From contig JAOPXN010000035.1 of assembly GCA_025965155.1 (NCBI GenBank), positions 1 to 40,471 on the forward strand: 40,471 nucleotides of DNA. The letters are read 5' to 3'. The stretch is from Propionibacteriaceae bacterium (GTDB taxonomy: Bacteria; Actinomycetota; Actinomycetes; Propionibacteriales; Propionibacteriaceae). The first letter of the stretch is position 1; every line of letters begins with the position of its first letter. Both the position numbers and the translations under genes were made by a program. Of this stretch, positions 1-40,471 are shown in pieces. Under the pieces are notes generated by a model. It worked only from the letters and a program-made list of their open reading frames with translations, ran no database searches and was not told the DNA's origin.

Positions 1-108
1 CCCCACCCCCGGCACCGCCACGACACCCACCCCCGCCGCGCCACCATCGAACCCCCCACCACCCTCACACCCGGCGACAACGACCTCCCCGCCGCGGTCG
101 GCCCATGA
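1..108 (+). CDS. C-terminal end of an unidentified protein (partial)
   Basis: Frame 1 is open from the window edge to a TGA at 106-108 and encodes about 35 residues ending in LPAAVGP. The stop overlaps the start of the kinase gene in an ATGA arrangement, the usual sign of translational coupling, which is the main reason to believe this frame is real. The visible tail is low-complexity (Pro, Thr, Arg, His) and gives no family. The strongly C-rich third positions match the following kinase gene, so the two probably belong to one transcription unit. Function unknown. Confidence 0.5.
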   Translation, partial: PHPRHRHDTHPRRATIEPPTTLTPGDNDLPAAVGP

Positions 109-1025
109 CCAACGCCGCCGCCACCCAGAACGACGACGACCACGACACCGACGCCCAGGTCCCCGTCCTCGCCGCCGGGGCGGCCATCGCCCCCGGCTAC
201 CAGGTGGTGGAGCATCTGCGCCGGGGTGAGGCGTTGGACGTCTACGAGGTGTTCAGCAGCGAACGGCTCTGCAACTGCATCGCCAAGACCATCCGACCCG
301 ACCGCGCCCACCTGGAACGGGTCCGGAACCGGCTGCTGCTCGAGGGGCGGCTGCTCCAGACACTGCAACACCCGATGCTGCTCCGCGGCTTCGAAACCAT
401 CGCCGAGCCCGACGTCGTCGTGATCGCCGAGCTGCTCACCGGCCCCACCCTGGACGACCTGCTCGACGAACGGACCCGCCGGCTCCCGGTCGCCGAGCTG
501 TGCCACCTCGGCCGCCACCTCGCGGCGGCCACCCGGTACCTGCACAACGCCGGCTACCTCCACCTCGACATCCGGCCCTCCAACATCATCGCCGACACCG
601 GACTCGCCCGACTCATCGACCTCAGCCTCGCCCGACCACCCGGACCCGTCCCGCAAGGTCTCGGCAGCGAGGAGTACATGGCACCCGAACAAGCCCGCGG
701 CGGCACCACCACCGCCGCCACCGACGTATGGGGGATCGGCGTCACCCTCTACGAAGCCACCACCGACATCCGCCCCTTCGACCCACTCGACCAGGACGAG
801 GAAACACTCCTCGCCGAGGTTCACCACCTCCAGCTCCACCGACCAGCGCCACCACTGAACCGCTGGCGGCGCCGCCTCCCCGCCAGCTTCGTGTCGCTCA
901 TCCACGCCTGCCTCGACCCAGATCCGGAGAAACGCCCGGGAGTGGTCGAGGTGTGGCAGACGCTCGGGGACGTGCTGGACCAGCTGCAGCCGGTCAACTC
1001 GGGACCGCAGCGGGTCCTGTCCTAG
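105..1025 (+). CDS. Serine/threonine protein kinase, soluble, kinase domain only
   Basis: The 306-residue protein is a Hanks-type kinase domain with a short acidic N-terminal extension. Visible motifs are the ATP-binding Lys61 (CIAKTIRP), the likely helix-C Glu80, the catalytic loop HLDIRPSN with Asp155 and Asn160, the metal-binding Asp172 in DLS instead of DFG, the APE motif in YMAPEQA (about 191-197) and the DVWG helix-F motif at 207-210. The glycine loop is degenerate (LRRGEALDVYEV in place of LGxGxxGxVY). No PASTA repeats or transmembrane helix follow the domain, so it is probably cytoplasmic. ATG start overlaps the preceding stop by 4 nt. Catalytic residues are kept, so it is probably active, but the substrate is unknown. 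Its C-rich codon use differs from downstream genes. Confidence 0.88.
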   Translation: MTNAAATQNDDDHDTDAQVPVLAAGAAIAPGYQVVEHLRRGEALDVYEVFSSERLCNCIAKTIRPDRAHLERVRNRLLLEGRLLQTLQHPMLLRGFETIAEPDVVVIAELLTGPTLDDLLDERTRRLPVAELCHLGRHLAAATRYLHNAGYLHLDIRPSNIIADTGLARLIDLSLARPPGPVPQGLGSEEYMAPEQARGGTTTAATDVWGIGVTLYEATTDIRPFDPLDQDEETLLAEVHHLQLHRPAPPLNRWRRRLPASFVSLIHACLDPDPEKRPGVVEVWQTLGDVLDQLQPVNSGPQRVLS

Positions 1026-1130
1026 GAACGTCGGTTTCCGCGTAGTCCGCCGTCTCGACCGGACTTGGACCGGCGACGAGTACGGTGGTCCGGGCTGCCG
1101 AGGGTCGGTCGGCGGCAGAAACGGAGAAAC

Positions 1131-1493
1131 ATGATCGACGGTCTGGCGTACGCCGTCATGGGTTTGGCACTGGTCGCCACCGGATGGGGCATCCTGACCG
1201 CGTCGTTGAACAAGCCGCCCGGGCGCGCGCAGATCGGTTTCGGCGCGGTCGTGGAGCTCGTGGTCATCGCGCAGACCGTTATTGCCGGGGTGCGGATCGG
1301 GATGGGAGACCGACCGGACGAGCTGGCAACCACCATCGGCTACCTGATTGGGATCGTGCTGCTGATTCCGGTCGCGGGGTTGTGGGCGCTGTCGGAGCGG
1401 ACCAGGTTCTCCGGGACGGTGCTGGCAGTGGCCGCGTTCTCGGTACTGGCCATGACGCTTCGACTGCAGGTGCTCTGGACCGGCGGTGCCTGA
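1131..1493 (+). CDS. Small integral membrane protein, about four helices
   Basis: A 120-residue protein that is nearly all hydrophobic segments: approximately residues 5-24, 36-53, 66-87 and 92-112. I chose the ATG at 1131 because it is preceded by GGAG at a suitable distance and the protein then begins directly with the first membrane helix; an upstream in-frame start at 1065 would add an arginine-rich, unlikely leader. The next gene begins within a few bases of this stop and is also a membrane protein, so the two are probably co-transcribed and may form a complex. I do not recognise the family and assign no function. Confidence 0.7.
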   Translation: MIDGLAYAVMGLALVATGWGILTASLNKPPGRAQIGFGAVVELVVIAQTVIAGVRIGMGDRPDELATTIGYLIGIVLLIPVAGLWALSERTRFSGTVLAVAAFSVLAMTLRLQVLWTGGA

Positions 1494-1497
1494 AGCG

Positions 1498-1953
1498 ATG
1501 AACCAAGCGCGCAGCACCGGCTCCGGACCGGGCCGGGTACTGGTGATGGTGTACGGGGTGTTCGCCCTCGCCGCAACCGCCCGGGCCGGCGTGCAGCTGG
1601 CCACCAGGTTCTCCGAGGCGCCGCTGGCGTACCTGCTGTCCGCGCTGGCCGGGATCGTCTACATCGTGGCCACCATCACCCTGGCTCTGGGAACCCGTAC
1701 TTCCCGACGTCTGGCCTGGATCGCCATCAGCGTGGAGCTGGTCGGCGTGCTTTCCGTCGGTACGTTGAGCGTGCTCGACGGGACAGCGTTCCCGCGCGCC
1801 ACGGTCTGGTCCGACTACGGGATTGGGTACGGCTTCGTGCCGTTGGTGCTACCGCTGATCGGCCTGTTCTGGCTGTGGCTCACCCGACCTGCCGTTACGG
1901 TCAGCGATGACCCCAGTTCCACGGCGGACTCTCCAAGGGACCGAGCCCGCTGA
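1498..1953 (+). CDS. Small integral membrane protein, hypothetical
   Basis: A 151-residue protein with about four hydrophobic segments (roughly residues 12-30, 43-63, 70-90 and 110-130) and a polar, Ser/Asp-rich C-terminal tail. The ATG at 1498 lies 4 nt after the preceding stop; a GTG at 1486, overlapping that stop, is an alternative start adding four residues. Likely co-transcribed with the membrane protein before it. Its 3' end overlaps the convergent ATPase gene by 53 bp, so the two messages would be antisense to each other at their ends. Family not recognised. Confidence 0.7.
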   Translation: MNQARSTGSGPGRVLVMVYGVFALAATARAGVQLATRFSEAPLAYLLSALAGIVYIVATITLALGTRTSRRLAWIAISVELVGVLSVGTLSVLDGTAFPRATVWSDYGIGYGFVPLVLPLIGLFWLWLTRPAVTVSDDPSSTADSPRDRAR

Positions 1954-3076
1954 CCCGAGTCTCGCCGAAGTCCTTGACGAGCTCGACGACTCGCGCCTCG
2001 GGTTCGCGTTGCAGCTCGTGGACCAGGCCCGTGGCATGGGAGACAACCACTATCTGGGTGTGTTCGCTGGCAGCCACGATCAACCGGGCCAGCGGCGCAA
2101 GCAGGTCGGGGTGCAGGCTCGTCTCAGGCTCGTTCAGCACCATCAGGCCGGGCGGCCGGGGGCTGAGCAACGCAGCCACCAGCAGCAGGTAGCGAAGCGT
2201 CCCGTCCGAAAGCTCGGCACCGTTCAGCGGCCGGAGCAGCCCGTGTTGGGAGAAGCTCAGGTCAAACCGACCGTTCGACTCCGTCACCGCGAACGTCGAC
2301 CGGCCGAACGCGTCGGTGATCGTGGTCTGCAGAGCCGACACGTCACCGACCTCCACAATGGTCTGCAGAGCCGCCGCCAGGTGCCGGCCGTCAGAGTCGA
2401 GCACCGGCGTCCGGGTGCCGATCTGCGGCTGACGGGCGGGTGCGGCCGGGTCGGTGCGGAAGTGGTCGTAGAAGCGCCAGGAGCGGACCTGCTCACGCAC
2501 GGCCAGCAGCTCTGGAGCCCGGACAGGGTCGACCAGCTCAGTGAGGACGCTGTCGTAGCTGCGCATCGAGCTGGTCGCCTCCACCCACTCCGTCGAACGG
2601 CGGGAGTCGTCTCGCAGCAGCACCGATTGGCGCACCCGCCTCACCAGCAGCGAGGACGGCCGCATCACCTCACCACTCCAGACCAGCTCGCGCTTGATCT
2701 CGGGATCGGCGTTGAAGGCGGACCGTTCGTCCCGCGGCGGGATGCCGAGGTCGATCAGGTAGGAGAAATCGTCGGAGGCGAACCCCATCTGCAGGCTGAC
2801 GGGGGCCTTCCGTACCGTGCCCTGCACCTCGTGCTCGCCACGCCGAACCGCCTTGCCGACCACGGCAGGACCGGCCCACAGTGTCGACTGGAGGCCACCC
2901 TCACGCGCCAGTGAGGAAACCACGTTGCCCCGGGCGCTGTCGGCCAGCAGCCGAAGTCCCCGGTACAGGCTTGACTTACCGGTGCCGTTGGCTCCGGTGA
3001 CGACCGTCAGCCGACCCAGGTCCAACCGCAGCTCGCGCAACGAGCGGTAGTTCTGGATGGCGATGGTCTGCAACAC
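1901..3076 (-). CDS. AAA ATPase of the RecF/OLD/SMC-like type
   Basis: A 391-residue P-loop ATPase. It begins IAIQNYRSLRELRLDLG, typical of RecF/OLD-family ATPases that link DNA or another ligand to an ABC-type head, followed by Walker A GANGTGKSS around residues 30-38. Near the C-terminus are the Walker B stretch VLNEPETSLHPDLL and the H-loop VVVSHATG. The GTG at 3076 is chosen because a GGAGGAG ribosome site lies just upstream; longer in-frame reading would run through the neighbouring gene. It carries no nuclease (Toprim) domain, unlike OLD proteins. It is the last gene of a probable four-gene minus-strand unit, 56 bp after the GNAT gene. Role unknown; related stand-alone ATPases occur in defence and repair settings, but nothing nearby supports that here. 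Confidence 0.82.
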   Translation of the reverse strand: MLQTIAIQNYRSLRELRLDLGRLTVVTGANGTGKSSLYRGLRLLADSARGNVVSSLAREGGLQSTLWAGPAVVGKAVRRGEHEVQGTVRKAPVSLQMGFASDDFSYLIDLGIPPRDERSAFNADPEIKRELVWSGEVMRPSSLLVRRVRQSVLLRDDSRRSTEWVEATSSMRSYDSVLTELVDPVRAPELLAVREQVRSWRFYDHFRTDPAAPARQPQIGTRTPVLDSDGRHLAAALQTIVEVGDVSALQTTITDAFGRSTFAVTESNGRFDLSFSQHGLLRPLNGAELSDGTLRYLLLVAALLSPRPPGLMVLNEPETSLHPDLLAPLARLIVAASEHTQIVVVSHATGLVHELQREPEARVVELVKDFGETRVSGLGPLESPPWNWGHR

Positions 3077-3132
3077 GTGGGCCTCTCTCCTCCCGGGTCG
3101 GCGGCAACTGTCGCCGGGTCGAGGTTCGGACC

Positions 3133-3411
3133 CTAGCCGACCAGGTCCGTGTAGTCCGGGTGCCGCTCGATCCACGCCTTGACGAACGGACACAGCGGTC
3201 GGACCCGGAGACCCCGGGTGCGGACGTCATCCAAGGCCGCGCGCACCAGCGTGCTGCCGATGCCACGTCCCTCCTGGGACGGGTCCACCTCGGTATGGGT
3301 GAAGGTGATCTGGCCGCCGTCCAGCTGGTACGCGGCGAAGCCCAGCACCGCGCCGTCCTCCACCGCCTCGTAGCGATGCGCTTCAGCGTTGTCACTCACC
3401 TGGATGCTCAT
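3133..3411 (-). CDS. Small GCN5-related N-acetyltransferase-like protein
   Basis: A 92-residue protein matching the short GNAT-like family (Acetyltransf_CG type): TEVDPSQEGRGIGSTLV gives the acetyl-CoA pyrophosphate-binding loop (Q/RxxGxG), followed by ALDDVRTRGLRVRPLCPFV and the characteristic ending IERHPDY. It is about the family's usual length. The ATG at 3411 has GAGG/GGAG just upstream; a longer reading overlaps the FMN reductase gene and is unlikely. It starts 7 nt after the FMN reductase stop on the same strand, so it is very likely in the same operon. The acetyl acceptor is unknown; relatives are thought to modify small molecules or proteins. Confidence 0.85.
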   Translation of the reverse strand: MSIQVSDNAEAHRYEAVEDGAVLGFAAYQLDGGQITFTHTEVDPSQEGRGIGSTLVRAALDDVRTRGLRVRPLCPFVKAWIERHPDYTDLVG

Positions 3412-3418
3412 CTCCGCC

Positions 3419-4081
3419 TCAGATCTGGCCGGTGCCGTCGCCGACCTGCCGGGACTCGGCCTTGCTGCGTCGCGTGTGCGTACCGGCGAGCAGCCGCTCA
3501 AAGGGTACGACATCCGCGAACGCATCGGCGGCCCGTGCCGGTGTGGCGCGCACCCCGCCGAGCGCGGCGGCGAGCTCCTCAGCTGCGCGGTTGATGCGGG
3601 TCCGAAGGTCACCCTCGGACGCCCAGTCCTCGGAGGCGGCGAAGACGCCGGTCGGCATCACCACTGCCCGCAGGTAGGCGAAGAGCGGTCGGAGGGCGTG
3701 ATCCAGGGCCAGCGAATGACGGGTACTGCCGCCGGTCGCCCCGATCAGCACCGGGGTGCCCACAAGGGCGGCCGGATCCAGCACATCGAAGAACATTTTG
3801 AACAAGCCGCTGTAGGAGGCGCTGAAAATTGGTGTCACCGCAATCAGCGCGTCAGCGTCGCTCACCTCGTCGAGGACCGCCTTCAGCGAGGCGCTCGGGA
3901 AGCCGGTGACGAAGTGGTTGGCCAGGTCGCGGGCGTACTCGCGGAGCTCGATCACCTCGACCCGCGGCTCGTGACCGGAGCTGCGCAGCACCCGGCCGGT
4001 GGCCTCAGCCAGCCGGTCGGCGAGCAGTCGGGTCGAGGACGGCTGGGACATCCCGGCGGTGAGCACGACGATGGTTGTCAT
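3419..4081 (-). CDS. NAD(P)H-dependent FMN reductase, CE1759-like partner of an LLM monooxygenase
   Basis: A 220-residue flavodoxin-fold NADPH:FMN reductase. It opens with MTTIVVLTAGMSQPSSTRLLA, the phosphate-binding loop of this fold, and has VTPIFSASYSGLFKMFFD near residues 80-97, the usual flavin-contact segment. It starts with an ATG that overlaps the stop of the upstream luciferase-like monooxygenase by 4 nt. This fits the two-component systems in which the reductase supplies FMNH2 to the oxygenase; the family in which a CE1758-type monooxygenase is paired with a CE1759-type reductase is known from corynebacteria. The in vivo substrate is not known. Confidence 0.88.
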   Translation of the reverse strand: MTTIVVLTAGMSQPSSTRLLADRLAEATGRVLRSSGHEPRVEVIELREYARDLANHFVTGFPSASLKAVLDEVSDADALIAVTPIFSASYSGLFKMFFDVLDPAALVGTPVLIGATGGSTRHSLALDHALRPLFAYLRAVVMPTGVFAASEDWASEGDLRTRINRAAEELAAALGGVRATPARAADAFADVVPFERLLAGTHTRRSKAESRQVGDGTGQI

Positions 4082-5217
4082 CGCGAGGTCACCTCCAGGC
4101 CCGCGTCAAGCTGAGCCGGGTCGCGGGACTCGAGGTCGCCGGTCTCGACTTGCTGTGCCACCCGGGCGGCATGCGTGGGTCCGTCCGGGACGTGGGCCGG
4201 ACGTAGCGCGTCGAACTCCTTGCGCAGCACCGGAATGACCTCCTCACCCAAGATGTCGAGCTGCTCCAGCACGGTCTTCAAGGGGAGCCCGGCGTGGTCG
4301 GCGAGGAAGAGCTGGCGCTGGTAGTCGCCGAACTGCTGGCGGAAGGTCAGGGTCCGCTCGATCACCTCCTGCGGGCTGCCGACGGTCAGCGGCGTCTGCG
4401 AACTGAAGTCCTCCAACGAGGGACCGTGCCCGTACACCGGTGCGTTGTCGAAGTAGGGCCGGAACTCGCGGATGGCGTCCTGGGAGTTCTTCTTGATGAA
4501 GACCTGTCCGCCCAGCCCAACAATGGCCTGGTCGGCACGGCCGTGGCCGTAGTGCTCGAACCGGGTCCGGTAGAACTCGATCAGCCGCTGGAAGTGGTCG
4601 GTCGGCCAGAAGATGTGGTTGGCGAAGAAGCCGTCGCCATAGAAGGCGGCCTGCTCGGCGATCTCGGGGCTGCGGATCGAACCGTGCCAGACGAACGGGG
4701 GAACGCCGTCGAGCGGCCGCGGGGTTGCGGTGAACGACTGCAGCGGCGTCCGGAACTGACCCTCCCAGTCCACGACATCCTCCCGCCACAGCCGATGAAG
4801 CAGGTTGTAGTTCTCGACGGCGAGCGCGATTCCGTTGCGGATGTCCTGACCGAACCAGGGATACACCGGGCCGGTGTTGCCGCGCCCCATCATCAAGTCG
4901 ACGCGGCCATCGGCCAGATGCTGCAGCATCGCGTAGTCCTCGGCGATCTTCACCGGGTCGTTGGTGGTGATCAGGGTGGTCGCGGTGGACAGAATGATCT
5001 TCTCGGTCTGCGCCGCGATAAATCCCAGCATGGTGGTGGGGGAGGACGGCACGAATGGCGGGTTATGGTGCTCACCGGTGGCGAACACGTCGAGCCCGAC
5101 CTCTTCGGCCTTCAAGGCGATCTCCACCATGGCCTTGATCCGCTCGCGCTCGGTCGGCGTGCGCCCGTTGGTGGGATCGGTGGTGACGTCGCCGACGCTG
5201 AAGATCCCGAACTGCAT
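4078..5217 (-). CDS. Luciferase-like FMN-dependent monooxygenase, CE1758-like
   Basis: A 379-residue bacterial-luciferase-fold (TIM barrel) flavin monooxygenase: MQFGIFSVGDVTTDPTNGRTP at the N-terminus, the FATGEHHN segment around residues 46-53, LATTLI-type strand (STATTLITTNDPVKIAEDYA) and MMGRGNTGPVYPWFG. The ATG at 5217 is preceded by AGGAG at good spacing; an in-frame ATG at 5253 lies inside the promoter and is rejected. It is first in a likely operon with its FMN reductase (4-nt overlap), a GNAT-like protein and an ATPase. Expected to oxidise an organic substrate using FMNH2 and O2; the substrate is unknown. Controlled by the promoter with an operator-like inverted repeat just upstream. 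Confidence 0.9.
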   Translation of the reverse strand: MQFGIFSVGDVTTDPTNGRTPTERERIKAMVEIALKAEEVGLDVFATGEHHNPPFVPSSPTTMLGFIAAQTEKIILSTATTLITTNDPVKIAEDYAMLQHLADGRVDLMMGRGNTGPVYPWFGQDIRNGIALAVENYNLLHRLWREDVVDWEGQFRTPLQSFTATPRPLDGVPPFVWHGSIRSPEIAEQAAFYGDGFFANHIFWPTDHFQRLIEFYRTRFEHYGHGRADQAIVGLGGQVFIKKNSQDAIREFRPYFDNAPVYGHGPSLEDFSSQTPLTVGSPQEVIERTLTFRQQFGDYQRQLFLADHAGLPLKTVLEQLDILGEEVIPVLRKEFDALRPAHVPDGPTHAARVAQQVETGDLESRDPAQLDAGLEVTSR

Positions 5218-5237
5218 GATGGCTCCTGGTGTTGGGG

Positions 5238-5272
5238 GTTGATAATTTAGCATTCAACTATCGCTCTCTCAA
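5238..5272 (-). promoter_or_regulatory. Promoter of the monooxygenase operon with an inverted repeat over the -10
   Basis: Reading the minus strand, TTGAGA (5272-5267) and TAAATT (5249-5244) are 17 nt apart, a good housekeeping-type promoter about 27 nt before the ATG at 5217. The inverted repeat GTTGA-N11-TCAAC (5238-5258) brackets the -10 element, so a repressor bound there would block RNA polymerase. Size and AT-rich centre resemble MarR-family sites, but no regulator gene lies next to it. Confidence 0.6.
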
Positions 5273-5393
5273 CACGCGTACGGCTGCCGCTATTCCACTC
5301 GAGGAGCGACCGGCAGCCGAGGTCCGGGGTAACCCAGCTGCGCACGGATATGCTCGGCCCGCGGGTATCCGGCAAACCGATGCGGAGGCAGCG

Positions 5394-6260
5394 ATGAAGT
5401 ACAACGACCAGGCCCAGCTTGATCCCTCGCAGATGGGCGGTCGAGGTGGGCGTAGTGGCGGCAAGATCGCGCTGGGTGGCGGCGCCGGCGTCGTGGTCCT
5501 CATCTTGGCCCTGCTCTTCGGCGTCAACCCGAACGACATCCTTGGCGCCGACACCCAGGCGGGATCGGCCGACGAAACCACCAACCCATTCGCGCAGTGC
5601 ACCCGGGGCTCCGACATCAGCAAGGATCGCGACTGCCGTTTTGTGGCGTACACCAACTCCATCCAGAGCTACTGGGCCGGCAAGGCGCAGGGGTACCAGG
5701 AGATCGAGGTTCAAACGTTTACCGGTCAGGTGACCACGGGCTGCGGGACCGCGTCGTCCGCGGTCGGCCCGTTCTACTGCTCGGGGGACACCACGGTCTA
5801 CCTCGATCTCGGCTTCTTCGACCAGCTGACCAGCCAGCTGGGCGCGCAGGGTGGTGATGCGGCGGAGGCGTACGTCCTCGCCCACGAGTTCGGCCACCAC
5901 ATCCAGCAGCTGACCGGCACCATGGCCGACGTGCAGGCTCGGGGTCAGTCGCAGGGGCCGAGGTCGCCCGCGGTACGGCTCGAGCTGCAGGCCGACTGCT
6001 ACGCCGGCGTATGGTTCGGCGCGGCCACCAGTGACCCCAACAGCCCGATCGCTGAGGTGTCCCAGGACGATCTCGACCGCGCGGTGGACGCCGCGGCGGC
6101 GGTCGGTGACGACCGGATCCAGAACAAGACGCAGGGTCAGGTCACTCCGGAGAGCTGGACGCACGGATCGGCCGCGATGCGGCAGAAGTGGCTGAGCCAG
6201 GGTTTCACCGCCAAGGACCCCAAGTCCTGTAACACCTTCGCGGCGGATGCCCTCGGTTGA
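5394..6260 (+). CDS. Membrane-anchored neutral zinc metallopeptidase (YpfJ family)
   Basis: A 288-residue protein with a short Gly-rich N-terminus, one membrane helix at about 30-43 and an extracytoplasmic peptidase domain of the neutral zinc metallopeptidase family. The zinc-binding motif HEFGH is at 164-168 (AHEFGHHIQQ) and the third ligand region is LELQADCYAG (about 196-205). Four cysteines outside the cytoplasm (for example 69, 81, 117, 129) could form disulfides. The ATG at 5394 has GGAGG at 5384-5388; upstream in-frame starts would put an unlikely polar extension before the anchor. It stands alone, divergent from the monooxygenase operon. Physiological substrate unknown. Confidence 0.9.
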   Translation: MKYNDQAQLDPSQMGGRGGRSGGKIALGGGAGVVVLILALLFGVNPNDILGADTQAGSADETTNPFAQCTRGSDISKDRDCRFVAYTNSIQSYWAGKAQGYQEIEVQTFTGQVTTGCGTASSAVGPFYCSGDTTVYLDLGFFDQLTSQLGAQGGDAAEAYVLAHEFGHHIQQLTGTMADVQARGQSQGPRSPAVRLELQADCYAGVWFGAATSDPNSPIAEVSQDDLDRAVDAAAAVGDDRIQNKTQGQVTPESWTHGSAAMRQKWLSQGFTAKDPKSCNTFAADALG

Positions 6261-6299
6261 CCGGCCCGAGCCACTGGCGGCGTTTATGGCAGGGAGTCG

Positions 6300-7841
6300 C
6301 TAGCCGGCGCTGCGCTGGAGGAACGTGTTCTTCTCGCAGTCGGTCGACGCCATCGGGACCAGCCGAGCCCTCAGGTCTGGATCCAGCAGCCCGGTGTCGA
6401 ACGGGTACGTCGGCCGCGCGATCCGGTGATGGCCTAGCCGCAGCAGATCCTGGTCAGCACCGCCCGGGGTCAGAGCCAGCATCCAGTCCGCCGCGAGCGC
6501 GAAGAGCTCAGGCTCGAGGTAGCCGATCTTGACGAAGACGATATCGGCGGTACGCGGGTCGAGGCCGTTCCGAACGAAGTCGGATTCGAGATGATACGGC
6601 TTGCGGGATCGGGTCAAGATCACGTGCAGCCCGCCGGCCTGGACCACGACCTCGGTGATCGCGTCGGGGTCCCCGTCGGTGATGTGCCGCACGGTTCCGG
6701 TCAGCTGCACCGGACCGGACGGTCCTGCGTCCACCCGGGCGCCAACTTTGAGACTGACTTCGGCGCCGACGCCGGCCCGGATGCACGCCTCGACCGCTTC
6801 GGCGTCCGGGATGGAGGCGTAGAGCGCGGTCACCTCAGGTGCCGCCAGGCGCGGGTCGGCCAGCAGCTCCGCCAAGGTCCAGGTCACGTCACCCGCGCCG
6901 CCAGCCGTGGGGTTGTCGCCGGAGTCGCTGATGAAGTACGGGCGCGCAGTGCTCGCGAAGGCGGCGTCGAGGGACTCCGGCAGCGATGCCGCCGGGGCGA
7001 CGAAGGTGAACTCCTCGTGCCGCCGCCACACCTCGGACGCGATCCGCTCCGCCTCGGCGGTGATCACGGCCTCATCGTCACCGGTCACCATCACGACGCA
7101 GCAGTTCCGCGGTTCGTCCGCCCACGCGTACCCGATCCAGATGGCCGCGTCGAGCACACCGTCGACGGCTTCAGCTTGGGGCACCATGGCGTACAGGCTC
7201 TTCGCTGGCTCAATCCGGGTACTGGTCTTCTCGCCGGGCAGCAGGATCGGGATCGGGATCCACGCCTTGAGCGGCCGCCGCTGGTCCGGCGGTAGTGCCA
7301 ATCGGGCCAGCAGGTTGCGTACTGCACGCTCCTTGGTGTCCAGCGCGTCCTCGTGCGGCGCCATCCGGTAACAGGTCAACAGATCCAGGGCGTGGGCGAG
7401 CCGCCAGGAGACGTTGCCGTGCAGATCCATTCCGGTGCTGATGATGACGTCCGGCCCGACCACCTCGCGGATGGCGACAGCAAGATCACCTTCGGCGTCA
7501 TCCATGCCGACGACACTCATGGCGCCGTGGATGTCGAACACCATCCCGTCAAGGTGGCCGGCGGATCGTAGCCCGTCCAGGATCTCCGCCTTGAGCGCCT
7601 CGTAGTCCTCGGCCGGCACCGGACCGCCGGGGATCGCCCGCCCCTGCAGGATCGGAACCCAGTCGGCCGCGTCCGCCAGTGCGCCGCCGTCGGCCCAGAA
7701 CGGCCGGCTGGCCAGGATCTCGGCACCCCGCTGCGGATGGAAGTCCGGGATGCGGGTCCGAGCAGGTGAGAAGGTAGACGCCTCCAGGCTGAGTCCCGCG
7801 ATGGCGACACGGGGACGGCGGGATGTGGTGGGGTCGGACAT
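6300..7841 (-). CDS. M81 family metallopeptidase (MlrC/microcystinase C-like)
   Basis: A 513-residue protein of the M81/MlrC family. It starts RVAIAGLSLEASTFSP and has the conserved FDIHGAMSV (about residues 104-112), STGMDLHGNVSWRLAHALD and CYRMAPHEDALDT segments that supply histidine and acidic metal ligands, and SDSGDNPTAGGAGD in the second half. MlrC cleaves the linear product of microcystin breakdown in sphingomonads, but most relatives in other bacteria have unknown substrates, so the name should not be read as toxin degradation. The ATG at 7841 is chosen because GGAGGA directly precedes it; a TTG one codon upstream is possible. Divergent from the ABM-domain gene, with tandem operator-like repeats upstream. 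Confidence 0.88.
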   Translation of the reverse strand: MSDPTTSRRPRVAIAGLSLEASTFSPARTRIPDFHPQRGAEILASRPFWADGGALADAADWVPILQGRAIPGGPVPAEDYEALKAEILDGLRSAGHLDGMVFDIHGAMSVVGMDDAEGDLAVAIREVVGPDVIISTGMDLHGNVSWRLAHALDLLTCYRMAPHEDALDTKERAVRNLLARLALPPDQRRPLKAWIPIPILLPGEKTSTRIEPAKSLYAMVPQAEAVDGVLDAAIWIGYAWADEPRNCCVVMVTGDDEAVITAEAERIASEVWRRHEEFTFVAPAASLPESLDAAFASTARPYFISDSGDNPTAGGAGDVTWTLAELLADPRLAAPEVTALYASIPDAEAVEACIRAGVGAEVSLKVGARVDAGPSGPVQLTGTVRHITDGDPDAITEVVVQAGGLHVILTRSRKPYHLESDFVRNGLDPRTADIVFVKIGYLEPELFALAADWMLALTPGGADQDLLRLGHHRIARPTYPFDTGLLDPDLRARLVPMASTDCEKNTFLQRSAG

Positions 7842-7870
7842 CAATCCTCCGGGGCGGCGAACAGGCGGTG

Positions 7871-7900
7871 TCTGATCAAGTGGGCTCTGATCTAGTGGGG
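7871..7900. repeat. Two tandem 15-bp direct repeats, operator-like
   Basis: TCTGATCAAGTGGGC (7871-7885) is followed at once by TCTGATCTAGTGGGG (7886-7900), two mismatches in 15. They lie in the 160-bp divergent region between the M81 peptidase and the ABM-domain gene, 30-59 nt upstream of the peptidase start. TGATCA is itself palindromic. Position and size fit a binding site for a dimeric regulator; the regulator is unknown. Nothing else recognisable was seen in this spacer. Confidence 0.55.
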
Positions 7901-8001
7901 ACGGCTCTCAACGCCGAGGAGCCTGGCGATAGTCAACCACCCATGGTTCGCAGACCGACACCGGTCTTCCACCTCGTTCGGGAGGCGAGTTAGATGGGCT
8001 C

Positions 8002-8337
8002 ATGATCTTCATCGTGGTCAAGTTCCCGGTACGCCCTGAGGTCAGTGCCGACTGGCTGAGCCGGGTCGACGACTTCACCCAGGCAACCCGCAGCGAGCCA
8101 GGGAACTTGTGGTTCGACTGGTCGGTGAGCGTGGACGACCCGAACCAGTTCGTGCTGGTCGAGGCGTTCGCAGATGGAGACGCCGCCGTCGCCCACGTGA
8201 ACTCTGACCACTTCAGCGCGGCGATGGAGCTGATGCGGCCGTTGCTGGTGCGGACGCCGGAGATCATCAACGGCGAGCTGCCGGGACAGGGCTGGTCCGA
8301 GATGGGCGAGCTGGTCGTTCCGGAGTCCAACAGCTGA
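8002..8337 (+). CDS. ABM-domain protein, putative quinol monooxygenase
   Basis: A 111-residue single-domain protein of the antibiotic biosynthesis monooxygenase (ABM/YgiN-like) fold: MIFIVVKFPVRPE strand, EPGNLWFDWSVSVDDPNQFVLVEAFAD, and the HVNSDHFSAAMELM helix carry the family pattern (GNLxF...P..F.l.E.....a...H..s.Hf). These small dimeric enzymes oxidise quinols or polyketide-like aromatic compounds without cofactor, but many have unknown roles. The ATG at 8002 is supported by the domain boundary; only a distant GGAGG (7981-7985) is seen, so translation signals are weak. The epimerase gene follows 62 nt later on the same strand. Confidence 0.85.
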   Translation: MIFIVVKFPVRPEVSADWLSRVDDFTQATRSEPGNLWFDWSVSVDDPNQFVLVEAFADGDAAVAHVNSDHFSAAMELMRPLLVRTPEIINGELPGQGWSEMGELVVPESNS

Positions 8338-8399
8338 CGTCCACTGTCCACAGCGGCCGAGGACATCCCGGCGCGCCCCGGTTCGTCGAAGGAGCAGAG

Positions 8400-9395
8400 A
8401 TGACTGCAAGATCAGTGTTGTTCATCGGAGGCACCGGCATCATCAGTGCCGCGAGCACCCGCCGTGCCGTCGAAGCCGGATGGCAGGTGAGCGTGCTGAA
8501 CCGCGGCAAGTCCTCGACCCAGCGGCCCATCCCCTCCGAGGCTGAGATCGTGGTCGGGGACATCGCCGACGCCGACGGAATCCGGGCGGTGCTGGGAAAC
8601 CGCCGCTTCGACGTAGTAGCCGACTTCCTCACGTTCACCCCAGACCAGCTGTCGGCGCGGATGGAGCTGTTCGGCGACCGGACCGATCAGTACGTCTTCA
8701 TCAGCTCCGCCTCGGCCTACCAGACGCCGCCCGGCCGGGTGCCCGTGGTCGAGTCGACGCCGCTGCGAAACCCGTACTGGCAGTATTCGCGGGACAAGAT
8801 CGCCTGCGAGGACATTCTGGTGCAGGCCTACCGCAACCACGGCTTCCCTGCCACGATCGTCCGTCCCTCACACACCTACGACCACACCTCGTTGCCGTTC
8901 GACGGTGGCTGGACCGTGGCTGCCCGGATGCTGCGTGGTCAGGAAGTCGTTGTGCATGGGGACGGTACGTCACTGTGGACCCTTACTCACACCGCCGACT
9001 TCGCCCGGGCCTTCGTCGGCCTGCTGGGCCAGCCGGCCGCCATCGGGGACAGCTTCCACATCACCTCCGACGAGTGGCTGAGCTGGAACCAGATCTTCGC
9101 CGCTGTCGCGAGTGCGCTGGACGTGGAGCCGCGGATGGTCCACGTACCGTCGGACGCGATCGCCGCCGAGGATCCCGAGTGGGGCGCCGGTCTGCTGGGC
9201 GACAAGGCGCACTCGATGATCTTCGACAACGCCAAGGTGAAGGCGCTGGTGCCCGACTACACGGCCGTCATCCCTTACGTGGTTGGTGCCGCGGAAACGG
9301 TCGCCTGGTTCAGCGCTGATCCGTCCCGCCAGCAGGTCGACGCAAAGATGGACGCGACGATGGACCGGCTGGTGGAGCGGTACCGGATTGGTTGA
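8400..9395 (+). CDS. NAD-dependent epimerase/dehydratase (extended SDR)
   Basis: A 331-residue Rossmann-fold protein of the extended short-chain dehydrogenase family. The dinucleotide-binding motif is GGTGIIS (residues 10-16), followed by NRGKSS after strand 2, the VFISSASAY active-site strand (about 99-107) and the catalytic YxxxK pair in YSRDK (about 129-133). The ATG at 8400 has GGAG closely upstream. The C-terminal half (VHGDGTSLWTLTHTADFARAFVGLLG) matches nucleotide-sugar epimerase and isoflavone-reductase-like relatives, but the substrate cannot be told. The next gene overlaps its end by 8 nt. Confidence 0.88.
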   Translation: MTARSVLFIGGTGIISAASTRRAVEAGWQVSVLNRGKSSTQRPIPSEAEIVVGDIADADGIRAVLGNRRFDVVADFLTFTPDQLSARMELFGDRTDQYVFISSASAYQTPPGRVPVVESTPLRNPYWQYSRDKIACEDILVQAYRNHGFPATIVRPSHTYDHTSLPFDGGWTVAARMLRGQEVVVHGDGTSLWTLTHTADFARAFVGLLGQPAAIGDSFHITSDEWLSWNQIFAAVASALDVEPRMVHVPSDAIAAEDPEWGAGLLGDKAHSMIFDNAKVKALVPDYTAVIPYVVGAAETVAWFSADPSRQQVDAKMDATMDRLVERYRIG

Positions 9396-10266
9396 TGATC
9401 ATGAAGGGATCCCTGCTCTGGTAAGGGTTCCCAGCAAGGAGCGGGTGCTGCCGGCGGTGGCCAGCCGGACCGACCCGCGGTTCGGGTACGCCTTGGCGCT
9501 GCCGGCTCAGATCAGCCCGTCGACGGCAGTGCTGGTGGCTGTCCACGGATCGGGCCGTGACGTCGAGGCGACCAGGGATGCCTTCATCGAGTTCGGCGAC
9601 AACCACGACGTGCTGGTGATCGCGCCACTGTTCCCGATGGGGCTGGATGGGGACGTCAGCGGAGTTGGGTACAAAGTGCTGGAGTGGGGGAGCCTCCGGT
9701 ACGACCGGCTGCTGGCCGCGATGGTGGCCGAGGTGGCGACCACGTACGGGCTCAACCAGCAGCGGTTCGGGCTGGTTGGCTTCTCTGGCGGCGGCCAGTT
9801 CGCCCACCGGTTCGGGTGGCTGCACGCCGAACGGCTGTGGGCTCTCTCGATCGGGGCGCCGGGTACCGTCACCGCGCTCGACCACAGCCGCAGCTACTGG
9901 GCCGGGATTGGCGACGTTGTTGACCGCTTCGGCTGTGACGTGGACCTTCCGGCTCTCCGCCGGCTCCCCGTACAGCTCGTGATCGGCGACGACGACCGCG
10001 ACCCGGCGGTGATCCAGCGGCCGGCCGGTGACCCGCTTCGGCTGTCCGGGCCCGACCCGGCGGGCGTTACCCGGATGGACCGGATTCACACCCTGCATCG
10101 CTCACTTGAGGCCGCCGGTGTGCAGAGCCGGCTGGACGTCGTACCTGGGGTGGGCCACCAGCCGGACAACCTGTGGCCGGTGGTTCGGTCCTATCTGGCG
10201 GACCGGCTGGCGGTGCTCAGAACGGCAAGAAGCGCCGGCGAGAACGCCGGCGCTTCCGCGTGCTGA
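9388..10266 (+). CDS. Alpha/beta hydrolase
   Basis: A serine hydrolase of the alpha/beta fold. Visible are VAVHGSGRD (oxyanion region), the nucleophile elbow GFSGGG, an acidic residue in VIGDDDRDP and the final histidine in VPGVGHQPDN. The start is uncertain: TTG at 9388 overlaps the epimerase stop and gives 292 residues; GTG at 9445, after AAGGAG, gives 273. Conserved sequence begins near RTDPRFGYALALP, so either start keeps the domain. The last codons encode RSAGENAGASA and coincide with a perfect 12-bp stem-loop that may be the terminator. Probably translated together with the epimerase; substrate unknown. Confidence 0.75.
   Translation: MVDDHEGIPALVRVPSKERVLPAVASRTDPRFGYALALPAQISPSTAVLVAVHGSGRDVEATRDAFIEFGDNHDVLVIAPLFPMGLDGDVSGVGYKVLEWGSLRYDRLLAAMVAEVATTYGLNQQRFGLVGFSGGGQFAHRFGWLHAERLWALSIGAPGTVTALDHSRSYWAGIGDVVDRFGCDVDLPALRRLPVQLVIGDDDRDPAVIQRPAGDPLRLSGPDPAGVTRMDRIHTLHRSLEAAGVQSRLDVVPGVGHQPDNLWPVVRSYLADRLAVLRTARSAGENAGASAC
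10229..10256. terminator. GC-rich stem-loop between convergent genes, inside the hydrolase 3' end
   Basis: GAAGCGCCGGCG-AGAA-CGCCGGCGCTTC forms a perfect 12-bp stem with a tetraloop. It lies 8 nt before the hydrolase stop codon and 22 bp beyond the end of the convergent msrA gene, so it could stop transcription from both sides. No T-tract follows, as is common for actinobacterial terminators. Confidence 0.6.
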
Positions 10267-10277
10267 GCAATACCAGG

Positions 10278-10916
10278 TCAGCTCGGGTTGCAGGTCACTC
10301 CGGTGGCGTGCACCGGGCAGTAGCCGAAGGGGTTCTTGTCCAGGTACTGCTGGTGGTAGTCCTCGGCGTAGAAGAAGTTCGGCAGCGGCTTCACCTCGGT
10401 GGTGATCCGGCCGAAGCCCGACCGCTCGAACTCGGTCTGGAACTGGCCCAGCACCTGCTCGGCTACCTGGGCCTGCTCCGGCGAGGTGGTGTAGATCGCG
10501 GAGCGGTACTGGGTGCCGACGTCGTTGCCCTGGCGCATGCCCTGGGTTGGGTCGTGGTTCTCGAAGAAGATCTTCAGCAGCTGCGCGAAGCTCGTCTTGG
10601 CCGGGTCGTAGCTGACCTTGACGATCTCGGTGTGGCCGGTACGGGCGCTGCAGACCTCCTCGTACGTCGGGTTGGGGGTGAACCCGCCCGCGTAACCGAC
10701 GGCGGTGTTCGTCACGCCCGGCGCCTGCCAGTAGAGCTTCTCCGCGCCCCAGAAACAGCCGAGCGCGAGATAGGCCACCTCAGATCCAGCCGGGACGCTC
10801 TGCACCGGGATGCCGAAGATCTCGTGGAAGACGGGGCTCGGCAGGACCGAGCTCTTTCGGCCGCGCAGCGCATGGTCCGGCTCCACCATGGTGACTTTCT
10901 GCTTGGAGAACAGCAT
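10278..10916 (-). CDS. msrA: Peptide-methionine (S)-S-oxide reductase
   Basis: A 212-residue MsrA that reduces the S epimer of methionine sulfoxide in proteins and free methionine in the cytoplasm. The catalytic motif GCFWG is at 53-57 with nucleophile Cys54; further conserved stretches are AVGYAGG, GHTEIVKVSYDP and FFENHDPTQ. Two C-terminal cysteines (GYCPVHATGVTC) are placed to act as resolving cysteines for thioredoxin-dependent recycling. The ATG at 10916 gives the usual N-terminal extension. It is monocistronic: convergent with the hydrolase and divergent from metB. Confidence 0.95.
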   Translation of the reverse strand: MLFSKQKVTMVEPDHALRGRKSSVLPSPVFHEIFGIPVQSVPAGSEVAYLALGCFWGAEKLYWQAPGVTNTAVGYAGGFTPNPTYEEVCSARTGHTEIVKVSYDPAKTSFAQLLKIFFENHDPTQGMRQGNDVGTQYRSAIYTTSPEQAQVAEQVLGQFQTEFERSGFGRITTEVKPLPNFFYAEDYHQQYLDKNPFGYCPVHATGVTCNPS

Positions 10917-11021
10917 GGGTTCAGTGTGCCTCTCTGACGTGTTCGAACGAAACTACGCCACCGGTCACAACGCCGTCGCGGCCGACTGCATTCCATCCCG
11001 GGCGGCCGATACGCTCGGGCC

Positions 11022-12170
11022 ATGAGCGACTCCGCTGGCTTCTCCACTCGGGCCATCCACGCCGGCCAGGATCCCGACCCCGCCACCGGGGCGGTGATTC
11101 CGCCGATCTATGCGACCTCGACGTTTGCCCAGGACGGGGTCGGCGGTATCCGTGGCGGCTACGAGTACTCCCGGTCGGCGAACCCGACCCGCGCCGCCCT
11201 GGAGGAATGCATGGCGGCGCTGGAGGGCGGCAGCCGGGGCTTTGCCTTCGCCAGCGGCCTGGCCGCCGAGGACACGCTGCTGCGTACCATCGCCAGCCCG
11301 GGCAGTCACCTGGTCATCCCCAACGATGCCTACGGCGGCACGTTCAGGCTGTTCGCGCGGGTCCATCAGCGCTGGGGCATCGAGGCGACGACTGCGCACC
11401 TGACCGACCTGGAGACGGTCGAGGCCGCGGTGCGTCCGGGCCGCACCACGGCTGTCTGGGTCGAGACTCCGACGAACCCGCTGCTGAACGTCGTCGATAT
11501 CGCCGGGGTCGCGGAGATCGCGCATGCGGCGGGTGCGCTGGTGATCGTAGACAACACGTTCGCGTCGCCGTACCTGCAGCAGCCGCTGGCACTGGGCGCC
11601 GACATCGTGGTGCACTCCACGACGAAGTACTGCGGTGGCCACTCCGACGTCATCGGCGGTGCCCTCGTGGTCGACGACGACGAGCTGGCCGAGCAGCTCA
11701 GGTTCCATCAGAACGCGATCGGTGGGGTGGCCAGCCCGTTCGACTCCTGGCTGGTGCTCCGCGGTCTGAAGACATTGGCGGTCAGGATGGAGCGGCACAG
11801 TGACAACGCCGAGCAGGTAGCCGCGTTCCTGGACGGGCACCCGAAGGTCAGCCAGACCCTCTACCCCGGGCTCCCTTCGCACCCGGGCTTCGAGCTGGCA
11901 AAGCGGCAGATGCGCCGCTTCGGCGGCATGGTCACCTTCCGGGTCGCCGCCGGCGAGCAGGCAGCCCTCGACGTCTGCGCCCGGACGAAGCTGTTCATCC
12001 TGGGCGAGTCCCTCGGTGGGGTCGAGTCCCTGATTGAGCATCCCGGCCGGATGACCCACGCCTCGGTTGTCGGTACCGAGCTCGAGGTATCACCCGACCT
12101 CATCCGCCTCAGCGTTGGCATCGAAGACGTAGAAGACCTCATCGCCGACCTAGACCACGCCCTAGCCTGA
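11022..12170 (+). CDS. metB: Cystathionine gamma-synthase
   Basis: A 382-residue PLP-dependent trans-sulfuration enzyme joining cysteine to an activated homoserine to give cystathionine on the way to methionine. PLP-binding Lys202 is in HSTTKYCGGHSD; other family marks are YEYSRSANPTR (substrate/PLP region), DAYGGTFRLF, VETPTNPLL and VDNTFASPYLQ. Cystathionine gamma-lyase is very similar and cannot be excluded; the place next to the greA/mca block matches metB of M. tuberculosis (Rv1079). A -10-like TACGCT (11010-11015) ends 6 nt before the ATG and no ribosome site is visible, so the message may be leaderless. The stop is followed immediately by the 61-bp repeat array. Confidence 0.92.
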   Translation: MSDSAGFSTRAIHAGQDPDPATGAVIPPIYATSTFAQDGVGGIRGGYEYSRSANPTRAALEECMAALEGGSRGFAFASGLAAEDTLLRTIASPGSHLVIPNDAYGGTFRLFARVHQRWGIEATTAHLTDLETVEAAVRPGRTTAVWVETPTNPLLNVVDIAGVAEIAHAAGALVIVDNTFASPYLQQPLALGADIVVHSTTKYCGGHSDVIGGALVVDDDELAEQLRFHQNAIGGVASPFDSWLVLRGLKTLAVRMERHSDNAEQVAAFLDGHPKVSQTLYPGLPSHPGFELAKRQMRRFGGMVTFRVAAGEQAALDVCARTKLFILGESLGGVESLIEHPGRMTHASVVGTELEVSPDLIRLSVGIEDVEDLIADLDHALA

Positions 12171-12171
12171 C

Positions 12172-12232
12172 CCGCGAGTAGTCAGTACCTCCGCCTCCCA
12201 CCCGGCGTGTCCCGGCGGCACTGACTACTGGC
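12172..12232 (-). repeat. 61-bp repeat copy A
   Basis: First copy of the intergenic repeat, starting 2 bp after the metB stop and placed in minus orientation. Its ends form a perfect 10-bp inverted pair, AGTAGTCAGT (12177-12186) and ACTGACTACT (12220-12229), with 33 bp between, so the transcript could fold as a hairpin right behind metB. Contains the shared core GACACGCCG (minus strand). Confidence 0.8.
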
Positions 12233-12246
12233 GCACGGGCGACTTC

Positions 12247-12307
12247 CCGCGACTGGTCACCTCCTCCGCCCCCTGGTCGGCGTGTCGCTGCGCTGCTGAC
12301 TACTGGC
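12247..12307 (-). repeat. 61-bp repeat copy B
   Basis: Exactly 61 bp, minus orientation, 75 bp after the start of copy A. Shares GCCAGTAGTCAG at one end, GACACGCCG in the core and CAGTCGCGG at the other end. The terminal inverted pair is imperfect (GGTCA / TGACTAC). Confidence 0.8.
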
Positions 12308-12320
12308 TCCGCGCGAATTT

Positions 12321-12381
12321 CCGCGACTGGTCACCTCCTCCGACCCCTGGTCGGCGGGTCCCGGCGGCACTGACTCCTGGC
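12321..12381 (-). repeat. 61-bp repeat copy C
   Basis: Exactly 61 bp, minus orientation, 74 bp after the start of copy B and closest to it in sequence: the half with CCGCGACTGGTCACCTCCTC is identical in both. The core reads GACCCGCCG. After this copy (12382-12510) no gene or further repeat was recognised. Confidence 0.8.
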
Positions 12382-12510
12382 GCAGCGGACGAGGCCGGAA
12401 AGGCGCGCTGCTGCTCGTCCCGCCGCGGATAGCTCGAGATCAGCTGCCGAAGGCCGGTTGAGGTCGTGGCGCGCCGCGTGACGGTCGCCCGCCGCGGTTG
12501 CCTTCCGTTG

Positions 12511-12603
12511 GATTCCATAAACCCGCCCCTCATCGCCGCCAAGTCGTCGACACGCCGGTCGGGAGCCGTACCCGCCACCATGAGTGGCTTATTACTGGAC
12601 TTC
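12511..12603. repeat. 93-bp direct repeat, copy 1
   Basis: Begins GATTCCATAAAC and ends ATTACTGGACTTC; 76 of 93 positions match copy 2 at 12903-12995 with no gaps. It contains CGACACGCCGGTC, a sequence also present in the 61-bp repeat core. Differences are spread over all codon positions in every frame, so it is not evidently coding. A 61-bp repeat (copy D) follows 30 bp later. Confidence 0.75.
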
Positions 12604-12633
12604 ACCTCGTCGAGCGCGTCCCCAACCGTGTCG

Positions 12634-12694
12634 CCGAGTAGTCGCCTGTGCTGCGACACGCCGGTCGGAGCCCGGAGGATGGGACTAGTCGTGG
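12634..12694 (+). repeat. 61-bp repeat copy D
   Basis: Exactly 61 bp, plus orientation. Reads AGTAGTC near its left end, GCGACACGCCG in the core, CGGAGGAT and GACTAGTCGTGG at the right end. Most diverged copy just after the AGTAGTC element. It follows the 93-bp repeat copy 1. Confidence 0.75.
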
Positions 12695-12902
12695 AGGCTC
12701 TCGGTTCATGAATGCCGGCCGTTCGCTCCGAGGGGGTGTTGGCGCGGCTGATTGCGGGGGCGCAACAAACGGCCGCGTTCCGACACCGGTGTTGGGGGCT
12801 TGGCGATGTACGGAAGTGACCGGTCGGGACCCGGCGGCTCGCGGTCAGCTGGATCGGCTGGCGACGCGATGCTCGATGTCGGCGCTCGAACTGTGCTGTC
12901 TC
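12695..12902. other. Unassigned stretch inside the repeat region
   Basis: This 208-bp stretch lies between repeat copy D and the second 93-bp repeat. Open frames cross it on both strands but none has a convincing start, ribosome site or conserved product, and no further repeat copy was recognised. I see no gene in it. Confidence 0.5.
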
Positions 12903-12995
12903 GATTCCACGAACTCCCCCCACATCACCGCCGAGACGGCGACACGCCGGTCAGCTGCCCTAGCCGCCACCATGACCGGCTCATTACTGGACTTC
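12903..12995. repeat. 93-bp direct repeat, copy 2
   Basis: Partner of 12511-12603, 392 bp downstream and in the same orientation. Within it GCCGGTCA and TGACCGGC form a perfect 8-bp inverted pair separated by 19 bp (12947-12981); in copy 1 the matching arms carry mismatches. It is followed after 28 bp by 61-bp repeat copy F, reproducing the order seen at copy 1 plus D. Confidence 0.75.
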
Positions 12996-13023
12996 CAGGT
13001 GCTGGCGCGCGCCAGGCTCGACG

Positions 13024-13084
13024 CCCAGTAGTCAGCGCCGCCGGACGCGCCGACCAACCAGCGCAGGAGAATGACCATCCGCGG
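13024..13084 (+). repeat. 61-bp repeat copy F
   Basis: Exactly 61 bp, plus orientation. Starts CCCAGTAGTCAGCGCCGCCG, like copies A and C, and ends GACCATCCGCGG. The right half is diverged and the core reads GACGCGCCG. It stands in the same place after the 93-bp repeat copy 2 as copy D does after copy 1. Confidence 0.7.
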
Positions 13085-13098
13085 GGATTGCCGGCGCG

Positions 13099-13160
13099 CC
13101 GAGTAGTCAGCTCGGCTGCGACACGCCGCCAGAAGCGCGGAGGATGGGGCTAGTCAGCGG
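13099..13160 (+). repeat. 61-bp repeat copy E (62 bp), overlapping the ung stop
   Basis: Plus orientation, one base longer than the other copies. Reads AGTAGTCAG, GCGACACGCCG, GCGGAGGAT and CTAGTCAGCGG. Its last 7 bp include the ung stop codon (13154-13156). Because ung is on the minus strand, a message running past ung reads this copy in the same sense in which a metB message reads copy A. Confidence 0.75.
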
Positions 13161-13831
13161 ATGGTCCAGTTGATGGGGGTGGTGCCGGCCGATACGAGGA
13201 CTTCGTTGGCGCGGCTGAAGGGACGGGAGCCGAAGAAGCCGCTTCGGGCTGAGAGCGGGGAGGGGTGGGCGCTGGCTATGTACGGGACGTCGCCGAGCAT
13301 CGGGATCAGGCTTTGGGCGTCGCGGCCCCACAGGATCGCTACCAGCGGTCCGCCGCGGTGGACCAGTGCCCCGATGGCGCACTGGGTGACCTGTTCCCAG
13401 CCGCGCCCGCGATGGGACCCCGACTTGCCTGGCTGGACCGTCAGGACCCTGTTCAGCAACAGCACGCCCTGCTCGAACCAGGGGGACAGGTCGCCGGAGG
13501 CGGCGGGTGCGATACCGAGGTCGTCGCGCAGCTCGGCGTAGATGTTGGTCAGGCTGCGCGGGATCGGCCGGACGTCGGGCGCGACCGAGAACGACAGACC
13601 GACCGGATGGCCCGGCGTGGGGTACGGGTCCTGACCCACGATCAGCACCTTGACGTCGGCCAGCGGTCGACTGAACGCACGCAGCACGTGCTCCCCGGCC
13701 GGAAGGTATCCACGGCCGGCCGCCAGCTCGGCGCGCAGGAAGTCGCCCATCGCCGCGACGGTGTCGGCAACCGGCGACAGCGCCTCCGCCCAGTCAGCCG
13801 CGATCAGATCGGTCAGTGGGCGTCGAACCAC
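13154..13831 (-). CDS. ung: Uracil-DNA glycosylase, family 1
   Basis: A 225-residue family 1 uracil-DNA glycosylase that removes uracil from DNA at the start of base-excision repair. The water-activating Asp68 is in [17 protein letters not shown] and the DNA-intercalation loop is [18 protein letters not shown] near residues 190-207. Length is normal. The GTG at 13831 is preceded by AAGGAG and lies inside the last codons of the upstream MFS gene (38-bp overlap, different frame), so the two are translationally linked. Repeat copy E covers its stop codon. Confidence 0.95.
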
Positions 13832-15050
13832 TCGGGGCTCCTTCCTGCTCGAAACCAGGGTCGGCGACTACGTCGTCGGAGGCGTGCGGCGGCCCGCCCG
13901 GCATCCGCAATGCGTACAGTGACGCAGTCAGCAGCAGAGCCGCGCCGACCCCGAAGGCCACCGGGTACGAGACGCGGTCGGCCAACAGGCCAGCCACCAG
14001 CGGACCGACGATGGCCCCGACGTCGGCGCACATCGAGAACACCGCGACGGCGGTGCCGCCCCGCCCGCCGGCGGCGTCACCGACCGACGCGGCCGGTGCG
14101 GTGCCGAGGAACGCCGATGCCACCCCGTACGCACAGAGGGCCACGATCAGATACCCGATATCGGGTACGAACGGGACCGCGAAGATCGATACGGCGGCCA
14201 GCGCGCTACCGCCCACGATCGCCGGCTTGCGACCGACGGTGTCAACGAACCTGCCAGCCGGCCCCACCGCAATGGTCTGGGCCACGGAGGCACACGCGAA
14301 CGCCGCCCCGGTCCAGGAGGTGGGCCGGTGCAGCACCTCGACCACCAGCACCGGTACTAAGGAGCTGCGTACCCCAAACGAGCTCCAGCCCTGCGCCAGG
14401 TTGCACAGGCACGCGGCCTGGTACCGAGAGTCCCGCAGTACCTGGCGGAACGGGATCGGCGCCGCCTGCTCGCCGTGCCGAATCCGGTCAGCGCCGCCGC
14501 GAAGCAGCACCAGGCCCACAACGCCCGCCACTGCCAGCGTTCCTGCGTAGAAGAAGAACGGCGCGGTGATCGAGATGGCGGCCAACAGCCCGCCGACCGC
14601 GGGCCCGGCCATCCCGCCGATCAGGAATCCACCTTGGTAGAAGCCGGCGGCTCGGCCGCGGATGGTCACCGGGACCGAGCCCAGCAGCAGGGTCATGGCT
14701 GAGACGGTGAACATGGCTGACCCGATGCCGCCGATCCCGCGGAGCAGCAACAGTTGCGAATAGCTGGCGGCGATACCGGCTAGGCCGCTGGACATAGCGA
14801 CGATGAAGATGCCAGTGGCCAGCACCACCCGCTCACCGGCCAGCGAGATCATCCAGCCGCACCACGGGCTCGACACGAGGCGCATCAGCGCAAATACCGA
14901 GACCACTGCGCCGACCTCGAGGTTGCCGACGCCGAAGCTACGGGCGAAGACCGGCAGGACCGGCACCAGCACCCCAAATCCCACCGCAACGCAGAACGCG
15001 ATCAGCCCGAGTACGACGACATCGCGGGGGAGGGGAACGCGAGATCGCAT
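13794..15050 (-). CDS. MFS transporter, 12-helix type
   Basis: A major facilitator superfamily permease of about 418 residues with around 12 hydrophobic segments. Visible are [16 protein letters not shown] in helix 1, [18 protein letters not shown] in the helix 2-3 loop (the A-motif region), [12 protein letters not shown] and the second-half A-like motif [16 protein letters not shown]. Relatives are drug or metabolite exporters; the substrate is unknown. I prefer the ATG at 15050, directly before the first helix; a GTG at 15080 adds ten residues. The C-terminal tail is polar and overlaps the ung start. Confidence 0.85.
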
Positions 15051-15187
15051 CCAGCCACCGACCCTTAACGCCCTGCTCACCGGGTCAAGTGTGCACCCTG
15101 GCCGGGCGGCTCAGCGCGCCGCCCGCGAGGAACTGCGCGCTTGGTTACGGTGAGTGCGGGGTAAGGCGGGGACCAAAGGAGGCTGTT

Positions 15188-16468
15188 GTGAAGATCATCG
15201 ACGGAATGAAAGCGCGGCTGACCACGCTTCAGGCGCGGGCCGCTGCCGCCGCCGCCGCCCGGGACGCCGAGCTGGACCATCCGCGTACCGTCCTGCTGGC
15301 CGCTGAGGTGATCCCCGGAGGCACGGACACGCCCGCAGCACGGATCAACACCCAGCCGGAGTCCGACAACTCGGTACCCCGCGGCCTCCAGATCGGCGCG
15401 AGCTGGGCCTGGCGTTTGATCGTGATCGCCGTGATGTTGTGGGGGCTGGGGTGGCTCGGCCGCTACCTGTCCGAAGTGATCGTGCCGCTTTCGGTGGCGA
15501 TCTTGTTGTGCGCGCTGCTGAGCCCGCTGTGCAATGCGTTGAAGCGCACCTGGATGCCGCGTGGATTGGCGGTGGCGGCCACCGTCATCGGTGGCTTCGT
15601 GCTGGTCAGCGGAGCCGTGACCTTGATCATCACCCAGATCGTCAGCCAGTCGGGAACCTTGGCGACCCAGGTGAGCACCGGCCTTGATCGGTTGGTCAAC
15701 TTCATCGAGACCAGCCCGCTGACCCGCCGGTTCGGCTACCAGCCCGGCCAGATCGACGAGTACGTCAACCGTCTACAAAGCTTTCTGGTCGACAGCAGCA
15801 GCACCATTGCCCGTTATGCTGCGGACATCGGTGCGTCGGTCGGGCACTTCCTGGCAGGGTTCGCGATCGCGATCTTCGCGCTGTTCTACTTCCTCTACGA
15901 CGGCCGCGGGATCTTCACGTTCCTGCTCAAGGCAGTGCCGCGGCACGCCCGCGACCGGGTCGACTATGCCGCCCAGCGCGGCTGGAGGTCACTGGTCGCG
16001 TACGTCCGCGCCACCATTCTGGTCGCGCTGGTGGACGCAGTCGGTGTGCTGATCGTCGCCTTGATCCTCGGTGTCCCGCTTGCGCCGGCGCTGGCTGCGC
16101 TGGTCTTCCTTGGCGCCTTCGTCCCGCTCGTCGGAGCGTTCGTGTCCGGCTTCCTGGCCGTCATCGTCGCACTGGTCGCGCTCGGCCCGATCAAGGCGTT
16201 GATCATGCTCGGCGGCATCATCTTGGTGATGCAGCTGGAGGGCCACGTGCTGCAGCCGTTCCTGCTGGGCCGCGCGGTCAAGCTGCACCCGTTGGCTGTC
16301 CTGATCGGGATCGCGATCGGGGTCATCGTCGCCGGCATCGTCGGCGCCCTGGTGTCCATCCCGGTGCTGGCCTTCGCCAAGACTTTCGTCCAGGGCCTTA
16401 CCCGGTACCACGATCACCCGCTCGACAGCCCGGTGGTCCAGGCGGACGAGACTCCGGCGCCGGCCTAG
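15188..16468 (+). CDS. AI-2E family transporter
   Basis: A 426-residue polytopic membrane protein of the AI-2E/UPF0118 permease family: about eight hydrophobic segments, with the long non-membrane stretch between helix 3 and helix 4 (roughly residues 155-215) typical of the family, and the C-terminal PLVGAFVSGFLAVIVALV and MQLEGHVLQPFLLGRAVKLHP signatures. Family members move quorum-signal AI-2, sodium/proton or other solutes; which applies here is unknown. The GTG at 15188 has AAGGAGG at ideal spacing. The polar N-terminal 75 residues precede the first helix. Divergent from the MFS gene. Confidence 0.88.
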   Translation: MKIIDGMKARLTTLQARAAAAAAARDAELDHPRTVLLAAEVIPGGTDTPAARINTQPESDNSVPRGLQIGASWAWRLIVIAVMLWGLGWLGRYLSEVIVPLSVAILLCALLSPLCNALKRTWMPRGLAVAATVIGGFVLVSGAVTLIITQIVSQSGTLATQVSTGLDRLVNFIETSPLTRRFGYQPGQIDEYVNRLQSFLVDSSSTIARYAADIGASVGHFLAGFAIAIFALFYFLYDGRGIFTFLLKAVPRHARDRVDYAAQRGWRSLVAYVRATILVALVDAVGVLIVALILGVPLAPALAALVFLGAFVPLVGAFVSGFLAVIVALVALGPIKALIMLGGIILVMQLEGHVLQPFLLGRAVKLHPLAVLIGIAIGVIVAGIVGALVSIPVLAFAKTFVQGLTRYHDHPLDSPVVQADETPAPA

Positions 16469-16531
16469 CCGCCTGTCGACCCGCCGAGGCAGGCCTAACG
16501 GCCGAACGACCGGGCCGGTGCCGGAGGTTCG

Positions 16532-17797
16532 TCAGAGCGCGGAGCCCTTCTTGTACTGGGAGTAGGAGATGTCCCAGTCAGTCCAGCCGTTGCCCTGCTC
16601 CAGTCCGCGTGCGGTTCCGGTGGTGATCACCGGGTCGCCGATCTTTACCTGGTTGAACAGCCACTCGGCGTCGGCCGTGCTCATCCCGATGCAGCCATGG
16701 CTGGCGTTCACCCGGCCGAAGTTCGCACCGTTCCATGGCGCCGCATGCAGAAACTCTCCAGAGGAAGTGACCCGCAGCGCGTACTTCACCTTGAGGTCGT
16801 AGGCCTCAGGGGAGTTCTTCGAGATGCCGATCGTCTCCGACGCCATCCGGGTTTGCTCCAGCTTGGCCATGACCAGCTTCGAGCCGCTGCGGGAGATGAA
16901 CCCGGACTTGCCGCCGCTGACCGGAATCGTCCGGGCCAGGCTGCCGTCGACGTACACCTTGGCCTTCTTGCTGGAGAGGTCCACCTTGGTCACCACCGAG
17001 CGTCCGATCGTGAACGACGTGCTGGCCGAGTTCTGCCCGTAGATACCGCCGCCGGCGTTGACCCCGTTCAGGTCAGCCTGCACCTTGACCGCGGTACCGG
17101 ACTTCCAGTACGTCTTCGGCCGGTAGTGGACCTCGGTGTCGCTGTACCAGTGCCAGCTCCCCGGTTGGGCCGGGCTCGAGCTGACGGAGAGATGCTTCTC
17201 GACCTCAGCGCGGTCGGTGACCGGGACATCGAAGGTGAGGACGACCGGCATCCCGACCCCGACGGTGGTGTCGGTCAGCGGGAACAGGCTGGGGTACGTC
17301 TGCTGGTCCAGGGTCAGGGCCCGAGTGGAGAAGGTGCTCTCCGAGGTCGACTCGACCCGGTCCGCCGCGTTGGTGCCGCTCATCACCAGCCGGTACCGAG
17401 CGGCCGGATCCAACCGGCCGGTCGCAGTCCAGCTCGTCCGGTCCTTGCTCAGCTCACCGGGGACCGTGACGGTCTGCGGCTTGCCGGCTTTGTCCTTGCC
17501 CTTGTGCGACAGCGACACCTTCGACAGCGTGCCAGCCTTGGCCCGTACAAAGACCAGGGTGTCGACCTGAACGTTCTTCGCCCCGTCCGCCACATTCGGC
17601 GTCATCAACAGAGTTGGCACGGCCGGTGAGGGCGTGCTGGGCGTCTTTGTCGAACTGCTGTGAGGGGACTCAGACGATCCGGGCAGGGCCGAACCGGTCT
17701 GGTTGGCGGGCACCACACCGCAGCCGGCCAAGCCCGCCGCGAGCGCCACTGCGCCGAGCACCACGAAGCGGCGGCGAAAAAGTGTCTCCGACTGCAT
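16532..17797 (-). CDS. L,D-transpeptidase lipoprotein (YkuD domain)
   Basis: A 421-residue secreted lipoprotein: RRR, hydrophobic segment and lipobox LAGCG in the first 30 residues, a Ser/Thr/Pro linker, two Ig-like domains (about 60-270) and a C-terminal YkuD catalytic domain with the HGCIGMS motif containing the nucleophile cysteine. Such enzymes make 3-3 cross-links between stem peptides of peptidoglycan, as LdtMt2 of mycobacteria does, which has the same domain order. The ATG at 17797 gives a proper signal peptide; the in-frame start at 17839 would bury it. Convergent with the AI-2E gene; the 63-bp gap holds only a weak GCCTG/CAGGC hairpin. Confidence 0.93.
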   Translation of the reverse strand: MQSETLFRRRFVVLGAVALAAGLAGCGVVPANQTGSALPGSSESPHSSSTKTPSTPSPAVPTLLMTPNVADGAKNVQVDTLVFVRAKAGTLSKVSLSHKGKDKAGKPQTVTVPGELSKDRTSWTATGRLDPAARYRLVMSGTNAADRVESTSESTFSTRALTLDQQTYPSLFPLTDTTVGVGMPVVLTFDVPVTDRAEVEKHLSVSSSPAQPGSWHWYSDTEVHYRPKTYWKSGTAVKVQADLNGVNAGGGIYGQNSASTSFTIGRSVVTKVDLSSKKAKVYVDGSLARTIPVSGGKSGFISRSGSKLVMAKLEQTRMASETIGISKNSPEAYDLKVKYALRVTSSGEFLHAAPWNGANFGRVNASHGCIGMSTADAEWLFNQVKIGDPVITTGTARGLEQGNGWTDWDISYSQYKKGSAL

Positions 17798-18026
17798 GTA
17801 CGTCCTCTGCTTCCGGCGGATCGGCTGTCCGGTTCCCATTGGTCCTACGCCCTCGGTGGACCTTTGGTTGCCGACCAGGCCGACTAGTTCTCCTAAGCGG
17901 CGTGGGTACGCCAGCGGACCTCGCGCGAGGGCCCCAACGGCGCCGTCGGCAGCCAGTAGGCCCGTGTCCGCCTTACCAATGTGCCATCCGTACCGCGGAT
18001 TTTCCTAATGCAGGCGGCGCCGCACC

Positions 18027-18047
18027 GGGCGAGGACGGGCCCCGCCC
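18027..18047 (-). terminator. Putative terminator after the DHA2 exporter
   Basis: On the minus strand GGGCGGGG-CCCGT-CCTCGCCC can form an 8-bp stem with one G-U pair, 11 bp after the exporter stop codon. There is no T-run. The rest of the 260-bp spacer before the L,D-transpeptidase gene holds no gene that I can see; it must contain that gene's promoter. Confidence 0.45.
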
Positions 18048-18058
18048 TGGTACAGGAG

Positions 18059-19705
18059 TCAGTGGGCCATCGGCGCGAGCGCCGCGTCCTCCGACTCGCT
18101 CGCGGGCTCGGCCCCGGGTGTCGCGGAGCGACCGGCCAGCGGCTTCTCGCGCATGGTCAGGGCGATCACGAACGCCACCGCCATGAACGGAACCGCGATC
18201 AGGAACACGTCGTCCATCGACTCGGTGAAGGCGGTCAACACCCAGGTCTTGACCGGCTCCGGCAGCGACCGGATGGCGGTGATGTCGTTCACCGACCCCG
18301 TCGCTGCGCCCAGCTGGGCCTGCGCGTCGGCCGGGATGACCTCGCTCAAATGTGTCGCCAGCCGGGTGTTCAGGATCGCGCCGAACAGTGCCGTGCCGAG
18401 CGCACCGCCCATCGAACGGAAGAAGGTCACCGATGCCGTGGCGGTACCCATGTGGCGCCGGTCCACCGAGTTCTGTACGGCGGTGACGACCACCTGCATG
18501 GTGAGACCAAGGCCAAGACCGAAGCCGAACATATACAGCGCGATCACCGAGTACGCGGTGTCCACCGCGAGCCTCGACAGCGCGAACAAGGCACCGCCCA
18601 CAATCAGCGACCCGGCGATGGGCATCCACTTGTAGCGGCCCGTACGCGACATGATCTGACCGCCGCCAATCGAGGTGACGAACATGCCGCCGACCAGCGG
18701 CAGCATGGCCAGGCCGGACTCAGTGGCACTGAATCCCTTGACGGCCTGGAGGTAGATCGGCAGGTAGATCAAGCCGCCGAACATACCGATACCCATGATC
18801 ATCGCGAAGATGATGTTGGAGGTGAACGTCCAGTGGCTGAACAGCTCCATCGGGATGATCGGCTCAGAAACCCTGTGCTCAACGAAGACGAAGAGCGCCC
18901 CCAGCACGACGGTGGCAACCAACAGGCCGACGCCGAGGGGGGACAGCCAGCCTTCGTCCGGGCCGGCCCAGCTGAGGTAGAGGATCAAGCTGGTGACCGA
19001 ACCCACGATGGTGGCCGCGCCGAGGTAGTCGACGGAGGCTTCCCGTTTGACGTGGTGCAGCTTCAGCGCCATCGAGGTGACGATCAGTGCCACGATGCCG
19101 ATCGGGATGTTGATGAAGAAGATCCACTCCCAGCCGAGGTGGTCGGTGAACAGCCCGCCCAGCAGCGGACCTGCGACCGATGAGACGCCGAACACAGCGC
19201 CGAAGAGACCCTGGTACTTGCCACGCTCTCGCGGCGGGATGACGTCACCGATGACCGCGAGCGCCAGCGACATCAGGCCGCCACCACCAAGGCCCTGGAT
19301 GGCCCGGCCGATGATCATTACCTCGATGTTCGGGGCGAACCCGCAGATCACCGAGCCGACCAGGAAGACCACGATCGCGGCCTGGTAGACCGGGCGCCGG
19401 CCGAGCAGGTCGGAGATCTTGCCCCACAGCGGGGTCGCGGCGGTCGAGGTCAGCAGGTACGCGGTGACCACCCAGGACAGCTTGTCCAGCCCGCCGAGCT
19501 CTGAGGTTATCTTCGGCAGCGCGACGCCGACGATGCTCTGGTCGAGCGCAGCCAGAAACATGCCGGCCATCAGGCCGCCCATCACGACCAGGATCTGCTT
19601 GTGGCTCAGGAACTCACCTTCGGCAGGAGCCGGGGCGCTGGCCGTGGTCGGCTGCTTCGACGGGGTGTCCTCGACCAGGGCACGCCGGGGCGCAGGTTGT
19701 CTCAT
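18059..19705 (-). CDS. DHA2-family drug:proton antiporter, 14-helix MFS exporter
   Basis: A 548-residue MFS protein of the EmrB/QacA (DHA2) type with about 14 membrane segments. Diagnostic parts are the motif [17 protein letters not shown] in helix 1, [27 protein letters not shown] covering helix 2 and the A-motif, [22 protein letters not shown], and [25 protein letters not shown], the helix 5 antiporter motif. It probably exports lipophilic drugs or toxic metabolites. Its ATG shares one base with the MarR stop (TGATG), so expression is coupled to the regulator. Confidence 0.92.
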
Positions 19706-20175
19706 CAGTGTTGCTCCAGTTCTGCCGTGATGTGCTCGATATCGCCCACGAAGCGGGCAAGAAGTTTGTCGAGGGCCTCGATGTCGTCGCGGTCCCAGTG
19801 CTCCAGGGTCTCGCTCAGCAGCTGATGCCGACGGGCGATGCTTTCCTCGAGCAGGCCTCGGCCCTGCGGGGTGAGGGCCACTTGCTGGGCGCGGCCGTCG
19901 TCGGGATGTGCCGAGCGATCGACCAGGCCGGCCTTGTCCAGCTGCTGGACGTGACGGGAGACAGTGGAGGTGTCGAGACCGGCGAGGGCGGCGAGGTCGG
20001 TGACGCGCATGGCGCCGTGAGAGTGCAGGGCCTTCAGCAGTGCATAGGTGCCCAGGTCAACCTTGTCTCCGTGAACCCGCTGACGCATCAGCCGACCGAT
20101 GGACATCAGGGAACTGAGCACTGACTCCTCGGGGGTACGCAATCCACTTCCGACGGGATCCGCCTTTGTTTGCAT
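19705..20175 (-). CDS. MarR-family transcriptional regulator
   Basis: A 156-residue winged-helix MarR protein: [47 protein letters not shown] is the helix-turn-helix and [19 protein letters not shown] the wing with the family's conserved D-x-R. It is expected to repress itself and the exporter until a ligand binds. I choose the ATG at 20175 over 20211, because the longer reading runs through the promoter and operator. A TATGTT -10 lies 6 nt before this ATG and no ribosome site is visible, so the transcript is probably leaderless. Confidence 0.9.
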
Positions 20176-20211
20176 ACGGCAAACATACAAGTACTTGCAT
20201 TCTGCATGCAA
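20170..20211 (-). promoter_or_regulatory. marR-exporter promoter with nested operator repeats
   Basis: On the minus strand TTGCAT (20211-20206) and TATGTT (20187-20182) are 18 nt apart. The region holds TTGCAT-N5-ATGCAA (20195-20211), the palindrome CAAGTACTTG (20188-20197) and a further ATGCAA that includes the start codon (20175-20170). These overlap the whole promoter, as expected for a MarR-type self-repressed operon. Confidence 0.7.
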
Positions 20212-20273
20212 CTTGGCACTCGGCCCCGCATCCAGGCATCACCCTGGCTCACCCCTGAAATAGAAGCAACACC

Positions 20274-20302
20274 TTTCGTATCTGTAAAAATCGTTTTAGA
20301 TT
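20274..20302 (+). promoter_or_regulatory. Promoter of the DUF4097-like gene
   Basis: TTTCGT (20274-20279) and TAGATT (20297-20302) are 17 nt apart in an unusually AT-rich patch. The ATG at 20309 lies 6 nt after the -10, so transcription and translation should begin at about the same base. It is divergent from the marR promoter. Confidence 0.5.
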
Positions 20303-20308
20303 CTGGGC

Positions 20309-21367
20309 ATGAGCACCTCACCCGAAATGAGCACGATCCTGCAGGAACTCGCTGCAGGTCGCATCGACGCCGCTGAAGCGGCCCGCCGGATCGACGCCAT
20401 GGATGCACCCCGGTCGACCTCGACTCCGTCCAGCACCTTCTTCGAGCCACACTCCGCGGCTACCCCAGCGGAGGACGAGGCCGCTGCCGAGCCGAGCAAC
20501 GACGAGCTCGCCGACCACGACCGCCCTCAAGACGTCTGGGCCGAAGCGACCGACCGTCCGCAGCACGCCACGTACACCACGGAGCCGTTTGCACCCGCAA
20601 GCTCCAACGACGCAAACGATGCGAAGGACACCAAGCCTGCGAGCTCGACGGGGACGGCCTCCGACGCCCCTGCAGCGGAACGGGGCAGGAGCAAGCCGGT
20701 GAACACCGGAGGGGTCGAACGGATCTCCATCCGGGCGGTCGGCCGCCGGGTCCGGGTCGTCGGTGAGCCCGCGGTGGTCACTGTGTCCGCGGACGGGCCA
20801 CATGTGCTCCGCCGCAACGGCTCGGTTCTGGAGATCTCCAGCGATGGCGAGATGGGCGCCTCGCTCGACGGCTTCAGCATTCTGCGGGCGACCCGGAGTC
20901 TTGACGACATCCGGTCGCTCGGCCTGGGCAAGGAGCTGTTCCTTCGGGTCAACCCAGCCATCGTGGTCGACGCTGAGGTCACCGCCGGAAGCCTCAGCAC
21001 CGAGGGCATCTCGCACCTCGGCAAGATCCGGGTCACCGCTGGCGGAGCCAAGCTGCTCGACGTCGGCCAGATCGAGGATGCGCTGATCCAGGCTGGCCAG
21101 GCCACCATCAAGGGTGCTTTCACCACCGGCCGCTCCCGGATCCGGGCCGAGTCCGGATCGCTGTCCATCCAGCTGGCCGACGAGTCGAACGTCACCGTGA
21201 CCGGAGAGTCCCAGCTCGGCAAGGTCAGCTGGTCTGGTGGGCACACCGGTGCCGGCGACGAGGTCGTGATGGGCAACGGCAGCGCCAAGCTGGACGTCGA
21301 GGTCGTGATGGGTCACGCCCAGGTGAAGGTCGGGTCCGAGCCCAGGGCCGGGGCCGGGTCGGAATGA
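20309..21367 (+). CDS. DUF4097-like beta-repeat protein with an N-terminal SHOCT-like helix
   Basis: A 352-residue protein in three parts. Residues 8-30 (ILQELAAGRIDAAEAARRI) are a SHOCT-like helical hairpin of the kind at the N-terminus of YvlB/LiaX-type proteins. Residues about 32-130 are an acidic, Ala/Ser/Thr-rich linker. From about 135 on, repeated short strands (ISIRAVGRRVRVVGEPAVVTVSADG, then VDAEVTAGSLSTEGISHLGKIRV and following) resemble the DUF4097 adhesin-like beta fold. No signal peptide or membrane helix is seen, so it is probably cytoplasmic. Its stop overlaps the DUF2089 start by 4 nt; such pairs are linked to envelope stress in other bacteria, which is only an inference here. 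Confidence 0.75.
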   Translation: MSTSPEMSTILQELAAGRIDAAEAARRIDAMDAPRSTSTPSSTFFEPHSAATPAEDEAAAEPSNDELADHDRPQDVWAEATDRPQHATYTTEPFAPASSNDANDAKDTKPASSTGTASDAPAAERGRSKPVNTGGVERISIRAVGRRVRVVGEPAVVTVSADGPHVLRRNGSVLEISSDGEMGASLDGFSILRATRSLDDIRSLGLGKELFLRVNPAIVVDAEVTAGSLSTEGISHLGKIRVTAGGAKLLDVGQIEDALIQAGQATIKGAFTTGRSRIRAESGSLSIQLADESNVTVTGESQLGKVSWSGGHTGAGDEVVMGNGSAKLDVEVVMGHAQVKVGSEPRAGAGSE

Positions 21368-21771
21368 CCGACCGGGCGTACCGTCCGCACGACCGGCGAA
21401 GTGACGAGCACCGCGCACCGGCGGACTGTCCGGTGTGCGGTGACCGTCTGGCGGTAACCCGGCTGGGCTGCGGGTCCTGCGGTACGGAGCTCGCCGGCAT
21501 CTTTGCGCCGTGCGAGTTCTGTGCCCTGGACGACAAGGAGAGGGAGATCCTGCGGGTCTTCTTGACCTCGCGCGGCAACATGCGCGAGGTCGAGAAGCAC
21601 CTGGGCGTGTCCTACCCGACCACGCGCCTCCGGTTCACCCAGCTGCTGGAGAAGCTGGGACTGTCCGGGGAGTCCGAGCCGACCGTACTAACGCGCGATC
21701 AGGTGCTCAGCGAAGTGGCCTCCGGGGCGTTGACGCCAGCCGAGGCTCAGCGACTGCTGGAGTCGCTTTGA
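21364..21771 (+). CDS. DUF2089 family protein: zinc ribbon, HTH and SHOCT-like tail
   Basis: A 135-residue protein. CPVCGD (22-27) and CGSCG (36-40) are a four-cysteine zinc ribbon; CEFC (50-53) adds two more cysteines. Residues 55-100 (DDKEREILRVFLTSRGNMREVEKHLGVSYPTTRLRF) are a helix-turn-helix. The tail LSEVASGALTPAEAQRLLESL is a SHOCT-like hairpin resembling the N-terminus of its upstream partner. Probably a DNA-binding regulator of the pair. ATG start in a 4-nt overlap with the preceding gene. Convergent with greA, 11 bp apart. Confidence 0.87.
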   Translation: MTDRAYRPHDRRSDEHRAPADCPVCGDRLAVTRLGCGSCGTELAGIFAPCEFCALDDKEREILRVFLTSRGNMREVEKHLGVSYPTTRLRFTQLLEKLGLSGESEPTVLTRDQVLSEVASGALTPAEAQRLLESL

Positions 21772-21782
21772 CCGTCGGGGTC

Positions 21783-22295
21783 TCAGCCCTTGAAGACCTC
21801 TACGCCGACGATGGTGACGTTGATCGGGCGGCCGTTCGGAGCGTCGTAGCTCACTGAGTCGCCCTTCTTCTTCCCGAGGATCGCCGCCCCCAGCGGGGAC
21901 TGTGGGCTGTAGACGTTGGTCTCGTCCACAGCCTCGTCGAGGCCGAGAAGCTCGCGGGAGCCGAGAAGGAAGGTGTCGGTGTCGGCCTCGTCGCCATCAA
22001 AAGCGATAGTGACCTGCGTGCCAGGGGCCACAACGTCGGCATTGGCGGGCGCCTCGCCCACCTGAGCCCGGCGCAGCATGTCGGCCAGCTGCCGGATTCG
22101 GGCTTCCTGCTTACCCTGTTCCTCGCGGGCAGCGTGGTACCCGCCGTTCTCCTTCAGGTCACCTTCGTCGCGGGCGGCCGCAATCTTTCCGGTGATATCG
22201 GCGCGACCGGCACCGGAGAGGTAGTGCAGCTCCTCCTGGAGCTTGTCGTACGCCTCTTGGGTCAACCAGATCGCTTGCGCGGTATTTTCGGACAT
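21783..22295 (-). CDS. greA: Transcription elongation factor GreA
   Basis: A 170-residue Gre factor. It enters the RNA polymerase secondary channel and stimulates cleavage of backtracked RNA. The coiled-coil tip with the acidic pair is ARDEGDLKENGGYHAAREEQ (Asp43, Glu44) and the C-terminal FKBP-like domain includes SPLGAAILGKKKGDSVSY. The ATG at 22295 is 6 nt after a TAGGCT -10 (22307-22302) with no ribosome site, suggesting leaderless expression although the DUF4307 gene ends only 17 bp upstream. Same position as Rv1080c of M. tuberculosis. Confidence 0.96.
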   Translation of the reverse strand: MSENTAQAIWLTQEAYDKLQEELHYLSGAGRADITGKIAAARDEGDLKENGGYHAAREEQGKQEARIRQLADMLRRAQVGEAPANADVVAPGTQVTIAFDGDEADTDTFLLGSRELLGLDEAVDETNVYSPQSPLGAAILGKKKGDSVSYDAPNGRPINVTIVGVEVFKG

Positions 22296-22312
22296 CAGGA
22301 AAGCCTAGCAAG

Positions 22313-22711
22313 TCAGCCTGTCTGGTTACACCCTTTGACCGAGGCTGAGGTCGCGCGGCGCACGGTCGTGAGAGATATCGTCACATCGACGAGTCGCTCG
22401 GCGGTGGCAGCGACGGGGACGTGCTGCTCCGCGACACGGTCGAAGTCGGTGGACTGGGCGACCAGCAAGCAGCTGACCGGGACCGAGGGGTCCCGCCGGT
22501 CGACGGTCATGGTGACGTCGATCCGCGTGTCGGAGATCACCTGGTAGCCGAGAACCCGACCTGAGACTGCCGGAGCGGAGTGCACCGTGGCTGACCAGAT
22601 CAACCATCCCAGCGACACTGCAGCCAGCACGCCGATAAGGCTGATCAGCACGGGGCGCGGCACCCGAGACTTCGGATAGCGCTGCCGCAGGCGTTCGGCT
22701 GTGTCGTTCAC
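22313..22711 (-). CDS. DUF4307 membrane protein
   Basis: A 132-residue protein with a basic N-terminus, one membrane helix (about residues 20-42, PVLISLIGVLAAVSLGWLIW) and an extracytoplasmic beta-rich domain with the conserved VISDTRIDVTMTVDR and CLLVAQSTDFDRVAEQHVPV segments of DUF4307. The GTG at 22711 is chosen because the reading then begins with a normal short cytoplasmic tail; the upstream part overlaps the divergent mca gene. Position between greA and mca matches Rv1081c. Function unknown; the constant link with mca suggests a role in thiol or envelope homeostasis, as inference. Confidence 0.85.
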   Translation of the reverse strand: MNDTAERLRQRYPKSRVPRPVLISLIGVLAAVSLGWLIWSATVHSAPAVSGRVLGYQVISDTRIDVTMTVDRRDPSVPVSCLLVAQSTDFDRVAEQHVPVAATAERLVDVTISLTTVRRATSASVKGCNQTG

Positions 22712-22822
22712 CCCTCTATTGTGCCCAGTTCTCGACAGGTGCTCAGTCCTGCACTGGTCGTCAGTTCTCGGGGCAGGGGACGAGTCGGCATCAGCCGGGC
22801 CGACGTGGCAACATTGTCCCCC

Positions 22823-23770
22823 ATGACCCACCCGCACCACAGCGTCGAGCCGGTCCGCGTGGACCAGGCCGGCGAGAGCCTTCGACTGCTGCACGTCCAT
22901 GCGCACCCCGACGACGAGTCCAGCAAGGGCGCTGCGACGACGGCGCGGTACGTCGCTGAAGGCGTCAAGGTGATGGTGGCGACCTGCACCGGTGGCGAGC
23001 GCGGCTCGATCCTGAACCCGGCGATGGACCGTCCGGACATCCTCGACAACATCGCCGACATCCGGCGGCAGGAGATGGACCGGGCGCGGGAGATTCTCGG
23101 CATCGAGCAGGTCTGGCTGGGCTTCGTGGATTCAGGGCTGCCCGAGGGTGAGCCGCTGCCGCCGCTGCCGGAGGGCTGCTTCGCCACGATTGACCTGGTA
23201 GAGGCGGTTGCTCCGCTGGTCAAGGTGATCCGCGAGTTCCGCCCGCACGTCGTCACCACGTACGACGAGAACGGCGGCTATCCGCACCCCGACCACATAA
23301 AGTGCCACCAGATCAGCGTCGCGGCGTTCGATGCCGCCGGCGACCCGGACGCGTATCCCGAGCTGGGGGAGCCCTGGCAGCCGCTGAAGCTCTACTACCA
23401 GTTCACCTTCCACCGTGACCGCATCGTCGCTCTGGACGAGGCGATGCAGGCCCGAGGCCTGGAGTCGCCGTACCGGGAGCGGCTGGCGGAGTGGCAACCC
23501 GACCCCGAGCATCAGCGGCGGCTGACCACCCGGGTCCCCACGGCGGAGTACTTCCACGTACGGGATCAAGCCTTGCTTGCCCACGCCACCCAGATCGACC
23601 CAGAGGGAGCGTGGTTCACGGTTCCGCTGGAGGTCCACAAGCAGGCCTGGCCGACGGAGGACTTCCAGCTGGTCAAGAGCATGGTGGAAACGTCGCTGCC
23701 CGAGGACGACCTGTTCGCCGGGATTGCGGTGGCGGCACAAGATGGCAACCTGAGTAGAGTGCGAGTATGA
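22823..23770 (+). CDS. mca: Mycothiol S-conjugate amidase
   Basis: A 315-residue zinc amidase of the LmbE/PIG-L fold. The metal-binding AHPDDE is at 27-32 and the third ligand is in PHPDHIKCH (about 155). Mca cleaves mycothiol S-conjugates of alkylating agents and antibiotics to a mercapturic acid, which is exported, plus GlcN-Ins, which is recycled. The related deacetylase MshB is shorter and lacks the C-terminal part present here (EYFHVRDQALLAHATQIDP), favouring Mca. The ATG at 22823 puts the catalytic domain at the usual distance. Overlaps the next gene by 4 nt. Confidence 0.94.
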   Translation: MTHPHHSVEPVRVDQAGESLRLLHVHAHPDDESSKGAATTARYVAEGVKVMVATCTGGERGSILNPAMDRPDILDNIADIRRQEMDRAREILGIEQVWLGFVDSGLPEGEPLPPLPEGCFATIDLVEAVAPLVKVIREFRPHVVTTYDENGGYPHPDHIKCHQISVAAFDAAGDPDAYPELGEPWQPLKLYYQFTFHRDRIVALDEAMQARGLESPYRERLAEWQPDPEHQRRLTTRVPTAEYFHVRDQALLAHATQIDPEGAWFTVPLEVHKQAWPTEDFQLVKSMVETSLPEDDLFAGIAVAAQDGNLSRVRV

Positions 23771-24054
23771 CCCTGCTGGAGATTGACCCGAACGTGGTCA
23801 AACCGGGCTGGACGCCACTGATCATTACGATCGTGCTGGCTGCGGTGATGGTGTTTTTGTTCCTCAGCATGCGCCACCAGTTCCGCAAGATCAGCGTGCC
23901 GGACGACCGGACCCCGACAGACGCTCCGTCGTCAGCGACGCCGTCGGCTGGCGCTCCGTCGACACCGGCGTCCTCGGCCGCCGGCACCACCCGCGATGAC
24001 CTGGAGCATCCCACCGACTCCGGCCGGCGTGGTGGGTCCCGCTCAGAGGGGTAA
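23767..24054 (+). CDS. Small single-pass membrane protein, Rv1083-like
   Basis: A 95-residue protein with one helix at about 17-34 (PLIITIVLAAVMVFLFLSM), a short basic stretch (RHQFRKI) and a disordered Ser/Thr/Ala/Pro-rich tail. Its ATG overlaps the mca stop by 4 nt, so it is co-translated. M. tuberculosis carries a comparable small protein, Rv1083, directly after mca. It may be a membrane partner of Mca; no function is established to my knowledge. Confidence 0.85.
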   Translation: MTLLEIDPNVVKPGWTPLIITIVLAAVMVFLFLSMRHQFRKISVPDDRTPTDAPSSATPSAGAPSTPASSAAGTTRDDLEHPTDSGRRGGSRSEG

Positions 24055-24080
24055 GACTCCATATTTCTTCTGCCGGCACG

Positions 24081-24110
24081 TTGACCGACGGCCGATGTGA
24101 GCGTTAACAT
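24081..24110 (+). promoter_or_regulatory. araDA promoter with a LacI-type operator
   Basis: TTGACC (24081-24086) and TAACAT (24105-24110) are 18 nt apart. TGTGAGCGTTAACA (24096-24109) fits the TGTnAnCGnTnACA form of LacI/GalR-family operators and overlaps the -10, so a sugar-responsive repressor (AraR-like) probably controls the operon. No such regulator gene is in the window. Confidence 0.65.
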
Positions 24111-24159
24111 GCGCGTATCAGGTTGAGGCAGCCGTCCGCACTCTCGAAGGAGCCCAGGC

Positions 24160-24837
24160 ATGAGTATCGCAGCCGACATCACCGAGGTGGTGGCGAAACT
24201 ACGCCGCGAGGTGTGCGACCTGCACGCCGAGCTGCCGCGCAACGAGCTGGTCGTGTGGACGGCCGGCAACGTCTCGGCCCGCGTTCCTGGCGCGGACCTG
24301 CTGGTGATCAAGCCTTCGGGCGTCAGCTATGACGAGCTCACGCCCGAGCTGATGGTGGTCACCGACCTCGACGGCAACCTGGTCGACGGCGACCGTGCAC
24401 CATCGTCGGACACGGCAGCCCACGCCTACGTCTACAAGCACATGCCTGACGTGCACGGCGTGGTGCACACGCACTCCACCTACGCGACCGCCTGGGCCTC
24501 GCGAGGTGAGCCGATTCCGTGCGTGCTGACGATGATGGCGGACGAGTTCGGCGGTGAGATCCCCATCGGTCCGTTCGCGCTGATCGGCGACGACTCGATC
24601 GGGCAGGGCATCGTCAAGACGCTTTCGGGCCACCGCTCCAAGGCGGTGCTGATGCAGAACCATGGCCCCTTCACCATCGGTGCCAGCGCCAAGGCCGCCG
24701 TCAAGGCTGCAGTGCTGTGCGAAGAAGTGGCCCGTACCGTGCACATCGCCCGGCAGCTCGGGGAGCCGCTCCCCATTCCCCAGTCCGACATCGACTCGCT
24801 CTTCGACCGCTACCAGAACGCCTACGGGCAGAGATAA
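24160..24837 (+). CDS. araD: L-ribulose-5-phosphate 4-epimerase
   Basis: A 225-residue class II aldolase-fold epimerase converting L-ribulose 5-phosphate to D-xylulose 5-phosphate. Phosphate and zinc sites are visible: [30 protein letters not shown], and the zinc histidines in [13 protein letters not shown] (two) and MQNHGPF (one). The ATG at 24160 has AAGGAG upstream. The araA gene follows after 10 bp, and the operator-bearing promoter lies 50 bp before. Related fuculose and other class II aldolases are less likely given the araA neighbour. Confidence 0.94.
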
Positions 24838-24847
24838 GGACCTCAAG

Positions 24848-26347
24848 ATGACAACGACGCCATACGTCTGGTTCCTCACCGGCAGCCAGGGCCTCTACGG
24901 TCCGGAGACCGTTGCGCAGGTCGTGGACCAGTCCCGCACCATCGTCGACCAGCTCAACGACTCCGACAACCTCGGTGTCGAGGTGGTCTGGAAGCCGGTG
25001 CTCACCGACTCCGAGTCCATTCACAAGCTGATCCTGGAAGCCAACAGCGACCCGAGCTGCATCGGTGTGATCGCCTGGATGCACACCTTCTCGCCGGCCA
25101 AGATGTGGATCGCCGGACTCGATGCGCTGCAGACTCCGCTGCTGCACCTGCACACCCAGGCGAACATCGACCTGCCCTGGGCCGAGATCGACATGGACTT
25201 CATGAACCTGAACCAGGCCGCACACGGCGACCGCGAGTTCGGCTACATCCAGACCCGCCTCGGGGTGCCGCGCAAGACGGTGGCCGGCCACGTCTCCGAC
25301 CCGTCGGTCACCAGCCGGATCGGCGCCTGGCAGCGTGCCGCGGTCGGTGCCGCAGCCGTTCGGTCGCTCAAGCTCGCCCGCTTCGGCGACAACATGCGCG
25401 ACGTGGCCGTGACCGAGGGTGACAAGGTCGAGGCTCAGCTGCGTTTCGGCGTCTCGGTCAACACCTACGGAGTGAACGACCTCGTCGCCATGGTCGACCA
25501 GGTCAGCGACGCCGAGATCGACAAGCTCGTCGCCGAGTACGCCGAGCTCTACGACATCGCTCCCGAGCTCGCGGTCGGTGGCGACCGGCACGAGTCGCTG
25601 CGCTACGGCGCGAAGATCGAGGCGGGCATGCGTGCCTTCCTGACCGACGGCGGCTTCGGCGCCTTCACCACCAACTTCCAGGACCTGGGCGGGCTGCGCC
25701 AGCTGCCGGGACTGGCGGTCCAGCGGTTGATGGCCGACGGGTACGGCTTCGGTGGCGAAGGTGACTGGAAGACGTCGGTCATGCTGCACACCGTCAAGGC
25801 GATGGGGCAGGGTCAGCCCGGCGGTACCTCCTTCATGGAGGACTACACGTACCACCTCGGTTCGGGCAGCCACAAGATCCTCGGAGCGCACATGCTGGAG
25901 GTGTGCCCGACGATCGCGAAGTCCCGGCCCACCGTGGAGATCCATCCGCTGGGCATCGGCGACCGCGAGGACCCGGTCCGGCTGGTCTTCGACGCCACCC
26001 CGGGCCCTGCCGTGGTGCTGGGGATCTGCGACCTGGGTGACCGGTTCCGGCTGGTGCTGAACGAGATCGACGTCGTCGACCCCGACGAGCCGCTGCCGAA
26101 CCTGCCGGTCGCCCGCGCAGTGTGGGAGCCGCAGCCGTCACTGGCCACCTCGGCCGAATGCTGGCTGACTGCCGGTGGACCGCACCACACGGTGCTGTCC
26201 TCCGCGATCGGCACCGAGGAGCTGAACGACTTCTCCGAGATGGTCGGCACCGAGCTGCTGGTCATCGACGCAGACACCACCCCGCGGGGCTTCGCCAAGG
26301 AGATTCGCTGGAACCAGGTCTACCACCGGATCGGCATGGGCTTCTGA
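24848..26347 (+). CDS. araA: L-arabinose isomerase
   Basis: A 499-residue enzyme, the normal length for AraA, interconverting L-arabinose and L-ribulose with a divalent metal. Typical segments are [12 protein letters not shown] at the N-terminus, [31 protein letters not shown], the metal/active-site Glu region [17 protein letters not shown] (Glu expected nearby, replaced in register by Asp/Gln in other species), [10 protein letters not shown] and ASATPGPA-like DATPGPAVV. The ATG at 24848 follows AAGGA. A ribulokinase (araB), the middle step between AraA and AraD, is not in the window. Confidence 0.95.
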
Positions 26348-26359
26348 CCTCAACCCACC

Positions 26360-26406
26360 CGCCCGTATCCGCTTGGGCCGTCATAGCCCCACAGCGGGTA
26401 CGGGTG
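26360..26406. terminator. Long-stem terminator between araA and a convergent gene
   Basis: CGCCCGTATCCGCT (26360-26373) pairs with AGCGGGTACGGGTG (26393-26406), giving a 14-bp stem with two G-U pairs in the plus-strand transcript; the loop itself contains a GGGC/GCCC pair. It lies 13 bp after the araA stop and 34 bp beyond the stop of the convergent gene, so it can serve both. Confidence 0.75.
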
Positions 26407-26440
26407 CGTGCGGTGCAGCCGGCTCGGGGTCCGGCTCGGA

Positions 26441-26857
26441 CTAGGAAGTCCGGCCGTCCAGGATCTCGCGGTCGACCGTGACTGTTCCGGTGACCTGAAC
26501 CAGCGACAGATCGATCTCTCGCGGGGACCCATCGCCGGTTCTGAAAACCAGAGTGCCGTGACCCTGCAGCAGCGCCGCGTGTAGCGCCTCCGGAAGGAGT
26601 AACGGCGCGTGGCCGTCACTGTGCTGTATGTCGGCATCGTGGCCCTCGGGGGCGGCGTCACCATCGACACCGAGGACCGGTGCGACGGCGCGGGTTTTCA
26701 ACGAGCCGGCCCCGGCAGGTATCGGCTGAGCGCTTGCGATGGCGAGCGTCACCGGGTCCGTGGCGAGCCCATCGGCGTCGTTCAGCCTTTTCAGCAGCTT
26801 CGCTGCCTGCACCTGCTGAGGTGTCACTACCAACGGTCCTGACTGCGGGTTGGTCAC
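26441..26857 (-). CDS. Hypothetical protein, second of a coupled pair
   Basis: A 138-residue soluble protein without recognised family. The first part is helical (VVTPQQVQAAKLLKRLNDADG), the second part rich in Ala, Pro and hydrophobic strands, ending in VQVTGTVTVDREILDG. The GTG at 26857 follows GGAAGG and overlaps the stop of the upstream gene (GTGA), which argues strongly for a real, co-translated gene. It has no signal peptide or membrane helix. The pair sits as an insert between the araDA operon and the DUF255 gene. Confidence 0.65.
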   Translation of the reverse strand: MTNPQSGPLVVTPQQVQAAKLLKRLNDADGLATDPVTLAIASAQPIPAGAGSLKTRAVAPVLGVDGDAAPEGHDADIQHSDGHAPLLLPEALHAALLQGHGTLVFRTGDGSPREIDLSLVQVTGTVTVDREILDGRTS

Positions 26858-27201
26858 GGTGACCCTTCCTGTTCTTCCTCAACGATCACGGCAGCTTCGA
26901 ATACCTGAGGAGGTGAACTCTTGCCAAGATACTCTTGGCGCGCCTGCTGTAGGTAGGTGCGTACCGAAACCCGGGCAAACTGTCGTTGGCGCTTGTTGAG
27001 CTTGCCGAGTGTCAGGAGGTCGTCCAGGTGGTTATAGGCTCTCGAAACCTCGTTTGGATCAGCTGAGGACAACTTGTCGTCGGCCCAGCGAAGAGTGTCC
27101 CAGGTGTCCCTGTTGCCGGACGCCGACCGGCTGACAAGGCTCCCGGCGAGCGCTCCCACGGCAGCCATCAGCGGCACCAGCACCAGCGTGATCCAGTCCA
27201 C
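26854..27201 (-). CDS. Hypothetical membrane-anchored protein, first of a coupled pair
   Basis: A 115-residue protein with an N-terminal membrane helix (about 4-24, TLVLVPLMAAVGALAGSLVS), then a charged helical domain (residues 30-90) and an acidic tail EEEQEGSP. The GTG at 27201 is chosen because the helix then begins at the N-terminus and a TACGGT -10 lies 6 nt upstream (27213-27208), suggesting a leaderless message; longer in-frame reading gives an improbable Arg/Pro-rich leader. Its stop overlaps the start of the next gene. Divergent from the DUF255 gene. Function unknown. Confidence 0.7.
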   Translation of the reverse strand: MDWITLVLVPLMAAVGALAGSLVSRSASGNRDTWDTLRWADDKLSSADPNEVSRAYNHLDDLLTLGKLNKRQRQFARVSVRTYLQQARQEYLGKSSPPQVFEAAVIVEEEQEGSP

Positions 27202-27296
27202 ATAGTCACCGTAACGGAGTCCACCGCACCGCCCGGTGAAGTGAGGGGACGCGCCCGTGCGCGTTCGAGCAGCCGTGCAAGGGTAAGAAAGGTGTC

Positions 27297-29357
27297 GTGG
27301 ACTACGGAAAGAGCACTCCGGTGAACCGTCTGGCAACGGCGACGAGCCCTTATCTCCTTCAGCACAAGGACAATCCGGTCGACTGGTACGAGTGGGGCGA
27401 GGAGGCCTTCGGCCGGGCGCGCGAGCTGGACAGACCAATCTTCCTCTCGGTGGGTTATGCAGCCTGCCACTGGTGTCATGTGATGGCGCACGAGTCCTTC
27501 GAGGACCCCGCCACCGCCGAGTTGATCAACTCCTCCTTCGTGGCGATCAAGGTGGACCGGGAGGAGCGGCCGGACGTCGACGCGGTCTATATGCAGGCGA
27601 CCCAGGCTCTGACCGGTCAGGGCGGATGGCCGATGTCGGTCTTCCTGACCCCCGACGGGCGCCCGTTCTACGCCGGCACCTACTTCCCACCGACGCCCCA
27701 CCACGGGCTGCCGTCGTTTCCCCAGCTGCTGTCAGCCATCGCCGAGGCCTGGACCCAGCGGAACCGCGAGGTGCTCGACAGTGCGGACAACATCGTCGAA
27801 CAGCTGGCCGCGATGCGCCCGGAGCTCCCGGCTGGATCCGTGTCCGCCGACGACCTGGCGGTAGCGCGCAACGAGCTGAAACGCAGTTTCGACCCGGTCC
27901 GGGCCGGCTTTGGCAGGGCTCCCAAGTTCCCGCCCTCGATGGTCCTGGAAGGCCTGCTGCGGCTGGGCGACCCCGACTCCATGACAATGGCCGGACAGAC
28001 GCTCGAGGCGATGGCCCGCGGCGGCATCTACGACCAGCTCGCCGGCGGGTTTGCCCGGTACAGCGTGGACGCCCTCTGGGTGGTGCCGCACTTCGAGAAG
28101 ATGCTGTACGACAACGCGCTGCTGCTCGGGGTGTACACGCACTGGTGGCGGCTGACCCAGCAGCCGCTGGCCGCCCGGGTGGTGACCGAGACGGTCGAGT
28201 GGCTGGTGTCGGAGATGCTGACCGAGGAGGGCGCCTTCGCGGCCAGCCTTGATGCCGACTCCCTGGACCCGACCGGCCATCTGCACGAGGGCGCGTTCTA
28301 TGCCTGGAACCCCGAGCAGCTGGTGGCAGCACTCGGCGAGGAGGACGGCGCCTGGGCGGCCCAGACTCTGCAGGTCACCCCGGCCGGTACCTTCGAGCAC
28401 GGCCTGTCCACGCTGCAGCTGCTCGCCGACCCCGACCTCGAGCGCTGGGCCGACGTCCGGCGGCGGCTGGCCACGGCCCGGGAGGAACGGTCACGGCCAG
28501 GCCGGGATGACAAGATCGTCGCCGCCTGGAACGGCTGGCTGATCGACTCCCTGGTCCAGGCATCGTTCGTCTTCAACCGCCCGGACTGGCTGCAGCTCGC
28601 CGAGCGGGCGGGGACAGCCGTCTGGGACCTGCACTGGGTCGCCGGCCGGCTGCGACGTACCTCCCGCGCCGGTCGCGCCTCGGACGCACCCGGCATCCTC
28701 GAGGACTACGGAGCCCTCACGCAGGCGTTCACCCGGCTCGCCTCGGCTACCGCTGAGCCGATCTGGGTTGACCGGGCCCACCTGCTTGCCGAGGTGATGC
28801 TGGACCAGTTCGACGACGGCGCCGGCGGGTTCTTCGACACAGCAGCGGATTCGGAGCAGCTGTTCACCCGGCCCAAGGACGCCACCGACAACGCCACGCC
28901 GTCAGGCCTCTCCAGCGCCGTGCACGGGCTCAGCCTGCTGGCCGAGTTCACCGGCGACCACGCCTACGCCGCGCGTGCCGAGCAAGCGGCGTCCACCGGA
29001 GCCGAGCTGGTCCGACAAGCCCCGCGCTTCGCCGGGTGGCTGCTCGCCGACGCGGCCAGCCGGGTGGGTGCTCGCCGGCCCGTTGAGGTCGCGGTGGTCG
29101 GAGAACCCGGTTCGGTCGAGCTGGAAGCGCTCGTCCGGGCCGCGTACCGGGAGGCGCCGGCCGGTTCGGTGGTGGTCGCAGGTACTCCGGACAAGCCGGG
29201 CATCCCGCTGCTGGCTGACCGTCCGCTGCGCGACGGGCGCGCAACCGCGTACGTCTGCCGGGGTTTCGTCTGCCGGCTCCCGGTCACGGCAGTGGATGAC
29301 CTCCGCGGCCAGTTGGGGCGCGCTACGGAGCCCGAAGAGAGTCAGCCGGCCCGGTAG
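27297..29357 (+). CDS. DUF255 thioredoxin-fold protein (YyaL/spermatogenesis-associated protein 20 family)
   Basis: A 686-residue protein. Residues 1-170 are the DUF255 thioredoxin-like domain with NRLATATSPYLLQHKDNPVDWY and the CHWC motif (57-60, CHWCHVMAHESFED); the rest is an alpha/alpha-toroid like N-acylglucosamine epimerases (GGIYDQLAGGFARYSVD, VPHFEKMLYDNA). The family is widespread but its function is not known. The GTG at 27297 has AAGG upstream; GTG at 27321, directly before NRLATATS, is an alternative start. The M. tuberculosis counterpart is Rv1084. Its 3' end overlaps the convergent hemolysin III gene by 16 bp. Confidence 0.92.
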   Translation: MDYGKSTPVNRLATATSPYLLQHKDNPVDWYEWGEEAFGRARELDRPIFLSVGYAACHWCHVMAHESFEDPATAELINSSFVAIKVDREERPDVDAVYMQATQALTGQGGWPMSVFLTPDGRPFYAGTYFPPTPHHGLPSFPQLLSAIAEAWTQRNREVLDSADNIVEQLAAMRPELPAGSVSADDLAVARNELKRSFDPVRAGFGRAPKFPPSMVLEGLLRLGDPDSMTMAGQTLEAMARGGIYDQLAGGFARYSVDALWVVPHFEKMLYDNALLLGVYTHWWRLTQQPLAARVVTETVEWLVSEMLTEEGAFAASLDADSLDPTGHLHEGAFYAWNPEQLVAALGEEDGAWAAQTLQVTPAGTFEHGLSTLQLLADPDLERWADVRRRLATAREERSRPGRDDKIVAAWNGWLIDSLVQASFVFNRPDWLQLAERAGTAVWDLHWVAGRLRRTSRAGRASDAPGILEDYGALTQAFTRLASATAEPIWVDRAHLLAEVMLDQFDDGAGGFFDTAADSEQLFTRPKDATDNATPSGLSSAVHGLSLLAEFTGDHAYAARAEQAASTGAELVRQAPRFAGWLLADAASRVGARRPVEVAVVGEPGSVELEALVRAAYREAPAGSVVVAGTPDKPGIPLLADRPLRDGRATAYVCRGFVCRLPVTAVDDLRGQLGRATEPEESQPAR

Positions 29358-30052
29358 GTGAGCAGCGAGATTGCGATGTAGTGCACGGTGAACGCGGCGA
29401 TGGTGAACGCGTGGAAGATCTCGTGGAACCCGAACCACTTCGGTGACGGGTTGGGCCTTTTGAAGGCGTACACGGTGGCGCCCAGGGTGTAGGCAAGGCC
29501 GCCGGCCATGATCAAGATCACAATGGAGGGTCCGCCGACCTCCCAGAAGGTCTTCATCCAGCCCACCGCGGCCCACCCCATCGCCAGGTACAGCACGGTG
29601 TAGAGCCAGCGCGGCGCGCTCAGCCAGAACAACCGGAACAGCAGGCCGGCCACGGCGCCGCCCCAGACAATGCTGAGCATCAGGACCCGGTCGCTGCCGT
29701 GCAGCATCAGCAGGGCGAACGGCGTGTACGTGGCCGCGATGAAGATGAAGATGTTGGCATGGTCCATCCGGCGGAGCACCGCCTCGCCGGTCGCACCCCA
29801 GTAGAACCGGTGGTAGAGGCCGCTGGTCCCGAACAGCATCAGCGAGGCGATCAGGAACACCACGCCGCCGAGCCGACCCAACGAGGTCGGTGCCAGGGAG
29901 ATCAGGACGATCCCTGCGGCCAGCGCCAGGGGGGTGGTGGCCGCGTGGAGCCAGCCGCGGAGTTTGGGCTTGACCTGTCGGACGACGTCGGCGACGGGCT
30001 GGTTCTGCTGATCGGTGGGGTCATCATGGTCAAGCGGTGCCATGGTGGTCAT
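29342..30052 (-). CDS. Hemolysin III family (PAQR-like) membrane protein
   Basis: A 236-residue seven-helix protein of the hemolysin III/PAQR superfamily. Conserved polar residues of the predicted zinc site are visible in SGLYHRFYW (helix 2), RRMDHANIFIFIAATYTP (helix 3) and FGFHEIFHAFTIAAFTVHY (helix 7). In spite of the name most members are not haemolysins; animal relatives sense or maintain membrane lipid state. The ATG at 30052 has GGGAGGG close by; the ATG at 30043 is an alternative. Matches Rv1085c in position and is divergent from the Z-prenyl synthase gene. Confidence 0.9.
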   Translation of the reverse strand: MTTMAPLDHDDPTDQQNQPVADVVRQVKPKLRGWLHAATTPLALAAGIVLISLAPTSLGRLGGVVFLIASLMLFGTSGLYHRFYWGATGEAVLRRMDHANIFIFIAATYTPFALLMLHGSDRVLMLSIVWGGAVAGLLFRLFWLSAPRWLYTVLYLAMGWAAVGWMKTFWEVGGPSIVILIMAGGLAYTLGATVYAFKRPNPSPKWFGFHEIFHAFTIAAFTVHYIAISLLTYRAG

Positions 30053-30105
30053 CTTCCCTCCCCGGGACGGGTTAAAACGAGCGGTACGGCGGCTACTTTA
30101 CTCGC

Positions 30106-30129
30106 CGTAGGTTACGGTTACGTAGGTTA
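30106..30129. repeat. Two CGTAGGTTA direct repeats in the hlyIII/uppS divergent region
   Basis: CGTAGGTTA occurs at 30106-30114 and 30121-30129, 15 bp apart start to start, joined by CGGTTA. The pair is about 55-77 nt upstream of the hemolysin III start and 73 nt or more upstream of the prenyl synthase start. It looks like a binding site for a regulator acting on one or both genes; the protein is unknown. Confidence 0.5.
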
Positions 30130-30165
30130 GCCCGCACAGCAAAGCGCGGCCTCAGCGTGCGGCAG

Positions 30166-30194
30166 GTGACCAGTATCTCCGAGCGGGATACGCT
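30166..30194 (+). promoter_or_regulatory. Promoter of the Z-prenyl synthase gene
   Basis: GTGACC (30166-30171) and TACGCT (30189-30194) are 17 nt apart. The ATG at 30202 begins 7 nt after the -10, so the transcript should start at or next to the start codon (leaderless). No ribosome site precedes the ATG. Confidence 0.55.
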
Positions 30195-30201
30195 GCCACC
30201 C

Positions 30202-31011
30202 ATGGCGCGATTCGACCGGTTCCGTGAGTTCTTGGACCGTCTGCATCCCGCCGGCCTGCTCTACGGCACCTACGAGCACCGGCTGGTCGCCGAGCTGGAC
30301 CGAAGCCAGCTGCCCCGACACGTCGCCGTACTGGCTGACGGCAACCGTCGCTGGGCTCGGGCGAACGCGCCAGGCCAGCCGCTGGTCGCCGGCTACCAGG
30401 CCGGGGCCGACAAGCTCAAGGAGTTCGTCGAGTGGTGCGACGAACTCGGCATCCCGGTCGTGACGCTGTGGGTTCTCTCCACCGACAACTTCACCCGCAG
30501 TAGCGCCGACGAGATCGGGCCGTTGCTGCGGGTGATCGAGAAGATGGTCACCGAGCTGGCCGCAACCGGTCGTTGGCAGGTGAACCCGGTAGGCGCCCTC
30601 GACCTGTTGCCTGCGGAGTCGGCGGAGATCTTGAAGTCGGCGCACCGTGACACCTTGGACATCGACGGCATGGTGGTCAACGTCGCCGTGTCGTACGGGG
30701 GCCGGCACGAGCTCCGGGACGCGGTCCGGTCGCTGCTGACCGAGCACGCGAAGAACGGCACCTCGATCGAGGAGCTGGCGCAGACGCTGGACATTGAGCA
30801 CATCGCCCAGCACCTGTACACCAAGGGCCAGCCAGACCCTGATCTGATCATCCGGACCTCCGGCGAGCAACGGCTGTCGGGGTTCTTGATGTGGCAGTCC
30901 GCGCACAGTGAGTTCTACTTCTGCGAGGCGCTGTGGCCCGACTTCCGAAAGATCGACTTCATCCGGGCCCTCCGTTCGTACGGGCAGCGGGAACGCCGCT
31001 TCGGCCGCTGA
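30202..31011 (+). CDS. Z-isoprenyl diphosphate synthase (short-chain, UppS family)
   Basis: A 269-residue cis-prenyltransferase. The pyrophosphate-binding motif HVAVLADGNRRWAR is near residues 40-53 and the C-terminal signature RTSGEQRLSGFLMWQSAHSEFYF near 216-238. The N-terminal extension (FLDRLHPAGLLYGTYEHRLV) and genomic place match Rv1086 of M. tuberculosis, which makes Z,E-farnesyl diphosphate, rather than the decaprenyl/undecaprenyl synthase found elsewhere in actinobacterial genomes; product length is therefore an inference. The ATG at 30202 fits the promoter. No other gene follows before phoH. Confidence 0.9.
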   Translation: MARFDRFREFLDRLHPAGLLYGTYEHRLVAELDRSQLPRHVAVLADGNRRWARANAPGQPLVAGYQAGADKLKEFVEWCDELGIPVVTLWVLSTDNFTRSSADEIGPLLRVIEKMVTELAATGRWQVNPVGALDLLPAESAEILKSAHRDTLDIDGMVVNVAVSYGGRHELRDAVRSLLTEHAKNGTSIEELAQTLDIEHIAQHLYTKGQPDPDLIIRTSGEQRLSGFLMWQSAHSEFYFCEALWPDFRKIDFIRALRSYGQRERRFGR

Positions 31012-31073
31012 GATCACCTGCTGCGGGTCGGCCGCGTGACGATTCGGTGAACTGCGGCGTGGCATTTGCGCCG

Positions 31074-31110
31074 CGGTCCGTGCTGAGACGTACGTTTCAA
31101 CTACGGACCG
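31074..31110. repeat. Inverted repeat in the phoH upstream region
   Basis: CGGTCCGT (31074-31081) and ACGGACCG (31103-31110) form a perfect 8-bp inverted pair with 21 bp between, which include the palindrome CGTACG. It could be a terminator for the prenyl synthase gene or a control hairpin in the phoH leader. No small gene was recognised in the 249-bp spacer. Confidence 0.4.
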
Positions 31111-31260
31111 TGGGGAAGCGGCCCGTACGGGAGGCGATCGATGCGCCGTTGTCAGACGGACACCAGAGGCCGGCCAGCCTTGGCCGACCATCCATCCCGG
31201 CCAGCCACCTAGCCAGTGGGGCCGGACGCGGATGGCGTGCGGCCTCCAGAAGGACAGCTC

Positions 31261-32562
31261 ATGTCTACTGCTACTCGTCGCACGTACGTCATCGACACCT
31301 CCGTCCTGCTCAGCGACCCGCACGCGCTGCGTCGGTTTGCCGAGCACGATGTGGTGCTCCCCGTGGTGGTCATCACCGAGCTCGAGGCCAAACGGCACCA
31401 CGCCGAGCTGGGCTACTTCGCCCGGCTGGCGCTGCGTCACCTCGACGACCTGAGGATCGCCTTCGGTCGACTGGATGCGCCGATCCCGGTGAACGACGAG
31501 GGCGGCACCGTACACGTTGAGCTCAACCACACCGACGCCACAGTGCTGCCGGCCGGTTTCCGGCTGGGGGACAACGACTCACGAATCCTGGCGGTGGCAC
31601 TGAACTTCGCAGCCGAGGGCCACGCGGTCACCCTGGTGTCGAAGGACCTGCCGATGCGAGTCAAGGCGTCGGCGGTCGGGCTGCGGGCCGAGGAGTACCG
31701 GGCCGAGCTGGCGGTCGAGTCGGGCTGGACCGGGATGCGGGAGCTGGAGGTCACCAGGGCCGAGGTGGACCAGCTTTACGAGTCGGGCGTGCTGGACCTG
31801 GAGCAAGCGCGCGAGCTGCCCTGCCACACCGGGGTGGTGCTGCTGGGTGGTTCGGGCACTGCGCTGGGCCGGGTCACCCCGGACAAGCAGCTGAAGCTGA
31901 TCAAGGGTGAACGGGACGCGTTCGGTATCCACGGCCGGTCGGCGGAGCAGCGGGTCGCACTCGACCTGCTGCTGGACGCGACCATCGGGATCGTCTCCCT
32001 GGGCGGTCGGGCCGGTACCGGCAAGTCGGCGCTGGCGCTGTGTGCCGGGCTGGAGGCAGTACTGGAGCGGCGGCAGCACTCCAAGGTCGTGGTGTTCCGG
32101 CCGCTGTACGCGGTCGGTGGCCAGGAGCTCGGTTATCTCCCCGGCAGTGAGGGGGAGAAGATGGCGCCCTGGGCGCAAGCGGTCTTCGACACCTTGGGCG
32201 CCGTCACCTCCAGGGCTGTGATCGAGGAGGTGCTGGACCGGGGACTGCTCGAGGTGCTGCCGTTGACGCACATCCGCGGCCGGTCGCTGCATGACGCGTT
32301 CGTGATCGTGGACGAGGCGCAGTCGCTGGAACGGAACGTACTGCTGACGGTACTGAGCCGGATCGGGCAGGACTCCCGGGTGGTGCTCACCCACGACGTA
32401 GCCCAGCGCGACAACCTGCGGGTGGGTCGTCACGACGGCGTGGTCGCGGTGGTCGAGAAGCTGAAGGGCCATCCGCTCTTCGCCCATGTGACGCTGCACC
32501 GCTCCGAACGGTCCCCGATCGCGGCGCTGGTGACGGAGATGCTGGAGGAGATACCGCTCTGA
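31261..32562 (+). CDS. phoH2: PhoH2: PIN domain fused to a PhoH ATPase
   Basis: A 433-residue two-domain protein. Residues 8-140 are a PIN ribonuclease domain ([12 protein letters not shown] with Asp12; [14 protein letters not shown]; later acidic residues in [11 protein letters not shown]). From about 230 on is the PhoH ATPase with Walker [10 protein letters not shown] (about 248-256) and Walker B FVIVDEAQ (about 345-352). Mycobacterial PhoH2 unwinds and cleaves RNA. In mycobacteria a small antitoxin-like gene precedes phoH2; I do not find one here. The ATG at 31261 has AAGGA upstream. Matches Rv1095 in gene order. Confidence 0.93.
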
Positions 32563-32630
32563 GCCAACAGCGGACCAGGCACCGCACTGGGCTCTCATAG
32601 ATTTCGTTTTGATAACGAGGGTGTGGCAGG

Positions 32631-33353
32631 GTGTGGCGCGTGCGCCGCCTCCTCCAACATGCCGCAGTTGCCGTTGGCGTCTCCGCTCTTGCTGCGGGAG
32701 TCGTCGCCAGTGGGCTGAACCAGACCTCCGCGACTGAGACGGCGGCTGTCTCCAGCGTCAGCCGTGTCGCTGCTCCGACGCCGGTCCAGCCGATGGCGGC
32801 ACCCAGTGCCGATGCGCTGCGGGCAGGCGACGGCAGCCGGTTCGAGCGGAATACCCGGAGCGACACTCGGCCGCGGCTGAGCCTGGAGTCGGCCCTGTTG
32901 ACTCGCTCCAAGGCGCTCGACTCTCAGCACGCTGCCAGGGTGAAGCAGCAGAAGGCGATCAAGAAGAAGCGCGCCGCCGCCGCAGCCGCCAAGAAAAAGG
33001 CCGCGGCTGAACGGAAGAAGCGGATCCGGGCTCTCGGCTACGAGCCGGGCACTACCAACCCCCGGGACATCGCCCGCCAGATCATGAACAGCAAGTACGG
33101 CTGGGGCTCCTCGGAGTTCAGCTGCTACAACAAGCTGATCATGTCCGAGAGCAACTGGGTGGTCACCGCAGCAAACCCTTCCGGCGCGTACGGGATCCCG
33201 CAGTCCCTGCCGGGCAGCAAGATGGCCTCCGCCGGCAGCGACTGGCGTACCAACCCGGCAACCCAAATCATCTGGGGCCTCCGCTACGTCAAGGACGTCT
33301 ACGGCACTCCCTGCGGCGCCTGGAGCTTCAAGCAAGGTCACAACTGGTACTGA
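32631..33353 (+). CDS. Secreted lytic-transglycosylase-like protein
   Basis: A 240-residue exported protein: basic start and signal peptide (about 1-27, ending near AAGVVASG), a Ser/Ala-rich stretch, a Lys/Ala coiled coil (about 103-130) and a C-terminal domain like the SLT transglycosylase domain of actinobacterial secreted proteins (YGWGSSEFSCYNKLIMSESNW with the likely catalytic Glu of SESNW; NPSGAYGIPQSLPGSKM). It probably acts on peptidoglycan outside the cell. GTG at 32631 is taken as start; GTG at 32640 would remove three residues. No c-di-AMP riboswitch fits in the 68-bp upstream gap. Confidence 0.87.
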   Translation: MWRVRRLLQHAAVAVGVSALAAGVVASGLNQTSATETAAVSSVSRVAAPTPVQPMAAPSADALRAGDGSRFERNTRSDTRPRLSLESALLTRSKALDSQHAARVKQQKAIKKKRAAAAAAKKKAAAERKKRIRALGYEPGTTNPRDIARQIMNSKYGWGSSEFSCYNKLIMSESNWVVTAANPSGAYGIPQSLPGSKMASAGSDWRTNPATQIIWGLRYVKDVYGTPCGAWSFKQGHNWY

Positions 33354-33399
33354 CCCGGTACGCGCTGGTTGCGGTTGCCGGGCTCGCTCGTTGTTGGTT

Positions 33400-33502
33400 T
33401 CCCACGTACACGTGGGATGTTGAACTGCTCTACCTACGTTTTTGGCACTTCACCCAGGTTGCAACATGGGTGAGGTGCCAAGTTCCCACGTTCACGTGGG
33501 AA
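33400..33502. repeat. Symmetric triple palindrome between convergent genes
   Basis: Three inverted repeats in 103 bp. P1 is TCCCACGT-AC-ACGTGGGA (33400-33417). P2 is a 14-bp stem, TTGGCACTTCACCC (33442-33455) with GGGTGAGGTGCCAA (33468-33481), one G-U pair, and a 12-nt loop containing the palindrome GTTGCAAC. P3 is TTCCCACGT-TC-ACGTGGGAA (33483-33502), differing from P1 in a single base of the 16-bp core. They fill most of the 170-bp gap between the transglycosylase and fumC stops. They can act as a two-way terminator; the repeated P1/P3 sequence could also be a protein site. Confidence 0.75.
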
Positions 33503-33523
33503 ACCGACGACCCCCACCCACAG

Positions 33524-34918
33524 CTACTGGGGCGGGCGGGTCATGGCGAGGACGTCGAGGGCGCGGTCCAGTTGGTCCTCGGTGAGCAAGCCGTCGGCGA
33601 CGAAGCCTGACTCGATCACCACCTCGCGGATCGTCTTGCCTTCCTTCAGGGCCTTCTTGGCTACCGCCGCGGCGTTTTCGTAGCCGATGTAGCGGTTCAG
33701 CGGGGTGACGATGGAGGGGGAGGACTCGGCGAGCGTGCGGCAGTGGTCGACGTTGGCTTCGATGCCGGCGACGCAGCGGTCGGCCAGCAGCCGGCTCACG
33801 TTGCTGATCAGCCGCACCGACTCCAGCACGTTGCGGGCCATCACCGGCAGCATCACGTTCAGCTCGAAGTTGCCGGAGGCGCCGGCGAAGGCTACCGCGG
33901 CGTCGTTGCCGATCACCTGGGCGCTGACCATGATCGTCGCCTCGCAGATCACCGGGTTCACCTTGCCCGGCATGATCGAGGAGCCGGGCTGGAGGTCGGG
34001 CAGTGCGATCTCGCCCAGGCCGGCCCGTGGTCCCGAACCCATCCAGCGCAGGTCGTTGGCGATCTTGTTCAGGCTGACGGCCACCGTACGCAGCGCGCCG
34101 GACGCCTCGACCAGGCCGTCCCGGGCACCCTGGGCCTCGAAGTGGTTCCGGGCCTCGGTCAGCGGCAGTCCGGTCTCCTCGGCGATGATCGAGATCACCG
34201 AGGCGGCGAACCCGGCCGGGGTGTTGATGCCGGTACCGACCGCGGTGCCACCGAGCGGCAGCTCGGCCACCCGCGGAATCACCGCTTGGATCCGCTCGAT
34301 GCCGTACCGGATCTGGGCCGCGTACCCGCCGAACTCCTGGCCCAGCGTCACCGGGGTGGCGTCCATCAGGTGGGTCCGCCCACTCTTGACCACCTCCGCG
34401 AACTCGGCGGCCTTGGCTTCCAGCGCCTCGGCGAGATGGCTCAGCGCGGGCACCAGTGAGTTCAGCAGGCTCTGGGTAGTGGCGATGTGGATGGCGCTCG
34501 GGAAGACGTCGTTGCTGGACTGGGAGGCATTGACGTGGTCGTTCGGGTGCACGGTCTCGCCCAGAATCCGGCTGGCGAGGGTGGCGACGACCTCGTTGGT
34601 GTTCATGTTGCTCGACGTGCCCGAACCGGTCTGGAAGACGTCGATCGGGAACTGGTCGTCGTGCTCTCCGGCCGCGACGGAGGCTGCGGCTTCGGCCACC
34701 GCGTCGGCGATCGGCTCGGGCAGCACTCCGAGCTTGCTGTTGGTCTTGGCCGCGGCGCCTTTGATCAGCCCCAGGGCCGCGATGAGGGCTGGGTCGATCG
34801 GTACGCCGGAGATCGGGAAGTTCTCCACCGCCCGCTGCGTCTGCGCCTGGTAGAGGGCGGAGGCGGGGACCCGCACCTCGCCCATGGTGTCGTGCTCGAT
34901 CCTGAAGTCGTCGCTCAT
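33524..34918 (-). CDS. fumC: Class II fumarate hydratase
   Basis: A 464-residue fumarase of the aspartase/fumarase superfamily, interconverting fumarate and L-malate in the TCA cycle as a tetramer. Conserved regions are [54 protein letters not shown] and the catalytic-loop signature [11 protein letters not shown]. The ATG at 34918 begins [15 protein letters not shown]; the upstream in-frame part overlaps the methyltransferase-like gene and is rejected. An AGAATA -10-like element ends a few bases before the ATG, so it may have its own leaderless transcript. Position matches Rv1098c (fum). Confidence 0.95.
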
Positions 34919-34947
34919 GTGCTTATTCTGGCCGAGCCGGTGCTTGG

Positions 34948-35634
34948 TCAGGAACCGGGCGACGTCAGTGAGTAGATGGCGTACTCCCATTCCCGGTCGC
35001 CCCGCCTGGTGTGGACCCGATGCTCGGCGGCGGTGGAGGAGATCGAACGGCATAGCTGGTACAGCTCGGGGGCGAGGCCCTGGCACCAGATGGACAGTGT
35101 GCCGCCGGGCCGGAGGCGACGGTACGCGGCCGCCAGCAGGGTCGGGGTGTAGAGCCCCGCGTTCTGATCGTGGATCAGGAAGTCGGGGCCGTTGTCGACG
35201 TCGAGCAGGATCGCATCCCACGGCCCCGCTGGGTCACCGGCGCGGCGAAGCAGCACGTCGGCGATGTCGGCTACGTGCAGCCGTACCCGAGGGTCGGCGG
35301 CGACGGCTGCCAACGTTGGAGTCAGTCCGGCCCGAGCCCACGCCACCAGCGGCAGTTGGATCTCCACCACGTCGACTCGTCGCACATCCCGCTGCAGCAC
35401 GGCGGCGGCGGTGTAGCCGAGTCCGAGTCCGCCGACCAGCACGTCGCGGACCGAGCGGTCAGCCTGGAACGCCACGTCCGCCAGCCGGCGCTCGCTGGCG
35501 GTGTCGACACTGTCCATCGCGAACGTGCCGTTCACGATCAGCTCCTCGATCTCGTGGTCGTCGCTGCCCCGAAGCCTGAGGACGACCTCCCCAGCCACGC
35601 CCTGCGCCCGCCCGAGCTCCAGCCGATCATCCAC
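34948..35634 (-). CDS. Spermidine-synthase-like Rossmann protein
   Basis: A 228-residue protein of the spermidine synthase/methyltransferase fold: [17 protein letters not shown] is the nucleotide (SAM or decarboxylated SAM) loop, [14 protein letters not shown] the acidic strand-2 end, [17 protein letters not shown] the strand-4 site and [13 protein letters not shown] the strand-5 motif. It lacks the usual N-terminal beta domain of true spermidine synthases and is shorter, so polyamine synthesis is doubtful. GTG start at 35634 with AGG close by. Lies 29 bp upstream of fumC on the same strand and may be co-transcribed. Confidence 0.8.
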
Positions 35635-35767
35635 ACCTCATTGTCACCGCCCGCCGACTGGTCCCAACTTCCGCACGCTGGGCGGCGCGTCGTGGCAGCT
35701 CTGACGTGTCGGCGCCTATCAGCCGGGCCAGCGTTCGATTCGCGTCCGATTTCGCCTGTCTGTGAAG

Positions 35768-36328
35768 ATGGAGGACGTGGCACGCTCCAAGAGACAACCG
35801 ACCCCCGGGGACATGATTCGCTCTCTTGCAGTGATCCTGATTCCTGTCCTGATCATCATGGCGATCGGCACCCGTAGCCTGGGTGACCATCCGGTGACCG
35901 TGATCGACTACAAGCCGGTGCTCGCCAAGGCCAGGGCTGAGGCCCCGTACCCCGTGCTGGCACCCGTCAACTTGCCGGAGCAGTGGCGCGCCACCCGCGT
36001 CTCCTGGCTGAAGGTGGGCGACCCCGGACTGAACGGCGCCCCCTCGGGCCGCAACCAGTGGCAGCTGGGTTTCCTCGCACCGAACGACATCTACGTCGAG
36101 CTGGTTCAGGGAGACCTGCACACCGACGAGATGGTCAAGGCACAGACCCGAGACGGTCTACCGGACGGCGAGAGCTCGGTCAACGACACCCGCTGGCAGC
36201 GTCTGGTGACCAACGACGACCGTACCCGGGCGCTGGTGTCGTCCACCTCGGCGGTGACCACCATCGTGGTGGGCGACACCAGCTACGCAGCGCTGGAGTC
36301 CTACGCCGCCACCCTGCGGACCGACTGA
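35768..36328 (+). CDS. DUF4245 membrane-anchored protein
   Basis: A 186-residue protein with one N-terminal helix (about 18-35, MIRSLAVILIPVLIIMAIG) and an extracytoplasmic domain with the DUF4245 features LPEQWRATRVSW, QWQLGFLAPNDIYVELVQGD and SSTSAVTTIVVGDTSYAALE. The start is uncertain between ATG 35768 and GTG 35777, the latter just after GGAGG. The family is confined to actinobacteria and lies near fum and xseAB, as Rv1100 does. Function unknown. Confidence 0.85.
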   Translation: MEDVARSKRQPTPGDMIRSLAVILIPVLIIMAIGTRSLGDHPVTVIDYKPVLAKARAEAPYPVLAPVNLPEQWRATRVSWLKVGDPGLNGAPSGRNQWQLGFLAPNDIYVELVQGDLHTDEMVKAQTRDGLPDGESSVNDTRWQRLVTNDDRTRALVSSTSAVTTIVVGDTSYAALESYAATLRTD

Positions 36329-36346
36329 TCCGGCGAAGGGGTCGTT

Positions 36347-36652
36347 CTAGGCCGCCTTGCGGTGACGGATCCTGGGTTCGGCCGGCAGCCTCGGTTCGAC
36401 CGGCGGAGTCGACCGCAACCGAGGCCGGTGCAGCGGCGCTGTGCTACCGGCGACACCCCACAGCTCACCGGTCCGGCGCAGCTTGGTTTCCCACTGAGAC
36501 ATCACGCGTAGCTCCTGATTGACCCGGTTCCGGTCGGCGTCGTGGCGGGTGTCCTCCCCGGGCTTGGGGGCGTACGACCGGCGGCGGTGGGCAGGCTGCA
36601 GAGCCAGCACTAGCAGAGCGACGGTAACAGCCACGATCAGCAGATGAGTCAT
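36347..36652 (-). CDS. Small membrane-anchored hypothetical protein
   Basis: A 101-residue protein with an N-terminal helix (about 3-19, HLLIVAVTVALLVLALQ) followed by an Arg-rich, probably disordered cytoplasmic part (HRRRSY, RNRVNQELRVMSQWETKLRR, then Pro/Arg). The ATG at 36652 is chosen because the helix then starts the protein. It is divergent from the GlxA-type regulator and may share its operator region. Convergent with DUF4245. Family not recognised; coding is supported mainly by the clean membrane anchor. Confidence 0.6.
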   Translation of the reverse strand: MTHLLIVAVTVALLVLALQPAHRRRSYAPKPGEDTRHDADRNRVNQELRVMSQWETKLRRTGELWGVAGSTAPLHRPRLRSTPPVEPRLPAEPRIRHRKAA

Positions 36653-36680
36653 GGCAGTAATCCTGCCCTCGAAGAGATGC

Positions 36681-36731
36681 TGCCACAATTGGCACACTTG
36701 CCATTGTGCGAAAGAATTCTGCCAGTAGGCT
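36681..36731 (+). promoter_or_regulatory. glxA-type regulator promoter with three tandem 9-bp sites
   Basis: TTGTGC (36704-36709) and TAGGCT (36726-36731) are 16 nt apart and the ATG follows 6 nt later. Three 9-bp units of the form TGSCAnnnT stand head to tail at 36681, 36690 and 36699 (TGCCACAAT, TGGCACACT, TGCCATTGT); the last overlaps the -35. TGGCA-CACT-TGCCA is also an inverted pair. This fits binding by an AraC-type protein, probably the product of the gene itself. Confidence 0.65.
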
Positions 36732-36737
36732 TAAGTC

Positions 36738-37709
36738 ATGTCTCTGTCCACAGTCAGCGTCATCCTGATCGAGCCGGTCGCCGTGTTCGAGTTCGGTGTC
36801 GCGGTGGAGGTTTTCGGCCTGGACCGGGCGGACGACGGGGTCCCGGCGATCGACTTTCGCGTCTGCTCCGCCACCCCGGGCGTACCGCTGGTGACCAAGA
36901 ACGTGTCTCCCTTCGGGATCGTCGCGCCGTACGGACTCGACGCCGTCGCCGGCAGCGATCTGGTGATCGTCTCGGCCACACCGTTCAAGCGGGACACCCC
37001 GTACCCGGCGGAAGCGCTCGAGGTCATCCGGCAGGCGCACGCCGACGGCGCGACCCTGCTCAGCCTGTGTTCCGGTTCCTTCGTCCTCGGTGCGGCCGGC
37101 GTGCTGGACGGCCGGCACTGCACGACCCACTGGAAGTACTTCGACGAGATGGCCGCCGCGTACCCGAAGGCTCGGGTCGACACCCGGTCTCTCTACGTGG
37201 TGGACGGGAACATCATCACCAGCGCCGGCACCGCTGCGGGCATCGACGCTTCGCTCTACCTGGTACGCCGTGAGCTCGGTACCCGGATCGCTACCAAGAT
37301 CGCCCGCCGGATGGTGGTGCCGCCGCAGCGCGATGGCGGCCAGCAGCAGTTCGTCGAGATGCCGATCCCCGACTGCACGGCCGACAGCCTGGCCCCGCTG
37401 CTGACCTGGGCGCTGGAGCACATCGATGCCGATCATTCGGCTGCCTCGCTAGCCAAGCAGGCGATGATGAGCGAACGGACCTTCGCCCGCCGGTTCAAGG
37501 CCGAAACCGGGACCACGGCGCACAAGTGGCTGGCGCAGCAGCGCATCCTGGCGGCCCGGCAGTTGTTGGAGGACACCGACCTGGGGATCGAGCAGATCGC
37601 CGCACAGGTCGGGTTCAACTCCGCCGTCGTGCTGCGCGAGCACTTCCGGCGCGAGATCGGGCTGTCCCCGGCCGACTACCGGCGGCGTTTCGTCCCTGCC
37701 TCGGCCTAG
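36738..37709 (+). CDS. GlxA-family transcriptional regulator (DJ-1/PfpI domain plus AraC HTH)
   Basis: A 323-residue two-domain regulator. Residues 5-170 are a DJ-1/PfpI-like domain with LCSGSFVLGAAGVLDGRHCTTHW, where the nucleophile-elbow cysteine is kept; residues about 225-318 are an AraC double helix-turn-helix ending in IEQIAAQVGFNSAVVLREHFRREIGLSPADYRRRF. Such proteins respond to small molecules, often amino-acid or amine derivatives, and activate neighbouring catabolic genes; the ligand here is unknown. Probably leaderless from its own promoter. The TAG stop shares the CTAG tetranucleotide with the xseB stop on the other strand. Confidence 0.92.
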   Translation: MSLSTVSVILIEPVAVFEFGVAVEVFGLDRADDGVPAIDFRVCSATPGVPLVTKNVSPFGIVAPYGLDAVAGSDLVIVSATPFKRDTPYPAEALEVIRQAHADGATLLSLCSGSFVLGAAGVLDGRHCTTHWKYFDEMAAAYPKARVDTRSLYVVDGNIITSAGTAAGIDASLYLVRRELGTRIATKIARRMVVPPQRDGGQQQFVEMPIPDCTADSLAPLLTWALEHIDADHSAASLAKQAMMSERTFARRFKAETGTTAHKWLAQQRILAARQLLEDTDLGIEQIAAQVGFNSAVVLREHFRREIGLSPADYRRRFVPASA

Positions 37710-37942
37710 CCGTCACCCTTGGTGGGGCCGGCGGACCGGGCGGCGTCGATCTTGGCCTTCGCACCGTCCAGCCACTGCTGACAGATCTGCGCCAGCTTCT
37801 CGCCACGTTCCCACAGGGCCAACGACTCGTCCAGCGGGGCGCCGCCGGACTCCAGCTTGTGCACCACCTGGACCAGCTCCTCGCGGGCCTGCTCATAGCT
37901 CAGCCCGTCGAGATTGCTGCGGTCGGTTGTCGGGCTGCTCAT
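37706..37942 (-). CDS. xseB: Exodeoxyribonuclease VII small subunit
   Basis: A 78-residue helical protein with the XseB pattern LSYEQAREELVQVVHKLESGGAPLDESLALWERGEKLAQIC in pieces: first helix to residue 32, the GxxPLDESL turn and the long second helix. It binds the large subunit to form exonuclease VII, which degrades single-stranded DNA from both ends. Its ATG shares one base with the xseA stop (TGATG), so the subunits are translated together. Confidence 0.95.
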   Translation of the reverse strand: MSSPTTDRSNLDGLSYEQAREELVQVVHKLESGGAPLDESLALWERGEKLAQICQQWLDGAKAKIDAARSAGPTKGDG

Positions 37943-39174
37943 CAGATCGCTCCTAGTTGTCCGGGTCGGGTCTCGCGTACGGAGACGACCAGCTGACCGT
38001 CCAGCAGGTACGCCATCAGGTCGTCGTCCTCATCTACCTGGTTCACCGAGGTGACCGCGTGTCCTTCACCGTCGACAAGGATGGCGTAGCCGCGCTCCAG
38101 CGTCGCCTTCGGTGACATGGCACGGACGCGAGCGAGGGTGTGCTCGACCGCGGTCGACTCGTGGCTGATCCGGCTGCTGATGGCGCGGCGGGCACGGTGG
38201 CGCAGACTGTCAACGGCCTCGTAGCGGAGCGCGAAGCTCGCGGTCGGGTCGGCCAGCACCGGTCGCGAACGGGTCGCGTTTAGAAGTTCCTGCTGCCGGT
38301 GGACGATGGCACCGATAGCCTGCCGGAGCCGTCGAGCCGACTGCTGGATCCGTTCCGATTCCTCGCCGACGTCGGGAACCACACGCTTGGCGGCATCGGT
38401 CGGAGTCGAGGCGCGATAGTCCGCCACCAGGTCCAGGATCGGGTTGTCTGTCTCGTGTCCGATCGCGCTCACGACCGGAGTCGTACAGGCGAACACCGCC
38501 CGCACCAGCCCCTCGTCGGAGAACGGCAGCAGATCCTCCAGCGATCCGCCGCCGCGGGCGATCACGATGACGTCGACCTCGGCTCGTGAGTCGAGCTGCT
38601 TCAGCGCTGCCACCAGCTGCTCGCAGGCCTGCGGACCCTGGACGAGGGCATGCCGGGTTTCGATCCGCACCGCCGGCCACCGACGTCGGGCGTTCTCGAC
38701 GACATCACGTTCGGCGGCGCTCCCGGCGGCAGTGACCAGCCCGACGACTCGGGGCAGGAACGGGAGGCGGCGCTTGCGTACCGGGTCGAAGAGACCCTCG
38801 GCCTGCAACATTCGTTTCGTCTGCTCCAACCGGGCGAGCAGCTGGCCCTCGCCGACCGGCTTGATCGCGTCGCAGTAGAACGAGAACCGGCCCGACGTCT
38901 CGTAGTAGGACGGCTTCAACCGGGCCACCACGGTGGCCCCCTCGGTCAGCGGCCCAGCGGAGTCCAGGGTGGTGGGGGAGACGGTCACGCTCGCGGACAC
39001 GTTGGCGAGCTTGTCCCGCAGCGTCAGGAAGACAGTCTTGCTGCCGGACCGGCGGTTGATCTCGATCAGCTGGCCCTCAACCCAGATCTGGCTGAGCCGT
39101 TCCACCCACCCCTTGACCGCGTGCGTCACCACCCGCAGCGGCTGCGGGTTCTCCGGCGACGACTCGATCGGCAT
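37942..39174 (-). CDS. xseA: Exodeoxyribonuclease VII large subunit
   Basis: A 410-residue XseA. Residues 10-105 are an OB-fold single-strand-binding domain (VEGQLIEINRRSGSKTVFLTLRD); the catalytic domain contains GLVTAAGSAAERDVVENARRR, VIVIARGGGSLEDLLPFSDE and VSAIGHETDNPILDLVADYRASTPTDAA, all family signatures; the C-terminal part is coiled coil. The protein is somewhat shorter than in enterobacteria but normal for actinobacteria. A TACGCT -10 (39187-39182) ends 7 nt before the ATG, suggesting leaderless expression. Divergent from ispH, with 87 bp between starts. Confidence 0.96.
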   Translation of the reverse strand: MPIESSPENPQPLRVVTHAVKGWVERLSQIWVEGQLIEINRRSGSKTVFLTLRDKLANVSASVTVSPTTLDSAGPLTEGATVVARLKPSYYETSGRFSFYCDAIKPVGEGQLLARLEQTKRMLQAEGLFDPVRKRRLPFLPRVVGLVTAAGSAAERDVVENARRRWPAVRIETRHALVQGPQACEQLVAALKQLDSRAEVDVIVIARGGGSLEDLLPFSDEGLVRAVFACTTPVVSAIGHETDNPILDLVADYRASTPTDAAKRVVPDVGEESERIQQSARRLRQAIGAIVHRQQELLNATRSRPVLADPTASFALRYEAVDSLRHRARRAISSRISHESTAVEHTLARVRAMSPKATLERGYAILVDGEGHAVTSVNQVDEDDDLMAYLLDGQLVVSVRETRPGQLGAI

Positions 39175-39249
39175 GCCGGCAAGCGTACTGACAGCTTCCG
39201 ACAGTGCTGACCGTCAGCCGCTCGGCTGGGTGGCTGGGTGTGCTCCACC

Positions 39250-39255
39250 TAGAAT
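39250..39255 (+). promoter_or_regulatory. -10 element of ispH
   Basis: TAGAAT lies 6 nt before the ispH ATG, placing the transcription start at the start codon. No clear -35 hexamer is seen at 16-18 nt upstream. Confidence 0.5.
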
Positions 39256-39261
39256 GAGCCC

Positions 39262-40251
39262 ATGACGACTGCCTCGCCGACCGGGACCCCAGCCACCAAG
39301 CGCGTTGTGGTGGCAGCGCCGCGCGGGTACTGCGCCGGCGTTGACCGGGCGGTGGTGACGGTGCAGAAGGCGCTCGACCGATACGGAGCGCCGGTCTACG
39401 TCCGGAAGCAGATCGTTCACAACCGGCACGTGGTCGAGAACCTGCAGGAGCGGGGCGCCATCTTCGTCGAGGAGCTGTCAGAGGTGCCGGAGGGTGCCAC
39501 CGTGGTGTTCTCAGCGCACGGGGTCTCCCCGGCGGTCCATGCCCAGGCCGAGGACCGCAGCCTGAAAACCATCGACGCCACCTGCCCGCTGGTCACCAAG
39601 GTGCATCACGAGGCGCGCCGGTTCGCTCGCGACGACCTGGACATCCTGCTGATCGGCCATGCCGGGCACGAGGAGGTCGAGGGCACCACGGGCGAGGCGC
39701 CGGACCACATCACCTTGGTTCAGTCGCCGGAGGACGTCGCGGGCGTCGAGGTCCGTGACCCCTCGAGGGTGGCCTGGCTGAGCCAGACCACGCTCAGCGT
39801 GGACGAGACCTTGGCCACGGTCGACAAGCTGCGGGAGAAGTTCCCGCTGCTGATGAACCCGCCTAGCGACGACATCTGCTACGCCACCCAGAACCGTCAG
39901 CTTGCGGTCAAGCAGATCGCCGCCCAGGCCGACCTGGTGATCGTGGTCGGTTCGGCCAACTCGTCCAACTCGGTGCGCCTTGTCGAGGTAGCGCTCGAGG
40001 CGGGCGCTAAGGCCTCGTACCGGGTTGACAACGCCGGCGAAATCGAGCTGGCGTGGCTGCAGGGCGTGAACAGCATCGGCGTCACCAGCGGCGCCTCGGT
40101 CCCCGACGACCTGGTCCAAGGGGTGCTGGAGTTCCTGGTCAGCCGTGGCTACCCCGCGGCGACCGAGGAGCGTCTGACTGAGGAGTCGCTCGTCTTCGCG
40201 CTGCCACCCGAACTCCGCAAGGACCTGCGCAGCAACGCTGCCTCGGACTGA
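39262..40251 (+). CDS. ispH: 4-hydroxy-3-methylbut-2-enyl diphosphate reductase
   Basis: A 329-residue iron-sulfur enzyme, last step of the MEP pathway, giving IPP and DMAPP. The three cluster cysteines are Cys24 (PRGYCAGV), Cys108 ([11 protein letters not shown]) and Cys206 ([11 protein letters not shown]). Other marks are [31 protein letters not shown] and [10 protein letters not shown]. The ATG at 39262 follows the TAGAAT -10 by 6 nt. It supplies the C5 units used by the prenyl synthase encoded upstream in the window. Matches Rv1110 (lytB2) next to xseAB. Confidence 0.96.
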
Positions 40252-40265
40252 TCGTCCGCCCTGGC

Positions 40266-40283
40266 CTCACTAGCGTCAGTGAG
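40266..40283 (+). terminator. Possible terminator after ispH
   Basis: CTCACT-AGCGTC-AGTGAG forms a 6-bp stem 15 bp after the ispH stop, followed by TTGG. Weak, with no T-run. Confidence 0.35.
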
Positions 40284-40332
40284 TTGGCTTGTGTCAAGTC
40301 TTAACCGGTGGGCAACCGCCGGGTAGCAATTC

Positions 40333-40360
40333 TTTGTACGCAGCCAGCCCCTGCTATTTT
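40333..40360 (+). promoter_or_regulatory. Promoter of the gene at the window end
   Basis: TTTGTA (40333-40338) and TATTTT (40355-40360) are 16 nt apart, leaving a leader of roughly 55 nt before the ATG at 40422. GGTCG (40373-40377) and CGACC (40404-40408) in the leader could pair. Position fits a promoter; no known riboswitch was recognised. Confidence 0.45.
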
Positions 40361-40421
40361 CAAGTGGCCTGGCGGTCGGGGGACATAGCTGGGACGCGGA
40401 CGTCGACCAGAGAGCCAAGCC

Positions 40422-40471
40422 ATGACACTCCCACAACGCTCCGCGTCGCCCATGCGCGCTCTCTGCGGACG
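40422..40471 (+). CDS. Start of an unidentified gene (partial)
   Basis: An ATG at 40422 opens a frame that runs to the window edge and encodes MTLPQRSASPMRALCGR. It is preceded by a plausible promoter but no good ribosome site. A second in-frame ATG at 40452 could be the true start. Too short to identify. Confidence 0.3.
   Translation, partial: MTLPQRSASPMRALCG

Follow-up and report, generated by a model that had tools for sequence, protein, structure and literature searches.

The window analysed here, 40,471 nucleotides long, is the whole of contig C67 from a host genome of 4.49 Mb in 134 contigs. At the locus under study, a gene for a metB-like PLP enzyme and ung converge on a spacer of 983 bp (Table 1). 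Among the listed loci, the top matches of the metB protein were named Propionibacteriaceae (a MAG, 77%; Microlunatus kandeliicorticis, 78%). The spacer holds six copies of a palindromic element. Their positions and strands agreed with a preliminary description of this DNA, with A, B and C on the minus strand and D, F and E on the plus strand. That description had also placed the start of the array just past the metB stop and the last copy over the ung stop, and this was borne out: copy A begins 1-3 bp on from the end of metB, and the ung stop codon lies inside copy E. The motifs that all six copies were said to share hold generally, with exceptions in copy C (AGGAGTCAG and GACCCGCCG), copy D (AGTAGTCGC) and copy F (GACGCGCCG). 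Two features had been overlooked, namely a seventh copy elsewhere in the window and a 93-bp companion repeat that is present twice in the spacer. The likeness among the copies is not due to chance. Their E-values (7.1e-18 to 1.3e-12) come from a search of the host genome with R1, a sequence model made from 13 copies and partly built from these same copies; the model-free blastn search given below points the same way.

Table 1. Features of the metB-ung array and the seventh copy in the window
Feature	Positions	Strand	Remarks
metB-like PLP enzyme gene	11022..12170	+	PF01053, E 2.7e-148
Copy A	12170..12234	-	R1 E 5.6e-15; 9-10 bp terminal inverted pair retained
Copy B	12245..12307	-	R1 E 7.1e-18
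Copy C	12319..12382	-	R1 E 2.1e-16
Companion repeat, copy 1	12511..12603	+	93 bp; left end of copy D about 31 nt away
Copy D	12631..12696	+	R1 E 8.3e-16
Companion repeat, copy 2	12903..12995	+	82% identity to copy 1; 25 nt ahead of copy F
Copy F	13021..13087	+	R1 E 1.3e-12; least strong of the six; missing from nhmmer set
Copy E	13096..13161	+	R1 E 2.6e-16; ung stop codon within its right end
ung	13154..13831	-	named in the preliminary description; stop 13154-13156; tblastn match adjoins metB in 16 of 20 genus metB loci
Seventh copy	35650..35715	-	16 bp from start of a minus-strand gene

A search of the host genome for further copies, as the preliminary description had proposed, was rewarding. 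With positions 12172-12400 as a query, blastn, which is independent of any model, returned 44 host matches, two in the window and 42 elsewhere. When the best 150 candidates were scored with R1, at least 145 matches at no fewer than about 135 separate places were obtained. For the following analyses 134 hits free of overlaps were retained, which fall into 88 clusters; the 11 dropped were nine opposite-strand readings, one separate weak place and one fragment. The nhmmer set, derived from 478 kb of fetched host sequence, likewise contained 134 copies, without copy F. Many closely similar copies are found inside one genome. The regular spacing of copies A, B and C (74-75 bp) would suit a local, decaying tandem duplication confined to metB-ung. 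This reading is ruled out by the copies found genome-wide with blastn and R1, to which copies in relatives are added, and we give it practically no credence. The repeats are well established as members of a genome-wide REP-like family.

The family extends to related genomes. R1 gave a match in 9 of 57 related genomes (G000, 88 rows; G009, 67; G004, 46; G012, 12; the other five, one each). A further model, R2, was run over 198 genomes of the bacterial family and gave a match in 12, with 1-4 rows each outside G000, G004, G009 and G012. With laxer filters, R2 returned 145 rows in G004, at least 150 in G009 and 101 in G012, three genomes of the same genus; since the palindrome is read on both strands, some places are counted twice in these rows. 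Each of the 95 listed G009 rows stands for a place of its own. A second form of about 52 nt was found in seven further members of the genus; its termini (CCGACTTGTCAG...CTGACAAGTCGG) are similar, and its interior is mostly paired but varies from copy to copy. Its length is almost always 52 nt, the exceptions being 49, 53 and 63. Among 20 genomes of the genus, 11 had exact hits to the termini pattern CGACNNGTCAN{20,48}TGACNNGTCG (G004, 101; G009, 87; G006, 25; G012, 19; G016, 18; G000, 14; G001, 14; G011, 3; G018, 2; G005, 1; G019, 1). As a control, the reversed pattern gave no hit apart from one place in G011. No exact hit was obtained in the other nine of the 20 genomes, six of which had 1-4 weak rows with R2. 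The 11-mer CGACTTGTCAG was found 270 times in G004 and 98 times in G006, against five occurrences of its reversed control in each; it was not found in G009 or G012 and occurred once in G000. With 270 exact words and the 57-nt form, G004 appears to carry both forms in one genome. Among named metB loci, 80 genome contigs with 838 kb gave a single weak row (E 0.012) and no element.

The form present in the host spacer has a nearly fixed length of 57 nt between its outer CGAC words (about 62 nt with flanks). The family as a whole shows conserved termini of the type C-CGAC-NN-GTCA / TGAC-NN-GTCG-G and stems of up to 25 bp. Placement of the element was analysed with gene calls from a simple, purpose-made codon-usage caller, not a published one. 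Among the 134 host copies, 5 lie inside called genes, 40 between convergent, 24 between divergent and 60 between tandem genes, and 5 at a contig edge. The nearest stop was -60 to +19 nt away in 61 of the 134. For the 122 copies that could be classed by stop distance (12 are without a usable stop), this range held 55 copies of one polarity against 6 of the opposite polarity, where random intergenic placement predicts about 9 per polarity. Both neighbours were called for 124 copies, leaving out the five at an edge and the five inside genes. A stop overlapping the element or within 30 nt of it was found at the right end in 56 of these and at the left end in 16, and a gene edge was closer to the right end in 100. 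When each cluster was given a single vote, the right end was closer to the gene in 63 of 83 clusters and the left in 15, with 5 ties. All 22 clusters with copies on both strands were arranged minus-then-plus.

A preferred polarity was observed in relatives as well, where the sampled loci are the best-scoring or first-listed hits and therefore not a random draw. In G009, a single contig of 7.24 Mb, 39 of 50 sampled copies (score at least 40) overlapped a stop or lay within 30 nt of one, all in the same polarity. The remaining 11 lay further from stops, and the right end faced a gene start in each of them. Neighbouring pairs within 4 kb, among the 95 copies listed for this genome, were minus-then-plus in 14 of 14 cases. 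At a score of at least 30, the main polarity was seen in 21 of 37 copies in G004 (4 reversed, 12 other) and in 15 of 23 in G012 (3 reversed, 5 other), whose hairpins are nearly symmetric. For the 52-nt form, stop distances were taken from 36 copies. Eighteen of the 20 sampled in G006 overlapped a stop or lay within 16 nt of one (one of them also inside another called gene), and 3 of the 20 were inside called genes. The other 16 copies come from G001, G016, G005 and G019, and 13 of them overlapped a stop or lay within 22 nt of one. As a separate observation, the strand sum over the 95 listed G009 copies climbs, has reached about +11 by 2.6-3.1 Mb, and then drops to about -3.

Pairing within the palindrome was then compared with shuffled controls for three sets of copies, keeping in mind that kinship among copies can outscore shuffles even without structure. 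In the 52-nt form (34 copies in an alignment that excludes L345, 53 nt, and L354, 63 nt), pairing was 89.8% against 77.6% shuffled and cells with a double change numbered 115 against 37.5. Covariation reached 0.332 against 0.119, a value attained in 0 of 500 shuffles, and at most 0.144 when the partner was slid. The 26 copies from G004, G009 and G012 gave 80.1% against 75.7% pairing and a covariation of 0.158 against 0.094 (0 of 500 shuffles). For the host copies, the values were 73.7% against 72.1% and 0.137 against 0.118 (2 of 500). None of the sets was remarkable in how many pairs carried a double change: 13 against 11.2 in the 52-nt form (reached by 68 of 500 shuffles), 8 against 6.3 in G004, G009 and G012 (97 of 500), and 10 against 9.7 in the host (308 of 500). 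RNAalifold gave little or no structure for 13 host copies and none for all 134. Covariation is therefore strong in the 52-nt form, moderate in G004, G009 and G012 and weak in the host. From the pairing and covariation of each set against its shuffles, pairing seems to be under selection in relatives and to have largely decayed in the host. The covariation that the preliminary description had proposed to look for is weak among the host's own copies and clearer in the relatives. It had reserved the reading as a mere local duplication for the case that both further copies and covariation were absent; both were found.

A hairpin behind a stop codon could be a transcription terminator. In this reading the hairpins are lineage-specific terminators, inherited vertically and homogenised, that bear a genus-specific motif at the stem base by chance. 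Hairpin energies far below those of shuffles (mean z -8.1 in G006 and -9.3 in G012) speak for it, as do the 9 of 20 G006 copies that sit between two stops, six of the nine with both stops at 1-17 nt. No U-run accompanies the hairpin. A TTTT within 10 nt downstream was found in 0 of 50 copies in G009, 0 of 37 in G004, 1 of 23 in G012 and 1 of 20 in G006, and the flank composition in the host revealed no U-run downstream of the element. Further points against terminators are the strong polarity of the asymmetric forms, the many closely similar copies per genome, and the nine of 20 genus genomes without an exact pattern hit (1-4 weak R2 rows in six). Wobble pairs show no consistent preference for the sense strand. 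G.U pairs in sense against antisense numbered 37 and 67 in G009, 8 and 43 in G004, and 10 and 11 in G012; the host was reversed with 98 and 67, and oriented 52-nt copies had 19 and 20. The preliminary description had suggested a 3'-end function, including termination, or a small mobile repeat with gene ends as its target. Both halves of this proposal are backed by location, polarity and copy number; termination by a classical terminator is unsupported because no U-run follows the hairpin.

The history of the metB-ung spacer and of other gene ends bears on the same question. A tblastn match to ung adjoins metB in 16 of 20 fetched genus metB loci, the host included. Element-free spacers of 8-197 bp, as measured from tblastn ends, were found in nine relatives (G014, G010, G016, G001, G008, G013, G007, G006 and G004), and further ones in G002 (313 bp), G015 (161 bp) and G017 (129 bp). 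That the spacer is without the host element in nine relatives counts against inherited terminators. On the other side, the spacers of G018 (71) and G011 (89) carry a hairpin that by eye resembles the 52-nt form and contains its 11-mer. G003 has a long spacer of 987 bp without the element, which counts against our reading. In the spacer of G014 (L326), the closest relative by metB, a different long hairpin was seen, and other hairpins may therefore fill this position in element-free genomes. The backbone of the metB tree is without resolution, and gain and loss cannot be separated from it.

Genes with an element at their stop were also compared between species by reciprocal best matches, computed within the fetched sets. 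Sixteen of 17490 possible pairs matched, in 12 gene groups with identities of 45-90%, compared to 14 of 117530 element/non-element pairs and 62 of 190077 non-element pairs. Because non-element pairs match often as well, the orthology signal is partly due to synteny and sampling. One gene has three species-specific hairpins directly past its stop in G000, G009 and G006. Such orthologous positions are in favour of terminators. Taken with the evidence above, terminators of this kind are a possible explanation, though one we would not bet on.

Spread by copying is likely, with a putative machinery. Composite units of element, spacer of about 300 bp and element are present at C118 and C7, and the spacers are 83% identical over 306 bp. 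By eye, the homology stops at the outer edges, and these composites therefore look as if they had been copied as units. Four sets were each screened for a target duplication by 448 offset/length tests, and none was consistent. The best result came from the 52-nt form, where 4 of 35 copies had a 3-mer duplication and 0.31 were expected; it was not common to the other sets, and old copies could have lost a duplication. PF01797, the Y1/RAYT transposase, had no match in any of the 20 genus genomes at E<=1, with the control positive in 10 of 14, and mobilisation by a RAYT was rejected on this ground. A serine-recombinase-type site with a shared crossover dinucleotide was set aside as well, the NN words of the host copies matching end to end as reverse complements in 47 of 134 cases against 33 shuffled.

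These data also bear on a purely selfish, non-autonomous DNA element, whose single-stranded hairpin would be recognised by a putative transposase or recombinase and which would insert beside gene ends with a favoured polarity and serve no host function. The near-fixed length, the similar termini and the divergent interiors would fit such an element, and so would its patchy presence (exact pattern hits in 11 of the 20 genomes of the genus), the sharp edges of the composite copies, pairs that are only minus-then-plus and the lack of sense-strand favour in the wobble pairs. Set against it are orthologous genes that share the element across species above the element/non-element rate, species-specific versions at the same spot, and interiors that are very different between copies and still largely paired. 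Moreover, neither a Y1 transposase in the 20 genus genomes nor a consistent target duplication was found. We regard a purely selfish element as unlikely.

Paired uptake sequences (DUS) form terminators in Neisseria. The enrichment of the 11-mer CGACTTGTCAG over its reversed control would be explained by a recognition word spread over the genome, of the uptake type (DUS/USS) or another, that is often present as an inverted pair. In Haemophilus, as reported in PMC5217627, paired uptake words make terminators, and hairpins at the 3' ends of genes carry a fixed word at the base of their stem, which is the point of likeness to the present family. The family differs from uptake sequences in the nearly fixed length of its element. 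Every exact 11-mer in 20 fetched G006 loci sits in a 52-nt hairpin, some of them with a mismatch in the other arm, and no single words were found outside hairpins in these loci. Together with the missing 11-mer in G009 and G012 and its single occurrence in G000, this disfavours an uptake word, which we consider very improbable.

MITEs are short, non-coding and have inverted termini that are common to variants with different interiors. The present family resembles them in each of these points. It differs in its polarity to gene ends and perhaps in the lack of a consistent target-site duplication, which old copies could have lost; among Y1 transposases no partner was found. From an intrinsic terminator it differs in that the hairpin, present in relatives, is without a U-run. 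Rfam gave no match in the window between 11900 and 13400. In 12 loci of relatives it gave 19 rows, none at the gathering score and the sub-threshold ones mostly to hairpin models of the microRNA type, and an RNA family already in Rfam was therefore rejected.

The closest likeness is to REP elements and BIMEs. According to PMC3733652, GTAG and CGTC REPs are high-copy extragenic palindromes that lie mostly behind coding regions, often less than 20 bp from stops; opposite-facing dimers are favoured and head-tail dimers rare, and the end of a GTAG REP can supply the stop codon. REP elements mobilised by RAYTs form composite units, as described in PMC2817692. The present family is likewise a high-copy palindrome, mostly extragenic and mainly behind coding regions near stops, with a stop codon in the end of an element, opposite-facing pairs and composites. 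Compared to the REPs described there, it is longer (52-62 nt against 20-40) and of nearly fixed length. PMC3733652 locates tagged REP families mainly in Proteobacteria and ties the GTAG type to RAYT transposases. The ends of the present element, CGCCGAC/GTCGGCG, are able to pair, in contrast to the GTAG type; no unpaired GTAG tag was seen, GTAG occurring by eye only inside part of the host copies, and the 20 genus genomes had no Y1/RAYT match. CGTC REPs, in the same paper, have stems of 8-9 bp, loops of 4-5 nt and an unpaired CGTC tag, with no dedicated transposase known. The present family shares with them the palindromic, extragenic nature; its stems reach 25 bp against 8-9 bp, and no unpaired CGTC tag was seen.

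REP-like repeats are not new to the phylum, since untagged ones have been reported in other actinobacteria. In PMC3733652, M. tuberculosis is named as a host of untagged REP-like families, and its text has no word that starts with Actinobact or Microlunatus. PMC12306157 tabulates predicted REPs in three Actinomycetota (Arthrobacter, Acidipropionibacterium thoenii and Acidimicrobium). A report of the family itself was not found in open-licence PMC full text. The family behaves like REPs but carries neither the GTAG nor the CGTC tag that marks the described superfamilies, and the GTAG-type transposase was not found. It is thus an abundant family of an actinobacterial genus, with no RAYT found, a polarity rule, a near-fixed length and, in some species, a changing paired interior.

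Based on these data, we think it reasonably probable that the elements are a REP-like palindrome family that is copied around the genome and kept as a 3'-end hairpin. Copies would spread by a copy-and-insert process, and insertion would land at gene ends or be tolerated mainly there. Behind a stop codon, the hairpin would act as a 3'-end block that limits read-through between neighbours and/or protects, or pauses at, the mRNA end. A 3'-end block would explain the species-specific versions at the same spot of some orthologous genes. Stalling of ribosomes has been reported for E. coli REPs that lie no more than 15 nt from a stop, in an earlier study cited in PMC12306157. Against our reading stand the weak pairing of the host copies, the 5 host copies inside called genes and the 24 between divergent genes, the reversed near-stop copies of G004 and G012, and the searches for an enzyme and for a consistent target duplication, which found neither. 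We infer that action at mRNA 3' ends is likely. There is real evidence against a mechanism in the sense RNA, a role disfavoured because of the missing U-run and the lack of a consistent sense-strand wobble preference. In the metB-ung spacer, the family, accompanied by the companion repeat, would have built up to six copies. More tentatively, and rather doubtful at present, a genus system independent of RAYTs may set fixed-length palindromes behind stops in a fixed polarity, with each lineage refitting the same gene ends. If true, such a system would combine conserved termini and a length ruler with an interior that changes freely yet stays paired, and it would represent a novel type of dispersal machinery linked to gene ends. 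Since the versions differ between relatives and some occupy the same gene ends, the genus offers a natural setting in which to study how repeats of this kind spread and whether they act at mRNA 3' ends.

The companion repeat is about 93 bp long with a GACACGCCG-like core. In the host it was searched only in the fetched stretches around elements, where 12 places were found (13 rows, one place being read on both strands): the two in the window, two in C70 and one each in C118, C7, C94, C127, C87, C81, C22 and C26. In 11 of the 12 places an element lies within 30-112 nt with its left end facing the repeat. Other intergenic repeats were seen in G009. One family of about 80 bp occurs at L225:2541-2620 and in L273, L266, L267, L272 and L232; another of about 65 bp, at L225:2842-2906 and in L265, L281, L271 and L231, is palindromic as judged from its self-match on both strands.

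Element pairs were also observed to bracket one to three called genes (L224, L227, L268, L270, L275 and L276 in G009; L277 in G012). Nine bracketed proteins, part of the genes there, were scanned. Seven matched families such as ALAD, NTP transferase, PEP mutase, NUDIX (two), MFS and sigma factor, and the other two are an integrase-core protein and an AbiEi-like protein with a sub-cut-off REase match. Because these are mostly ordinary families, bracketing looks incidental, and gene cassettes bounded by element pairs were rejected. The word CCTTCGACAAGCTCAGG or near variants of it recur in intergenic spacers at L227:3632-3719 of G009 and between metB and ung of G004, G015 and G003, and by eye the word interrupts the loop of one element.
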